Source: Diacronema lutheri (taxonomy: Eukaryota; Haptophyta; Pavlovophyceae; Pavlovales; Pavlovaceae). Taken from it: DNA of 64,000 bases. The translations under genes were made by a program, and so were the position numbers. The stretch is taken from positions 310,001-374,000 of the forward strand of contig JAGTXO010000015.1 in the NCBI GenBank assembly GCA_019448385.1, read 5' to 3'. Shown piece by piece: positions 1 to 64,000 of the stretch (its first letter is position 1; the number at the start of each line of letters is the position of its first letter). Below the pieces are notes generated by a model. It was not told the origin of the DNA. It was given only the letters and a program-made list of their open reading frames with translations, and did no database searches.

Positions 1-177
1 TGCGCTGGCGGGCGCACGAGCCAGCGTGGCTGCACGACGCACAACGCTCGAGCACGCCGCGCGCTCCGCGGCATCGCGACACGAGCGCGCCGGCCGCCCC
101 TCCCCGTGTGCCGACGCGCACCCGGCCGCGCGCGTGCGCGGTGTGCGCGGCTGCCTCCCATCCCGCGCGGCGCGCAG

Positions 178-1358
178 AGGCCCATCCTCGTCAAGGGCCA
201 CGAGCGCGCTCTCACGATGATCAAGTACAACAAGGAGGGCGACCTCCTTTTCACGGTCTCAAAGGACCACCACCCGTCCGTGTGGTACGCGGACAATGGC
301 GAGCACATCGGCACGTATCACGGGCACACGGGCGCAGTGTGGTGCGTCGCCGTGAATGAGAGCTCGACGTTGCTGCTCACCGGCTCGGCCGACAACTCGG
401 CGCGCCTCTGGGACGTGCCCACCGGCAACGAGCTCATGGTCTTTAAGCACCCCGCGCCGGTGCGCGCGGTCGATTTTGCGCTCGGCGACGGCCACTTCCT
501 CACCGCGCTGGACAACATCATGGGCAACAAGCCAACGATCTCGGTGTACGAGCTGACGCCCAACATCCGGCAATCCGCCACCGGCCAGTCCGACAGTCCG
601 ACGCTCAAATTCATCGGACATGACGGCAAGATCAACCGAGCGCTGTGGGGCCCGCTCAACAAAACGATCGTCACGTGCTCCGATGACGCGAGCGTGCGCG
701 TGTGGGATGCGGCGACGGGCGAGCAGATCCACAAGATCCACGCGCATCGCGACAAGGTCACGGACATCCAATATGCGTGGGACGCATCCTTTCTCGTCAC
801 TGCGTCCAAGGACGGCAGCGCGAAGCTCATCGACATGGACTCCTTTGAGATCGTCAAGTCGTACGAGTGCGACCGGCCGCTCAACTCGGCGCACATCTCG
901 CCGTTGCGTGAGTGCCCGTATGTGATCGTCGGCGGCGGGCAGGACGCGATGAGTGTTACGACCACCTCATCCAAAATGGGCAAGCTTGACGCCGTCTTCT
1001 TCCATCTCGTCTTCGAGGACGAACTCGGCTCCGTCAAGGGGCACTTTGGGCCGATCAACACCCTCGCGATCGCGCCGCACGGCAGGAGGTGCGCGCGCGC
1101 GGCCGGGCCGGGGATGGATGGAGGCGCGGCTGTCGGGTCCGTGAAGCGGCATGTTGCGCGACGGGGCGTCCGCGCGCTCACGCGCGCGAAGCGAATGCCC
1201 CGTCGCGGTCGCGGCGCGTGTGCCTCGGCGCGCGGTGCAGCTTTGCGAGCGGGGGCGAGGATGGCTACGTGCGCATCCACCACTTCGACCCGTCCTACTT
1301 CACAGCGGAGGAGGAGGCGTTCAACCCCGCCTTCCTCCAGCCGCCCGCCGAGAAGTGA
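178..1358 (+). CDS. EIF3I: Translation initiation factor eIF3 subunit i, 5' partial
   Basis: WD40 beta-propeller subunit of the cytosolic eIF3 complex, which helps load the 40S ribosome. Two exons are seen, 178-1088 and 1241-1358, joined over a GT-AG intron that splits a serine codon. The joined end reads [18 protein letters not shown], the family hallmark C-terminus. WD repeat motifs include [23 protein letters not shown] and [11 protein letters not shown]. The exon at 178 follows a CAG acceptor and begins [11 protein letters not shown], which normally lies two or three residues after the initiator Met. No ATG followed by a usable donor is visible in 1-177, so the start codon is probably in an exon left of the window. 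The length otherwise matches the family (about 325 residues). Identification is firm; only the first exon is missing. Confidence 0.93.
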
Positions 1359-1471
1359 ATAAGGGGGAGGACGCGGGGCGAGGTGCCCGCCCGTCATGAC
1401 TCACTCATGAGACTGCACGCGATCCGGGATCGTGCCAGGATTTAAAAATTTCAACGCCGTCCGCCATTATT

Positions 1472-1954
1472 ATGCTGCTCGCGCGCCTCACGTCGCACGC
1501 CGTCCGCGCCCCGCGCGGGGCCGGGCGGGCGCGCCTGCTCGCGGCGGGCTCGACGGGAGCGGACGGCACGAGTGCGGGCGAGCTGGAGATGCACAAGTAC
1601 CACGCGGTGGCCAACCGGACGCTCGAATCGCTGCAGGAGCGCATGGAGGCGATGATCGACGAGGGCGACGACGACGGCTCGGATGTCGACTTCTCCGGCG
1701 ACGTGCTGAACCTCACGCTGAGCGGGCACGGGACGTTCGTACTGAATAAGCAGGCGCCCAATAAGCAGATTTGGCTCTCCTCCCCCGTCAGCGGCCCGCA
1801 GCGCTACGACCTCGACGTCGGCTGCCTCGATTGGCTCAACACGCGCGACGGCGCGCCGCTCGGCGCCGTCCTCAGCCGCGACATCGCGCAGCTGACGAAA
1901 AGGGAGGTGCGCTTTGACGTGCGGCAGGCGGTTGAGGACGCGTGGCGCTCGTAG
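1472..1954 (+). CDS. FXN: Frataxin, mitochondrial iron-sulfur cluster assembly factor
   Basis: Single-exon gene of 160 codons. Frataxin works in the mitochondrial matrix, stimulating the cysteine desulfurase complex that builds Fe-S clusters. The N-terminus MLLARLTSHAVRAPRGAGRA is basic and Ser/Arg rich with no acids, as expected of a mitochondrial presequence. The conserved part includes the acidic helix (EAMIDEGDDDGSDVDFSGDV, iron-binding ridge), then LNKQAPNKQIWLSSPVSGP, which matches the frataxin beta-sheet signature. The ATG at 1472 is the first in frame after an AT-rich stretch near 1440-1470 that may hold the promoter. It starts 113 bp after the eIF3i stop on the same strand and ends 115 bp before the stop of the convergent acetyltransferase gene; a 12-bp palindrome lies in that gap at 2015-2026. 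Confidence 0.95.
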   Translation: MLLARLTSHAVRAPRGAGRARLLAAGSTGADGTSAGELEMHKYHAVANRTLESLQERMEAMIDEGDDDGSDVDFSGDVLNLTLSGHGTFVLNKQAPNKQIWLSSPVSGPQRYDLDVGCLDWLNTRDGAPLGAVLSRDIAQLTKREVRFDVRQAVEDAWRS

Positions 1955-2069
1955 CGCGCGACGGTCGCGCGCGACGTACTCTGACTTGATCTCTTTCAAA
2001 ACAACAGTGCGGCTCTTAGCGCTAAGACTTGCCGATCAAGGCGGGCCGCGGTCGCGTGCTGCTCTCGCG

Positions 2070-5000
2070 TCACCTCGTGACAAACGTCGGCTGCGCGCTG
2101 AGCACATCGTGCGAACCGGCCGTCTGCGTCTCCGCCATGCTGTCTCTGCCCCCACACTCTCCATCGGTCGTGCTGGGATCGGTCGGGTGGCGGCTGCCGA
2201 GCGCATGCGTGGCCTCCGCGCCAAAGCCGTCGGCGGCGAGGCCGACCTCCGTGCATTGCGCGCAGATGTAACGTTCCATCGTCTCCGCTTGCTCGGGCGC
2301 GATCGAGACGCACGCGGAGTGGAACCTGCGGTGGTGGCGGTGGTGGCGGTGGCGGCGGTGGCGGCGGTGGTGGCGGTGGGCGGAGCCGGCGGCGCGCGGT
2401 GCACGTGAGCACCCTCGAGGGGGGGGGGGGGGGGCAGGGGGCTGCGACGTGGGTCGTCGGGCGAGCGCCGCCCTCCCGGCCAGGCGGGGCGAGTTGGGGA
2501 AGTGCGCGGTGCGGTTACCAATTGTCACAGACGTCACAACCCACCATGTGCGTGTTATCGTCACGCCGTCCTCGCGAGCACGAGGGCACACAGACGAGGC
2601 GCGGAGGAGGAGGCTTGTGCGTGAGGTGGTGTAACAGCATCATAGTGGAATACTGGGCGTATCTGTTACGTGTGGTGACACCGGGCGCGGTGACGGGCGC
2701 GGTGACGGGCGGCGAGCGGCAGGTGAACGCGGGTGGCAGAACATGTCGGGGCGCTCAGGGCGCGCGCTGGCGAGGGGATGGGCCGAGATGGGGGGATGGG
2801 CCGAGGTGGGGGGATGGGCCGAGATGGGGGGATGGGCCGAGGTGGGGGGATGGGCCGAGGTGGGGGGATGGGCCGAGGTGGGGGGATGGGCCGAGGTGGG
2901 GGGATGGGCCGTGGTGGGGGGATGGGCCGAGGTGGGGGGATGGGCCGAGGTGGGGGGATGGGCCGAGGTGGGGGGATGGGCCGAGGTGGGGGGATGGGCC
3001 GAGGTGGGGGGATGGGCCGAGGTGGGGGGATGGGCCGAGGTGGGGGGATGGGCCGAGGTGGGGGGATGGGCCGAGCTGGGGGGATGGGCCGAGGTGGGAG
3101 GATGGGCCGAGGTGGGGGGATGGGCCGTGGTGAGTTCCTCTCGGCGCGCGCGCGCCGAAGGTCGCACACACACGCATGCACACTCACCTCTCAGAATTGA
3201 ACTGCCAGTGTGAGAGTTGACAGTGAGAGAGCAGGCCTTCTCGCGAATTGGCAAGCGAGTTGGTCACCTCGGGGTCGAGGTCCGTCTGCGGCGAGCCGCT
3301 GAGCTCGGAAAGCTGCGCGACGAGGAAATTGCGCTTCGAGTGCTGCGCGCGGGGAAGGGAAGGGGGGGGGGGGGGGGGGGGAGCACGTGGGCGGGGCCAG
3401 CGGGATTGGCGGGCACACGGGCGGGTGAGGAGAGGAAGGGACTTTGAGCGCGCGCGCGCTCTCAAGGCACCGCGTGTGCGGCGGTGGCGTCGTCGAAGCG
3501 CAGCGCGCATGGGCCGGTGATCTCGACCAGGGTCGTAACCCGGTGTGGATCCCGTGCGAGCGGGGTCGCAATGAGCGCATGGCGGCGTGTTGCGGTGCAT
3601 GGCGAGGCGAGGCGGGAGGAGGAGGGGGGGGGGGGGGGGGGCAAGCGGCGCGTGCTGCGGGCGGCGAAGCGGGGCGAAAGGGCGCGAATGACGCGCGCGT
3701 GCCTGAATCTCCTGCTGTGCGCGCTGCACCACCGCCTGCGCGTGCAGCTTGTCGAGCTTGGCGCCGCCAACGCCGTTGCCGCCCGACTCACCTGCGCGGT
3801 GATTAGTGGGTGGGTGGGTGGGTGGGTGGGTGGGTGGGTGGGTGGGTGGGTGGGTGGGTGGATGGGTGATTAGTAAGTGGGTGGGTGGGTGAGTGGGTGA
3901 GTGGGTGAGTGGGTGGGTGGGTGGGTGGGTGGATGGGTGATTAGTAAGTGGGTAAGTGGGCAAGTGGGTGGGTGGGTAGGTGATTAGTGGGTGGGTGGGT
4001 GGGTGGGTGGGTGGGTGAGTGGGTGGGTGGGTGAGTGGGTGGGTGGGTGAGTGGGTGGGTGGGTGAGTGGGTGGGTGGGTGAGTGAATGGGTGGCGCGGC
4101 GGTTGAGAAGGCGGCGTGGCTCGCGGGGGGAGGGGAGGGGGGAGGGAGGGGGAGGGAGGGGGGGGGGGGGGGGGGGGGCAAGTGCAGCGCGCGCACTGTG
4201 CTCGTGCTCAATCCGCAGGAGTAATTCGGGAATCGTCGCCGCCCATTGGTCGCCGTGGAACATGGGGATCTCGCGGATTGATCTCATCTCCGCATATATG
4301 TCAGCCATCGATCCTGCGGGGGCAAGGAGAGGGAGGGGGGGGGGGGGGGGGGTCGCCACGAGTCAATTGGCGAGGTGGCTAGTTGGAGGAGGGACGGGGG
4401 AAGGGGAAAGAGGAGAGAGGGGCAGACACACGGGCATGCGCGGCGCGCAGCGCGCGGCGCGCGATGTGCGACGTGGCCCTGCTCACCAAACTTTTTGACA
4501 ATGTCGCGCTCCTTGGCCTTGTCGAGCATTTGCACGTACCTGTCACGGGTCGTAACGGGGTCGTGACGGGGTCGTGACGGGGTCGTGACGGGGTCGTGAC
4601 GGGCGCGCGGCGGTGACGGGCGGCAGTTGCACGGGGCGGTGGGCTCGCTGCGCGCTCGGCGGCGAAGCGCTCGGCGGCGAGCCCGCCCTGCGCGCGCGCG
4701 CGTGTACCATGAGCGCAGCTTGTCACGCTTCATCGGTCGCTTGTGCTGGTCGGGCCGCGCGAAGAAGATGTACTCGTCGCCCACCTTTGGCGGCTCGACC
4801 CAGATGTGTACCCACTTGAAGCCGATGATCCGTACATATCTGCCGGCGAGTACGGGGAGGCACGTGAGCGGGCTCGGTCGTGATGTGAGCGGGAGGCAAG
4901 GGGCGGAAGGCAGCGGGGTAAGGGGGTATGGGCATGGGCATGGGCTTTTCAAAGGGGGGTTCTCAAGGCAATTGGCAGGGAACTCGCACGCGCGTGGCGC

Positions 5001-6950
5001 GCACGCGAGGTACGCGACGAGGATGGCGTGGTAGACAACGGTGCGCTGCCCAGGCGGCGAGCACTCAAAGTATCGCACACTGAAGGAGGGGCGGCGCCGC
5101 CCAAAAGGGCGGGAAACGGGGGAAGGCAGCGGGTGGCAAGAGGCCACGTGGTCAGTCGGCGCCACGCGCGCCACGCGCGCGGGACGGGCGATCGCTGCGC
5201 GCACGAGTCGAGGTATGAGATGTACACGCGGTTCTTGTTGGGCTCGGGGCAGTCCTCGCCGTACTCCTGCACGTACCTGCGCGACGGGTGGGTTGGGAAG
5301 AGAGAGGCGGTTGCGAAATCACAAGGGTGTATTCTCATGGGCGGTTGCGCGATCGATAAGCGGTTGTGCGATGGGTAGGCGGTTGCGCAGGAGCTGCGCG
5401 CGAGCAGGTGCTGCGGGTCACTGGCACGGAGGAGGGGCGGGGGCGGGGGCGGGCGGCATCGCGAGCTGGCGCGCGAAGGGACGCACATTGCGAAGAAGGC
5501 CACGTCGATGCCGTCGCGTTTCTGGAAGGCGACGAGGGCTTTTGACCGATACGGGAATTCCGACGGGTAGGGGCCGCCGATCGCGAACATTCGCTGCACC
5601 ATCTCCTCCGAACAGTGCGACTGCTCGAAGACAGACGAGATGAGGCGAATCCGCACCTGCCCTCGCGCACGCGCGCGCGCGCATCCATGGCGACGCCGTC
5701 GATTGCCCGCCCAACCGCCCAACCGCCCAACCGCCCGCCGGGCCGAGTCGGCGGCCCAGAGGTGCGCGCGTGAGCAGCGCGCGCGCGCGGCGCGGCGCGG
5801 CGCGGCGCGGCGCGCCGTGGCGCGGGGCTGGGCTGGGCTGGGCGGGGCGGGGCTGGCCGGGGCGGGGCGGGGCGGGGCGGGGCGGGGCGGGGCGGGGCGG
5901 GGCGGGGCGGGGCGAAGTGCTGCCGTGCAGCGCACAGCCCCTTTAGCCCCTTACACCCGACACGGCCAGTCACGCCATCACGCCGTGGCCGCGCGCCCCG
6001 CGCGTGCCGCCGCGCGCCGCACCGGCTCGTGCGTGATGCCCGCCTTCTCGAGCTCCTCCGCCACCGCCTCCTCCACGTGCCTCGACAGGTGGGTGTGCGG
6101 CAGCGCTTCCGCCGTGTGCCGCGCCCATGGCGCCCTCGCGCGCAGCTCGTCCGTTGGGTCGGCGAGCACGCAGCGCACGCAATAAAAAGGCGCGCGCCGT
6201 CGGTCCGTCCGCGCCTCGCTTTGTAAAACCTCGTCGTACATGCCGCACACGAAATGGTACCTGCGGCGACGGCGTGTGCGGCGGTCGCGCGTGGCGCGCG
6301 AGCGGCGCGCCCCTTCGCGTGAGCGACGTGCCGCGCGTGCCGCCCCACAACGGCATCGGCAGGCTGGGCGCCGCATGGCGCGCAATTGGCGGCCCTTCGC
6401 GTGGGCGTCCTCAACGGCATCGGCGAGCTGCGCGGGGTGTAAAGGCGCGCGCGTCGCGAGCGCCGCGGCGCGGCGGCGTCGGGCGCTGGGCGCGCGCGGC
6501 GCGTGCGCACCACAGCCGGCAGCCATCGCACTCGACCCACCGCAGGTCCTCCTCACCGGACAGCGCCGGACCGTTGCCGTCGCGCTGCGGCACGGCCAGC
6601 TCGCGGAAGTCCGCCCAGTCGAGCGCGCCACCTTCGCGCTGCAAGATACGAAGCACATCGGAGCCGAGCGAGGATTGGTCCATCTGCCGCAGCCGCTGGA
6701 AGCACGGGTTGCACAGCCGGAGCGTGCCGGGCGCGCTCGCGCGCCGCGCGCCGTCGAGAGACTCCTGGTAGTAACTGCGCGTGGGCCGTTGCATCACGCG
6801 CTTGCAGTAGTCGCAAAAGAGCGGCAATTCGGCGAGGAGCATGTGGTGCTTCTCGCAGTGCGCGCACGCAAGCCGCAGGTCCGATCGGCATACACCGCTC
6901 ATCGTCTCGCAATCGCCACAGCTGATGCCCTCCGCGCCCACGCCGCCCGC

Positions 6951-6982
<32 letters not shown>

Positions 6983-7986
6983 GCTCTGAGCGCAGCGCGA
7001 CGGTGAACGTCTGGTGTTCCTCCTCCGCAGCGGTCACCTTGCCCAGCCGCCAGCACAGCCCCGACTCGTCGGCGACGAGCACCTCGACGGGGTAGCCCAC
7101 CTTGAACTCGTCCTCGAGGGCGCCCTGCGCTCGCGCGGAGTCCATCGCCGCGTCGTCGTCAGCGCCGGCCCCGCCGCCGTTCTCCGACATCGAGCGCTCG
7201 TTGCGAGAGTGCTCGTCGATGGAGGACTTGGCCTCGTGCTTGATCAACTGCGCCTTGCGCTGCGCCGCCAGCACGCGCAGCTCCTCCGACGAGCGGCCGG
7301 CCGCGGCGCTGCACAACGGCGCACCGGCGGCGCCCGTCTGCTCCGCGCGCCGCTTGCGCGCACCCGACGTCATCATCGAGCCGAGGTGGACGGCGGGGCC
7401 AGCCGAGTCGAAGACGCGCGAGATCTGCTTCTGCTGGCCCGGCGTGTCCGATTCGCGCCACAGCTTGATGCGTATTCGCGCGAACGGCGGCATGTCAAAG
7501 TCTGCCGTCCATGGAGGCATCGGAGAGAAGCCGCTCGGCTGCGGCGGGCTCGGCGCGCAGCAGCTCACGTCGTCAGACGCGCGCGTGCCGCTCACACCGT
7601 TGGCGCCCGCCGCGCCCGCCGCGCCCGCCGCAGCCGCGCGGCTTGGGCTCGCGTATGAAGCCGCAGGCGCGGCCATAATTAATGAAGTGATCCCGCGCCG
7701 CGCGCCGACCGGCAACGACGCGCGCGCGTCGGTGTCGGCTGCGTCGGCCGCGCCGGCCGCCGCGCCGGACGGCGCGGCCGGCAGGACCCGGTGGCTCGCG
7801 GGCGCCGGCGCGCAGGTCGGTGCGCCGTCCGCGTCAACGCGCGCCTTTTTCCTCTTCTCCTTTGCGCGCTGCTGCTGCAGCTTTGACGCGGCAGAGGGCA
7901 CGCTGGCGTGGCACGCGCCGCTCGCGCGCGCACCGCCGCCGCCGCGCCCGCCGCCGCCGCCGCGCCCGCGCCCACCGCGCCCGCCC

Positions 7987-8050
<64 letters not shown>

Positions 8051-8389
8051 GCGGCGCGGCCGCGGCGCTGGCCACGGGCTCGTCGTCAAACTGCTCGTCG
8101 GGGAAATCAAATTTGAGCGCCTCGAGGCCGACGCCAGTGTCCAATCGCATTGCGCCGTCCCAACTGTCACTGCCAGCACCGGCGCCATCATCGCCGGCGC
8201 CGCCACCGCCGCCGAGGCTGTCCAGCAAGAGTCCGGATGAGCCGTTGGGCGCGTGTCCGGGAGCGCAGCCGCCGAGGCCGAGGTCAGAGAGGTCAGGCCA
8301 CTGCATGCGTAGTTGCGCCTTCTGCCGCGCCTGCGCCTGCGCCTGCACCTGCGCCTGCGCCTGCGCCTGCTGGCGCGCGTGCGCGTGCG

Positions 8390-8462
<73 letters not shown>

Positions 8463-11400
8463 ATGTTGCTGCTGCTGCTGCAGCTGCAGCTGCTGCTGCG
8501 CCAACGCGGCGCGAACCTGCGCCTGCGCCCGCTGCCGCGCCTGCGCCTGCTGCGCTTGCCGCTGCTGCTGCTGCTGCAGCTGCAGCTGCAGCAGCTGCCA
8601 CGGCGGCAACTCGCCTCGCGCGGCGGCGGCCTGCAACTGCGCAGCCGCACCGCTGCCGAGAAGAGCGAGCAGGTCCTGCCGCTGCAACTGCGCGTGCGCG
8701 TGCGCCTGCACAGCCTGCGCCTGCGCCTGCGCCTGCTGCAGCGTGTGCATTGTCAGCGCCGTATCCTGCCTGTGCAGCGACGCAAGCGCGCGCGCCGTGT
8801 CCTTCCCCGGCCGCGGGGACGGCGCAAGTGGCGCAAGGCCCTGCGCGGCACTCGAACCGAGTTGCCCGTCGAGCGGCGGCACGGCGGTGCCGCCCTCAGC
8901 CTTGGGCGCCGTGCCGAGCGCCGCCGCCAGCAACGACGCCGCCGTCGCCGCCGCGGGCTGCGGCTGCGCCTGCCCGTGCAGCATCGGCGTAGCAATGCTC
9001 GGCGGCGGAGCCAAGGGCGCGCGCGCATTCTCCGTGCGCGCTCTTTTAATTCGCTCGTTCAGCTTGTGGCAGGTGAGGCATTGCGTGTTGCGGCACGTGC
9101 GCACGTGCTGCAGCAGCATCTGCTTGACGCGCATCGAATCAAGTTGCGAGCTGCCGCCGACGCCGGGCGGTCGGCCGGCAGCGGGCGGCGGCACGCCGAT
9201 CGCTGCGCCGTCAGCGCCGCCGGCGCGCACGCGCACGGGGAGGAGATTCGGGTCGTCGGCGTGGTGGCGCGGCGGCTGCGACGGCAGCTGCGCGATCGGC
9301 GGCAGCTGCGCGCCGGGCGGCGCGAGCGGCGCGGCGAGGCTGGGCACACCCTCGCCGCCAGCGCCGCCTGCCGGCTGCAGCTGCGGCGTCGCCTGCGGCG
9401 CAAGCAGCGCCTGCGGCTGCTGCTGCTGGGGCGCGCGCTGTAGCAGAGACGCGTGCGCCTGCGCCTGCGCGAGATGCGTGGCGCTCGGCGCGGCGGGCCG
9501 CGCCAGCGCCGCGGCATCGCGGATCGCCGCGCCATTCAGCTGCGCGCCACCGCTCGTCGTGCCGAGCAAGACCCTCCACAGGCGGCACACGCGGCACACA
9601 AGGCTGTCTTGCTTGCACACGCTGACATGCACCTCCATGCGCTTGATCACGTTCTTGGTGCCCGCGCAGCTGGGCTCGAGGCACAGGGGCGCGACGCAGT
9701 GGAACGCGTGCACGAGCGCCTGCACGGGCAGCTGCTTGTTGTCCAGCGGCGCCGATCGCGACAACGCGCCATCCTGAGCGGCGGTTTCGCCAGCCGACAT
9801 GGATGATGGATTCCTGCCATCGCTCCGCTTGCGCGCGAGCGATGGCGGCGGCTGCGGCGGCTGCGTGGCAGGGGCGTCAAGCGGTTGGCGCATACCCGCT
9901 TGCACACCGTGCGGCGCGCTTGCCGAGGCCAGCTGCGGCGCGGGTGCGTTGGGCTCGGATTTGACGGGCGCGCCGAGCACGGGCCTGACCGTCGGCACGC
10001 CGCAGGACGCGGACGGCGCGAAGGCGCACGAGACGCCCATCGCTCCGCCTGCCGACGGCACGCGCGCGGGCGGCTGCAGCTGCGCGTTCGCGCTGCACGC
10101 GGGCAACGGCTGCAGCTCAGCCGGAGGCGGGCCCAGAACACCCGGCCCCAAAACACCCAAGGCGTTGAGCAGTGCACCGGGCTGCGGCGGCGGCGGCGGC
10201 GGCTGCTGCTGCGAGCCGCTGAATGCGGCGGACAAGCGCGGCGCGGCGCGCTCCAGGCCATCCACCGCGACGCCCGCGCTCACGCCTGCTGCAGCGGCCG
10301 CGGCCGCAGCCGCAGCCGACGGCGCCAAAAACGTCGTGTCCACAACCGCGCTTGCGCCCGCGCTCGGCCCGCGCTGCAGCTGCGGCGGCAATAATAATGG
10401 CGGCGGTCGTGCAAGCGCAAGCACGCTCGCGCCACGGGCCTCGTGCGCGGCACCCGCGGCGCCTGGCGGCACAGTCGCGGCGAAGCGGAGCGACGCATCC
10501 AGAGAGGCAGAGGCAGGCGGAAGGTCGAAAGCGCCCGCTCCGTTGGCCGCAAGCGCTTGCCGCCTCGCGAACTCGGCGGCGGGCTGCAAAGTGCCATCCA
10601 TCCGATTAACGGCGCTGAGCGCCTGGGCGGCGCAGCTGTCGCCGTCGCCGAGCCCGGCGAGCGTTGCGGGCGGGACGGCGGGCGCGAGCGGGGCAACGGC
10701 GAGCTGCTGCAGCTGCTGCAGCTGCACAGCCGCCACCGGCTGCGTTGATTGCGGCGCGTGCGGCTGCGCCGGCGCTGGCTGAGGCATTCCGCACGGCGCA
10801 ATGGGCTCCGGTGCGGCCGTTGCGCCAACGGCGCCGACGACTGCGCCGGGTAATCTCTGCGGCAGCGCAGCGTGCCGCGCGGCATCGGGTGGCGGCGCGA
10901 CGCTGCCGCCCTGCGGGCATGGCGCATTTGCAGCGGCCTGCGCGCTCGCCGGCGGCAGCTGCGGCGCGGCGACGATCGCGGGCGCTTGCCCTAGCGACGC
11001 CGCCTCGCCGGCGTTGGCGAGGCGACGTTGGCGCTGGCCCTCGTTGATGTGCGGCACCATTGAGCGGAGCGCCTCGCGCAGCGCTTCCGTGCCGGCGACC
11101 ATTCGCAACTCTTGCTGCAGCTGCGCGCTCGACGACCGCGGTGCGCAGTCGCGGCGCGGCGCGCGGTCGCGCGGCGCGTGGTGCGTGGCGGGCGTCACGC
11201 GGTAAGCAGCGGGGCGGCGTGCGCGTTGGCGTGCGAACACAGGCGGCCAAAGGCTCGCGCGGTGCAGGCGCGAGCCATGCGTGCCGCGCGGGCGCGCCAC
11301 GGGCCAGGCTGCGGGCCGCTGCCGGCGCGCGCTCGCGGCGCACGCCAGGCGCGCGTCGCGCGCACCTCCGGCTTGCCGAGCTCCTTGCGCATGTAGCGCG

Positions 11401-11503
11401 CGAGCATGTCGTTGAGCTGGTCATGCTTCTCCGTCGGCAAGAAGGACTGCACAGACCGGATGAGCTCGGGCACCGACAGGCTCACCGGTTGGGCGCCTTC
11501 CAT
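2070..11503 (-). CDS. HAC: p300/CBP (HAC)-type histone acetyltransferase, 13 exons
   Basis: Nuclear KAT11-family lysine acetyltransferase and transcription co-activator. Exons: 11503-11366, 11120-6511, 6260-6023, 5656-5487, 5276-5205, 5079-5005, 4839-4708, 4539-4487, 4313-4197, 3791-3703, 3342-3188, 2662-2519, 2325-2070; all phases agree and give about 2082 residues. Order: a TAZ zinc domain (about 505-740, split by a long insertion), poly-Gln and poly-Gly tracts, a CBP-type Cys-rich zinc region (1450-1500), a PHD finger (WVECDGCRLW|YHFVCGMYDE), then the HAT domain (1662-1880) with YPSEFPYRSKALVAFQK, RVYISYLDS, HAILVAYL and KLRSWY, all close to plant HAC1. After the HAT comes FHGDQW and a DPEV...HWQF block, then a second PHD finger. 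Plant and animal relatives have ZZ and TAZ2 there; none is seen. Intron 10 is GC-AG. The start is the ATG near a divergent amidohydrolase; an upstream in-frame ATG at 11578 would overlap that gene. Confidence 0.9.
2778..3131. repeat. 18-bp minisatellite, about 20 copies, in HAC intron 11
   Basis: Tandem array with unit gatgggccgaggtggggg, starting near 2778 and ending near 3131. Copies differ by single bases (gaga for gagg, gtgg for gagg, gctg). It lies entirely inside the intron between HAC exons 11 and 12 (3187-2663). Because 18 is a multiple of three and no frame holds a stop, it makes long meaningless ORFs in four frames. Confidence 0.97.
3806..4093. repeat. Imperfect (GGGT)n array in HAC intron 9
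   Basis: About 290 bp of GGGT tetranucleotides broken by GAGT, GGAT and short gattagtaagt interruptions that recur as a higher-order repeat. It sits in the intron between HAC exons 9 and 10. On the plus strand it has the run pattern of G-quadruplex DNA; on the transcribed (minus) sense it is pyrimidine and adenine rich. Confidence 0.95.
4546..4603. repeat. 11-bp tandem repeat in HAC intron 7
   Basis: Five to six copies of ggggtcgtgac lie just outside exon 8, within about 10 bp of its 3' splice site at 4540-4542. On the gene's sense strand this reads gtcaccgtc-like, so the 3' end of the intron is built largely of the repeat. Confidence 0.9.
5823..5914. repeat. GGGGC pentanucleotide-rich array in HAC intron 3
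   Basis: Near-continuous ggggc units, with a few ggctg variants at the left end, inside the intron between HAC exons 3 and 4 (6022-5657). The gene reads it as ccccg. The cytosine-rich sense strand lies upstream of the acceptor at 5657. Confidence 0.9.
8391..8461. repeat. CTG/CAG trinucleotide run encoding poly-Gln in HAC
   Basis: About 23 pure CTG triplets on the plus strand, read as CAG on the coding (minus) strand, giving a glutamine tract near residues 933-956 of the acetyltransferase. Flanking sequence continues as mixed Gln/Ala/Leu repeats, typical of co-activator activation regions. A separate run of GCC triplets at about 7996-8048 encodes poly-Gly in the same exon. Confidence 0.95.
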
Positions 11504-11553
11504 GCGCGCCGGGGCGTCGACCCGCCGGCCGCCTACCTTGCCCCTCTCGATCG

Positions 11554-13179
11554 ATGCAACGCGACGGGCAGCGCGCAAAAATGCCGCCCGGTTTCGTCGC
11601 GCTGCTTCTCGGCGCGCTGTCGACAGGGCGGCAGACGCTCTTCTCGTCCAGGGTGCTGCTGCCGGACATGCGGATCACGTCCGCCGCCGTCACGGTGTGC
11701 GGCTCCACGATTGAGGCCGTTGTGCCGTGCGCCGCGCCGCCGGCCGGGTGCGAGCGGCTGATCGACCTGGGCGAGCAGCTGCTCACGCCGGCGTTTATCA
11801 ACGCGCACACGCACCTGCCGATGGCGGCGCTGCGCGGCATCGACGGCTGCGCGCAGGCAATGAGCGGCGATGTCGTCGTCGACCTCTTCTTCCGGCTTGA
11901 GAAGCTGATGAGCGCGGACGACGTGCGCGCCTTCACGCGGATGGGAGCATATGAATCATTGCTCTGCGGCGTCGGGCTCGTGTGGGAGCACTACTACCAC
12001 GGGCGCGCGCTTGCCGACGCGCTCGTTGATACGGGCCTTGCCGGCGTTGTCGCGCCCACTCTGCAGGACCTTGATGGGCCCGGCGTGCCGTGGCTTGAGC
12101 GCGCGCTCGCCGACACCGCCGCGATTGCCGCCGACGACGCGCTGCGCGAGCGCGGCGTCTTCGCCGCGCTGGGCCCGCACGCGACGGACACGGTGAGCGA
12201 TACGCTGTGGGCGCGCGCCATCGCTCTCGCGCACGAGTGCGGCGGGCTGCCCGTCCACGCGCACGTCGGCCAGTCCATCCACGAGTTTCACGCGGTCCGT
12301 ACGCGATCTCGCGGACTTAGCCCCTTGGCTCATCTCGCCAAGCTCGGCGTCCTCGACGCGGGCCTGCCGCTGATGCTCGTGCACGCGCACTTTGCGACGG
12401 GCGCCGATGTTGCGCTCCTCCGTGCCGCACGCCACGCGCTCGTCACGTGCCCCTTCTCGCACGCGCTCTTCTCCTTCCCGGCGCCCGTGCCGGCATGGCT
12501 CGACGCTGGCGCGACCATCGCTGTCGGCACGGATGCGGCGGCCTCGAACGACTGCATGAATGTGCAGAAGGAGCTGCGCCTGCTCAACGGCTTCGCCTCC
12601 TTCACCGCCACCTACTCGCCGCAGCTCGACGCCTTTTGGCGCGCGCCGCCCACGGCGAGTGAAGATGAGCGGTTGGCACCGCCCGCCGCCAGCGTGGGCG
12701 CAGCAGACGACGAGCTCGCTCGTCGCGCCAACGAGCTCTTCGGCGTGCGGCAGCGTGCGCACGAGGCCGTTGCGTCGCGCACGCTCCGCTCGCCCACCGA
12801 ACTTCTTCGTACTGTCTGGCAGACGCCGGGCGGGCTGCATCCACACTTCCGGGCGGGCGCGATCGAGGCTGGCCACTTAGCGAACCTCCTTGCGTGGGAC
12901 ACGCGCCACCCCAACCTATGGCCGGCGACCGACGTGCTCGCCGCGCTCGTCATGTCCGACGCGACGCCCGCCATCGCGTCGATGATGGTCGCCGGCCGCT
13001 GGATCGGCCGCGAGCCCGACCGGCCGGACGCGCCCGACTTTCGGCGCTCGCTGCTCGATTCGGCCGAGTACGCGCGCGCGCACGTCGAGGCGGACGAGCG
13101 GCTGAGCGCGCTGCTTGAGCGCGCCGGCATTCAGCTGGTGAGCGCCCCGTCTGGCGCGGCCGGGCGAGCAGGCGGATAA
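11554..13179 (+). CDS. Metal-dependent amidohydrolase, TRZ/ATZ (SAH/MTA deaminase-like) family
   Basis: Single exon, 541 codons from the ATG at 11554; a second in-frame ATG at 11581 is equally possible. The fold is a TIM-barrel hydrolase that deaminates or dechlorinates ring substrates. Visible metal and catalytic motifs: INAHTHLPM (paired histidines after strand 1), PVHAHVGQS, VHAHFATG and VGTDAAASND (catalytic Asp). The N-terminal and C-terminal parts (LPDMRITSAAVTVCG; NLLAWDTRHPNLWP) form the usual composite beta-sandwich. Relatives include S-adenosylhomocysteine/methylthioadenosine deaminases, guanine deaminase and atrazine chlorohydrolase; the exact substrate cannot be read from sequence. 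No clear targeting signal. Divergent from the HAC gene with about 50-77 bp between start codons. Its last 49 bp overlap the end of the gene on the opposite strand. Confidence 0.9.
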   Translation: MQRDGQRAKMPPGFVALLLGALSTGRQTLFSSRVLLPDMRITSAAVTVCGSTIEAVVPCAAPPAGCERLIDLGEQLLTPAFINAHTHLPMAALRGIDGCAQAMSGDVVVDLFFRLEKLMSADDVRAFTRMGAYESLLCGVGLVWEHYYHGRALADALVDTGLAGVVAPTLQDLDGPGVPWLERALADTAAIAADDALRERGVFAALGPHATDTVSDTLWARAIALAHECGGLPVHAHVGQSIHEFHAVRTRSRGLSPLAHLAKLGVLDAGLPLMLVHAHFATGADVALLRAARHALVTCPFSHALFSFPAPVPAWLDAGATIAVGTDAAASNDCMNVQKELRLLNGFASFTATYSPQLDAFWRAPPTASEDERLAPPAASVGAADDELARRANELFGVRQRAHEAVASRTLRSPTELLRTVWQTPGGLHPHFRAGAIEAGHLANLLAWDTRHPNLWPATDVLAALVMSDATPAIASMMVAGRWIGREPDRPDAPDFRRSLLDSAEYARAHVEADERLSALLERAGIQLVSAPSGAAGRAGG

Positions 13180-14859
13180 GCTGGACCGTTACGGTCGCGC
13201 CCGCCGTCCGGCCGGCCGGCGTCGATGCTCGCGTGCCTCTCGGCCTCGATCACGAGAGCGCGCAAACGCGGGCCAGCGCAGCACGCGGCTGGGTCGGCCT
13301 CGTGCGCAAGACACGAGAAATAGGCGCGTCGCGCCTTGCCCAGCCCGTGCCATGCCGGCGTCGCCCTGAGCGTGGTCACCGCGCTCGCCCACGCGTCCGC
13401 CGAGCGCACGCTGTGCCCGCGCCATTCGAGAACAGGCGGCAGCAGCCGGCCGAGCGCGCACACGGCGGGCTGGCCGTCGGGCAGCTCGCCGATGCGCAAG
13501 GCGGGCGTCAGGAACGGCTCGGCGCCGAGCATCACCTCCCAGAGCGTGTGATCGCGCGAGAGCACCAGCCAGACGACCATCGCGAGGCGGAGGAGGACGA
13601 GCTCGTCGCCCGTCGCGCCGAGCAGCTGCGCGAGCTGCAGCGTGTTGGCCGTCGTGCCTGACGGGCCGGCGGCGGTTGAGACGCCGAGGCTGGCCGCGCG
13701 CGCGGCGAAGCCTGCGACGTCGCCGATCGGCGTGTCCAGGATTGTATAACAGCTTGAGCCCGGCTGCCACCTCAGACGGCACGATGCCGGCGCGCGCGAA
13801 GACGCGCTCACGCCGGGCGCAACGGCATCCGCTGACAGTGCGCCGGCGTGCGCACGCGCGGGCGCGCCGCACTGGTAGACGATTTCCGCTCTCGAGAGCG
13901 GCGGGAACAAGGACGGATCGTCTGAACGAAGCTGTGTGCCCTCGCAGCCGCCCGCTCGCAAGCGCCTGCACCCGCGCCAGCCGCCCGCGGCGCTTGACGC
14001 GGCTGGCGCCGACGGCGCCGCGCCGTCGCGCGCCGGGTGTGCTCGTGCAGGCAGGCTGCCCGACGCATCAGGCGAGTCGAAGTCGAAGCGCACCCACGAG
14101 GAAAAGGGCGGGAAGAGCCAGTCGGCGATCCCGTTGGATGCACGGCGCGCCGGGTCGACCTCCCGGCGCGTCACGTCGAGCTCGTGCGCGCGCCGTCGCA
14201 CGGCGCTGGCATTAAGCCCGAGCGAGCGCGCGAGCGCCGGCTCGGCCGCCGCGCGGTCAAAGAGCGGCTCGATCACGTGGTTCTTCTGCAGGACGTACAC
14301 GAGTGCCCACCTGCGCGGCGGACGCGTGCGCGGATGTCAGCGCGCGTTGCGCCGAGCAATCTCGAGTCGGACGGGCGCACGAGCGCGCGCGCCTTTCGCG
14401 AAAGTTGCCGTGCTCGAGCACGTCGCGCACTGCAGCCACGTCGGGCCCGACGTAGCCTGCGTTCGCCTGCGACCCCGATCCAAAGGCGAGACGCAGCGCG
14501 TCGTCCGGGTCGGCCGTCGATGCGCCCGTCACAAAGCGCGAGAGGCGCTCAAAGAAGAAGGGGAGGAGCGCATCCTCCATGACGGGCACCGACGCAAACG
14601 CGATGGCCAGGGCGCGCTCGAGCTGCAGCGCGTCCGCCGGCGCGAGCCCCGACGTGTGCGACGGCAGACCGAGCGGGCGCGTGAGGCTCGGCAGCTTGCC
14701 GTCGATGGTGTTGCACACGACGGTGCGCGACGGCTCACAGTCTAGGCGCAGAAGCCCGCTCAGCGCGACGCCGTGCACCCGCGGCGCCGCGTCGAACTCG
14801 CCCACCGGCTGCGAGACGAGCAAGAGGAGGCACGCCAGCGCCGATGCGCCCATGTGCAT
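13131..14859 (-). CDS. Unrecognised secreted or membrane-lumen protein, two exons
   Basis: I do not recognise this family. Exon 1 is 14859-14381 (or 14393 if a GC donor is used; both keep phase), exon 2 is 14310-13131, about 552 residues. The start MHMGASALACLLLLVSQPVG looks like a signal peptide. The first exon then has SRTVVCNTIDGKLPSL and a helical block ending LEHGNF; exon 2 opens WALVYVLQKNHVIEPLF and holds another block, DTPIGDVAGFAARAASLG...HTLWEVMLGAEPFL. A low-complexity stretch near 13800-13900 could be a further in-frame intron. Both exons have a clear codon-position pattern and good splice borders, so the gene looks real. The stop overlaps the end of the convergent amidohydrolase. 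A role in the secretory pathway is inferred only from the leader. Confidence 0.7.
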
Positions 14860-14910
14860 CGCACCGTTGGCAAGTTATTTTGAGCCTGTATCTGATGCTT
14901 TTACAGCTTT

Positions 14911-14943
14911 ACTTACTTTATCTAAGTAAAACTTACTTTATCT
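14911..14943. repeat. AT-rich 13-bp direct repeat between two minus-strand genes
   Basis: acttactttatct occurs at 14911-14923 and again at 14931-14943, with taagtaaa between them. It sits in an AT-rich island (about 14872-14950), striking in this GC-rich window. It is just upstream of the start of the 14859 gene and downstream of the CDF-like gene stop at 15053, so promoter or 3'-end signals are the natural guesses. Confidence 0.75.
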
Positions 14944-15052
14944 GAACAGTCGTCAGTCATCTCCAGAGCCGCGCACAAGCCCGCGCGAATCAATCCGACG
15001 AGGAGTGGCATGTGGCCACGCAGCACGCTCCGCGGGTCGACGGGAGCCCAAG

Positions 15053-16150
15053 TCACATGAGCCACTCGTCGCGGTCGATCTCGATGGTCAGGCTCGTGAC
15101 CAGCGCGCCAAACTGCGCGCGCGCGCTCGCCGCCACAGCCTCCTCGCTCGCGCTGCTCCGCAGCCGCACGTGCAGCGACGCGACGCAATCTGCGGGCCCC
15201 ACCGCCCAGAACCGGCACTCCTTCACCTCCAGCACGCCGTCGAGCGCCGACAGCGCGCGCACGCCCATCGACAAGCTGTCACGCAGGTGCGCCGGACTCG
15301 CCTGTAACAGAATGGCCGCGCAGCCCTCCAGCACCGGCCAAACGATCGAGCGCAGCGCAAACGCGGCGAGCGCAAACGCGCCGATCGAGTCGGGCCACGC
15401 CGCGCCGCACGCGTGCGTGGCCACTGTCAGCGCGAGCGAGGCGCAGCTGGCGAGGAGCGCGGCGCGCGATGCGCGCTCAAGGCCGGGCAGCGTCTCGTCC
15501 GCGCCGTACGCGCCGCTACGCGGCGCCAACGCGACGCCGCGCGCGAGCCAGCCGAGCCCGAGCCCGGCCTTGCGCGGCCGGTCCACGAGGAGAGCAGCGC
15601 AGTGGCCGCCCACGTTGACAGCGGCTGCCGCGACGGCCCACAGTCCGCACGGCGGCGCCGGCGTGAAGAGCGTCTCGAGCGCCTCGAACGCGAGCACGAT
15701 CAACACCGCGCCCATCACAAGCGACGTGGCGAACCCAGCGAGCACGTGCGCGCGCCACAGGCCGAACGGAAAGTCAGGCAGCGCGCCCAGCCGTGCGATC
15801 GCCGGGGATGTGAGGCGGCCGGCGTGGCCGAGCGCAGGCATCGCAAGTAGACAGGCGGCGCAAGCGAGGATCAAACGGCCCGAGTTCAGGGCGATCTGCA
15901 GCTCGATGAGCCCATACACAAGCAACCACGCGACAAGCGCGGCGCGCATCGCGTCGGCGCGAATGGCCTCGTGCATCGCGGCGCGGACGGCCGTTGTGCC
16001 CGCCGAGGGCGCACGCCGTGCAGCTGGCGTGCCACGCGCAGCAATCTCGCCACGCAACGGCGTGCGACGCAGCTGCGCCGTAGGCATGCACTCCATCGCG
16101 AACACCAGTCCGTCGGTGGTCTCACCAGACCCGGCGCCCGATGCGGCCAT
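15053..16150 (-). CDS. Cation diffusion facilitator-like membrane protein lacking metal-site motifs
   Basis: Single exon, 365 residues with six predicted membrane segments in the order of the CDF (ZnT/SLC30) family. Family marks: FPFGLWRAHVLAGFATS before and in TM3, EALETLFTP after it, AVNVGGHCAALL for TM4, DSIGAFALAAFALRS for TM6 and GCAAILLQASP at the start of the cytosolic domain, which ends as a short alpha/beta ferredoxin-like tail (CRFWAVGPADCVASLHVRLR). In active CDF transporters TM2 and TM5 each carry an HxxxD or DxxxD metal pair. Here the TM2 position reads CLLAM and TM5 reads RASRA, so both are lost. Human ZnT6 and yeast Zrg17 are such non-transporting partners in early secretory compartments; a similar auxiliary role is inference. 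The start codon ATG at 16150 lies about 70 bp from a perfect stem-loop. Confidence 0.75.
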   Translation of the reverse strand: MAASGAGSGETTDGLVFAMECMPTAQLRRTPLRGEIAARGTPAARRAPSAGTTAVRAAMHEAIRADAMRAALVAWLLVYGLIELQIALNSGRLILACAACLLAMPALGHAGRLTSPAIARLGALPDFPFGLWRAHVLAGFATSLVMGAVLIVLAFEALETLFTPAPPCGLWAVAAAAVNVGGHCAALLVDRPRKAGLGLGWLARGVALAPRSGAYGADETLPGLERASRAALLASCASLALTVATHACGAAWPDSIGAFALAAFALRSIVWPVLEGCAAILLQASPAHLRDSLSMGVRALSALDGVLEVKECRFWAVGPADCVASLHVRLRSSASEEAVAASARAQFGALVTSLTIEIDRDEWLM

Positions 16151-16199
16151 CCTGCCGATGGGGCGACGAAACTGAGTCCCAGGGTCCAGGGATAGTCAG

Positions 16200-16232
16200 G
16201 ACTCAGGAGTCAGGACTCCTGACTCCTGAGTC
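16200..16232. other. Perfect 15-bp inverted repeat with 3-nt loop
   Basis: Left arm gactcaggagtcagg (16200-16214), loop act, right arm cctgactcctgagtc (16218-16232), with no mismatch. It lies between the stop of the TMC gene (16300) and the start of the CDF-like gene (16150), both on the minus strand. The surrounding 16175-16310 is rich in gactc/gagtc. It could mark a 3' end, a protein site or an RNA hairpin; the sequence does not say which. Confidence 0.9.
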
Positions 16233-16299
16233 GGACTGAAGTCTCTGGAACTCTGAGTGAGTGCAAGACATTAGGAGTGCCAGCAAGGAGACCTCAGAG

Positions 16300-19200
16300 T
16301 CAGTGCATCTCGATCCTGTGCTCGACGATGAGCGTGCGAAGCACGGCCTTCTCCGCGCTCAGGTCCTCCTGCAGCGTCGTGACTTCCTCTGAGAGCCGCT
16401 CTACCGTCGCCGATCTGAACGCGAGCTGTGCGCCGAGCAGGAGAGAGGCCGTCGCGTACCTGCGATGGCGGGCCAGGCGGCGATGGCCGGCGACGACGGC
16501 GGCGCGCGTGCGCGCAACTCGGCGCCACGAGTCAACCCACGTTGAGAAAGACGCGCGGCCACGCGCGGCCACGCGCGGCCATGTCGCGCCGATCGGCGCG
16601 CGGAACGGCAAAGCATGCAGCACGCACGTGAGCGGCGAGCAGAGGAGAGCAAGCATTTGGTCGATCAGCGGTGAATGCCTCTCACGCAACTCGTCGAAGG
16701 TGATGTTGATTGGCACGTGCTCGCCAAATGGGCCGCATGGCGCAATCGGCCTGGAGGATCACCGGTCGGTTGGTCGGTCGGGGGGGGGGGGATGACACGC
16801 GAGCGCGCAGCAAAATGAAAGACGACATGCGGCGCGCTCGCGAGAGTCGCGCTAGTACGTGCGGTCGCGCACGGCGTTTGCGCGCACGGGTGGCGCATCA
16901 GCCAGACCGCGCCCGCGAGGCCGATGATCGCAGTGATCGCCGAAAATGCATGCAGGAAGTTTGCGCTTTGCGAAAGCGTGAACGGCTTGCGCGGCCGCTG
17001 GTAATAGCCGCGCAGCAGCGCCACAGTCGAACGCATATACAGCGACTCGACCACAACGAAGCACGGCAAGATCGCAGGGCACGTGAACACGCCAAAGAGC
17101 GCCATCGCTTGCCTGTAGTAAAGGTCGATTGCTGGCGATGAGATGTCGTACTCAAGCAAGACGCCTGGTTGGAACCAGTTGTAATAGGCCCACGCGGTGA
17201 GTGCGGCCGACACGATCGAGAAGGAGACGTCCGTCAGGTACAGCTGCAGCATGAAGGCGCCTGTCATTGCGCTGCGCTCACGCGCACGGGGCGGCAGATG
17301 CAAGCCGGGGCGGATCGTGGGGGCGGGCAAGAGGACGGTCACAAGTGCATAGCAGCGTGGCCTGCCGTTTGATGAAAGGAAGCCGCGCATGCCCTGCGGC
17401 CCGCGTGCGGCTCACTTCGGGCAGTCTGAACGCTGCAGCACGTCGTGAATGCCGTGCAGCGCGATGGCGAGGTTCGTCATCTTTAGCACATATACTCGCA
17501 AACACACCTGTCGCGACGGCGTGCGCGGCCTTTGTTAAGCCGGCGATGGGCACGGTGGCTCTGCGCTGGCGCGGGCGCTCACTTGCTGCACAATGGCGCC
17601 GTCATCCGAGAAGCCCTCGAGGGAGATCACGCCACGCACGGCCATCGGTGTTGCGAGCTTGAGCGCGGCCAGGAAGGCGGGCGTGCCGTAAGGTACCTGC
17701 GAGAGGAGCACGCTCCTGTCGCACCTGTGACGCTTGCGCACGCCGACCGACGGCGCACGTGCGCGCGTGTAGGAGCGTGAGACGCGCGCCCGCGCGGAGC
17801 GGCGGGCAATAGACTGAGACGCAAGGGCAAAACGAGGCGGCACGTTCGTGGGCAACTTTCGTGCGCGGCGGTAACTGCAACAGGCGCGACCTGCTGTAGC
17901 GGTGCACGAGCGGGCGGCTGCGCGCCATGCGCACGCCAGCGTAGCGCGCGCACGCGAAGAAGACGGCGATCAGGTACACGGCGATCAGCGCGAGCGAGAC
18001 GAGCGCGCCGCACGCGTGCTTTGCAGCTTGCGCCGCCTTGGCCGCAAAGCCAAGGCTGCGCCACTCCGCTCGCAGCCTGTCTCGGTAAAGGCGCTCGCGC
18101 AGTTCGCCGCACGCCGCGTGCGCGCCCACCTCTACCGCATCGGGCTCGGTGCAGTTGAAGTCGATCGCCGAGTAGAGCGTGCGCGTGAAAAAGTCGCCGC
18201 CGGCGCCGTCCGAGCTCGCCGTGCCGCCGTCCGCGCTGCCTGCCACAGCCGGGTCAGCGGCGGCCGAGGCGGGCACGGGCGCGGCGCGCAGCTCGCGCGC
18301 GTTTGCGAGCATGATGGACAGAGTGCCGAGCAAGATGATGGCAAAGGTGCCAAACGTCGCGGCTGTGTACGCAAGGCCCAAATCGTACTTGCCCACGTAA
18401 CGCTCAAAGCCACTGTAGAAAACCCATGACGCCCAATGGGGCGAAGTCGCGCGCACGACCTCGCGCGCGCCCGCAATCGCGGCCGGAGCCATGCCTTCGC
18501 GCGCGTCTGCGCTGCCGCCTTCCGCCAGGCCCGCCGCGATGCCCTCCGCAAGCCGGCGCACGGGCAGCCATGCTGCAGTGGCGGGCGATGGCGCCGGCGC
18601 TGAGCCAAGTCCGAACCCACCCGCCGATGCGCGCGCGTACAGGGAGGCGAACTTTGCGTCGGCGCCGAGCGCGCCCGCCGCGGCGGCGAGGGTCACGCTG
18701 CTTGGCATTGGCGGAGCGCTCGTCGGCGGGGCTGGGAGCGGCTGCGCCGCGGCGGCAGCGGCCGAGCTGGCGGCGGCGGCGGCAAAGTTGGCGGCCAAGT
18801 TGGCGGCGGCGGGCGCATGCTCGCCGTGCTGTTGCGTCGTCTCCGTCGCTTGGCCGCCAGCCGCGCCACCACCTGCCCCGGCAGGCGCGCCGCGGCCCTC
18901 GTCAGAACTGAGCGCGAACGGCAGGATGACGAGCGCCGCCCACAGGACGCACGCGACCAGATCGAAGAAGAGGATGTCGCGCCACAATTCAAAAAGGTCC
19001 GCGATTCCGGAGCCGAACTGGCCCTCGACCGACCGGAGTGTCCGGCGCCACAGCCGCTCGCGCAGCGCGAGCGCGCGCGCGGCGCGCGCGCGCGCGCGGG
19101 CGGCGCCGAGCGTTAGCACGCAGCGCGCGCAGCCGCCCTGCTGGGTCACGTGCGCGCGCTCTCCCGCCTCTTTCGCGCGGTGTGCGGCGAGCCTGTCGCG

Positions 19201-19956
19201 GAGCGGCACGAGCGCCGCCGTGTGCGCCGAGGTTTTGGCCGGCTTGCGCCTGCGCACGTGCACGCCGCCGCCACCGCCACGGCCGCCGCCGCCACGACCG
19301 CCGCCACGACCGCCACGGCCGCCGTTTGCCCGAATGGGCGCAGCAGGCAGGGCGGCAAGGAACGCGGCGCGATGCATTGATGATGTTGCGTGGTCGTCGG
19401 AAGGGGGGACGGCGCTGCCGAGCAGACGGTCGGCGGGCGCGTGCCCGGTCGCGCCGGCTAACGGCGAGCTCGCCGCCGAGGCGGCGAGCGCTGCCGAGGC
19501 TTCGTCGACAACACGCCGGCTGTGCGGCACGTTCTCGAGCGCCGCGCCGAGCGCCTGGGCGGAGCATTGCCCGAGCGCGGGCGCGGGGCTCGGCATGGGG
19601 CTCGGCGCGGCGGAGAGCACGACCGAGCGCCTGCCCTGTCGGCCAGCGCGCTCGGGCGTGCGCGCAGGAAGTTCGGCCACGCGCGCGGACGCGGCCGCGC
19701 TCGGCGCGGCGGCGGCGGCAGCGGCGGTGGGCTCGGCGTAGCGCGCGGGCTCGCGCCACAATTGCGCATGCGCGCGCTCCGCAGGCTGAGGCGCCCGCGG
19801 GAGCGAACCCCCGAGCGGGTCCGCAATTCGGGATGCGCCGGGCGTAGCCGGCGGGTTGGGCGCGCGCTCGAGCAGCATGCCGGGCCTGCGCGGCACGGAG
19901 CGCGGCACGCGGAGCGCGCCGCCCACGGGCGCCGCCCCACGGCCGCTCGCGCTCAT
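16300..19956 (-). CDS. TMC: Transmembrane channel-like (TMC) family protein, five exons
   Basis: Predicted multi-pass channel of the TMC family (mechanosensitive or leak cation channels in animals). Exons 19956-17935, 17696-17583, 17507-17416, 17271-16888 and 16750-16300 join in phase to about 1020 residues. Family marks in order: FGSGIADLFELWRDILFFDL (about 307), FYSGFERYVGKYDLGLAYT (about 510), a TM near 640-672, ISLEGFSDDGAIVQQ, CLRVYVLKMTNLAIALHG, the conserved block LYYRQAMALFGVFTCPAILP and CGPFGEHVPI near 880. TMCs carry the same LEG(Y/F), R-LLKM, YGQTL-LG-FFSP and CGPF blocks. The first 300 residues are low complexity with RGG-type repeats ([14 protein letters not shown]), likely cytosolic. 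The exon 1 donor choice (GT at 17934) rests on phase and homology. Divergent from AP-4 epsilon with 93 bp between starts. Confidence 0.82.
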
Positions 19957-20049
19957 TCAAACCCCCAAAAGCGGCGTCACCATCGTTGTGAGAGGGGCAG
20001 CCATCGCGCGGCGCAGCCGTGGACCGCGGAGGCGTGCACGCCGGTCGCG

Positions 20050-23000
20050 ATGAGCGGCGCGCACCTCTCGAAGGACTTCTTCGAGCTGATCAAGAACATC
20101 GGCGAATGCAAGTCGAAGCAGGTGCGCTCTTGGCGTGCCGCGCGCAGGCCAGGTGCGCCCGCGCTCGGCGCTCACGCGCGCGCGAGCGGCGCGCGTCGTG
20201 CGCGCGCCCTGTGATGCGCGCGCGTAGGAGGAGGAGAAGATCGTGAGCAATGAGGTGCTCGCGCTGCGGCAGCGGCTGAGCGAGTCACCGGCCTCGATCG
20301 GCCTCAAGCGCTCCAAGGAGGCCATCGTCCGCGTCATGTACGTCGAGATGCTCGGCCAGTCGGCTGACTTTGGGCACATCCACGCGGTCAACATGACGCA
20401 GCAGACCAACCTGCTGTGCAAGCGGGTGGGCTACCTGGCGTGCTCGCTGTGCCTGCACCCGGAGCACGAGCTGATTACGCTGCTCGTCAACACGATGCGC
20501 CGCGACCTCAAGTCGTCCAACCACCTCGAGGTCTGCGCATCGCTGATCGCCGTCTCGAAGCTCGTCAACCCCGAGATTCTGCCGGCGGTGATCGAGTGCA
20601 TCGCCGAGCTGCTCGAGCACACGCACGAGGTGGTGCGCAAGAAGGCGGTAATGGCGCTCCACCGCCTCCACCTCGTCCAGCCCGGCTGCCTTTCCTCACT
20701 CATCGACAAGCTGCGGCGTGCGCTGTGCGATAAGGACCCGGCGGTGATGGGCGCATCGCTCCACATTCTGCACGCGCTCATCGACGAGACGCCAGCGGCG
20801 TTCAAGGACCTGGTGCCCTCATTCGTCTCGATTCTCAAGCAGATCACCGAGCACCGCCTCCCCTCCTCCTTCGACTATCATCGCATGCCCGCACCTTGGA
20901 TACAGGTCAAGCTGTTGCGCATTCTCGCGAGCCTCGGCGCCGCCGACCAGCGCGCCTCGGAGCACCAGTACGAGGTGCGCGCGTGGCCGTCGGCGGCGGG
21001 GCGGGTCGCGCGGCTGCGCGCGCCATGCGCACACGGGCCGGCTCGCGCCCGCCCGCATCGCGTGCCGCATGGCGGGCAAGCGGCGCGGGCGCGTATTTTC
21101 CCCCCTTACCTGCCACCTTGCTCTCTCATCCGCCGCGCGCACGCCTGCGACGCCTGCGCGCGCTCGTCTCCGCCCTGCGTCGCGCCGCGCAGGTGCTGTA
21201 CGACGTGCTGAAGCGCGCGGACACGGGCATTAATATCGGCTATGCGGTTGTGTACGAGTGCGTGCGCACTGTCACGTCGCTCTATCCAAACGTGCAACTG
21301 CTCGAGACGGCGGCGAACCACATCTCGCGCTTCGTCTCGTCGGACAACCACAACCTCAAGTACCTCGGGATCAAGGCGCTCGCGTCGATCGTGGGCGTCA
21401 ACCAGAAGTACGCGCTCGAGCACCAGATGGTCGTGGTGGAGTGCCTCGAGGTGATCGGCTGTGCGCGGCGCTGCCCGGCGCTGCCCGCGCTGCCCGCGCT
21501 TGCTCCTGCTGCCGCTTGCTCCTGCTGCCGCTTGCTCCTGCTGCCGCTTGCTCCTGCTGCCGCTTGCTACTGCTGCCGCTTGCTCCTGCTGCCGCTTGCT
21601 CCTGCTGCCGCTTGCTCCTGCTGCCGCTTGCTCCTGCTGCCGCTTGCTCCTGCTGCCGCTTGCTCCTGCTGCCGCTTGCTCCTGCTGCCGCTTGCTCCTG
21701 CTGCCGCTTGCTCCTGCTGCCGCTTGCTCCTGCTGCCGCTTGCTCCTGCTGCCGCTTGCTCCTACTGCCGCTTGCTCCTGCTGCCGCTTGCTCCTGCTGC
21801 CGCTTGCTCCTGCTGCCGCTTGCTCCTGCTGCCGCTTGCTCCTGCTGCCAGCCACTCGAAAGACCTCGACGGGCTTCTGCACCTACGGGCTGCAAACTTT
21901 CCGTTCCTCCCCCTACCGTTGGCTACCACTCCTTCCTGCTCGTGGCAGCGAAGGACACACTGACCTGCCGTGTGTGTGTGTGTGTCCCCCCCCCCCCCCT
22001 CCCAATTGAGAATGGTTCCTCCCTGCCCATCTCACACCCGCCCCGGACCTGCCGCCCCTCCCGGACCTGTCCTGCGAGCCGAGCAGGACAATGACGAGAC
22101 GCTGAAGCGCAAGACGCTCGACCTGCTCTTCAAGATGACCAACTCGGCCAACGTCGCCTTCGTCACGGACAAGCTCATCGCGCACCTGCGCGTCACCACC
22201 GACGTCCACTTCCGCACGGAGCTCGCCGAGCGCATCACCCTTCTCGCCGAGCGGTGCGTGACGCGCGGCGCGCCGCGCGCGGCGCGCGGCGTGCGGTGCA
22301 CAACGCGTGGCACGGGGCGCGCGGTGCACAAGCGGTGCGCTGGGATGCGTGGGGGGGGGGGGGGGGGGGGGGTTCGAGGACGGCACCAGGGTGGGCACGA
22401 GCAGCCGTGGCAGTGTGCGAGACGGCGCGCAGCCCTGCCAACCCACAGGCCGCACGTACAGCACACGAAAGCAGCTCCCCGGACCGCAGCTCCCCGGACC
22501 GCGGCTCCCCGGACCGCCGCGCGTGGCCGCCGGCGCGCCGCCCGGTCGCCCGATGCAGCCGCCCACGTGCGCCTGCGCTCACCACGCGCGTGCTCGTGCC
22601 CCTCTCGCCGCTCCCACCTCGCCAGGTACGCGCCCGACAACGCGTGGTTCATCACCACCATGAACGCCGTCTTCGAGCTCGGCGGCGACGTGGTCCAACC
22701 GGAGACGGCGCACAACTTGCTCCGGCTGATCGCGGAGGGCTCGGGCGAGGACGACGAGTCAGACACGCAGCTCCGGCTGCACGCCGTCTCCGCCTACTAC
22801 GGCCTGTTGCAAAAGCCGCACATCCCGGACGTGCTCATGAAGGTGAGCTTCGCGCCGCACCCCGGACGTGCGCCCAGCACCGGAGGCGGGGCGAGGGGGG
22901 TGGTGGGGCGGAGGGGGTGGGCGGCGGAGAAGGGGGAAGAAGGGGGGGGGGGGGGGGGGCGGTCAACGTCTGTACGCCCGAGCGCCCGGCGTGTCGCCTG

Positions 23001-25839
23001 TCGCCTCGGCTGCGCGCGCAGATGCGCCGCGAGCGCTCGCTTTGCCTCTGCTGTTGAACCCAACATGCGCGCCGCCACACGCGCCCGTGCCCTCCGCGCG
23101 TCGCCACGCGCCGCCATGTCGCATAGGTGGTTGCATGGACGTTGGGTGAGTACGGGTACTTATCGGATGAGTTTGGCCTCGAGGCGCTGCTCGAGACCTT
23201 GTGCGACGTGATCGACCGCCAGTTCACAGACGAGGACACACGCTGCTGGCTCATGTCCGCAATCACCAAGCTCGTCGCGCAGATGGGCGCCGTGCCCGAC
23301 GGCGCTGCCGACGTGGCCAAGAAGTACACAGCGTCCAAGTCGGTTCACTTGCAGCAGTGCGCGCGTAGGCAGCGCAACGCGCGTCGCGTGCGCTGCAGCG
23401 CAACCGCCCCTTTGCTTCGCCGCCGCCCCGTCCCATCTCGCGCCAACCACGAGCGCCCGAATTCGATCTCCTATTTTGAAAACTTCCATTTTTAAATAAT
23501 CCGCCGCGCACCAGGTACTGTGTCGAGTTCCTCGCACTCGCGCAGGACCACGCGCTGATGGCGGAGGTCCTGCCCGTCGACGCGTCGTGCGACGACCTCG
23601 AGCTCGACCCGTCGCTTGCCTTCCTCGACGCGTTCGTCGCGCAGGCGCTCGCAAACGGCGCTGCGCCCTACGTGCCGCCCTCCGAGAGGCGGCACGAGCT
23701 GCACGGCGCAGGCGCGGACGGCGGGAGCAGCGGCGGGAACAGCAGCGGCGCGCTGCGCTTCAGCGAGTACGCCGACCCGCAGGAGTCCGTGCGCGCGATC
23801 GGCGGCGTCAATTTTGAATCACTCACACCGCCGGGCGGTGCGGCGGCTGGCTTGTCGACGGGGCTCAACACTGCAGGCATCGCGCAGCGCTGGGGTGCCG
23901 AGGGCTACCGCGAGGCCGGGCCGCCCATTGCGTCCGCCGCGCCGACGCCGCCCGCCACCGCCGCCGCCGCTGCCGCCATGCCCGCCGCGAACGCACCGCC
24001 CGTGCAAATGGCGCCCCGCTCACTGTCGCAGCCCGCACAACAGAGCGAGCGCGAGCGCATGGCTGCCGCCCTCTTCTCCGGCGTGGGCGCGGGTCAGACG
24101 ACGCGAACGGTCTCGGCGTCGCTCGGGCTGGCGGGCGCGGGCGCGGGCGCGCCGCCCGCTGCGGCGGCGGCGGTCGGCGGCGGCGGCGGCGGCGCCGTCG
24201 GCTCGCCCGTCGCCACCGCCGGTGCGAAGCCAGCCCGCGACAAGAAGCCGAAGTCGGCCAAGAAGGGCGCGAACGGCGCGGGTGGCGTCGCCGACGGCGC
24301 GACGGCGGGCGGCACCGCGCCAGCCGCGGGCGCCGGCCTAGGCGACCTGCTCGGCGACCTGCTCGACCTCGATCTTTCCTCTCCGACAGCAGCTCCACCG
24401 ATGGCCGTGGCGCCGGCGTCCGGACCGCCCGGAACGCTTCTGCCAGGCACGCTCGACCTGCTCTCGCTTGGCGGCGGCGGTGGCGCGATGCAGCCGCCCG
24501 CGCAGCCGCTCGACGCGTTGCTCGCGCCGACGAGCGCGCCGGCGCAGCCGAAACCGTCCGTACTCCACGGCGGCGGACCACCGTTCGCGCCGATTGGCGG
24601 GAGCCTGGGCAATCTTGCGGGCCTCGCCGACGCGCTCGGCGGCATGCCCGCGCTCGCGCCGACGCTGCCCACGCCGATGCCGGCGATGCTCGGCGCTGTG
24701 GGCGGCGGCGGTGCAATGCAATCGACGCTCGGCGCCGCCGTGCCCGCCGCGCCCGCCACGCCCGCCGCGCCCGCCGTACACGCGCCGCCCGTTGGCGCCG
24801 GTGCGCGGACTTCGCTTGCGATGGATGGGTGCGTCGATGTGTTGATGGCGCAGCGCCTGCTCGCCGACGCCGTCTCGCTCGAGCTCACGTTCGCGAGCAA
24901 GACGCACTCGTCGCTGCGCAACTTGACGATCAACGTTGAACCACCCGCACAGCTGCGCGTCGCGCTCTCGTGTGCTGCCGTTGGCGCCGATGCGCGCGGG
25001 CACAGGCTCACGGTTCCATTGCTCCACGGCGGGCAGGCCGTTGTCGTCATCGCGCGCTTCGACTGCGCGGACGTGCCGACGCCGCAGATGCGCGTTCCCG
25101 CCTTCGTCTCTTACATGGAGGTGAGCACCCGCCTGGCTCGGAGCGGGTGCGGCGAGGGCCAGCGCGCACGGGGGGTCCGCCTGGCCCTTTGGCGACGTGG
25201 CATGGTTGCTTCGCCTCGTGCACTCCGCGATGTGACCGCCGCTCACTCTCTCTCGACCGCCGCGCGCGCTGCGCCGCCGCGCGTGCCCTGCGTGCGCAGG
25301 ACCAGCTGGGCAAGGTAGAGGGGAGGACGCTCTCTATTCAATTATACCTGTCGACAGAGCACGTCCTCCGGCCAAAGCCAGTCTCGACCGCGCAGTTTGG
25401 CGAGCTGTGGGGCGCGCACCCGAGCCAGCGCAAGTTCACCGTCGCAACCAAGACCATCGCCACGCCGCAGGCGTGCATGCAGGCGCGCGCGCGCGCGCGC
25501 GCGCTCACGCCGCTGACGCGCGCCGCCGTCGCGTCCGCGGCGCTCCCCGTGGCGTGCGCGGCCCGCACGCGCGGCGTGCACCCGCTGACGCGCGCCGGCG
25601 CGCGGGCGTGCGGCGCGGCGGGCCAGGTGATGGAGGAGCGGCTGCACTTTGCGCCCGTGCAAGTGATTGGGACCGAATGCATCATGTGCTCGGCGGTGAT
25701 CGGCGTTGGCGCGACCGTGCTCGTGCACGCGAAGGTCGGGCTGATGAACGGCTCGGCGGTCGAGGTGACCGTGCGCACGAAGGACAATCGGATGGGCGAG
25801 GGCGTGCAGAGGTTATGCACGCAGGTTCTCGCGTCCTGA
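20050..25839 (+). CDS. AP4E1: AP-4 complex subunit epsilon, nine exons
   Basis: Large subunit of the AP-4 adaptor that packs cargo at the trans-Golgi network. Exons: 20050-20121, 20228-20974, 21193-21450, 22087-22253, 22626-22842, 23127-23356, 23515-25120, 25300-25470, 25627-25839, about 1226 residues. The HEAT-repeat trunk matches epsilon closely: [18 protein letters not shown] at the start, [63 protein letters not shown] and [18 protein letters not shown]. The YDYHxMPAPxIQ block favours epsilon over AP-1 gamma. The C-terminal hinge is long, rich in Ala, Pro and Gly, followed by an ear-like domain ([16 protein letters not shown]). Intron 3 carries a minisatellite. The last intron is GC-AG, 156 nt, in frame and stop-free, so retention would still give protein. 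Confidence 0.9.
21499..21849. repeat. 16-bp minisatellite, about 22 copies, in AP4E intron 3
   Basis: Unit cttgctcctgctgccg repeated head to tail with rare single-base changes (tac for tcc, twice). It fills most of the intron between exons 3 and 4 (21451-22086). Because 16 is not a multiple of three, three units make a 48-bp frame cycle without a stop, giving long false ORFs rich in Leu, Ala and Cys on one strand and Gln, Gly and Arg on the other. Confidence 0.97.
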
Positions 25840-25883
25840 CCGTGAGTCGGACTGCGAGTCAACTAGGCATACTGTTGTACAAC

Positions 25884-25973
25884 ATTTATGCTTACGAAAA
25901 AAAAAAGGCCCCGTGCGCGCCCCTCCTGCTGACCCGCCTGTAAGCGTCGTTAGTATTTATGCTTACGACGCTT
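25884..25973. other. Repeat and stem-loop region 3' of AP4E
   Basis: The 14-mer atttatgcttacga occurs at 25884-25897 and 25955-25968. The second copy is part of an inverted repeat, aagcgtcgt (25942-25950) with acgacgctt (25965-25973). An A run (about 25896-25907) lies between. This AT-rich zone begins about 45 bp after the AP-4 stop and ends about 110 bp before the sugar porter start, so a 3'-end signal plus promoter is the simplest reading. Confidence 0.6.
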
Positions 25974-26085
25974 CTGGGCCGTACCATATTGCAGGTTGTC
26001 TTAAAACTTGTAGGCGTATCGGTCACGGATCAGGGCGGGAGTTACGCCGTTCGGAGAGGGCCGCCGACGCGGCGCGCACTGCGCG

Positions 26086-27666
26086 ATGCGGATCTCGCAG
26101 CCGGCGACCACGTTCGGCGCCTCGCCGGCGCCGTGCTCGGCACCTGGTTGCTCGCCGGCCCCCGCTTTTGCCGACATCAACGCCTTGTTCCTGCTCTACG
26201 CGTGCGCCGCACTCGGCGCCTCGGGCCTCGTCTTTGGGTACGACATTGGCGTGATCAGCGGCGCGCTGCCGCTGGTGCGCGAGGCGTTCGCATTCGACAC
26301 TTTTGAGACAGGGCTCTTTGTTGCGCTACCTGGTCTCGGTGCTGCGCTCGGCGGGCCCTTCGCTGGCCTGATGTGCGACGCGCTCGGGCGGAAGCGGACG
26401 GTCTTCGCGCAAAACGCGCTCGTCTCGGCCGGCGTGCTTCTCATCTCGCTCGCGCAGCGCCACTGGCACTTGTACGTTGGCCGATTTGTGATGGGCATTG
26501 GCGGCTCGTTCGCCGCAGTCGCCTCGCTCGCCTACTTGTGCGAGCTCGCGCCGCTGAGCGCGCGCGGGCTCGTGACGAGCGTCTTTGAGCTGCTCGTCGT
26601 TCTCGGCATGCTGTGCGCGTGGGTCGCGGATTGGGCGTTGCTCGACTCGCTCGGGTGGCGGGCCATGTTTGCGCTCGTGCTTGTGGTCGTCGCTGCACAG
26701 ATCCTCGCTGTCCTGCCCCTCGCCGAGAGCGCGAGCTGGCTGCTTGTGCACGGCGAGCGCGACGAGTGCGTGCGCGCCATTCGCCGCGTCTACACGAGCG
26801 CCGAGGCCGCCGCGCGCGAGGTGGAGCGTCTTGAGGCGGAGCTCGCGCAGCTGCGCGCGCACGCGGCGGTGCCCGGCGCGCGCGCGTCGGACGCGCTGCG
26901 CGAGTGGCGCTGCCCGCTCGCACTTGGTCTGCTGCTCGGTGTGTGCATGTTCCTGTCGGGCGGCGTCGCGCTGCGCACGTACGCTGTCGAGGTCTTTCGC
27001 GCGGCCGGGCTGTCGGCCGAGCACGCGGGCCGGCTGCTCGTGTGTCTGGGCGTGGTCAAGGTTGTGTGCACTGCCCTCGCGATCGCGCTTGTCGACACTG
27101 TCGGCCGCCGGCCGCTGCTGCTCACCGGCGTTGCGCTGATGACCGCCGGGTTCGCGACGCTCGCCGCGAGCGGCGCGGCGCTCGCCGCCGGCCGTCGCGA
27201 CGCGGACGGGCTCGGCGCGCTCTTCGGCTCGGCGCTGGTGATTTCGGGCTATTCGTACAGCTTCGGCCCGCTCACGTGGCTCCTCTGGGCCGAGCTTTTC
27301 CCGACCGCGCTACGCGGCAAGGCGATCGGCATTTTAAATACGGCGAGTTGGATCTTTGGCACGGCGGCAAACTTTGTCTTCGCGCCGCTGCAGGAGCGGA
27401 TTGGCAGTGCGCGCCTCTTCTGCGCGTTCGCCGTGATCAACTGCGCCTCATTTGGCCTGCTCGCCGCTGCCGTCGTCGAGAGCTCCGCCAAGTTCCCCGA
27501 GCAAGTGCGCGAGGAGCTTGAGGCGATGGCGCAGCGCGGCGTGCGCGCGCTCAACTGCCGCTCGCCGGCGGACGCGTCGCGCGGCGCGTGCATAGGCGAG
27601 CCGGGGCGTGCGCACCACGCGGATGCCATGCCTTTGGCCGAAAGCCGTGCTGCGCGCATGCACTGA
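26086..27666 (+). CDS. Sugar porter of the major facilitator superfamily
   Basis: Single exon, 526 residues, 12 membrane segments. It likely moves hexose, polyol or a similar small solute with protons across the plasma or plastid membrane. Signature motifs: GYDIGVISGAL in TM1, DALGRKRT between TM2 and TM3, ELAPLSARGLVTS after TM4, LAESASWLLVHG after TM6 (a variant of PESPRWL), DTVGRRPLLL between TM8 and TM9, and SYSFGPLTWLLWAELFPTALRGKA (shown here as two pieces, SFGPLTWLLWAELFP then TALRGKA) around TM10. The TM7 motif usually QQ(x)SG(x)N is changed to FLSGGVALRTYA, so substrate may be unusual. The C-terminal tail of about 60 residues is hydrophilic. It ends 69 bp before the stop of the convergent glucanase. 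Confidence 0.9.
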   Translation: MRISQPATTFGASPAPCSAPGCSPAPAFADINALFLLYACAALGASGLVFGYDIGVISGALPLVREAFAFDTFETGLFVALPGLGAALGGPFAGLMCDALGRKRTVFAQNALVSAGVLLISLAQRHWHLYVGRFVMGIGGSFAAVASLAYLCELAPLSARGLVTSVFELLVVLGMLCAWVADWALLDSLGWRAMFALVLVVVAAQILAVLPLAESASWLLVHGERDECVRAIRRVYTSAEAAAREVERLEAELAQLRAHAAVPGARASDALREWRCPLALGLLLGVCMFLSGGVALRTYAVEVFRAAGLSAEHAGRLLVCLGVVKVVCTALAIALVDTVGRRPLLLTGVALMTAGFATLAASGAALAAGRRDADGLGALFGSALVISGYSYSFGPLTWLLWAELFPTALRGKAIGILNTASWIFGTAANFVFAPLQERIGSARLFCAFAVINCASFGLLAAAVVESSAKFPEQVREELEAMAQRGVRALNCRSPADASRGACIGEPGRAHHADAMPLAESRAARMH

Positions 27667-27735
27667 CCAGTTTTGTGGGCGGTTGTTCGAAAAGGTCGCT
27701 GAATCAGTAAAAACTAGGAAGGGGGACAGGCATCG

Positions 27736-30700
27736 TCATTGGACCCGCATGTGTGGTGCGCAGAGCGGCTCCTCGAGTGCGTCTGCGTCTTCGCGAGCTT
27801 CCGCGCGCGCGCGTACTCTCCGCGCGACTGCCCAGCCGGACGCGACGACGAGCGCGAGCGCGGCGAGCGCGGCGCCGCCCCAGTCGAGTGCGCCCGTCGC
27901 CGACGCGCGGGCCGAGACTGCGGCAGTTCGGCCGCCCGACGCGCCGTCGTGCGCCGCGTCGGACGCTGGTGGGTGCGCGCGGTGAAACACGCGACGAGGC
28001 GACGGGCTGGGCGGGGGCGAGGGCGGCGGACGCGGCGGGACGGGAGGAGGCAGCGGCGGCGACGGCGAGCTGGGCGGACTCGGAGGTCGCGGGCTCGGCG
28101 ACGGCGGCGGGCATGGCGGCGGTGGGCGTGGCGGGTGCGGGCTCGACGACGGCGGCGGGCTCGGCTGTGGCGGGCGCGGCGGCGGCGGCGGGCTGGGCGG
28201 AGGCGGCGGCTTCGGTGGAGGCGGCGGGCTCGGCGGCGGCGGGCCGGGCGAGGGCAGCGGCCGCGGTGGCGGCGAGCGCGGCGGGCCAAACGCCGGCGGG
28301 GGCACCTCGAGCGCCACCTCTGCCGTCGGGTCCTCTGCCAGCACCGCGCGCGCGCCGCTGAGGTCGTCGCGCGCCGGCGGCCACGGCACGGGTGTCTGCG
28401 CGCCGCCTTCGGCCAGCCCGGGCCGTGTCGCCGCCCAGTAGAGCGCGGCGGTGCGGCTGACGCCGAGCATGCCGACGGCGGCCGCGCCAAACGCCGCGGC
28501 AGGCATCGCCACCATCTCATCCCATGCGCCCACTGGGTCGACGACGCCGCGCTCGGCGGCAACGAGCGGTGCCCAGCCATTCACGACGCACGCGTCGCCC
28601 ATCGCCTCGCACGAGCTCGCGGCGGCGGGGTGTGCGCGCGCGACCCAGCGCGGCTGAAGAAGCAACTCGGCAGCGGGCGAGAGCGGAGCAACATGCTGCG
28701 CATGGACGATGGCCGCCTCGCGCCCGTACCGACACGCGCTCGACACGCGCAGCTGCGCGACGGTGCCCGCGAGTTGCGCGCCGGCGGCGAAGGGCGCTGG
28801 GTAGATTGAGCCAGCGCCGCCATCGCCCACGTGCCAGTAAGCGTGCGCCGACGCGAGCTCCGACGCGAGCGCGAGCGATGCGGCGGTAAGCAGCTCCGAA
28901 GCGTTGTATGCGTCGCCTGCACGGACACGGTGTGCGGCGCAGAGGTGGCGCAAGGGCGGCGAGCCAAAGCGCGCGCAGTGGGCTCGCTGCCTGCCGCGCG
29001 CCGCATGCCAGCGGGTGGCACCGTGTATGCACAGCTGGCCCGCGCTCGTACCAAGGAGCTGGAAGGCGGAATAGGCAAAGACCGCTTCCGAGACGCTCTC
29101 CTGCACACGCCCGTCGCGCGCTGGCCGGCCGCCATCGATGCCAAGCCCCGACGACCAGGAGAGACCGGTGAACCAGTCCTGCTCGACGTGGCGGCGGGCG
29201 GCACACGCGACGGGTCGGGCGCACGGCGCAACGCGCGCAACATTGCACAAAAGGCGGCAGTGGCGCGCGCGGCCGCGCAGCGCTGAACACCTTGTGCCGC
29301 CACGGCGTGAAGTATGCGTCCGCGTCCGACGCGCCCGCCGCGTCACGCGCGAGGAGCAGCGCGCCCTCGCGGATTGTCTGGTTTGCCGCCCACGTGGGCA
29401 GGAGCCGCGCGACGACAGCTGCGGCGTACGCGAGGTGGCCAAAATCGGCGAGATGGCGGTCGTAACTTGCCGAGCCGCCCTCCACGACGCCGCTTGAAAG
29501 CGACGGGCAGCGCGCGGCCGGGCCGACATGCTGCCCGCCGCACGCGATCAGCCCGCCCCAGGTGCTGTCGTAAAGTGTGAGGCGAGGAGCGCCCTCGCGC
29601 TCGCCCGCTGCGCCACCACCGCTGCCGCCGCCGCCGCCGCCGCCGCCACCGCCGCCGCCACCGCCGCCCGTCAACCAGCGCTCTACAGCCGGCGCCATCC
29701 GCGTGGCGACGCGCTCTGCCAGCTCGCCCTCGCCCACCTCCGCCGCAATCAGCGCAACCGCAGCGAGGCGCGAGAGCGAGCGAGCGGCGCGCGTGAGGCC
29801 GCTGTATTCAAGCTGCACCAGCGGCGCGCTATCCGCCGCATCTGCACGCGCAGCCGCACGCACCACCGTCTCGTGCTCGCTCGACGCGACGGTGCGGTAC
29901 GCGCGCCACGCCGGCCGCGGCACCGGCATGCGCGTGAGCCAGACCGCACGCCCAGTCGACCACGCGAGATGAGCGGGGCGCGCGCCGCCTCCGCCGGCGC
30001 GCGCCGCGTCCGGCATGCCGCCCTCCTCCGCGCCGCCGCCGCTCGGCCGCGCGGGCGCGGGCGCCAGCGTGAGCATGGCCAACCGCGTGACGCCCATTGG
30101 CGACACGGAGAAGCTTTCGCCGGGCACGGCCTCGAGAAGACCTCCGCGCGCGTGTCCGTGCGCGCTCGCGTCCGCGCCGGCGCCCAGCTTCGGGCCAGCG
30201 GTCGGGCCGGCGCGCTGAGCATGCGGCAGATGGTGCGGCAACAGCGCGAGGAGAAGTCTGGCGCGCGGCGCCGGCGGCGCTGCGCTTGCGAAGAGCAAGT
30301 CCGGCACCGGCGCGTCCGGACCGGCGCCCACTGCGAGCGGGGCCGTTGGAGGCCTGTCGCCAAACGCGCGCACGTGCCACGTGACGACGAGCGCGCCGTC
30401 GCCACCGTCCGCGCTCGGGACGCGCGACGCGTTCAGCGCGCGCCCTCCAAGCGACGCGGCGACCGCCCCCACCGCCGGCGCCGACGTCGCGCGGCGCGTG
30501 CGCGCGGCGCGCACGCTCGCGCCGACTGGAAAGTGGCGCGCGTGCGCGTCGAGCACGCGGCGAAAGCGGTCGACGGTGGGCCCGGCGGGCTGGGCGGCGG
30601 CGCAGTGGAACGGCGAGCGGCCAAACGTGCAGTTGTTCGACATGGCGGCGCGCAGCGCACCCGTGTATGCGCCCGTGCCGACGAGCTCGGTCGACGCGCC

Positions 30701-31405
30701 GCTTGACGAGCACGAGAGCTCGACGGGCGACTCGGCGTACAGCACCCAGCTCTCGTCCGATTCGACAAAGACGAGCTCGAAGACCGAGCCGGTCGCGCGG
30801 CCCGCACACGGCGTGCGGTACCCGTCGACGACGAGCCCGACCATTGGATCGAGCTGCTGGCTCGCCGAGAAGACGATCGTCGCGCGCGCGTACAACGCCG
30901 TCAGATACGGCGAGCCGCGCGCAAGCGGCACGGTGAGTGCGGGCGCGTCGGCAGCGGCGGCGTTGAGCGACCAGCCAAGCGAGACGACCATCGCGTCGTG
31001 CGCGACGACGCGATGCCCGCCGAGCGCCTCGCGCGCGCCGAGGAAGATGTTGAGTACGATCGGGTCGAAGGAGACCGCCACCTCGTCCGCGCTGGCCGGC
31101 TGCGCAAAAGGCAGCGCTGCGTGGAGGCCGGCATTGGCTGCCCAGACGATGTACGGCGAAACAAGCACGCTGGCGTCACTCCCCGTCCCTTCTGCCGCCA
31201 GTGCCAGGTTGATCCACCACGCGCCCGTCGGAAAGGGCCGGCGGACGTGCGCGCCCCAGCGGTCGGATGACGGCGCCTGTTCGCCCACGCGCTCAACGGC
31301 GTCGATACCAACATCGCGCGGGTCAACGCGCGAGAAGGGCGCGTTGCCGTACGAGACGCTCGCCGCGGCGCGCGAGAGCGCGAGCAGCGCCACGCACAGC
31401 CTCAT
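27736..31405 (-). CDS. GH81 endo-1,3-beta-glucanase with proline-rich stalk and membrane anchor
   Basis: Predicted secreted enzyme cutting beta-1,3-glucan (laminarin, chrysolaminarin or callose type). Exons 31405-29291, 29178-29052 and 28916-27736 join in phase, about 1140 residues. A signal peptide MRLCVALLALSRAAAS opens it. GH81 marks: YDRHLADFGHLAYAAAVVA, DWFTGLSWSSGLGIDGG and GRVQESVSEAVFAYSAFQLL; the Asp of the DWF block and the two Glu of QESVSE fit the known catalytic set. After the domain (about residue 960) comes a Pro/Ser-rich stretch like extensin stalks (28020-28290), then one membrane helix WGGAALAALALVVASGWAV and a short basic tail. That is type I topology with the enzyme outside. 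Exon 1 holds a poly-Gly loop. Divergent from the FAD oxidoreductase by 98 bp. Confidence 0.88.
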
Positions 31406-31503
31406 GCCCGGCCGTGCCGCAATGACGTTACACTTTTTGATTTTGTTTGGTAAGCTCGCTCGTCAGTCACGCTGCGCACAACTCGCGCAATTTTCGCCGC
31501 GCC

Positions 31504-32931
31504 ATGGGCACGAGCATGCGTACGGCCGCACTGCTCCTCGCGCACGCGGCGTTGGCGGCGGGCGTGAGCGTGGCGGTGCGGCCGCGCGTCACGGTCGTCG
31601 GTGCGGGTGTCTCCGGCCTTTGCTGCGCGCGCACGCTCCACGCCGCCGGCGTCGACGTCAGCGTCATCGAGCGCGCGGACGGCGTCGGCGGGCGCGTGCG
31701 CTCGGACATCGTCGACGGCTTCATCCTCGACCGCGGCTTTCAGGTGTTCCTCACCGAGTATCCGGAGCCGCGTAGCGTGCTCGATCTTGACGCGCTCGAC
31801 CTCCGCCCCTTCCTACCCGGCGCGCTCGTCCAGCTCGGCGCCGAGCGCCACCTCGTCGCCGACCCGTTCCGTCGGCCGCAAGACTTGCTGCGCGGCGCGC
31901 TTGCGCCAGTCGGCTCGCTGGTCGACAAGGCGCGCGTCGCGCTGTTTGCGGTGCTGCAGTTCCTCCAGCCCGTCGATGCAATCTTTGCCAAGCCGCCGCG
32001 CTCGACGCTCGCCTTCTTGCGCGCCGAGCTCGCGGTCTCGGATGTGATGATCGAGCGCTTCTTCCGCCCCTTCTACCAGGGCATCTTCCTTGCGCCGCTC
32101 GACGAGCAGGACGCGCGCATGTTCGAGTTCGTCTTCAAGATGTTCACCCTCGGCGTCGCCGCGCTCCCCGCCAAAGGCCTCGGCGAGGTGCCCAAGCAGC
32201 TCGCGCGCGCGCTTCCGGAGGACACGGTACGCACGCGCACGCTCGTGCTCGGCGTGAGCGCCACATCCGTGCGCGTCGCGGAGGTGGGCGCGGAGAAGGC
32301 GGAGGGCGCGCGCGAACCGGACGATCACACGCTCGAGAGCGACGCGGTCGTCCTCGCCGTCGATCGCCCCGCGCTCGCGGCGATCGACGGCGCGCACGGC
32401 GCCGCCGGCACCGACGGCGAGCGCTCGAGCACCGCGATCTACTTCGCGATCGACGGGCCGCCGCCGATCGCCGAGCCAATCCTCGTGCTCAACGGCGAGT
32501 GCGGCCGCGTCGCGCCCGGCGCGTCGAGCGCCGTCCTCAACAACGTGTGCTTCCCGAGCTCGGTCGCGTCATCGTACGCGCCAGCCGGCAAGGCGCTTGC
32601 GTCATGCACCGTCGTCGGCGACCCGGCGGTGACGGACGCCGAGCTCGAGCGCGCGGTGCGCGAGCAGCTCGGCCGTTGGTTTGGCGCCGAGCGCGTTGCG
32701 GCGTGGCGCCACCTGCGCACGTACCGCGTGCGATATGCCCAACCGACGCAGCTCGGCGCGCGCGGAGGATTCGACTGGCCCGCGCGGCTCGACGGCGGGC
32801 TTTACCGGTGCGGCGACCACACGTCGTCGCCCACGCTGAATGGCGCGATGGCCAGCGGCCGCCGCGCCGCCGAGGCCGTGCTCGAGGACCTGCGCGCGCG
32901 CGGGCGGCTCGCCGCGTCGGGCCGAGCCTAG
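31504..32931 (+). CDS. FAD-dependent amine oxidase/desaturase-like oxidoreductase
   Basis: Single exon, 475 residues from the ATG at 31504; earlier in-frame codons are only TTG/GTG type and less likely. The Rossmann FAD motif is VTVVGAGVSGLCCARTLHAA, followed by IERADGVGGRVRSD, which is the amine oxidase/phytoene desaturase GG motif. LDRGFQVFLTEYPE and the C-terminal FAD-contact GLYRCGDHTSSPTLNGAM (dinucleotide site 2) agree. It resembles the plastid/cyanobacterial NAD(P)/FAD oxidoreductase group rather than a named desaturase. A hydrophobic leader MRTAALLLAHAALAAGVSVA precedes the fold, which could be a signal peptide for plastid or secretory routing. Substrate unknown. Confidence 0.85.
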   Translation: MGTSMRTAALLLAHAALAAGVSVAVRPRVTVVGAGVSGLCCARTLHAAGVDVSVIERADGVGGRVRSDIVDGFILDRGFQVFLTEYPEPRSVLDLDALDLRPFLPGALVQLGAERHLVADPFRRPQDLLRGALAPVGSLVDKARVALFAVLQFLQPVDAIFAKPPRSTLAFLRAELAVSDVMIERFFRPFYQGIFLAPLDEQDARMFEFVFKMFTLGVAALPAKGLGEVPKQLARALPEDTVRTRTLVLGVSATSVRVAEVGAEKAEGAREPDDHTLESDAVVLAVDRPALAAIDGAHGAAGTDGERSSTAIYFAIDGPPPIAEPILVLNGECGRVAPGASSAVLNNVCFPSSVASSYAPAGKALASCTVVGDPAVTDAELERAVREQLGRWFGAERVAAWRHLRTYRVRYAQPTQLGARGGFDWPARLDGGLYRCGDHTSSPTLNGAMASGRRAAEAVLEDLRARGRLAASGRA

Positions 32932-33061
32932 CGGCCTCCGCAAGGGCGACCATTTTACTCACATTTTTAGCGAGGAGGGTTCACCGCGGTGCGGAAATAC
33001 TCCCGAAGGGGGCAAAAAGAATCCGAACTTGGACCTTCCAGAGGGTATTCCCGATTCCGGG

Positions 33062-36000
33062 ATGCGGCGTGCGGAGCACACGTGCGCGCCGTCGAGGCTC
33101 GCGTGCGCGCCGTTGCGGCTCGCGCGTCCTCCATTGCGGGTTGCGAGGCGGCAAGAGCAGCTGTCGCTCGTCTTGATCGCGGATCCCGGGCCAGATCCGG
33201 ACGACGTCAAGGCCATCCTGGTCGCCGGGGTACTACATCGCCTCGGTGCCATCCGCTTCGCCGCCCTCGTCGCCAACGGCGGCGGGCAGGCGCTCCGCCG
33301 AGCGCAGCTCGCGCGCTGCGTCCTGGTCCACGTTGGCGTTGCGGACGTGCCCGTGGGTATCGGCTCGGAGGGTAAGGCGTACGAGGCGCAGCCGCACGAG
33401 TACGCGCTCGAGGGCGTGGACCAAGTCCCGCGCGCCGCGCTCGACGACGGCCACGCGCTGCTGCTGCGGACGTTGCGCGCCGCACCGCCGAGCTCGCTCA
33501 CGGTCTGTTGCATCTCGTCGCTGCGCGACTTTGCAGACGTAATCGCGGCGGAGCCGACGCTTGTGCTCGCAAAGGTGGTGCGGCTGGTCGTGCAGGGCGG
33601 CTTGCAGCGCGTTGACGATGCCTCGCCGTGGCGGCCCGACTCGTCGGTCAACAACGACTTTGACGCGGCCGCGGCCGACGCAGTCTACACGTTTGCACTC
33701 GCGCGTGGGCTGCCGCTTACCGTTGTCTCGCGCTTTGCGGTGCCAATGCTGCCGATGCAGCTCGCGCGCTCCTTCGCCGAGCGCACTGCCAACCCGCTGC
33801 TTCGCTACCTCGCGTCCGCGCAGTTCCTCGGCCTGGAGGGGCTGTGGCGCAAGCTGTGCGAGGGTAAACTGCCCGCACGCTGCTCCAAGCAGTGGTACTT
33901 TGAGACGTTTTGCGGCGTCAGCGAGGCGCAGTTTGCACGCGGCCGCTTCGACGAGCTGGGGCCAGGCGACAGGATCCGCCAGCACCTCGACGGATACGTC
34001 AAACCGTACGGCGCGCGCGCGCGCGCGCGTGCACCCGATGCCCAGCCACGTGGCGCCGCGCGCACGTGTGCGATTGCCCACGCGCGCGCCGCGCCGCCGC
34101 GCGCCTGCGATGCGCCGCGCAGCTACGACGTGGTCGCGCTCATGACCGCGCTGCCGCAGACGTGTGCGCTCTTTGGCGCCGGCCGACCTGTCGGCATCGT
34201 CGGCGTCGCGCCGCTCCGCGCCGGCGCCGCACACCAGCTCCTCCTCACGGCCGAGGACGCGATCGACGTGAGCCACGTGATCCGGCTGTTGCGCGATGCG
34301 TACCACGAGACCATCGCCGCGGCGCGCGAGCGCGAGCTCGAGACCTTGCTCCAGCGGACGCGCGCGCCGGGCGTGGCGCGCACGGCGCGGCCGCCCAACG
34401 ACGCGCGCCCGCCGCTCCTCCAGCGCGCCGCAATGGGCGGCGTACGGATTGCGCCCGCGCGCCCCAACGCGTCCGTCGCGCCGTTGGGCGCTGCAGAGGC
34501 GAGCGCGCGGCCGTTGGCGAGTGGTGCCGACACCGCGACCGCCGCCGCCTCGTCGCCGTCCGAGCACAGCTTGTGCTCATCGCTGCGCGACGAGCCGTGC
34601 GCGCCGCGTGCTGACGACGACGCCAGTGCGCGTGCGACCGATGCTCGGCCGGAGACCCGTGGCGCGCGAAAGAATGGCGGGCTATTGGAGTGGCAGGCGT
34701 TCGCGGATGGCAGCCGTCGCCGCGCGCCGCACAGTCTCGCGGCGCTTACGCACGTTGTCTCGCACCACGCGCCGGCGGCGGCGCGACGCTCGGACGACGA
34801 AGCGGACGAGCCGCCCGACGCGTTCTACGCGCAAGAGGCTCGAGGATTTTACAGCCGCGAGCGGCTGCGCGACGCCGCGGCCGAGCCGAGCGTGTGCGCA
34901 CGAACCCGTGCGCCCACGGCGGGCACGCCGACGGTCGGCGTTCTCAGCGAAGCGGCGATTGCTCGCATGCTCACGCGTGGCGTGCAGCAGGCAATGGCGC
35001 GGCAGGCGGCGACGACGCGCACGCTCGGCATCGGCGGCTTCGGTGCGGCCTTCGCGTTGGTCGCGCTCGTGCTTGCCGCTCGGAGCGATCCCGTCGCACC
35101 GGACCGCAGCGTCTTTGCGCTTGCCCTGAGCCGGATGTGCCACGTCGCCGCAGGCGTCGCGACGGCGCTCGCGTTGCTCGCGCTCCACCCGACGTGCGCC
35201 AAGCGCGCGCACGTGCGCGCCGCGCTGCTCGCGCTCGCGCTCGTTCACACCGGCCTCGCCGCCGACCGTTGCGTCGAGGCGCGCGCGCTCGCGCGGCTGG
35301 CCGCATCGACGCACGCACGCGCAAGCCTCGCGCTCGCGATCGCCACCGGCGCACTGCTCGGCGTGAGCGCATTGCTGCTGCTCGGCACGTGCGCGCTCGC
35401 GCGGCGTGCGTCAAACCGCGCCGTCTCACGCCCGTTGTGGCGGTGGCGGTGGCCGAGCGCGGCGAGCGTCGGCGCGTTTGTCGTGGCCGCGTGGCGCGCG
35501 TTTGCGCGCGCGCAGCTCGTGCAAGCCCTCACGCTGCTCACGCAGCTCGCGCTGGATGCGACGGTGACGCCAACGGGCGGGCTGCGCGGCGCGCACGCGG
35601 TGCTTACGCCCCTGAGCGCGCTCGACGCGCTCGTCAAGCTTCTGCTCGGCGCGCTCGCGCTCACGCCGCACGCGCACAGGCGCGCGCAGCGCGCGCTGAG
35701 CCGCGCGCTGCCGGTGAACGCGCGCGCGCACGCGCCGCTCGCCGCGCTCCTCGGCTTCGGCACGTCCGTCGTGCACGCGCCCGTCGAGCTCGTCGCCGAG
35801 GCGCTGCGCTCATTTGCGCCCGTCGAGCTCGATGACGATGCTTTTGCCGCGCTCGACGCGAAGAATTTTGGGCCTGCGCCCGGCGCGCCGGCGGACGCCG
35901 AGCGCGTGGGCGCGGACGCGCCCCCGGCGGTCGAGGCGTGGCGCGCTTGTGCGCCCGCGCCGCTCGACGAGATTGCAACAGTGGCAACGCCGGCGCTTGC

Positions 36001-37150
36001 GCTCGATCTTTGCGTCGCGGCCGCGGCGACGACCGCGCACGCAGCGCCCGCGGCCCGCGCGCACAGCGCAGCTGGGCGCTGCATCGTTACGCCGTGGCTG
36101 CGCGAGCGCGCATGCGCGGTCGTCGTCGCGGTCGCGCCGTCAAGCCCGATCGAGCTGCGGTCCGAGGCGAGCAGCCCGCAGCATACGGGCGCCGGCGCGG
36201 CGGTGTGGCACAGGAGCGCATCCGTGGCGCCAGCACCTGCCGTCTCGCCGCTTCGCCGCCTCGGTGGCTCATTCTTCGGCGTCGATAAGGGCCGGCACGG
36301 CGAGCACGACGCGTGCGGTCCGTTTGCGCCGCGCCAGCTGCGCGCGTCGCCCAGCGGCGCGCCGTGCGGCAGCTGGGACGCGCATCGCACACACAGCCGG
36401 AGCGCTTCCGTCGAAGACCTGCTGCGCGCGCCGGCCAAGCGACTCAACGCCGCGTCGCCCACTCATGGCGCGGCGCTCTCGCCTGTCGTGCCTCGCGCCG
36501 CGCGCTACGAGCCGCGACTAAAGCGCACCTTCAGCGCGCCGCTCGTGCCCGCGGCCGCCGATTGCTTCGTCGTGCATGCAGAGGCCGGCAGTCCGGACGA
36601 GCAGGGCGCCATCGCGGCCGCGCTACGCGAATGGGCGCGCGCGTTTGCGCAGCGTGAGGGGCGGCTGCCGACAGTCTGGCTCGACGCGCTGAGCGCCGAT
36701 CCGCTGCTTAGTCCGAGTGAGCAGCTTGCGCACATGCCCGTGTACGTGGCGCGCAGCGCGCGGCTGCTGCTGCTATGCGGGCCGTCGATCGTCGACAGTG
36801 TGCGCACCGTCGCGCAGCTGTACGCCTGGCGTGCAAGCGGCGGGCTCATGGACCGTGTCGAGTGCACTCTCGTCGCGCCGCGCGGCACGGACGACAGCGC
36901 GCGACAGGCGCGCTGGCGCTCAACCATCGCGGCGTTCGACACGTTCCACGCTACGGACGCGCAGCAGCTGTCGAGCCACGCCGATGAGGCGCGGCGAATT
37001 GCCCTCGCGGTCGAGATCGGCACCATCGCGCACATCAACGAGACGATCCGCGCGTTCATGACGCCCGTGCAGCGCGCTGCGGCCGCCGACGCACTCGGTT
37101 GCGCGTTCCTGACACCCGCTGCTGAGGAAACATGCCGAGCGTGGACATGA
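33062..37150 (+). CDS. Nucleoside hydrolase-like / multi-TM / TIR-like fusion protein
   Basis: Two exons, 33062-34005 and 34120-37150, about 1324 residues; the intron is 114 nt, in frame and stop-free. Residues about 35-390 match inosine-uridine nucleoside hydrolases: VLIADPGPDPDDVKAILVA (the calcium-binding Asp set, with two extra residues), LVANGGGQALRRAQLARCV, VPVGIGSEGKAYEA, VNNDFDAAAADAVYTFA and YDVVALMTALP with the late Asp. These cleave the N-glycosidic bond of nucleosides. A low-complexity linker follows, then four to five hydrophobic segments (about 612-822). The last 200 residues read DCFVVHAE...LPTVWLDALSADP...MPVYVARSARLLLLCGPS, which resembles the TIR-like domains common in algal and oomycete membrane proteins, though key positions have drifted. 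The start at 33062 is the first ATG after the upstream gene. Domain naming is by motif memory; the C-terminal call is the weaker one. Confidence 0.7.
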   Translation: MRRAEHTCAPSRLACAPLRLARPPLRVARRQEQLSLVLIADPGPDPDDVKAILVAGVLHRLGAIRFAALVANGGGQALRRAQLARCVLVHVGVADVPVGIGSEGKAYEAQPHEYALEGVDQVPRAALDDGHALLLRTLRAAPPSSLTVCCISSLRDFADVIAAEPTLVLAKVVRLVVQGGLQRVDDASPWRPDSSVNNDFDAAAADAVYTFALARGLPLTVVSRFAVPMLPMQLARSFAERTANPLLRYLASAQFLGLEGLWRKLCEGKLPARCSKQWYFETFCGVSEAQFARGRFDELGPGDRIRQHLDGYVKPYGARARARAPDAQPRGAARTCAIAHARAAPPRACDAPRSYDVVALMTALPQTCALFGAGRPVGIVGVAPLRAGAAHQLLLTAEDAIDVSHVIRLLRDAYHETIAAARERELETLLQRTRAPGVARTARPPNDARPPLLQRAAMGGVRIAPARPNASVAPLGAAEASARPLASGADTATAAASSPSEHSLCSSLRDEPCAPRADDDASARATDARPETRGARKNGGLLEWQAFADGSRRRAPHSLAALTHVVSHHAPAAARRSDDEADEPPDAFYAQEARGFYSRERLRDAAAEPSVCARTRAPTAGTPTVGVLSEAAIARMLTRGVQQAMARQAATTRTLGIGGFGAAFALVALVLAARSDPVAPDRSVFALALSRMCHVAAGVATALALLALHPTCAKRAHVRAALLALALVHTGLAADRCVEARALARLAASTHARASLALAIATGALLGVSALLLLGTCALARRASNRAVSRPLWRWRWPSAASVGAFVVAAWRAFARAQLVQALTLLTQLALDATVTPTGGLRGAHAVLTPLSALDALVKLLLGALALTPHAHRRAQRALSRALPVNARAHAPLAALLGFGTSVVHAPVELVAEALRSFAPVELDDDAFAALDAKNFGPAPGAPADAERVGADAPPAVEAWRACAPAPLDEIATVATPALALDLCVAAAATTAHAAPAARAHSAAGRCIVTPWLRERACAVVVAVAPSSPIELRSEASSPQHTGAGAAVWHRSASVAPAPAVSPLRRLGGSFFGVDKGRHGEHDACGPFAPRQLRASPSGAPCGSWDAHRTHSRSASVEDLLRAPAKRLNAASPTHGAALSPVVPRAARYEPRLKRTFSAPLVPAAADCFVVHAEAGSPDEQGAIAAALREWARAFAQREGRLPTVWLDALSADPLLSPSEQLAHMPVYVARSARLLLLCGPSIVDSVRTVAQLYAWRASGGLMDRVECTLVAPRGTDDSARQARWRSTIAAFDTFHATDAQQLSSHADEARRIALAVEIGTIAHINETIRAFMTPVQRAAAADALGCAFLTPAAEETCRAWT

Positions 37151-37582
37151 CAGTCGAGCGAACTTCCCCGGCCTTCGCGGCTCCACGCACATTGCAACCT
37201 CACAAACGAAGCCGTCGTTTGCAAACCAAGCTGTTCGGTCATGCAGCGGGTGCTCGCGCGAAAGCCGCCAACTCGAGCTCGCGCCGATGATGGCGACGGC
37301 GCCACTCCGCTGTGCAGCGCCGTCGACGAATGGTTTCACCACGGTCTCGCGCGCGGAGAAAGGGGGGGGAGGCGATGACATGAAACTGGCTCGGACAGAT
37401 CTCTTTTGCCTCCTCCATCTGTCCACCCGTATCACGCGCCGCAGCGCGTCGGCACCGTCCCTGCTGTGGGTCAAAACTCAAAGGTCAAAACGAAGTACCC
37501 ATCCCGAAAAGCCTTCCGGACTCCGGACCGCCCACTACTTTTTTTTGCCGACAACCGAGGTGTCGAGCATCCCGGGGCAGCG
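37151..37582. other. Intergenic region without a recognised gene
   Basis: 432 bp between the nucleoside hydrolase-like gene and the phosphate carrier, both on the plus strand. Short ORFs here have no family resemblance or codon pattern. The last 90 bp contain aaaggtcaaaacgaag, a ccgaaaagccttcc element and a T8 run, likely the carrier promoter and 5' leader. Nothing else is seen. Confidence 0.7.
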
Positions 37583-39138
37583 ATGCTCTTCCCGACGCGC
37601 GCGTTCAGCCCCTTTTACAGCTCGTTCGCAGCGCAGAGCCCGGGCGAGAAGAAGTATGACATGATGTTCTATCTAAAGGGCGCGCTCTCCGGTGGCATCT
37701 GCTGCGGCGTCACGCACGGCGCGCTCACGCCGGTCGACGTCGTGAAGACGCGCATCCAGCTGCAGCCCGACGTCTACAACAAGGGCATGGTCGGTGGCTT
37801 CAGCCAGATCATCGCCAAGGAGGGCGCGGGCGCGCTTCTCACCGGCTTCACACCCACCTTTATCGGCTATTTCATTCAGGGTCCGCCGCGGCGTCGTGGG
37901 GTTGGCGCGCGCGCAGGCCGCGGCGAGTTGCCGACGCCGTCACCCTCCGCGCGCGCGCGCGCGCGTCTCCGCAGGGTGGTTCAAGTTTGGTGGCGTTGAG
38001 TTCTTCAAGATCAACTTTGCGCAGTCCCTCGGCCCGCAGGGCGCGTGGGACAACCGCAACACGATCTACCTCGCCTCGTCGGCGATGGCGGAGTTCATCG
38101 CGGACGTCTTCCTCTGCCCGCTCGAGGCGACGCGCATCCGCCTCGTCTCCAACCCGACGTACGCGTCGGGCATGATGGGCGCGGCGTCGCGGATGGCGGC
38201 GGAGGAGGGTCTCATTGGCGGCTTCTACTCGGGCTTCATCCCAATCCTCTTCAAGCAGATCCCCTACACGATGTGCAAGTTCGCCGTGCAGGGCCGTGCG
38301 GCCGAGGCCATGTGCGCGCAGCGCAGCGCCTGTGCCGCGCTGCACGCTTATTGGCTGTCATGCGGGCGGGTGCCTGCTCGGGGTGGTGGCGCATGCGCAG
38401 GGCGCCGCCCAGCCGTTTTGTCGGCTGCGCCTGTAGAGGGCCCGCAGCTTTGCATCGAGCCGTGGCCGCGAGGCGCGCCTGCACTTTGCGAGGCGGCGAC
38501 CGCCTCGCACGCCGGCGGCCGGTCTCGCCGTTGCGAGCGGGGCAGCACATGCCGCTCGATCTGCGGAGCACGAGCCCTTCGGACGCGTGGTGCACGCAGC
38601 CATGCTTGACGCGCGCTCTCACGCCCTGCAATCGCGCGCGGCGACGTGTGCGCGCGCGCGTGCGACTTTGGGTAGGTACGGCGCGACGAACACGACGCCT
38701 GAGAAGTCGTCGTCGTCGTGGAACGTCTCGCTCTCGCTCGCCTCGGGCGTCATCGCCGGCGTCGCCTCCGCCATCATCTCGCACCCCGCGGACACCCTTC
38801 TCTCCAAGGCACGCGCTTGCGCCGCCTGCACCCGGGCGACACACCGAGCCCCACCTGCGCCCCGCTCGGCGCGCACAGCTCACCGCGCGCCGTTCCGCCC
38901 GCCCTCCTCTGGTCAATAGATCAACAAGTCGGGCGCCGGCGGCGACGGCCCGATGTTCACGCGCCTGGGCCGAATCGTCGCAGAGACGGGCGTCTTCAAA
39001 CTGTGCACGCAGGGCCTTGGCGCTCGCTGCATCATGATCGGCACGCTTACCGCCGGCCAGTTCGCCATCTTCGACACGGTCATGGGTGCGCTCGGCGCCT
39101 CCAAGTTCCATTTCCACGACCCGAGCAAGCCGCACTAA
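37583..39138 (+). CDS. Mitochondrial phosphate carrier (SLC25A3/MIR1 type), four exons
   Basis: Inner-membrane carrier that brings phosphate into the matrix for ATP synthesis. Exons 37583-37880, 37975-38311, 38676-38808 and 38920-39138 give 328 residues, the family length. Three mitochondrial carrier repeats are seen: [17 protein letters not shown] with [33 protein letters not shown] with [19 protein letters not shown]; and [14 protein letters not shown] with [20 protein letters not shown]. The last junction proves a GC-AG intron: only a GC donor after TCCAAG restores the conserved LLSKxNK join. Repeat 1 and 2 signature Asp/Glu and Lys/Arg are present. No cleavable presequence is obvious, as in most carriers. 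Confidence 0.95.
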
Positions 39139-39339
39139 AGCGTGTGCACGCGCGCCAACTTCAGCGCAATGATCATCGCTGCGGCTCAGCACTTGCGCTC
39201 CTGTCTCAGCAAAACTCCACGGCTCGCGGCCATGTCGGCGCCACGCGCGCCAAAGTCCTATACGTGCAACGTGTCTGTGACGAGCTGTCACTTTCGCGCA
39301 CTCTCGTCAGCAACAACGGCCACGCGCCCTCGCCGCCCG

Positions 39340-39710
39340 TCACCGGATGCCTCGTCCGTGTGCCTCCGCGGCATTGGCCTGCTCGTCCTCGCCCATGTGG
39401 CGCAGGTCGAGCCGGTACTGCGCGCCGGGCAGCTGCTCCTCGGGCCACTGCAGCACCGCGCCCACACTGCGCACCGTCGCTCGCTCGCCCAGCTTGAGCC
39501 CAAACTCGAGCACAAACTGCTGGCCCATCGGCTCAGCCAGCAGCGCGCGGACGAGCCGCTGAGCGCGCGAGTGCGCGGTCGGCGAGCCGCTCACGAGCTC
39601 GCCCAGGACCTCGCGCATGCCGCGAATCGCATTCTGCACGGCCTGCGCTGTCCTCCGAAGCTCCGCGTCGGCGGCGCTTTCCGCACCGCCCGCGCCCGCG
39701 CCCGCGCCTA

Positions 39711-39764
<54 letters not shown>

Positions 39765-42224
39765 TGCCTACGCCCGCGCCCGCGCCCGTGCCTACGCCCG
39801 CACCTGCGCCCGCGCCCGCTCGCGGGTGCGTGAAGCGCTCGCCGCTGCCAAGTCCACCCTCCATCATCTCAGGAGACCGCGTGCCCAGGTAGTCGAGCAT
39901 GTCGACGGCCTGCCCCATCAGCTCGCGCACGAGCTCGGCGTGCTCCGGGATCAGGTAGATCTGCGCGAGCCGCTCGGTGAGCGTGAGCGGGTCCGCCTCG
40001 CCGAGCGCGTGATCCATGATGGCGACGAGCTGCACGAGGTGCGGAGGCGCGCGCCGTCGACCGCTCGTGTTGGCGCTCTTTTTGCGTAGCAAGCCGAGCA
40101 GTGCGGCCTGCAGCCGCGGCGACGGATCGGTGAGCAGCTTGGCAGCGACGAAGGGGTACGCCGCGCGTATCACGGGGAAGCGGGAGTCTGCCTGCAGCGC
40201 GACGCCCTGCCGCACATACCGCGCACGCGCGAGCGCATGCCGCCACTTTCGCGCGTGAGCATGCGCGGCTGCGCGGCGCGGCGTGCGCGGAGAGCGGATC
40301 AGGTGCTCCGCGGCGGGAGGGGAGGGAAGGGCGGGAAGGGGAAGGGGATGCGTGGCGCGCGGCTTGCCTCGAGGACTCCAAGGCAGCGGATCACCGCTGT
40401 GTAAAATGGCGGGAGCGCGAATGGGAATTCAAACATCACGTTGCCCAAACGGCTGACGACATTCTTGAGGTTGAGCTCGGAGACGGGCGAGTCGAGCGCG
40501 TCGGGCAGCGCCTCGTTGAGCGCGCGCGCGATCGGCTCGATCGGCTGGTCCTTTGGGATGAAACCAAGCTGAATGCGCACAAGGCAAGGACGGCCGCGAC
40601 GCGCGCGCGGCACGGCGACGGGCGCGCGTCGCGGTCAGGCTGTGCGCGCCGGCGCGCGCAGCGGCGACGACCGCCGGCGCGGCAGAGGAGCGCACGCTGC
40701 GCGGCGCGAGCGGCGCGGCGCAGCGCGGCGCGCCCGACGTCGACCAAACACGCACCTGTTTGTATAAGCTCGCGAGTGCCTCGAAGTCGCGGTTGACAAG
40801 GTGGACAATCGCCTCGACGAGCCCGAGCCTCTGCTGCCTGCTCACGTACGAGACCATCCCAAAGTCGATGTAGGTGAGCGTGCCGTCCGCAGTCACGAGG
40901 AGATTGCCAGCGTGCGGGTCTGCGCCCGCCAAGTTGCCCGATTTGGGGAAGGGGGGGGGGGGGGGCACGCCACGAGGCGCGCGCGTGAGGCGTGACACTG
41001 GAAAGCTACGCGTCGCGATGGCGCACGCGAGCGTGCTGCGCTCGCGCGCGTCGGACCGGCGTGGAAGAAGCCATCGTCGAGCATCTGACGCAGAGAGCAC
41101 CGGACGAGGGATTGGACGAGCGAGTCCGGCTCGAGGCCCCAGCGCGCGAGCGCCGCGTGGTCGTTGAGGCGGACGCCGTCGACCCACGACTCGACGAGGA
41201 CGCGGCGCGTCGTCAGCTCAAGGAACACGCGCGGCGCGCCTACGCGCTCCGCCGGGCGCGCGTACAGGCGCGCGAACCGGATAGCGTTGGCGGCTTCCTG
41301 CGTGTAATCAAGTTCGCCGAGGAGGAGTGTACCAAAGTCATCGATGATGGCGACGACGTCGACGTCGCGGTTGAAGGCGCGGATGAGCGCGTTGAAGACG
41401 CCCGCGCAGCCGCGCAGGATGTGCAGGTCGAGCAGCGCGAGCTCGAGCGAACCGGGCCGTTGCACCTTGACGGCGAGTGGCTCGTAGGTCGCGCGGCGAA
41501 TCGCCTTGTACACCTGCCCGAGCGATGCGGCGGCGATGGGCTCGTCGGAGATGTAGGCGAAGAGCTCGGTGGGCGGGACGCCCAGCTCGTCGTGCAGCAC
41601 CTTGAAGGCCTCCGCGGTCGGGAAGGGCGGCACGTCGTCCTGCAGCCTCTGCAGCTCCGACAGGTACTCTGCGGGAAGCAGGTCGGAACGCGACGCGAGC
41701 GCTTGCCCCGCCTTGATCACGGCGGGGCCGCAGCGCGAGAGAAGCGCGAGGAGCGAGGCGGCGCGCTGTCGTCGGTTCTGCTTCTCCACGCCCATCATCC
41801 TGTCCGCAAGCACCGACAGCGCGAACGCGGCGAGCGGGAGCGCGAGCTCGAGCTGCCGTCTCAACACACGCGCGCCCTCGCGCGAGAAGCGGCGCGCGCT
41901 CGCCTCGGGGTCGTAGCCGATGCTCGCCTCGGGCGCGCGGCGCGCAAACGCTGGCGAAAGCACGTCCTCGCCGCCGCTGTCGCCCGCGCCCGCTGCAGAC
42001 CGCTCTAGCTGCTGCGGAGCGACGCCGGCCGCCGGGGGCTCGCGCTTCAGCGCGTCGACGCGCGCGCGCGCGCGGTGTAGCCTGTCGACGGCGGCCACAT
42101 CGGCGGCGCGGAGCCCGGCGTGGCGCTCGTGCGGCGCGCGCACGCTGGCTAGCGGCGCGCGCACGCCGGCGAACGGTGCGCGCGCGTACGCCAGCGCGTG
42201 CACGAGCAGCGCCGCCGCGTGCAT
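39340..42224 (-). CDS. ABC1/ADCK-type atypical kinase, four exons
   Basis: Member of the ABC1K (UbiB/ADCK) family, which controls prenylquinone metabolism in plastids or mitochondria. Exons 42224-41057, 40919-40756, 40568-40368 and 40206-39340 join in phase, about 799 residues. Motifs: KAGQALASRSDLLPAEYLSE (KxGQ), EPIAAASLGQVYKA (alanine-rich loop replacing the glycine loop), PLAVKVQRPG (Lys), LLGELDYTQEAANAIRF, the join FFHA|DPHAGNLLV (catalytic loop) and LTYIDFGMVSYVS (DFG). The third intron is GC-AG, fixed by the RCLGVLEG-VALQAD join. The N-terminus MHAAALLVHALAYARAPFAG is signal-like, so plastid targeting is likely. A (GCGCCC)n stretch at about 39695-39818 codes for a Gly/Ala/Val/Thr low-complexity linker before a last conserved C-terminal part. 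ABC1K proteins with this long C-terminus are mainly plastid types. Confidence 0.9.
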
Positions 42225-42332
42225 GGAGGCCCCGCTCCGCACCAGCGCGCGCTTTTGCCGCCCTCAAATACGAGCAAGCATGTCCCAGTGCAGACGGGCT
42301 GGACGGATGCGCGCCGAGGGTGTGATGAGGGC

Positions 42333-43020
42333 ATGTCCAACGGCGAGAGGCAGTAGACCGTGTTGGTGCCAATGGCAGAGGGCTAAGGAGAGATCGAGGT
42401 CGTGTGCGTCGTTGACGCGCTCGTGCGCGCCGGAGCTGACGTCATGGTCGCTCGCGGAGTCGACGCAGGGGACGTGCTGCTGCGGCGTCAAGATCATGGT
42501 CGACGCGGTGCTCTTCGATACGGCGACCCTGCCCTCAGACGCGGACGTCCTGCCCGGCGACATGCCCGGCGCCAATCACTTCGGCTCGGAGGCGCTCGCC
42601 GTGCTCATCCAAGGCTAGCTGGTCGTTGGCAGGCTCGTCGCCGCCATCTCCGCCGCCGTCTCCGCCGCCTCCCTTGCGCGGCGGAGATGGCGGCAACGAG
42701 CCTGCCAGTGAGCATCTCGAACTCATTGCGGTTGTCCTCCTTCAAGAGTTTATGATGCTCGCCGCAAGGGACCCCTTTTCTCCCCACAAGCTTCTCGACC
42801 AGAAGCTCGTGCTAAGCGCGTCGTAGAGCGCTTCGCGCGCCGCGCGTCGGGCGGCGTGCGCGTCGGGCGGCGTGCGCGTCGGGAGGCGTGTAGCATTGTC
42901 GCGCGGGCGCTCGCGCGAGCGCACGCGCCCCACACCCGCCGCGCTTACACGCGAGAAGATCGACGGCAACCTCGTGACGAGCCGTGGGCCAGGCGCGGCG
43001 GGCGTGCTAATGCTTAAGGC
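42333..43020 (+). pseudogene. DJ-1/PfpI (PARK7-like) pseudogene
   Basis: Remnants of one DJ-1 type gene lie in order on the plus strand. In the first frame: VLVPMAEG, an in-frame TAA at 42384, then EIEVVCVVDALVRAGADVMV. After a frameshift near 42478: GVKIMVDAVLFD and DVLPGDMPGANHFGSEALA, then a TAG at 42616, then VVGRLVAAISAA. Further on SPHKLLDQKLVLS and finally KIDGNLVTSRGPGAAGVL (about 42955-43010). These are the family's GSEEIE, SRGVKI, LPGGMPGA, AAICAAP, HGLL-GKK and GNLITSRGPGTA blocks. Another TAG (42354) precedes the first block. With at least three stops, frame changes and an inverted duplication where the nucleophile Cys should be, no active protein can be made. DJ-1 proteins act as glyoxalase/deglycase or redox chaperones. 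A wholly different spliced gene is unlikely because the stops lie inside conserved blocks. Confidence 0.78.
42628..42706. repeat. 27-bp inverted repeat inside the DJ-1 pseudogene
   Basis: Left arm 42628-42654 and right arm 42680-42706 are reverse complements with one mismatch; spacer 25 bp. The left arm encodes the GRLVAAISA block of the decayed DJ-1 gene, so the right arm looks like an inverted copy of part of that gene rather than a transposon end. No target-site duplication was noticed. Confidence 0.85.
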
Positions 43021-43030
43021 CAACGCCCCC

Positions 43031-43031
<1 letters not shown>

Positions 43032-43069
<38 letters not shown>
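43032..43069. repeat. Poly-C tract (38 nt) followed by a short (CA)n
   Basis: An uninterrupted run of C from 43032 to 43069 followed by about six CA units. It lies between the end of the DJ-1 pseudogene and the stop of the convergent lipase gene (43109). Confidence 0.97.
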
Positions 43070-43108
43070 ACACACACACACTGGATCGCGCAAGCTACTG
43101 GGGAGTGG

Positions 43109-45065
43109 TCACGGGTTGCACGTTGCCGCTAGCCGCGTGATGTACGGCTCCATCGCGTGGTTCTGCAGGTACAGGCCCGATGCGCCATGGTCCTGCACGA
43201 CGGGCTTGTACGAGTGCTTCCGGAAAAAATCGGATCGGATCTCCCGCGCTTGCCCCCTGAGTGAAAATGGGCGCGGCAACGCGGCGAAGCGCAGCGGAGT
43301 GAGCTTGCGGACGTCGAAGCGGGCCACGGGCGGCGGGCTCAGTCGAGCAAGCGTTGGCAGGGCGGGCGCAGCGTGCGGCGATGCTCGCGCTGCCCGCAGC
43401 GCACCAGTGTTTAAACCCCCACGAAGACGGCGGGCTGGCCGGGATAGGGTCGCCCCAATTCAGCCAGCGCACCTTGGCCACGTTCGAGTTGAACCAATCG
43501 GCCGCGTACCAGCGGAGCGAGCGCGGCTCGCCAAAGGTGTACACGCGCAGCGAGTGCGGCGTAAGCTCCTGGCCAAGTCGGATCTCGCGCGTTCGGTTCG
43601 TGTCCTCGCCGACGGTGAAGAGATCGGCGGCGGCGATGGACGCGAGGCCCGCACCGAGCGAGTGGCCCGTGAGCCGGATCCCGTTGGGGCATCGCCCTTC
43701 CCTCGAGAGCGCGGCGAGGCGGTCGATCAGCCCAGCGGCTCGTAACGACTGGTGTGAGACGTAGAACCCGAGGCCGCACTCGCCAATGCTCTGCCCGTTG
43801 GCCGCGGCGCACGCCGTGCCGAGCGCGCTCACCGCGTCGGTGATCCAATCGGCGTCCTGCTCGGAGCCGCGGAAGGCCGCCCAGCACGAGCCGCCGCCCA
43901 CGCCGATGAACGCGTCGGCCGACGCGCGCGTGTGGTACTCGGCGATGAGCTCGAAATGTTCCGGAAGCTTCTGGATGAGGTCGGTCCCGTTGTAGTAGGC
44001 CGCGAGCGAGAGGTGCACCGCCATTTGCGACTCGGCGCACGCCTCGGCCTCCGGAACGTCCGGTGACACCGTGTTGCCTCCACCGCACGCGCAGCAGTGC
44101 TCCTCCGGCCAGTTGTTCAGTCGGCCGCCCTTTGCGCGGTCGACGACAGTGTTGAGTGTGCACCAGCCGTTTCGCGCGTAGTCCAGGCACTCGTGCGCCG
44201 GGCCCGAGCCGCGCCGGCCGGTCGACGACGCCCACGGCAGCATGTCCGTGCAGCCGGTCGTGTTGTGCGGGTGGGAGGGCAGCCACGTGGACGGTTCGCT
44301 CGAGTCGCATCCATTGTCGGCGATGAGCGCGCGCAACTGTGCGTCGGCGTCGACCCACGTGGCCGCGCTGTCGGCCTCGTAGCAATCGACGGGCCCGCCC
44401 GAGTCGTCGACGCACGCCGCGACCTCGTGCTTGAAGAGACCTTGGTAGCATCCCCACTTGCCATCCGCGAGGCGCGCGGCTGAATCGGGCAGTAGGCGCG
44501 CACACTTGATGCTGCGTGCACACAGGCGCGGTCGCGCGCGGCGTGGCGGCGCGGACGTCACCTCATCGAGAAGGACTCAGCATGGTCGGGCGGGCGCCAC
44601 TCAGTTTGCAGGGGCGCGCGGCAGCGTCCGCGTGCGCCGCGCTCACTCAAGGATCGACTGCAGGCAATCACCATCCATGTCGTTGGCCTGGCACACCTGC
44701 GCGCACCAACGCGCGACGGTGCTCGAGCCGCACGCGCCCTTCTTTGCCTTGGCGACGCACCTGGCGGGCAGATTGCCGCGCGCGCGACGGAAAGCAGGCG
44801 CGTAAGCGCACGGTTGGCGCGGGCTCGCGTTGCCGGCCCACCCTGGAGCGCAGCCGAGGCGTCGCGCGCACCAGTCCATCTCGCCCTGGTCGGTGGACGG
44901 CGTCCTCTTCTTCACGCCCGCCGTCTGCTCGTGCAGGCCGAGCCGGCCTGGAGGGGGCTGTGCGAGCAATGCAATCAATGCGAGCGTGACGCAGCCGGCG
45001 CCAACGCTGGCCAGCGCCCTCGCGCGCCCGGCTCTCCTCGGCGCTTCAAACTTGAGCTCGACCAT
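43109..45065 (-). CDS. Class 3 lipase with signal anchor and Cys-rich N-terminus, three exons
   Basis: Alpha/beta hydrolase, probably a triacylglycerol or galactolipid lipase. Exons 45065-44647, 44511-43405 and 43337-43109 join in phase, about 584 residues. Residues 25-40 form one hydrophobic helix (GCVTLALIALLAQ) after a basic start, typical of a type II signal anchor, so the rest faces the lumen or outside. Next come Cys-rich segments; one, HECLDYARNGWCTL...EEHCCACGGG, resembles ShK-like disulfide domains. The lipase core shows FIGVGGGSCWAAFRGSEQDADW (split here as FIGVGGGSCW and AAFRGSEQDADW), the nucleophile elbow IRLTGHSLGAGLAS, VYTFGEPRS and WLNWGDPIPASPP (Asp). The third exon supplies the C-terminus. 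Divergent from the 45116 ORF by 50 bp. Confidence 0.88.
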
Positions 45066-45115
45066 CGATCGACGCCGACAAGTCGAGTCGTAACCGCTCG
45101 AAGTTTGAAACGTTC

Positions 45116-45760
45116 ATGAGCGAGTCCTTCGTCGTGTTCGCTCATGAGCGCCGCGCCGACACCGTCACGAGACCCCACGGCTTGGACGCGCAGCAAGGCC
45201 GTGAATGGCCAAGCGCCGAGCTCATTTGGCGCCAGAGCCGCCCACGGCCAGCCCCAGTCGCGCGGCTCCACGCGACGATCCGGCGGCCGGGCAGCGCGCC
45301 GCACGCGGATGGCGCGTTGCGGCACGCCGCGACGCTCACGTGGCCCGACCAGTCCGAGGCTCGCGCGAGTCTCGCGCGCGCGCAGTTGAGCTACACGCTC
45401 GCACGTGACACGCTCGGCCATGCCAACGTGCTGCGCACGACCGCCGACCGGACGAGCGCGATGAACGACTTCCGACGCGGGTGCGAGATGCCCTTCTCGT
45501 ACCTCAAAGCCGCGGCCGAGTACGAGCAGGCGGCCGACGCGTTCGACGAGCTGCTGCAAGAAAAGGCACGTCCAGATTGCACGCTGCGGCGGCAGCGCAT
45601 GATCACCCGCGCGCGCGAGCGAGGCGAGGCGCTGAGCGCGCCGTTGCCGCTCGCCGTCTCGCGCACGCGCGCGATCAAGCACGGCACAGACGCGCGGGCG
45701 CCCCGATTGCGAATGCCGGGCGAGGTGCGCGAGCGCCAGGCGCCCGGGCTCGTGCGCTGA
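45116..45760 (+). CDS. Unknown protein, 214 residues
   Basis: ORF starting MSESFVVFAHERRADTVTRP at the first ATG after the divergent lipase gene. I do not recognise it. The middle part (AAEYEQAADAFDELLQEKA, about residues 131-149) reads as an amphipathic helix; the rest is Arg-rich and could be disordered. There is no signal peptide, membrane helix or known motif. An antisense ORF of 283 codons covers it, so coding is not proven. It ends 76 bp before the stop of the convergent syntaxin gene. Its place between two divergent or convergent real genes, with fitting spacing, supports a gene. Confidence 0.45.
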   Translation: MSESFVVFAHERRADTVTRPHGLDAQQGREWPSAELIWRQSRPRPAPVARLHATIRRPGSAPHADGALRHAATLTWPDQSEARASLARAQLSYTLARDTLGHANVLRTTADRTSAMNDFRRGCEMPFSYLKAAAEYEQAADAFDELLQEKARPDCTLRRQRMITRARERGEALSAPLPLAVSRTRAIKHGTDARAPRLRMPGEVRERQAPGLVR

Positions 45761-45835
45761 CCCACGCTGAGCCGACAGCCGACTGTTGCTGCGCGCTCGC
45801 CGACCGGACGAGGCGCTAGTATTCACAATTATTGA

Positions 45836-46732
45836 TCACGAATACCACCAGTCGGCGAGCAGCAGCGTGCACGCCGCGGCGACGAAGAAGAGCATTTGAT
45901 AGAGCCGAAAGCCCCTCGCATGCTGCTCAGCCGACTGCAGCGACCGGTTGCCGGAGCGCACGTAGTCGGCGGCGCTCGCCGTGTCTGCATGGATGTGCTC
46001 GATCGCCTCGGCCTGCTCCGAGAGCGAGGCGGCGAAGGTGGCAGAAAGCGCAGAAATCTCAAGCACCTTGGACTCGGCACTGCGCACCTCGTCCACCATC
46101 GACGCGAGATCGGCGTGCAGTTGCGCGTTCTCGGCCTCGAGGAGTTGGCGCTCATCCGCAGAAAGGTCGCCCGCCTCGAGCTCACACCCGGCCATCTCCT
46201 CCCAGCCGCGCTCGGCGGTCGCGGAATGGTGGTGCGCGTCGTCGGCGTAGAGCGCGGGCGACACCAGCTCACGACCACGCAGCTCCGCCGCCTCGGCCGC
46301 GAACGCCGCGCGAAAGTCGTCGGCGTGCGCGGCGAGCGCGGAGAGCTGCTGCAGCAGGATCGCGAGCGCAGCCTTTATGTGCGCGCGGTGGTGGGCATTG
46401 GGCTCGGCAGCGGCGAGCGGCACTTCCAGCGGGCGGTCGAGCGAGGCCGTGAGAGCGTCGAGCCGCTTCGACGCGACCGCGAGGAACTCGCTCGCCACGC
46501 TGTCAATCTCGTCGCGCTCGGAAGCGCTCATCAACCGCGCGCGGCCGGGCGCGGCGTGCTCGTGCAAAAAGGTGCGCATCGAGGCCATGCTCTCCCACAC
46601 TTGGCGAGCCTCGGTGGTGAATGCCGTGCGCTTCCGCACGGCGGGCAGCACGTCGCCCTTTGGTGTGCTGCCGCCTTGCCGGGCGCGCAGGCGGTTCGCG
46701 ACCGCGCGAAAGTCGTGCCGCACGATCGCCAT
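45836..46732 (-). CDS. Syntaxin 18/SYP81-type Qa-SNARE
   Basis: Tail-anchored SNARE for fusion at the endoplasmic reticulum (Golgi-to-ER traffic). 298 residues from ATG at 46732, which fits the family. The N-terminus MAIVRHDFRAVANRLRARQ and the helical region EARQVWESMASMRTFL match the syntaxin-18 N domain. The SNARE helix begins LLEAENAQLHADLASMVDEV, continues ESKVLEISALSATFAASLSE (central Gln layer) and SLQSAEQHARGFRLYQ, then one C-terminal membrane helix MLFFVAAACTLLLADWWYS. The LL-EN-L--EL--MVDEVR pattern is typical of Ufe1/syntaxin 18 rather than other syntaxins. A possible longer start at 46789 would overlap the next gene. Only 35 bp separate its ATG from that of the divergent SBPase gene. 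Confidence 0.9.
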   Translation of the reverse strand: MAIVRHDFRAVANRLRARQGGSTPKGDVLPAVRKRTAFTTEARQVWESMASMRTFLHEHAAPGRARLMSASERDEIDSVASEFLAVASKRLDALTASLDRPLEVPLAAAEPNAHHRAHIKAALAILLQQLSALAAHADDFRAAFAAEAAELRGRELVSPALYADDAHHHSATAERGWEEMAGCELEAGDLSADERQLLEAENAQLHADLASMVDEVRSAESKVLEISALSATFAASLSEQAEAIEHIHADTASAADYVRSGNRSLQSAEQHARGFRLYQMLFFVAAACTLLLADWWYS

Positions 46733-46767
46733 TATTTTCTTGCCCGCCCTTGGGTCCAGGAGTCGCG

Positions 46768-47995
46768 ATGGCCGCGAGGTCGCGCTCATTACTGCGCGGA
46801 GCGGCGCTCCTGTGCGTCGTGGCGGCCGGCGACTCGCTGTCCGCGCACCGCGTCGCGCACGGACCGCTTGGCCGCGTCGTCTCGCGCCATGCGCTCCGAG
46901 CGCGCGCACTTGGCATGGTGCAACTCGAAGCGAAGGCGCTCACGCTGTCCAATTGGCTCGAGGACCTCGGGAACCCAGGGCTCGCGCGAACGCTCGAGGC
47001 CATCTTCTCGTCCGCGGCCGAGGTGGCTGGCAAGATCCGTACCTCATCTTGCGATTCGGTCGAGGGCTGCTTCAACACGCTCGGCGCGCTCGATGACGAA
47101 CAATTTGCCATCGACTTGCTCGCAAACGAGGTGCGCGCCCTCGCGGTGGCCGCGCCCGCCGTTTCGGCCGCCTCCTGGGCGGCTCGCGCGCGCGTCGCGC
47201 TCACGCAAAATCCGTTGCGGTTGCACTTGGCAGGTGATGTACGAGCGCCTTTCCTCTGCGGGCACAGTGGCGACTATCTCGTCGACGCAGGACCCGTACG
47301 AGATCCCGATTGGCGGGCGTGGCTTCTCCGTCGCATTTGATCCGCTTGACAGCGCGGCGAGCGTCGACGTCAACTTTGCGGTGGGCTCGAGCTGGGGCGT
47401 GTGGACGGGCTCGAAGCTCACGGGCATCAAGGGGCGCGACCTTGCCGCCGCCGGCCTCACGATCTACGGCCCGCGCACCGCGATGCTCGTCGCGACGGGC
47501 GCGCGCGCCGGCGTCGACGAGTTTGTGCTCACGGACGCGATCGATGGCGTGTGGCAGTGGGTTGTGTCGAACCGGTTCGAGACTATCGACGAGGACCAGC
47601 CCTTTCGCCGCGCCATATTTGCGCCGGGCAACCTGCGCGCGACCGCGGGCAACGCTGGCTACCGTGAGCTGATTGACTTTTACATCGAACGGTGTTACCA
47701 CCTGCGCTACTCGGGCGGAATGGTACCCGACGTGCTGCAGCTTGTCATCAAAGGACGCGGCATCTTTGCAAACCCAGACGGCGGCGCGCCCGCGCCCGCG
47801 CGCATCCGGCTGCTCTATGAGGCGGCGCCCGCCGCGTTTGTGATCGAAAAGGCCGGCGGCGCGTCGACCGACGGCGCGAGCAGCCTGCTCGACGTCGTCG
47901 TGCAGGACACTGACCAGCGCACGCAGGTTGCGCTTGGCAGCAAGCTGGAGGTCGCGCGCTTCGACGCGACCGTCGGCCCCGCCAAGCGCGCGTGA
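46768..47995 (+). CDS. Sedoheptulose-1,7-bisphosphatase-like enzyme, plastid-type, two exons
   Basis: Member of the FBPase/SBPase family; the Calvin-Benson cycle enzyme removes the C1 phosphate of sedoheptulose bisphosphate. Exons 46768-47130 and 47234-47995, 374 residues. Leader MAARSRSLLRGAALLCVVAA looks like the signal-peptide half of a bipartite plastid leader. SBPase-type blocks: DEQFAIDLLANE, VDVNFAVGSSWGVW, LTIYGPRTAMLVA, APGNLRATAGNAGYRELIDF, YHLRYSGGMVPDV, AAFVIEKAGGASTDG and QRTQVALGSKLEV. The TYGPRT, NLRAT and LRYTGGMVPDV blocks favour SBPase over FBPase. The metal/phosphate loop, usually DPLDGSS, reads DPLDSAAS here, keeping both Asp but losing Gly-Ser-Ser. Whether it is active cannot be told. 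Confidence 0.87.
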
Positions 47996-48035
47996 GCGAC
48001 GCTCCCCCTACCCCCCTTCCTCCCGTGTATTCTAG

Positions 48036-49979
48036 TCATTGAGATGGTGGCAACGGCATTGCGCAGCCCAGACAACCGCCCGGTGGCCGAGGCTGCGCAG
48101 GCCGGGATGCAAACGCGCCGTGCCCTCTGCGAGAGGCCCCGTTCGCACCGGCGGGTGCCCGCGCCGTCCGCGCCACCGGGCGGTCGCGTGGGTGCCCGTC
48201 AAATGGCCGGTTCGCGTCGCGCGCATCGCTGGCGCGGTCGTGCTCGGCGCGCGGCGCGCCGAGCAGATCAAAGACGCGCGAGAGCGCGGCGCGCTGCTCG
48301 TCCAGCCGCTGCTCCGCGGCGTTGACCAGCTCCTCGCGCTCGTCCAGGTCGTGCTTGCGCAGATCGAGCAGGAGGCAGCGGCGGTTGAGCTCGAGCGCGG
48401 TGTGCTGCTGCTCGTGCTCGTCCGCGCGCTGATCGACCGCGCGGCCGGCCGGCGCGCTCGGCACGATCACGAGTGCGAGCGCGTCCGCGCCGCCATCGCA
48501 AGCAGCTTCGGCCGCTGCGTGAACGGCCGAAGGCGCCGCCGTGCGCGGTGTGTGCGCCACACTGGCCACGCCTGGTGAGGCGAGCTGTATTGACGACGCG
48601 CGCGCAGTCGCGGCCGCGTGCTGCGCCGCTGCGCCCGACTCGGCGCCGCGTGGCGCCGCGTCGGCCGGCACAAGGTCAAGCGTGGCGAGACGCGCGCGCG
48701 CGTCTGCGAGCTGTGCGCGAAGCGCGCGGTTGGCCCTGCGCACGCGCGCGGCGGCGGCGAGCTGCAAGCCGACAAGCTCGAAGAGCCGGTCGCGCACACG
48801 CGCCTCCGCGCGCAGCAGCTTGGCCTGCCGTTCCTCCTGCTCGTTCGAATGCGCGCGCAGCACGCTCGCAAGGTGCTCACAACGGCAGCGAGCGCCCCGG
48901 GAGTCCGACAATGCGTTGCGTGCGCGCGAGATGGCGCGCGACGGTGGCGGCACGCCCACGTCGGCTGCGGCGAGCTCGAGCGCGTGCGACACGCGCTCGC
49001 TAGCACCCGGCTCGCGCCCAGCCGCGCGCGCGGGGAGGTCGTCGGAGACGCGTGCGCCGTCGCCCGCACGGCCTTGCGCCGCGCGAGGTGTAGACGGCGC
49101 GGACGGCAGATCGGCACGTCGCCGCGGCGGGGGCGAGGGCTCGGCGGTCGGCGCGCCATGCTCGGCGCTCTCGCCCGGAGAATCGGGCAAAGCGAGAGGG
49201 AGGGCGACGCCGAGCACGCCGCCGGCCGAGCCGTCGGCGCAGACGGGCGCGTCGCCGGCCGGCCCACCGCAGTAGGCGCGGCTGCCTGCGCCTGCGCTCG
49301 TGGCGCCCGCGGCGCGCTCGCCGTCGCCGGAGCACGCCGAATCAACCGTCCGCGCGCACGCGCTCGCCCACTCGACCTGCCCGCACGCTGCGCCACGCGG
49401 CGTCTGCGTCGCCGCGTGCTCCATCTCGCGGCGCGCGCGCGTCGCGGGCAAGATGGAGATCGACTCAGCCGAGCGGTCGTGCACGCAGAGCATCTCGACG
49501 ACGAGCAGGCTGGCGCGCTCGCCCGGCGTGAGGCAGTCGAGCGGGATGCGCTGCCAGCGGTCACGCCGGTATCGGCGCGCGCCCGACGCGAGGAGCGCGT
49601 GTACCGTGCGCGCGTCGCCGCACGCGGCGGCGACGTGCAGCGCAGTGCGGCCCTCGGAGTCGGCGACGTCGACGGTGCCGTCGCTCAGCGCCGCGATCAG
49701 CGCGGTCGCATCGGCGTGACCGCGCAAGGACGCCATGTGCAGCGCCGTACGCCCGTCCGCGTCGCGTGCAGACCCGCTCGCCCCTCCGTGCACGATGAGG
49801 TGCGCGGCGAGCGGGACGACGGACGCATCAGGCGCGTACCGGAGCGCCGCCCACAGCGCGGCCTGGGCCGCACCTGCGTCGAGCAGGCCGTTGCGCAGCG
49901 CCAAGCGCAGCGTCGCGACGTCGCCCGCGCGCACGCAGCTCTCGACCGTCCGAGCGTCGCCATCGCGCTCGCCGATCAT
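48036..49979 (-). CDS. Ankyrin-repeat and coiled-coil protein
   Basis: Single exon, 647 residues from the ATG at 49979; the open frame extends upstream but crosses the divergent Mpv17-like gene, so the shorter start is chosen. Residues about 10-150 form four ankyrin repeats; two are clear: DGRTALHMASLRGHADATAL and EGRTALHVAAACGDARTVHA. A loop-rich Ala/Ser region follows (150-370). Next is a helical part (AISRARNALSDSRG, ARVRRANRALRAQLADARAR) and a strong coiled coil near 540-600 (LRKHDLDEREELVNAAEQRL). Such proteins are adaptors that bind partners; no enzyme domain is seen. It ends 40 bp before the SBPase stop. Partner and place in the cell are unknown. Confidence 0.72.
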   Translation of the reverse strand: MIGERDGDARTVESCVRAGDVATLRLALRNGLLDAGAAQAALWAALRYAPDASVVPLAAHLIVHGGASGSARDADGRTALHMASLRGHADATALIAALSDGTVDVADSEGRTALHVAAACGDARTVHALLASGARRYRRDRWQRIPLDCLTPGERASLLVVEMLCVHDRSAESISILPATRARREMEHAATQTPRGAACGQVEWASACARTVDSACSGDGERAAGATSAGAGSRAYCGGPAGDAPVCADGSAGGVLGVALPLALPDSPGESAEHGAPTAEPSPPPRRRADLPSAPSTPRAAQGRAGDGARVSDDLPARAAGREPGASERVSHALELAAADVGVPPPSRAISRARNALSDSRGARCRCEHLASVLRAHSNEQEERQAKLLRAEARVRDRLFELVGLQLAAAARVRRANRALRAQLADARARLATLDLVPADAAPRGAESGAAAQHAAATARASSIQLASPGVASVAHTPRTAAPSAVHAAAEAACDGGADALALVIVPSAPAGRAVDQRADEHEQQHTALELNRRCLLLDLRKHDLDEREELVNAAEQRLDEQRAALSRVFDLLGAPRAEHDRASDARDANRPFDGHPRDRPVARTARAPAGANGASRRGHGAFASRPAQPRPPGGCLGCAMPLPPSQ

Positions 49980-50045
49980 CCGGCGGGCCGAGTCAACGCG
50001 CGGGAATGGCCTCCATGCTGGCCCGTCACTCGACTGTGATGCACG

Positions 50046-50765
50046 ATGTTTGAGTCTCTCGTCCTGCCTCCCATGGCTGGCCTTTTCTTCCGCTCGGCGG
50101 CGGCGCCGCCGCCCGCTCCGCCTCCTCCGCCCGAGCTCTCGGCCAACGTGCATGGCTCGGTCGCGCTCGTGCTCGCGGTCAGCGTGCTGCTCGCCGTGTC
50201 TGCGCTCTCCGGGCGCGAGGTGTGGCACCCGTTTCCGCCGCACCATGTCTACCTCGCCGAGATGGCGTGGCGCTCGTACGGCAGCGCGCTCAAATCGCAC
50301 CCGCGCTCGACCTCGGCAGTGAGCGGAGCGTGCATCTCGGCGCTGGGGAACTGGATCGGGACGGGCGCCCTCGGCGCGAGCACCTGCCGATTTGCGCTGT
50401 GGGGCGCACTCGTCTCTTTCATCTCGAGCTGGTGGGTCCGCGCGCTCAACCGCGCCTTTGACGGCCGCACGTCGCGTTGGCTGGTGCTCGAGAAGACGCT
50501 CGTCGACCAGATGGTCAGCGTACCCTTCTTCACGGCGCTCTTCCAGCTTGTGCACGGCACGCTGCAGGGCCTTCCGCCCGCGGAGATCTACGCGCGGCTG
50601 CGCGCTGGGTACTTGGTCGCATGCTTGGCCGCGTGGCGATTTTGGCCGCCCGTCGTCCTGCTGGCGTACGCGTACGTGCCGCAGCAGCTGACGGTCGTCT
50701 TCTTCAGCTCGGCGGGGCTCGTGTGGAACGTCATCCTGACGCTCATGCACAGCAGCTCGCGATGA
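50046..50765 (+). CDS. Mpv17/PMP22 family membrane protein
   Basis: Small four-helix integral membrane protein of mitochondria, peroxisomes or plastids. 239 residues. The family signature is clear: YGSALKSHPRSTSAVSGACI, SALGNWIG, VLEKTLVDQMVSVPFF, LACLAAWRFWPPVVLLAYAYV split as CLAAWRFWPPVV and LLAYAYVPQQL, and LVWNVILTLM at the end. Family members make channels or help metabolite exchange; the exact role is unclear. The N-terminus has a Pro-rich patch followed by a hydrophobic helix (VALVLAVSVLLAVS). Divergent from the ankyrin gene by 66 bp and convergent with the Mn-type CDF gene. Confidence 0.9.
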   Translation: MFESLVLPPMAGLFFRSAAAPPPAPPPPPELSANVHGSVALVLAVSVLLAVSALSGREVWHPFPPHHVYLAEMAWRSYGSALKSHPRSTSAVSGACISALGNWIGTGALGASTCRFALWGALVSFISSWWVRALNRAFDGRTSRWLVLEKTLVDQMVSVPFFTALFQLVHGTLQGLPPAEIYARLRAGYLVACLAAWRFWPPVVLLAYAYVPQQLTVVFFSSAGLVWNVILTLMHSSSR

Positions 50766-50846
50766 GCGACTCTCCCGATTGCCCAGCCCACCCTTTCCAC
50801 TTTCTGCCCAAGGCAGAGAGAGACCTGACGGATTCTGATTCCAGGC

Positions 50847-52127
50847 TCACAGTATGATGACATCGCCAGCCTCCCCGCAAATGCCCCTGGCGGCCGCGGC
50901 GGCTGAGCAGCTGGAACAGCGCGCTGACGATGCTGCTCCGCGGGGTGCGTGCGCCCCGAGACTATCGCTGCGCCGAGGCTGGTTCGCAGCTGCCGGCAAC
51001 GAGCGCACGCTCTTCTCCGCGCCGCGCGCTGCCTCGTCCGCCTTGGCGGCAGGCGGCGGGCCAAGCGGCGCCGCGTCCTCGACGTCGCGGCCGCTTTCGC
51101 CCACGTGCGCTCCCGGCGCGAGCGCGTCGGCGTGTTGCTTGAGCGCCATGCCGGCGAGCGCGGCCGCGTCGGCGCGCGGCCAGACGCGCACAGCGCACCG
51201 CTGGACTTCGTCGAGGCGCTGCACGCGCCGCTGCACGCCCTGCGCGACGGCGTGCGCGCGGAGCAGCGGTACGTCGTCGCCCATCAGGAGATCAACCTCG
51301 ACTTGGCACCGCGGACCGACGTGGTGTGCACGCACGCGAGCAACCTCGGCCTCCTGCGAGAGGCGCGCGGCTGCGCCGCTCACGAGTGCGAGCACGTCGG
51401 CGTCGGGCTCCTTGCCGGTGATGAGCTCGACCTGCTCAAGGCCCGTCCACGCCCAGTTGTAAATGATGTAAGTCGAGATTGCGATTGCACCGAGCGGGTC
51501 GGTGAGCGCGAAGATGGGGCCGAGCTGAGTCGCGCACGCCGCGACGAGCGCGGCGGTGTTGGACACGACGTCGTTGACTGAGTCTTGCGCGAGGGCGCGC
51601 ACCGTCACGTCCGCCGTGCGCTGCGCGACCCATGTGCAGCCGACGGCGACGAGGAAGCGCGAGGCCACCGTGGCTATCATCAGCCCGCTGTCCGTCAACG
51701 TCCACCGCAGCGGTTCGGCCGTGCCCGCCGCCATTGCGCCAAGCCGCTCGAACGCCGCCCACACAACTTGCGCAGCCGCGAGCGCCATGAGCACCGCGCA
51801 CGTGAACACGCCGAGCGGGCCGTACTGGCCCCGGCCCGCGCTCGGCGACGCGCGCGCGAGGTGGCTCGCCGCGAAGAGCACGCCCTGCGCGACGAGGTCG
51901 ACGGTGGAGTCCAGGAGCGATGCGAGCACGGCCATCGAACCGCTTGTGAGAAACACGCCGAGCTTCGCGACGAGGAGGCCTACGTTGATCGCGAGATTTG
52001 TGCCGTGCGCGTACGAGACGAGCCGCTCGTGCTCGCGCGCGTGCGCGAGCGCGCTCTTGGCGCCGTCCTGAGCGAGGGCGCCCTCCGCGAAGACGACCTC
52101 GCTGAAGCGGCGGATGTGCGTTCCCAT
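50847..52127 (-). CDS. Mn-type cation diffusion facilitator transporter (MTP8-11-like)
   Basis: Single exon, 426 residues, six membrane segments. Likely a proton-coupled exporter of divalent metal into an organelle. The metal sites have the Mn-CDF pattern: TM2 LLDSTVDLVAQG and TM5 ALAQDSVNDVVSNTAAL, i.e. DxxxD in both, unlike the HxxxD of Zn transporters. Also typical are GQYGPLGVFTCAV before TM3 and TDPLGAIAISTYIIYNW around TM6. The cytosolic domain includes VRAHHVGPRCQVEVDLLM. The tail of about 75 residues is low complexity. ATG at 52127 starts the family-like part (MGTHIRRFSEVVFAEG); no nearer upstream ATG is in frame before the divergent MMS19 gene (141 bp between starts). Confidence 0.87.
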   Translation of the reverse strand: MGTHIRRFSEVVFAEGALAQDGAKSALAHAREHERLVSYAHGTNLAINVGLLVAKLGVFLTSGSMAVLASLLDSTVDLVAQGVLFAASHLARASPSAGRGQYGPLGVFTCAVLMALAAAQVVWAAFERLGAMAAGTAEPLRWTLTDSGLMIATVASRFLVAVGCTWVAQRTADVTVRALAQDSVNDVVSNTAALVAACATQLGPIFALTDPLGAIAISTYIIYNWAWTGLEQVELITGKEPDADVLALVSGAAARLSQEAEVARVRAHHVGPRCQVEVDLLMGDDVPLLRAHAVAQGVQRRVQRLDEVQRCAVRVWPRADAAALAGMALKQHADALAPGAHVGESGRDVEDAAPLGPPPAAKADEAARGAEKSVRSLPAAANQPRRSDSLGAHAPRGAASSARCSSCSAAAAARGICGEAGDVIIL

Positions 52128-52268
52128 GGCGTTGGGCACGTCAGCTGCGGCGTGCTTCTGGCGCGATTTGGAGGTCGCGCGGACGGCCCCAAGGCGGCGT
52201 GGCGGCTCGGTCGAAGAAAGTTCCGCGGCCGGCTGGGCTGCTGCGCGCGCCTGTGAAGGCACGCAACG

Positions 52269-55200
52269 ATGGAGGCGATGAGGACCACAGTCGACGCCGC
52301 GTGCTCCGTCGACGGGCCGAGCGGCGTGCGCGAGGCGGCGCAGCGCGAGCTTGAGCGCGATGTGCTCGCAGCGCCGCCGGCGCTCGTCCAGCTCATCGGG
52401 GCGCTCGGCCCCTTCCTCACCTCGACCGACGCGCGCACGCGCGCGCGCGGCACCGACGTGCTCGCGCGCGTGCTCGGCGTGCTGCGCGCGTCGCCCGTCG
52501 AGGCGGGCGCGCTTGAGCACCTTGTGCGCTTTTTCGCCGATCGGTTGGACGACGTGCCGTGCATCAACGCCTCGCTGCGCGCCGTCCGCGCCCTCGCCGA
52601 GCGCGCTGACCTGCCGGCCGAGCAGGTTGCCGCGCTCTCAACGTCGCTCTCAGCGCGCGTGCACGTCCCGTCGCTCGCCCAGCCGGAGCGGCTCGCGGCA
52701 TACGAGGTGCTGCGCGCGCTGGTGGGCGTGCATGCGCACACGATCGCGCTGCTTGGCCTCGCGCCCGCCCTCGCGATGGGCGTCGCCAAGGCGATCGACG
52801 GTGAGAAAGACCCGCGCAACCTGCTCGTCACGTTCAAGCTCTCGCGCTCGGCCGCCGACGAGCTCGCCGCCGCGCTCGAGCGGGCGGGCGGCAGCGAGGG
52901 CGAGGGCGCGCCAACGCGTGCGCTCGAGCCGTCGCTCGACGAGCTCTTCGACGTGCTCGGCTGCTACTTCCCCGTCAAGTTCACGCCGCCACCTCCATCG
53001 CGCGACACTGCAAGGATAACCGAAGCGCAGCTTCGCGACGCGTGGCACGCGGCGGCGTGCGCGCGCACGCTGAGCGGCCGCACGGTGAAGATGCTCGCGA
53101 CGATCCTCGCCGATGCCGCCGTCCCGCCCAAGCTCGACGCCGCGCGCGCGCTCGGAGCGTGTGCGCGCTCGCTTGGTCGAGCGGCGCTCGCGCCCGACGC
53201 GGAGCGACTTGGCCGAGCCCTCGCGTCGTTTCTCGACTTCAGCCAGGGTGCGCGCATACGTTGAACACGGGGGCCGTGGCGGCGGGCGAGGCGAGGCGGT
53301 GGGCGTGCGCCGCTGCCCGCCCTCGCCTGTGCTCGCGCCCTGCGCTGCGCGCCCCTCGCCCGGCCCGGCCGCCATGTGTTCTTTTGCCTCACCCCGCGCC
53401 GGCGCCGTCCGTGGGCTCGTCGCAACCGCCCGCGTGCGGCAGGTAATTCGGTCGAGGCGGCGATGGCCGTGTTCGCCTTTGGACAGCTGTGCGCCGCGCT
53501 CGGGGCCGGCGATGCCGCCGCGCCCGCCGTCGAGCCGCCGGGCGCTTCGGACGCGCGCATGGATGCGGCGGTGCGGCCGCTGGTCGGCGCGTTGCTCGAA
53601 ACGGACTTGCCTCGTTGGGTGGCGGCCGTGACGCATTTGCCGCCGCAGCCGGCGCCGACCGCGGCGGCTCTAGCGACAGCCGCTCCGGGCGACGAGGCCG
53701 GCGCTCGCAGCACCGGCGACGACGGACACGGCAGCCATGCTGATGATGATGCGCATGGCGTGTTGGCCGCGTCCGGTGCGGCGCAACCTTCGAGCGCGGT
53801 CCGGCTCGCGTGCGCGGCGGCCGCATCATGCCATGCGGGCGCGCGCGCGGTCCTGCACAGCGCCGTGCCCGCCCTCGCCGCCGCGCTTTGCGAGGGCGGC
53901 GGCGCCGACGCGCGCGCCTGCGCATTTGGCGATGCGTTGGCGTTGGTCGTGCGCGCGGCGGCGGTGGGCTGCGCGCTCGACGCGAGCCCGCGGTCCTCGC
54001 CGGGCAGCTACGCGCGCTCGCCGCTCGGTCTCGCGATCGACGAGCAGCCCGCGCGCGCGCTGCATGAAGCCTCCGCGGCGCTCTGCGCGCGCGGCGCGCC
54101 GGCGCGTGCGCGCGGGGCCGGAGCGCGCTGCCGCGCGGCCGCTGCGTGCCTCGAGGCCTCGGAGGGCGTTGGCGCGCTCGCGCGGCGCGAGTGTGCGCTG
54201 CAGGCGCTCGCGCAGAGCCTCGGGCAGCTGCGCACACACCGCGCTGGTGAAGAGGCAGCACCGCGCGTCGCGGGCTCGGCGGAGCGCGACGTCGACGTCG
54301 ACGCCGACGGAGCGAGCGGTGCGGGCGAGGGCGACGACGACGACGACGACGCCGCGGCTGCGGCGCGCGCGCTTGGCTGGGCACTCTGCCTCGTTGACGC
54401 GCGCAGCGCGAGCGTCGCTGCCGGGTCGGACGCCGCCGTCGACGCGCATGCACTCGGCAACGTACTGCTCAACGCGTCCATACGGCCGCTGTCCGCGCGC
54501 CTGCTCGCACTCGCGGCGGAATGTGCGGCCGTGCCCGACCATGGCGGGGCGCGCGACGCGCACGCCGCGGCCGAGGCTGCGCTCGCACGCGCTCTCGCGT
54601 GCGCGCGCGAGCTGTGTTCGCGCTCGATCGAAGCGCCGCCATCGATGCACCCTGCCGCGCACGAGCCGGCGGTCGGACGCACCACCTTCCCCTCCTCCGC
54701 CGCCGCTGCCGTGCCGCGCGCGCGCGCGGCGATCACGAGCGCCTTGCTGTCCGCCGCGGCGGGCGCGGCGCCGGCGGCGTTGCGCGGCGGCGCGCAGACC
54801 GTACGCTCGCAGTGTGCGCTCATCCAGTTGCTCGCCGCCGCCGCCGAGCTGCTGCGCGGCGTCGACGTCGACGCCGACACGGACAGCGGAGGCGACCGCT
54901 TGCCCGCGCCCGCTGCCAGCGCGTCTCTCGGCGAGCTCGACCGCCCGGGCACGGGCGCGACCGCGCGTGAGTTGGCCGCGCAATGCGGCGCCGTGGCGTG
55001 CGCGCTGCTCGCCGCCACGCGCGGCCCCGCCGCATCGCACGGCGCAGCGTTCGACGCGATGCGTGCGCTTGGCGACGTGCTGCGCGCGCTCCTCACGCGA
55101 CTCCGCGCCAGCGACCAAGATCGGGTCTTGCGCGAGTGCGCGTCAGCCATCGTACCTGCGGCCCGCTCGCTGAGCGTAGAGCCCGCACACGCCCTCCTCC

Positions 55201-56737
55201 TCCTTCCGGACCCCGCCGACGGCGTGGCGGCCGGCTCGGCAGGCGCCATCGTGCCGCCTGTGCGCACGTTTCCACTTCCGCTCCTCGCCGCGGCATGCGC
55301 GGCGGTGCCGGCGACCGCGCCCGGCGCCGCCGACACGGCGGCGGACGGCGCGCTGCTCGCCGCGCTCGTCGCGCTAGCGAGCGAGCCCGAGCCGCCAGCT
55401 GCGCACGCCGACACCGATACGCACGTCGCCGGCGGGCGCGCGGACGGCAGGCGCGTGGACGGCGTGCGCGCGGCGGCGCGCGACGCGCTGTGCGCTCTGG
55501 CGAACAAGTGGCCGTCCGAAAGGCTGCTCGCGCTGCACTTTGCGCGCCTGCGCCCAACCGCGCTCCCCGACGCGCCGGCGCCCGCCGCGCTCAGCTTCGC
55601 CGAGCGCGCGTCGCGACTGCGCACGTGGCTCGCGATTGCGTGCGGCCTGTACGCGCGCGGCCACGCGGCAAGCGCGGACGCGCCCGCCGCGCTGCTCGAC
55701 CTCGTCCGAGCGGCGGGCGCGAGCGGCGCGTCGGCCAGCGAGCGCGAGCTCGGCGCGCTTGCCGCCGCGTCGGTCGTCGAACTCGTCGGCGCACGCCCCA
55801 CGTGGGCCGACGCGCCGCCGAGCGCGCGCGCGCGCGAGGAGGAGGCTACGGCGCGCGCCGAGGCCGGCCCGCTCGCGCGGAGCGGCGGTGCCGTGCTGAG
55901 CCCTTTCCGCGCGCAGCGGCTCATGGCCGCAGTGCTGCCCGCGCTCGAGCACGCGGCGGCCGCGCGCTCAACGGGCGCCGGCGCGGCTGGCACGGCGGAT
56001 GTCGCGCGCACGCTCGCCCTCGTGCTGCGCGCGGTATGCCCCGTCGTCGCGAGCGCGCCGCCCGCCGCGCTGCGCGCGCTCGCGCCTCGCGTCGCCGCCG
56101 CGCTCGCGCGCGCGCTCGCGCACATATGGGGCGCGCACGTGGTCGCGCTCGGCGCGCGCGCGGCGCGGCAGCCGGCGCGTCCACCCGCGCTGCCGTCGCC
56201 GCCGCCCGAGCTGCACCCGCCTGTTGACGGCTTGCTCGAGCCGCCGGGCGCGGCCGAGGCATCGGTTGCTGCACTTGCCGCCGTGCAGCGCGCGCGGCGC
56301 ACGCTCGCGGACACGGAGGAGGCGCAGAGCGCGGTCGGTGCCGCGCTCAGCGAGCATGCCGCCACGCTGCTCGACCTGCTCGCGGCCCTTGCCGTCCGCC
56401 ATGCGTCCATGGCCGTCCGGTGCGTACACTTCGACTCCAGACGCGCGCCGCGCGCGGCGTGCACGAGCCCGCGCCGCTATGACCGACCGTGCCCCCGCCG
56501 CTCTGACCGACCGCGCCCCCGCCGCTCTTCGCGCCCGCTGCGTGCGCGCCGTGCAGGCTGGGCGCGCTCGAGTGCGTGGACGGCTTGCGGCTGCTGCCGT
56601 ACGCGGCCGTCTTCCCGCTACGCGCGGTCGTTGCGGACAAGTTGCGGCCGGCGCTCGGCGACCGGAAGCGGCGCGTGCGTGTCGCGGCCGCGGGCGTACG
56701 CGGTCGCTGGCTTGAGAGCGCCGGCGCGGCGATGTGA
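52269..56737 (+). CDS. MMS19: MMS19, cytosolic iron-sulfur assembly targeting factor, three exons
   Basis: HEAT-repeat protein that hands Fe-S clusters from the CIA machinery to DNA repair and replication enzymes. Exons 52269-53247, 53443-56419 and 56557-56737 join in phase, about 1378 residues (human about 1030; the excess is Ala-rich loops). The signature is FDVLGCYFPVKFTPPPPS (split: LFDVLGCYF, PVKFTPPPPS) followed by the ITEAQLRDAW helix, matching MMS19 FD-L-CYFPI-FTPPP. The N-terminal MMS19 region shows LERDVLAAPPALVQLIGALG (family: region with LV-LVE-LG). The end LPYAAVFPLRAVVADKL (split: LLPYAAVFPL, RAVVADKL) and LGDRKRRVRVAAA matches the conserved YP-R--V---L---LDDRKR-VR end. The final TGA at 56735 is 10 residues after the last match. 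Middle sequence is Ala-rich but in one open frame. Confidence 0.86.
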
Positions 56738-56879
56738 GCAAAGAGCGAGTGGCCAGCGGCTGTGGACGTCGCCAGTCGTCCGTGTGTTGGCCGCGACAGG
56801 CGAAGTGCGAAGGTCCGTGGACCGTGGCTCGCAGTGCCGCGACGGCGGGAGTGTCATGATCATTGATCAGTGAACAACT

Positions 56880-56880
<1 letters not shown>

Positions 56881-56918
<38 letters not shown>
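56881..56918. repeat. Poly-C tract (38 nt) upstream of the kinase-like gene
   Basis: Uninterrupted C from 56881 to 56918, ending about 70 bp before the start codon at 56987. It is the same length as the tract at 43032-43069. The MMS19 stop is about 145 bp to the left. Confidence 0.97.
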
Positions 56919-56986
56919 ATTCTGGGGCGAATTCAAATTCCGAAGTTGAGACTTCCTCTAGGCTTGGTCTTCAACGAAACACGGTC

Positions 56987-57952
56987 ATGCCCAAGGACGA
57001 TGACGAGAACCCAGCGCCGACGGCGGCGGTGCCAATCGCCGAGGCGTGCGCGGCTCTGAGCAGCGGCAAGAGCCGCGCGACGCACGGCGCCCTTGAGGTC
57101 AGCCACGGCGCGAACGCCACCGTCTACGCCTACCCGCTCGGCTCAGGCCAGTTTGCGGCGAGCGACGGCGCGCGGCGCGAGCTCTCGGACCTCGTCGTCA
57201 AGGTTGGGCGGTGGCGCTCGGCCAAGTCCTTCGATATGGAGGTGCGGATGCAACGGCGCGCCGCGATGGCGGGCTGCGCGCCGCTGCTTTTCCACGCCGC
57301 TTGCCAGCCCGTCGCCGCACAGAGCTCCGCGTCGCGCGGCGCCGTCTTCGGCACGATCGCGATGGAGCGGCTGACGCAGCCGACGCTCTACCGCTGGCTG
57401 CACCAGGTGACGCGCGAGCAGCGGCGGAAGAGCGGCGCGTCGAATGTTGGCGCGTGGAGCATTTCGAGGGAGGCGCTGCACGAGCCCGTCGTCAAGGCGT
57501 GGGAGCGCGAGGCGAAGCGGCTACAGGCGGCGCTCGTGCGCGCGGGCGTCAAGCACGGCGATTGGCACGAGCGCAACTTGGTCTTTGACGTGCCGGCGGC
57601 GCGCGCGTTGACGGCGGTCGGGCGCACGCCATCGCCTCTTGAGCATCACGCGCTGCGCGAGCTCATCATGCAGGCCATCGCGCAGGGCCCATCCGGCGGC
57701 GCGGCGCGAATGCTCGTGATCGACTTTGAAGGGTCGAAGCCGCTCGGCGGCATGGTCGACCGCTTCTTCGCGTCCATGTGCATCGACCGGCACATCGTCG
57801 ACCCTGACGAGGAGCCGCCCTCGCCGCTCTCGCGCCAGGCCTCCAGCAACAAGCGCTCGCCGGCCTCCGGCAAGGGAAGCGCGCACGGCACGAGCCGAAC
57901 GGTGACCGTCGCTGTGCGCGCGCCGGTGCGAGTGTCGGCGTCGGCGACGTGA
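56987..57952 (+). CDS. Atypical protein kinase-like protein
   Basis: Single exon, 321 residues from ATG at 56987 (MPKDDDENPAPTAAV). The fold is recognised by three motifs in order: LSDLVVKVGRW with the ATP lysine, GVKHGDWHERNLVFDV, which fits the catalytic HGDxHxxN loop, and RMLVIDFEGSKPLGG, where the metal-binding Asp is kept but DFG reads DFE. This HGD-N / DFE arrangement is like small kinases of the RIO, Bud32 or aminoglycoside phosphotransferase style rather than classical Ser/Thr kinases. The C-terminal tail is Ser/Pro-rich (PPSPLSRQASSNKRSPAS). Substrate and pathway unknown. It starts about 70 bp after a poly-C run and ends 143 bp before the Sel1 gene start. Confidence 0.62.
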   Translation: MPKDDDENPAPTAAVPIAEACAALSSGKSRATHGALEVSHGANATVYAYPLGSGQFAASDGARRELSDLVVKVGRWRSAKSFDMEVRMQRRAAMAGCAPLLFHAACQPVAAQSSASRGAVFGTIAMERLTQPTLYRWLHQVTREQRRKSGASNVGAWSISREALHEPVVKAWEREAKRLQAALVRAGVKHGDWHERNLVFDVPAARALTAVGRTPSPLEHHALRELIMQAIAQGPSGGAARMLVIDFEGSKPLGGMVDRFFASMCIDRHIVDPDEEPPSPLSRQASSNKRSPASGKGSAHGTSRTVTVAVRAPVRVSASAT

Positions 57953-58095
57953 GCGCGCGCGCCGTCAGCGCTGTTGGGCAGTGCACAGTCTTGAGCAATA
58001 ATTCTGTCTCCATTTTTGATTTCGGCCACTCTGCACTCAGTGCCACTCAAACCCGCATCCTCCGCCCTCGCGGATCGTCACTTTCGCCGTCCGAC

Positions 58096-59136
58096 ATGCA
58101 CTCGCTCGCCGACGGCGTGTCGCAGGCGTTCAAGCAGCTGCCCGGCTTCCGCGACGCCGAGCGCGTGCGGCGGCTTCGCCTCGGCGCCGACGAAGGCCGC
58201 GCGCAGGCGCAGTTCGATCTCGGCGTCACGCTGCTCTGCGGGCAGTACGGCCAAAAGGTCGACAAGGAGAAGGGGCAGGAATGGCTCGGCAAGGCGGCAG
58301 ACGGCGGGCACACCGAGGCGATGTCCGTGCTCGCGAGCATCCTGTATAACGATCCCGACCCTGCCGTGCGCGGCAAGGCGGTGACGTGGCTGCGTCGCGC
58401 GGCGGAGCTCGGGAACGTGCACGCGCAGTACAAGCTCGCTGTCCGCCACCAGACGGGCAACGGCGTCGAGCGCGACTTTGGCGAGGCAGCGCGTTGGTTG
58501 CAGCGCGCGGCGGAGCTTGGCCACCGCACGTCGCAATATATGCTTGCCGAGGTGCTGCTCGAGGGCGAGGGCGTGCCCAAGTCGCGCGCCGAGGCCGAGC
58601 GCTGGCTCGAGACGGCGGCGCACGGCGGCTGCACATACGCGCGCCACAAGCTCAACGCGCTCCGTAGCGCGGATGAGGCGCCGGCCAGCGCGAGCGACGG
58701 CGCGGACGAACCGACGAGCTCGGCGGCGACGACGCCGGCGCGCGAGACGGACAAGGGCGCTGCCAAGGGCGACCTGGACTTTGATGCCAAGGCGGCGCCA
58801 CACGGTGGCAACAAGGAGGCGGCCATCAAGCCGCCCAACCTCGCTTCGATGGTCAAGGCGCTCACGTCGATCAAGCTGACAAAGCCCGGCAAGAGCGCAG
58901 TCGAGGCCAGCGCGCCGCCCGCTCACGACGAGCCCAAGGATCAGGCGCCAACGGGCGCGAGCGACAAGGTCAAGCCGGTCGCCGACGAGGCAAGCTCCAC
59001 GATGGTGAACGCGCTCCGCGGCGTCGAGCACGCGAGCTTTGTGTGCATCGAGACGCTCGTCATGTCCGCCGGTTTTGTTGCCGGCATCGGCTTTGCCCTC
59101 GGTGGCACACTGGCCAGCACGCATCTCTTGCACTGA
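58096..59136 (+). CDS. Sel1-repeat protein with C-terminal membrane helix
   Basis: Single exon, 346 residues from the ATG at 58096. Four Sel1-like (TPR-type) repeats of about 36 residues occupy residues 25-190: AQFDLGVTLLCGQYGQKVDK, AMSVLASILYN, AQYKLAVRHQTGNGVERDF and SQYMLAEVLLEGEGVPKSRA, each ending WL--AA--G. Sel1 repeats bind peptides and build scaffolds, for example in ER-associated degradation. A Lys/Ala/Asp-rich linker follows (residues 200-310), then one C-terminal membrane helix FVCIETLVMSAGFVAGIGFA. Tail-anchored topology is likely. An upstream in-frame GTG extends the frame to 57949 but overlaps the kinase gene end, so the ATG is preferred. Confidence 0.82.
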   Translation: MHSLADGVSQAFKQLPGFRDAERVRRLRLGADEGRAQAQFDLGVTLLCGQYGQKVDKEKGQEWLGKAADGGHTEAMSVLASILYNDPDPAVRGKAVTWLRRAAELGNVHAQYKLAVRHQTGNGVERDFGEAARWLQRAAELGHRTSQYMLAEVLLEGEGVPKSRAEAERWLETAAHGGCTYARHKLNALRSADEAPASASDGADEPTSSAATTPARETDKGAAKGDLDFDAKAAPHGGNKEAAIKPPNLASMVKALTSIKLTKPGKSAVEASAPPAHDEPKDQAPTGASDKVKPVADEASSTMVNALRGVEHASFVCIETLVMSAGFVAGIGFALGGTLASTHLLH

Positions 59137-59310
59137 GCGTAAACTTGCAACGGGCTTCGCCGCCGGCGGGCCGCTCGCAAGGTGAGCGGAGGGGGCGCGT
59201 CGCACCTGTCGCCGTTTCCCATTCGTCGGCTGACCAGACGTGAGAGCTGCAGAGAAGAGAGAACCCGCAGACTGATTCTGCAAGCCACTAGCGTCTCGGA
59301 CGTCGTAAGA

Positions 59311-59329
59311 GGGGGGGGGGGGGGGGGGG
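59311..59329. repeat. Poly-G tract (19 nt) between convergent genes
   Basis: Run of G at 59311-59329 followed by tggggtggggggg. It lies in the 280-bp gap between the stop of the Sel1 gene (59136) and the stop of the next minus-strand gene (59417). The rest of the gap shows no gene; a short GC-rich direct copy acgcgtgcggtcgaggcgct appears at about 59352-59371 and 59429-59448. Confidence 0.9.
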
Positions 59330-59416
59330 TGGGGTGGGGGGGTTGCTCGAACGCGTGCGGTCGAGGCGCTACGGTTGACGCGTGGGAGAGGGACTCCACC
59401 TCCGGAGGAATATCAG

Positions 59417-60136
59417 CTATCGCCGGTCACGACGCGTGCGGTCGAGGCGCTGCTCGAACGCGACGATCTCCTGCTTGGCGGCCTCTGCGACGCTCAGCCT
59501 CAGCGTCTTTATGCCGAGCGCAGGTGGTGCACGCCTGGGCGTGGGCTCGGGCGTGATGGTCATTGGCTCCGAGATAGGCACCGGATCCCTGCGAGGCGTG
59601 CGCGCAGGACGGCGCGAGAAGGTGTGCGCGCGACGCACGCGCGTGACTGCACTGACGGGCCCCCGTCCGCCGCTCGACGGCCCCTCGTGCGGCCTTGTTC
59701 CGAGCGCGTGCGGGTCGTGTGCGCGCGCGCACCTAATCTGCGGAATCAGCACGGGGAGCGCAGACGCACGCACTAGCGTTGCGCGCGTGCCCACGACGGG
59801 CTGGCTAGAACCGGCCGGCGCGAACGGCTCGAAGAGCGAGAGCTCGCTGAGCTGCTGGAGCTCGGCGTCCGCGTGGCCGGCTGCGCCGCGCCTGCTGCTC
59901 AGCGTGGGCGAGCTTCGGCTCATGCGTAGCCGAAAGTCCAACCCGGCCTCCTCCGAGTCATGCCTAATGCGCTTGACGACCGGCGGTGCAGCGCTTGGCT
60001 GCGCGGAGTAGAAGCGCTGCCACGCGCTGCCGTCGAGCTGGACATTGCGGATCGCGTCCATGTAGGCCGCCAGCCGCGCGGCCTTTGCATCCTCCTGCCG
60101 CTGCTGAATGTCGAGGAGGATCGAGCGGTAGCTCAT
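59417..60136 (-). CDS. Unknown basic protein, probably two exons
   Basis: I do not recognise this family. From ATG at 60136 the start is MSYRSILLDIQQRQEDAKAA, an amphipathic helix, then VVKRIRHDSEEAGLDFRLRM. A 144-nt in-frame stop-free GT-AG intron (59732-59589) joins LPVLIPQIR to DPVPISEPMTI; with it removed the protein is about 191 residues, otherwise 239. The end KQEIVAFEQRLDRTRRDRR is again helical and basic. A longer open frame upstream to 60364 has no similarity. Repeated SP/TP-type sites (SSPTLSSRR, ITPEPTPRR) suggest a phosphorylated nuclear or cytosolic protein, but that is only an impression. It ends convergent with the Sel1 gene. Confidence 0.55.
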   Translation of the reverse strand: MSYRSILLDIQQRQEDAKAARLAAYMDAIRNVQLDGSAWQRFYSAQPSAAPPVVKRIRHDSEEAGLDFRLRMSRSSPTLSSRRGAAGHADAELQQLSELSLFEPFAPAGSSQPVVGTRATLVRASALPVLIPQIRCARAHDPHALGTRPHEGPSSGGRGPVSAVTRVRRAHTFSRRPARTPRRDPVPISEPMTITPEPTPRRAPPALGIKTLRLSVAEAAKQEIVAFEQRLDRTRRDRR

Positions 60137-60525
60137 GCTTTCGATCGGCCCCGACCTCTCGCGCGCCGCCAGGCGCGCGCGTGGCCCAAGACCCTCCTCG
60201 GGCTGCTCGTGGAGGGGAAACGTCGGAAAATGTAATATGAAAGACCATGCGATGGCCCGCTCACGCGACGGCCAACGCCGGGACCACGCGGGGTGAGGGA
60301 GCTGGACGTGGGCGCGGCACGAGCACTCACTCGTGCTTCTCGGCAGGCTCGCGTCCCTCGGCATGGGGGCGAGCTCGTCGATTCCCGACTTGGCGCTGCG
60401 TCATCACGGGCGCGGCGAACGGGGCGTGCAAAGCGTGCACGCGCGCGGCGCGGTCGCCCGCACACGCAAGCTGCCGCGGGATAGTGTGCATGCTGATCAC
60501 GCTCGCCGGGCTGGACGATGTGCGA
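60137..60525. other. Intergenic region, no gene recognised
   Basis: 389 bp between the start of the 60136 gene and the stop of the RAD54-like gene, both on the minus strand. ORFs in both directions here lack codon pattern or family resemblance. A short AT-rich stretch (about 60226-60250) close to the 60136 start may be its promoter. Nothing else is seen. Confidence 0.7.
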
Positions 60526-63500
60526 CTACTCCACGTGTTCGGGGACGGGCTCAATGTGCGAGATCTCTGCGATCGAGAGCGCGTCGAGCACTGCGTCGCC
60601 GCTCGCGAGCGACTGGGGCGTGCCGCGCTCGCATGCAAGGCGCGAGTAGGTGGCGCCGTCGTAGCTCGCGACGAAGGCGAGTTCCTCCGCAGACCAGACG
60701 CGCTCCGTGCTCTCGTTGCGCTCGACGAGCATGCCGCTGATCTCGCTTTTGGCCTGCTGGCGCTGCACGATCAGCTCATCGATCGTCGATGTGCCCACCA
60801 GCTTGATGATCACGACCTTGCGCTCCTGCCCGAGGCGCCAGATGCGACCGCAGCACTGCGCGTCGACAGCTGGATTCCACGACGGCTCGAAGATGATCAG
60901 CCGACTCGCGCCCGTGATGTTCAGGCCGGCACCACCGGCCTTGGCCGAGAGCAGGAAGAGGAACTGCGACGAGCGTGAGCCCGCGTTGAACTCGTCAATG
61001 AGCTCCTGCCGTTTGGAGATGGTCACCTTTCCGTCGACGCGTAGGAACGGCCAGCGGTTGACGCGCGCGAGGCGCGCGAGAAGGTCGAGCGTGTAGCAGT
61101 AATTTGAGGTAAGCAGCACCTTTTCGTCCGTCCGCTCTCGGATCGCCTCGAGGAGCGCGCAGACGACGCGCAGCTTGCCGCTCTGCAGCAGCTCGATGTT
61201 TGGCTCGCTCGCGCCGCGGTTATCGGCGATGGCGAGGCACGGATGCGCCACGATCTTGTGCAGCTCGCCGACGAGCTTGAGCGAGTCGCTCTTCTCACCC
61301 GCCTTGCGCGCGCCAGCCCAGCGGTCGACCGACTCCGTGTAGAGCTGGCTCTGCGCCGGAGTGAGCTTGCAGAAGACGAGCAGCTCGAGACGCATGGGCA
61401 GCCACTGGCGGAGGATGGACTCGCCGCGGCGCAGCACGTAAGCGTTCGTCTCGCGCTTGAGCTCGCGCAGCAGCTCCTCGCTCATCTCGCCGCTCGCCAT
61501 CGGCTCCTCGTACTTGCGCTTAAAGTTGGCGAGCGAGCCGAGCACGCCGGGCAGGGCGAGGTTGGTCATCGCGAAAAACTCGCCCGCGTTGTTCTGCACG
61601 GGCGTGCCGGTGATGAGGACCATTGCCGCGCCGGACGCGCCGATCGCGGCGACGGCCTTGTACTCCCTGGCATGTGGCGCAACGGCACGCGACGCGGCGA
61701 CCGTGCGCGCGCGCGCGGTCAGAGGCTGGCCTGCCGACGGACGCGCCGACGGCGGGGCACCCACGAAGGAAATTCCGTGCCACATGCGCTTGCCGCACGG
61801 CGCGAGCGAGCGTGCGACACACGCGCACGCGCGCAAGGCTCACAGCGTCTGCGCATTCTTGAGCCTGTGAGCCTCGTCGCAGACGACGACGTGGATTCCT
61901 GCCCGGCAGAGAAGGTTTTGCGTGTCACCGCGCATCCGCTCGTAGCTTCCGATCAGTACGCGCAGCGCATTGCCCCGGTAGTTGACGAAGAGCTTGATGG
62001 CGGTCGTGCCCGACGGGCCGAGAAGCTTGGCGGGCGGCTGCACGTCGGGCGCCCACTTGCGGAACTCGCACACCCAATTGTCAACGAGCGAAACGGGGCA
62101 AACGATCAGCGCCTACGCGCGCACGCGCGTCGTTAAATCGGCGCATGCCTCAAAACACATCGCGCGGAGGCACGCGCGCGCTTGCGCGGCCTGGCCGCGC
62201 CCACCTTTTTGAGCCAGCTGCCGCATGCGAGCAGCATGCCAATGACCTGCGCCGACTTGCCCAGGCCCGGCACGTCCGCCAGCACCGCTCCGCGCTGGTT
62301 CTCGACAAGGTTGCCGCTAATGCCATTGCATAGGAACACGATGCCATCGCGCTGGTGCGGACGCAGCTGTTTGGCCAAGTCGGTCGGCACGGAGACGTTG
62401 GGCGCCAGCTGCGTCAGCGCAGGTGGAACCGGTCGCGCCACCGGCGGCTGGAAGCCCCACCGACGTGGCGCCAACGTAAGCACCGACGCTGCCGTCGCCG
62501 CGCGCGGCTGGCCCCCGTCGGACACGTCGTCCACGATCTCGTCGCCCTCGTCAGCGCCGATAGTCAGATCAAAGTCGACTGCCGCTGGCGCGCATGGCCG
62601 TGGAATGCGAATGCCCGCATTCGGCTCGCCGATCGTGCCTGGCGCGCGCGCGCCCATCTCGTGCGGCCGCAAGGGCGTGGAACCTCGTCCGCGCGCGTCG
62701 AGGCAAGCGTGAGCTGCGCCGGCGTGCACCATCGAAGCGTCAGCTGCAATGCAGCCGGCCTCGTCGTCGTCGAACTCGCACGGCGCCCACTCGGCACATA
62801 GGCCGCCGGCCGTTACGTTGGCCATCGCAAGGTCGAGCTGCGGCAGCGGCGGCGGGTTGCCGAGGAGGCTCTCCTCGACCTCGTCTTGCGGCGATTCGCA
62901 CATGCCGTCGGCAGGCTGCTTGAGGTTCGAAGCACCGGCCGCAGCGTGCAGCGTGTGCGCCGCTGTCGGCTTGCGTCGCATGTCCAGCGCCGCGCGCTCG
63001 ATCGTGAAGGGCAGCCCGTCCGACGACACCGCCGCCGCCGCGCGAGCGCGCACCACAGCGCGCTCTGTCGATGTGCTCTCGCAGCAGTGCGGCATCGCGC
63101 CAACGACGACCGGGCTCTGGAACGTGGGCTTGCGCTTGCAGCTCGTCTGTGCCTCGTGCGCACACGTTCTCGGCGCACTTCCGCGCGGACCGGCTGCGAC
63201 CGGCGAGAAGAAGTCCATGTCCGGCACCTCGGCGCATTTCTGGTCGAGCAACGACATGAGCGCCGGAGTGCCACCGGCGCGATTGACGACGAGCGCGCCG
63301 TTCAGCACCGGCATCATGCTCCGCGGAGCGGGGACTCGTAACGCTTGCGCCTGCGGCCTTGCCGTGTTCACGCGGCTTGCGGCGCGACCGGGAGATGCGC
63401 GTGCGTGCGCAGGCGTCACAGGGTAGCCGTCGGCGGCGGCCACGGCCTGCGCCAACTGGCCGAGGAGGTGCTGCTGGCGTTCGATCTCGATTGCGGCCTG

Positions 63501-63560
63501 CACCAGCAGCTCCGGGTCCTCGTCGATCGGGAACTCGTCGAACGTGTCTCCGCCAAGCAT
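60526..63560 (-). CDS. RAD54: RAD54-like SNF2 family DNA translocase, three exons
   Basis: Nuclear SNF2 ATPase that drives Rad51-dependent homologous recombination. Exons 63560-62205, 62112-61844 and 61666-60526 join in phase, about 921 residues. Helicase motifs: I GAVLADVPGLGKSAQVIG (variant of ADEMGLGKT, with GxGKS kept), Ia KK|ALIVCPVSLVDNWVCEF, II VVCDEAHRLKN, III VLITGTPVQNNAGEFFAM, V SAKAGGAGLNITGASRLI and VI GRIWRLGQERKVVIIKL. RAD54-type features are the PGVLGSLANFKRKYEEPM block and RRGESILRQWLPMRLELLVF. The N-terminal 390 residues are low in similarity, with several Cys/His but no clear zinc finger. Ends at VPEHVE. The start MLGGDTFDEFPIDEDPE is acidic. Confidence 0.9.
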
Positions 63561-63707
63561 GCCGACCGCGCTTTCTCACCACGGGCCCTCACGTCTAGCT
63601 CAGGCTCTTGAATCTCCGTGTTCGCGCCAAAATGTGCGTGGAGAAAAAATTATGGGCCCCCATACTCATAATGGGAAGAGGTACGGCGTCTCGTGTCCGG
63701 ACCAAGG

Positions 63708-64000
63708 ATGGCGAGGGAGTTCAACCTGGGCAACCGCTACCATGAGGGCGAGGGCGTGCCGCAGGACCAGGCGGAGGCCGTGCGCCTCTACCGCCTCGCT
63801 GCCGAGCAGAAGCATGCCGGCGCGCAGTGCACCCTGGGCATGTGCTACCGAAAGGGCGAGGGCGTGCCGCAGGACTGGGCGGAGGCTGCGCGCCTCTTCC
63901 GCCTCGCCGCCGAGCAGAAGCATGCCGGCGCGCAGTGCAACTTGGGCGTCTGCTACGAGAGGGGCGAGGGCGTACCGCAGGACCAGGCGGAGGCCGTGCG
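63708..64000 (+). CDS. Sel1-repeat protein, 3' partial (runs off the window)
   Basis: From ATG at 63708 the frame stays open to the edge: MAREFNLGNRYHEGEGVPQD, QAEAVRLYRLAAEQKHAGAQ, then CTLGMCYRKGEGVPQD and so on. These are near-identical 36-residue Sel1 repeats encoded by 108-nt tandem copies; nucleotide identity between neighbouring copies is high (few differences), pointing to recent duplication. Start codon choice: an ATG at 63671 is out of frame. The upstream AT-rich leader (63640-63690) is a likely promoter. Sel1 repeat proteins of this type are abundant in algae and some giant viruses. Full length and membrane anchor are unknown because the gene continues to the right. Confidence 0.82.
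   Translation, partial: MAREFNLGNRYHEGEGVPQDQAEAVRLYRLAAEQKHAGAQCTLGMCYRKGEGVPQDWAEAARLFRLAAEQKHAGAQCNLGVCYERGEGVPQDQAEAV

What the first reader, a model, noticed from the sequence alone, without database searches (positions are those of the whole stretch)
33062..37150. Nucleoside hydrolase-like, multi-TM and TIR-like domains in one protein
Seen: one gene with an N-terminal nucleoside hydrolase signature (DPGPDPDDVKA, NNDFDAAAADAV, YDVVALMTALP), four to five membrane helices and a C-terminal block (LPTVWLDALSADP, MPVYVARSARLLLLCGPS). Known: nucleoside hydrolases cut N-glycosidic bonds; TIR domains often cut NAD, and their products are nucleotides or nucleosides; immune receptors sometimes carry nucleoside-processing domains. 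Inference: a membrane-tethered sensor or nucleotide-metabolism effector. I know of no described family with this combination.
Basis: partly seen in the sequence, partly recalled or inferred. Interest (0 to 1): 0.75.

Follow-up and report, generated by a model that had tools for sequence, protein, structure and literature searches.

The report
Effector-like hydrolase fused to TIR domain
A marine alga appears to carry dozens of membrane proteins that join, in one chain, a TIR immune-signalling domain to an enzyme-like domain whose nearest solved relative is a protein that plant bacteria inject into plant cells, which offers a direct way to test how such signals are switched off.

The parts
33062..37150 (+). 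whole gene, 1323 aa after removal of one intron (end includes the stop codon)
33152..34005 (+). HopQ1/XopQ-like nucleoside-hydrolase-like domain, exon 1 part
   Evidence: PF01156 residues 41-224, E 2.3e-8 for the whole protein and 2.3e-9 for 33062-34003; XopQ chains match residues 34-286, E 6.5e-22
33182..33205 (+). calcium-site motif DPGPDPDD = DXXXDXDD (residues 41-48)
   Evidence: motif definition from passages of PMC6019455 and PMC11685791
33650..33664 (+). NNDFD (residues 197-201); NN kept in 19 of 20 aligned genes
34006..34122 (+). in-frame GT-AG intron, 117 nt
34123..34336 (+). end of the NH-like domain, with Tyr316-Asp317 of KPYDVVAL
34337..35017 (+). linker 1, poorly conserved
35018..35662 (+). 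membrane block: four segments over the hydropathy cut and two weaker ones
   Evidence: six long helices in the low-confidence model of paralog L011
35663..36553 (+). linker 2, poorly conserved; contains the Ala-rich hydrophobic stretch 932-950
36554..37096 (+). TIR-fold domain (model residues 24-204)
36815..36817 (+). Gln1213 at the position of the TIR catalytic glutamate, in the helix of model residues 106-117

Best explanation
The gene encodes a membrane protein of a large D. lutheri family in which a HopQ1/XopQ-like hydrolase domain and a TIR domain are joined through a membrane block. Shown by computation: the domain order, the folds, the kept hydrolase motifs, the family size. Inferred: about six helices, which would put both end domains on the same, probably cytosolic, face. 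Inferred mechanism: TIR domains of the family associate on the membrane when a trigger is sensed; copies with an intact WCxxE motif make a nucleotide signal from NAD or RNA (ADP-ribose type or 2',3'-cyclic nucleotides), and the calcium-dependent hydrolase domain cleaves or binds that product, so that each complex carries its own signal eraser or reader. Copies such as the window's, with Gln for Glu, would be docking subunits that contribute the hydrolase activity. A role in defence is the likeliest setting (family size, TIR fold), but nothing here shows it.
Against: No activity, transcript or localisation data. The window's TIR lacks the catalytic Glu and the WC pair; 22 of 39 paired copies lack Glu and 34 of 39 lack full WCxxE, so TIR catalysis cannot be general. 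[quoted passage not shown] XopQ is 23-25% identical to the modelled paralog. The membrane part of that model is of low confidence (mean pLDDT 56.8 overall) and an odd helix number would put the domains on opposite faces.
Confidence: 0.35

Rival explanations
1. Nucleoside or nucleotide salvage at a membrane: the NH-like domain is a metabolic hydrolase and the TIR domain only a docking module that clusters it.
For: NH motifs mostly kept and the domain slower to change than the rest in three pairs; TIR catalytic Glu absent in 22 of 39 paired copies.
Against: The motif is DXXXDXDD, not the classical DXDXXXDD; 66 copies are many for a housekeeping enzyme; the genome also holds a PF01156 match with the classical motif (L002).
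Confidence: 0.2
2. Ligand receptor: the NH-like domain does not catalyse but binds an ADP-ribose-type nucleotide or a pathogen protein, and this triggers TIR clustering and a response through active TIR partners.
For: XopQ was crystallised with ADP-ribose (4p5f title) and is bound by the TIR-NLR Roq1 (7jlu title); HopQ1 showed no activity on standard substrates; family size fits receptors.
Against: Calcium-site motifs are mostly kept (15 of 20), which fits catalysis as well as binding; the NH-like domain changes slowly (dN/dS 0.19-0.30), unlike a receptor surface that tracks a pathogen.
Confidence: 0.25
3. Two adjacent genes, or an artefact of GC-rich open frames: the NH-like and TIR parts are separate proteins.
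For: Long frames are common in this window (longest 1669 codons); L017 has an in-frame stop between the parts and L018 one near the start of the TIR part; no transcripts.
Against: Five paralogs hold both domains in one frame; order and spacing repeat in 66 of 77 loci; domain distances co-vary.
Confidence: 0.05

Closest known systems
HopQ1-like proteins (HLPs: HopQ1, XopQ and homologs in bacteria, fungi, mosses and algae), a distinct group of the nucleoside hydrolase superfamily
   Same: DXXXDXDD motif; XopQ is the best solved match; algal members, Emiliania huxleyi among them, are reported (PMC6019455 passages)
   Different: Here part of a membrane protein with a TIR domain, at 77 loci in one genome. 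The main text of PMC6019455 has 0 occurrences of 'fused' and of 'transmembrane'
Plant TIR-NLR Roq1 with its ligand XopQ
   Same: A TIR protein and a XopQ fold act together (7jlu, 7jlx titles)
   Different: There they are separate proteins of two organisms; here one chain, and no NB-ARC or LRR match at E up to 1
Plant, animal and bacterial TIR enzymes (RPP1, RUN1, SARM1, SPARTA TIR)
   Different: 6-11% identity over the aligned residues; Gln for the catalytic Glu in the window copy; no Pfam TIR match for it
Dictyostelium TirC (TIR with an N-terminal membrane helix)
   Same: Eukaryotic microbial TIR tethered to a membrane (PMC13142454: abstract, section 5 and passages)
   Different: One helix, no hydrolase domain described in what I read, and a close bacterial relative (TIR-STING)

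Membership tests
HopQ1-like proteins (HLP) | Non-canonical calcium motif DXXXDXDD in place of DXDXXXDD | tested here: met
   DPGPDPDD at residues 41-48; 15 of 20 aligned family genes fit the pattern, 5 do not or are incomplete there (L010, L016, L023, L028, L029)
HopQ1-like proteins (HLP) | Closer to HopQ1/XopQ than to classical nucleoside hydrolases | tested here: met
   phmmer: 4kl0, 4p5f, 7jlu at E 6.5e-22 to 1.5e-21, best classical chain 2.9e-6; Foldseek on paralog L011: 1.2e-15 vs 6.8e-8. HopQ1 itself was not compared
HopQ1-like proteins (HLP) | Groups with HLPs in a phylogeny | not tested
   Needs bacterial effector sequences, which I did not fetch
Classical nucleoside hydrolase (IU_nuc_hydro) | DXDXXXDD calcium motif | tested here: not met
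Classical nucleoside hydrolase (IU_nuc_hydro) | Pfam PF01156 over its cut-off | tested here: met
   34.5 vs 34.2 bits
TIR domain | TIR fold | tested here: met
TIR domain | Match to a Pfam TIR model | tested here: not met
   Window copy none; of 28 members of A1, 2 match TIR_2 (best E 0.055) and 2 match HET (best E 0.0052)
TIR NADase | Catalytic glutamate in helix alpha-C | tested here: not met
   Gln1213 in the window copy; Glu in 17 of 39 HLP-paired rows
TIR NADase | NAD or nucleotide turnover | not testable with these tools
   needs biochemistry

The most novel reading that the evidence does not exclude
A self-contained nucleotide-signalling immune receptor family in a haptophyte: TIR domains write an NAD- or RNA-derived signal at the membrane and the fused HopQ1/XopQ-like domain erases or reads it. 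Plant-pathogen effectors of the XopQ group would then be the free-standing version of an activity that some eukaryotes use to govern their own TIR signals.
Probability: 0.25. Interest if true: 0.92.

Novelty: new variant of a known kind. Interest (0 to 1): 0.74.

Why it matters
What the HopQ1/XopQ group acts on is not settled in the papers I saw (standard substrates, purine metabolism, cytokinin signalling and 2',3'-cyclic nucleotides are all named). A natural fusion of the same kind of domain to TIR domains, at some 66 loci, would be independent evidence that the group acts on TIR-related nucleotides, and gives a non-pathogen source of protein to test it. It also points to a large candidate receptor family in a haptophyte, with TIR domains that Pfam misses.

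Tried and rejected
Pfam and phmmer on the TIR part alone gave nothing of use, nor did a profile of 28 members against PDB sequences; two members each match TIR_2 and HET weakly, HET the better. Only the fold showed TIR. A TIR_2 scan of the genome found 7 matches, none in this gene. Positive selection on the membrane block was dropped: dN/dS 1.70 in one pair (L011/L015) but 0.51 and 0.88 in two others and a median of 0.49 in the C34 cluster (26 of 28 pairs, two near-identical ones left out). No relative in viral contigs for the window's NH-like domain or L033's TIR domain, nor for the latter in bacterial and archaeal genomes; with single proteins these scans reach close relatives only. No other eukaryote genome could be searched, so spread beyond this species is unknown. 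The species name rests on assembly size and contig count (43,492,796 bp here, 43,502,671 bp published, both 103 contigs), not on a sequence match. The full-length model of L011 is weak as a whole (pLDDT 56.8, pTM 0.42). A first pairing with Pfam matches only gave 33 of 41. One search left out 17 small exon rows of the 130; one search used all 130 with the same result, 77 loci and 66 pairs (63 within 3.5 kb). The control counts are: 0 on the opposite strand downstream, 10 on the same strand upstream, as tandem arrays would give. One of the 77 (C32:276795) has stops inside and overlaps the best Pfam match, so it may be an ordinary nucleoside hydrolase. L044, L046, L047 and L048 show hydrolase-like loci without a TIR match in the stretch fetched. 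The 39 rows are those I happened to fetch, with near-identical copies among them (the C34 cluster), so the Glu counts are not independent; 38 of the 39 are pairs and L014 is paired by profile only.

Full report
What the sequence holds. ATG 33062 is the likelier start, since the longer frame from 32840 overlaps an upstream flavin amine-oxidase ORF ending at 32931. A 117-nt GT-AG intron at 34006-34122 splits the last hydrolase motif. Removing it gives VKPYDVVALM; seven paralogs read KP(Y/F)DV there without a break, and L012 changes frame at the same site. The spliced product is 1323 aa.

The genome. The window is part of a 43,492,796-bp, 103-contig assembly. The published D. lutheri genome has 43,502,671 bp in 103 contigs (PMC8379373, passages). 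I take it to be that species; no sequence match was made.

N-terminal domain. Pfam calls it IU_nuc_hydro, barely over its cut-off. Among solved structures the best matches are 4kl0, 4p5f and 7jlu, three entries of the Xanthomonas effector XopQ (E 6.5e-22 to 1.5e-21; that 4kl0, titled XOO4466, is XopQ is recalled); the best classical nucleoside hydrolase scores 2.9e-6. The model of paralog L011 agrees: XopQ chains E 1.2e-15 to 2.9e-12, among them the ADP-ribose complex 4p5f; classical enzymes 6.8e-8 or weaker. The calcium motif is DPGPDPDD, which fits DXXXDXDD, the mark of HopQ1-like proteins, and not the classical DXDXXXDD. So this is a HopQ1-like domain by motif and best match; no tree was made.

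Membrane block. Five segments between the domains pass the hydropathy cut; the last (932-950) lies in an Ala-rich linker. Two weaker stretches would make six helices in the block, as in the low-confidence L011 model. Of 15 paralog frames scanned, 14 show four to six such segments in this region and L013 three. Six helices, with both end domains on one side, is an inference.

A family. The C-terminal domain has 120 matches and the N-terminal one 130 in the genome. Merged, these are 113 and 77 loci. Of the 77 hydrolase-like loci, 66 have a TIR-like locus downstream on the same strand within 7.5 kb, 63 within 3.5 kb. Downstream on the opposite strand the count is 0; upstream on the same strand 10, as tandem arrays would give. 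Five paralogs carry both domains in one open frame (L011, L015, L016, L020, L024). Over 20 genes the distances of the two domains correlate (Mantel r 0.72, 0 of 2000 permutations). L014 pairs only by profile and is not among the 66. Two unpaired loci, L009 and L045, carry the hydrolase domain with WD40 repeats instead; 47 TIR-like loci have no hydrolase partner.

What is kept and what is lost. Of 20 aligned genes, 15 fit DXXXDXDD; L016, L028 and L029 are incomplete or different there, perhaps because of introns that I did not model, and L010 and L023 look degenerate. NN is kept in 19 of 20 and KPYD or KPFD in 18 of 20. The hydrolase part changes slowly (dN/dS 0.19, 0.19, 0.30 in three pairs), TIR less so (0.32, 0.30, 0.52); linkers give 0.46-0.87 and the membrane block 0.51, 0.88 and 1.70. 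Within the C34 cluster TIR and membrane block are alike (medians 0.54 and 0.49). The method ignores the strong GC bias, so only comparisons within a gene should be trusted. At the TIR catalytic position, 39 HLP-paired rows show 17 Glu, 10 Gln, 7 His, 3 Leu, 2 Asp; the two rows without a hydrolase partner show Glu. The window has Gln1213, which lies in the helix of model residues 106-117. Five paired copies keep WCxxE in full. That this Glu is the catalytic residue of TIR enzymes is recalled knowledge.

How it may work. Two papers state that XopQ hydrolyses 2',3'-cAMP/cGMP, and one of them suggests that bacteria so remove signals made by a class of plant receptors; the work cited for this concerns plant TIR domains (passages of PMC11685791 and PMC9963460). 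ADP-ribose, which TIR enzymes can make, is bound to XopQ in 4p5f (title). A XopQ-like domain fused to a TIR domain therefore suggests writer and eraser, or writer and reader, on one membrane scaffold. In the window copy the TIR is more likely a docking part, while the hydrolase part keeps its motifs. All of this step is inference. Rivals are nucleotide salvage and a non-catalytic receptor.

Known or new. HopQ1-like proteins in algae, E. huxleyi among them, are in print (PMC6019455, passages). A recent preprint atlas of eukaryotic TIRs names several uncharacterised eukaryote-only clades (PMC13142454: abstract, section 5 and passages; 0 occurrences of words beginning 'hapt', 'Diacronema' or 'nucleoside'). 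The D. lutheri genome paper has 0 occurrences of 'nucleoside' and 'TIR'. Six searches of the open-access library listed no report of the fusion; I saw listings and, for some papers, passages, so an unlisted or subscription paper may exist. I rate it a new variant of a known kind: both parts are known; the joining and the expansion are not, as far as I could search.

Noticed in passing
L009:2631-5759 and L045:1118-4999: HopQ1-like domain with WD40 repeats in one frame, a second architecture for this domain in the same genome.
   Followed up: partly
G000 contig C34, about 103-592 kb: 15 of the 77 hydrolase-like loci lie on this contig. Of ten C34 TIR rows read, eight (L035, L036, L049-L054) have His or Gln at the catalytic site and the two of L021 have Glu.
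   Followed up: partly
L019, L021, L025, L026, L027, L034: The TIR match is split by an insertion of 36-129 aa in these frames; the window's is not.
   Followed up: no
L037:225-1940, L038:3-2210: Two of 47 TIR-like loci without a hydrolase partner, with FVSHSW (L037) or KACIEQ (L038) motifs and intact WCxxE, and no Pfam match over a cut-off.
   Followed up: partly
L046:160-3564: The hydrolase-like profile matches a second, weaker time in the same frame (from residue 935), perhaps a degenerate repeat.
   Followed up: no
L020:2768-3100: The frame holds a second copy of membrane-block sequence upstream of the hydrolase domain, likely a trace of tandem duplication.
   Followed up: no
window 28520-31405 (-): Glycosyl hydrolase family 81 gene.
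   Followed up: no
window 63718-64000: 108-bp tandem repeat whose unit reads like a Sel1-type repeat (family name recalled, not tested).
   Followed up: no
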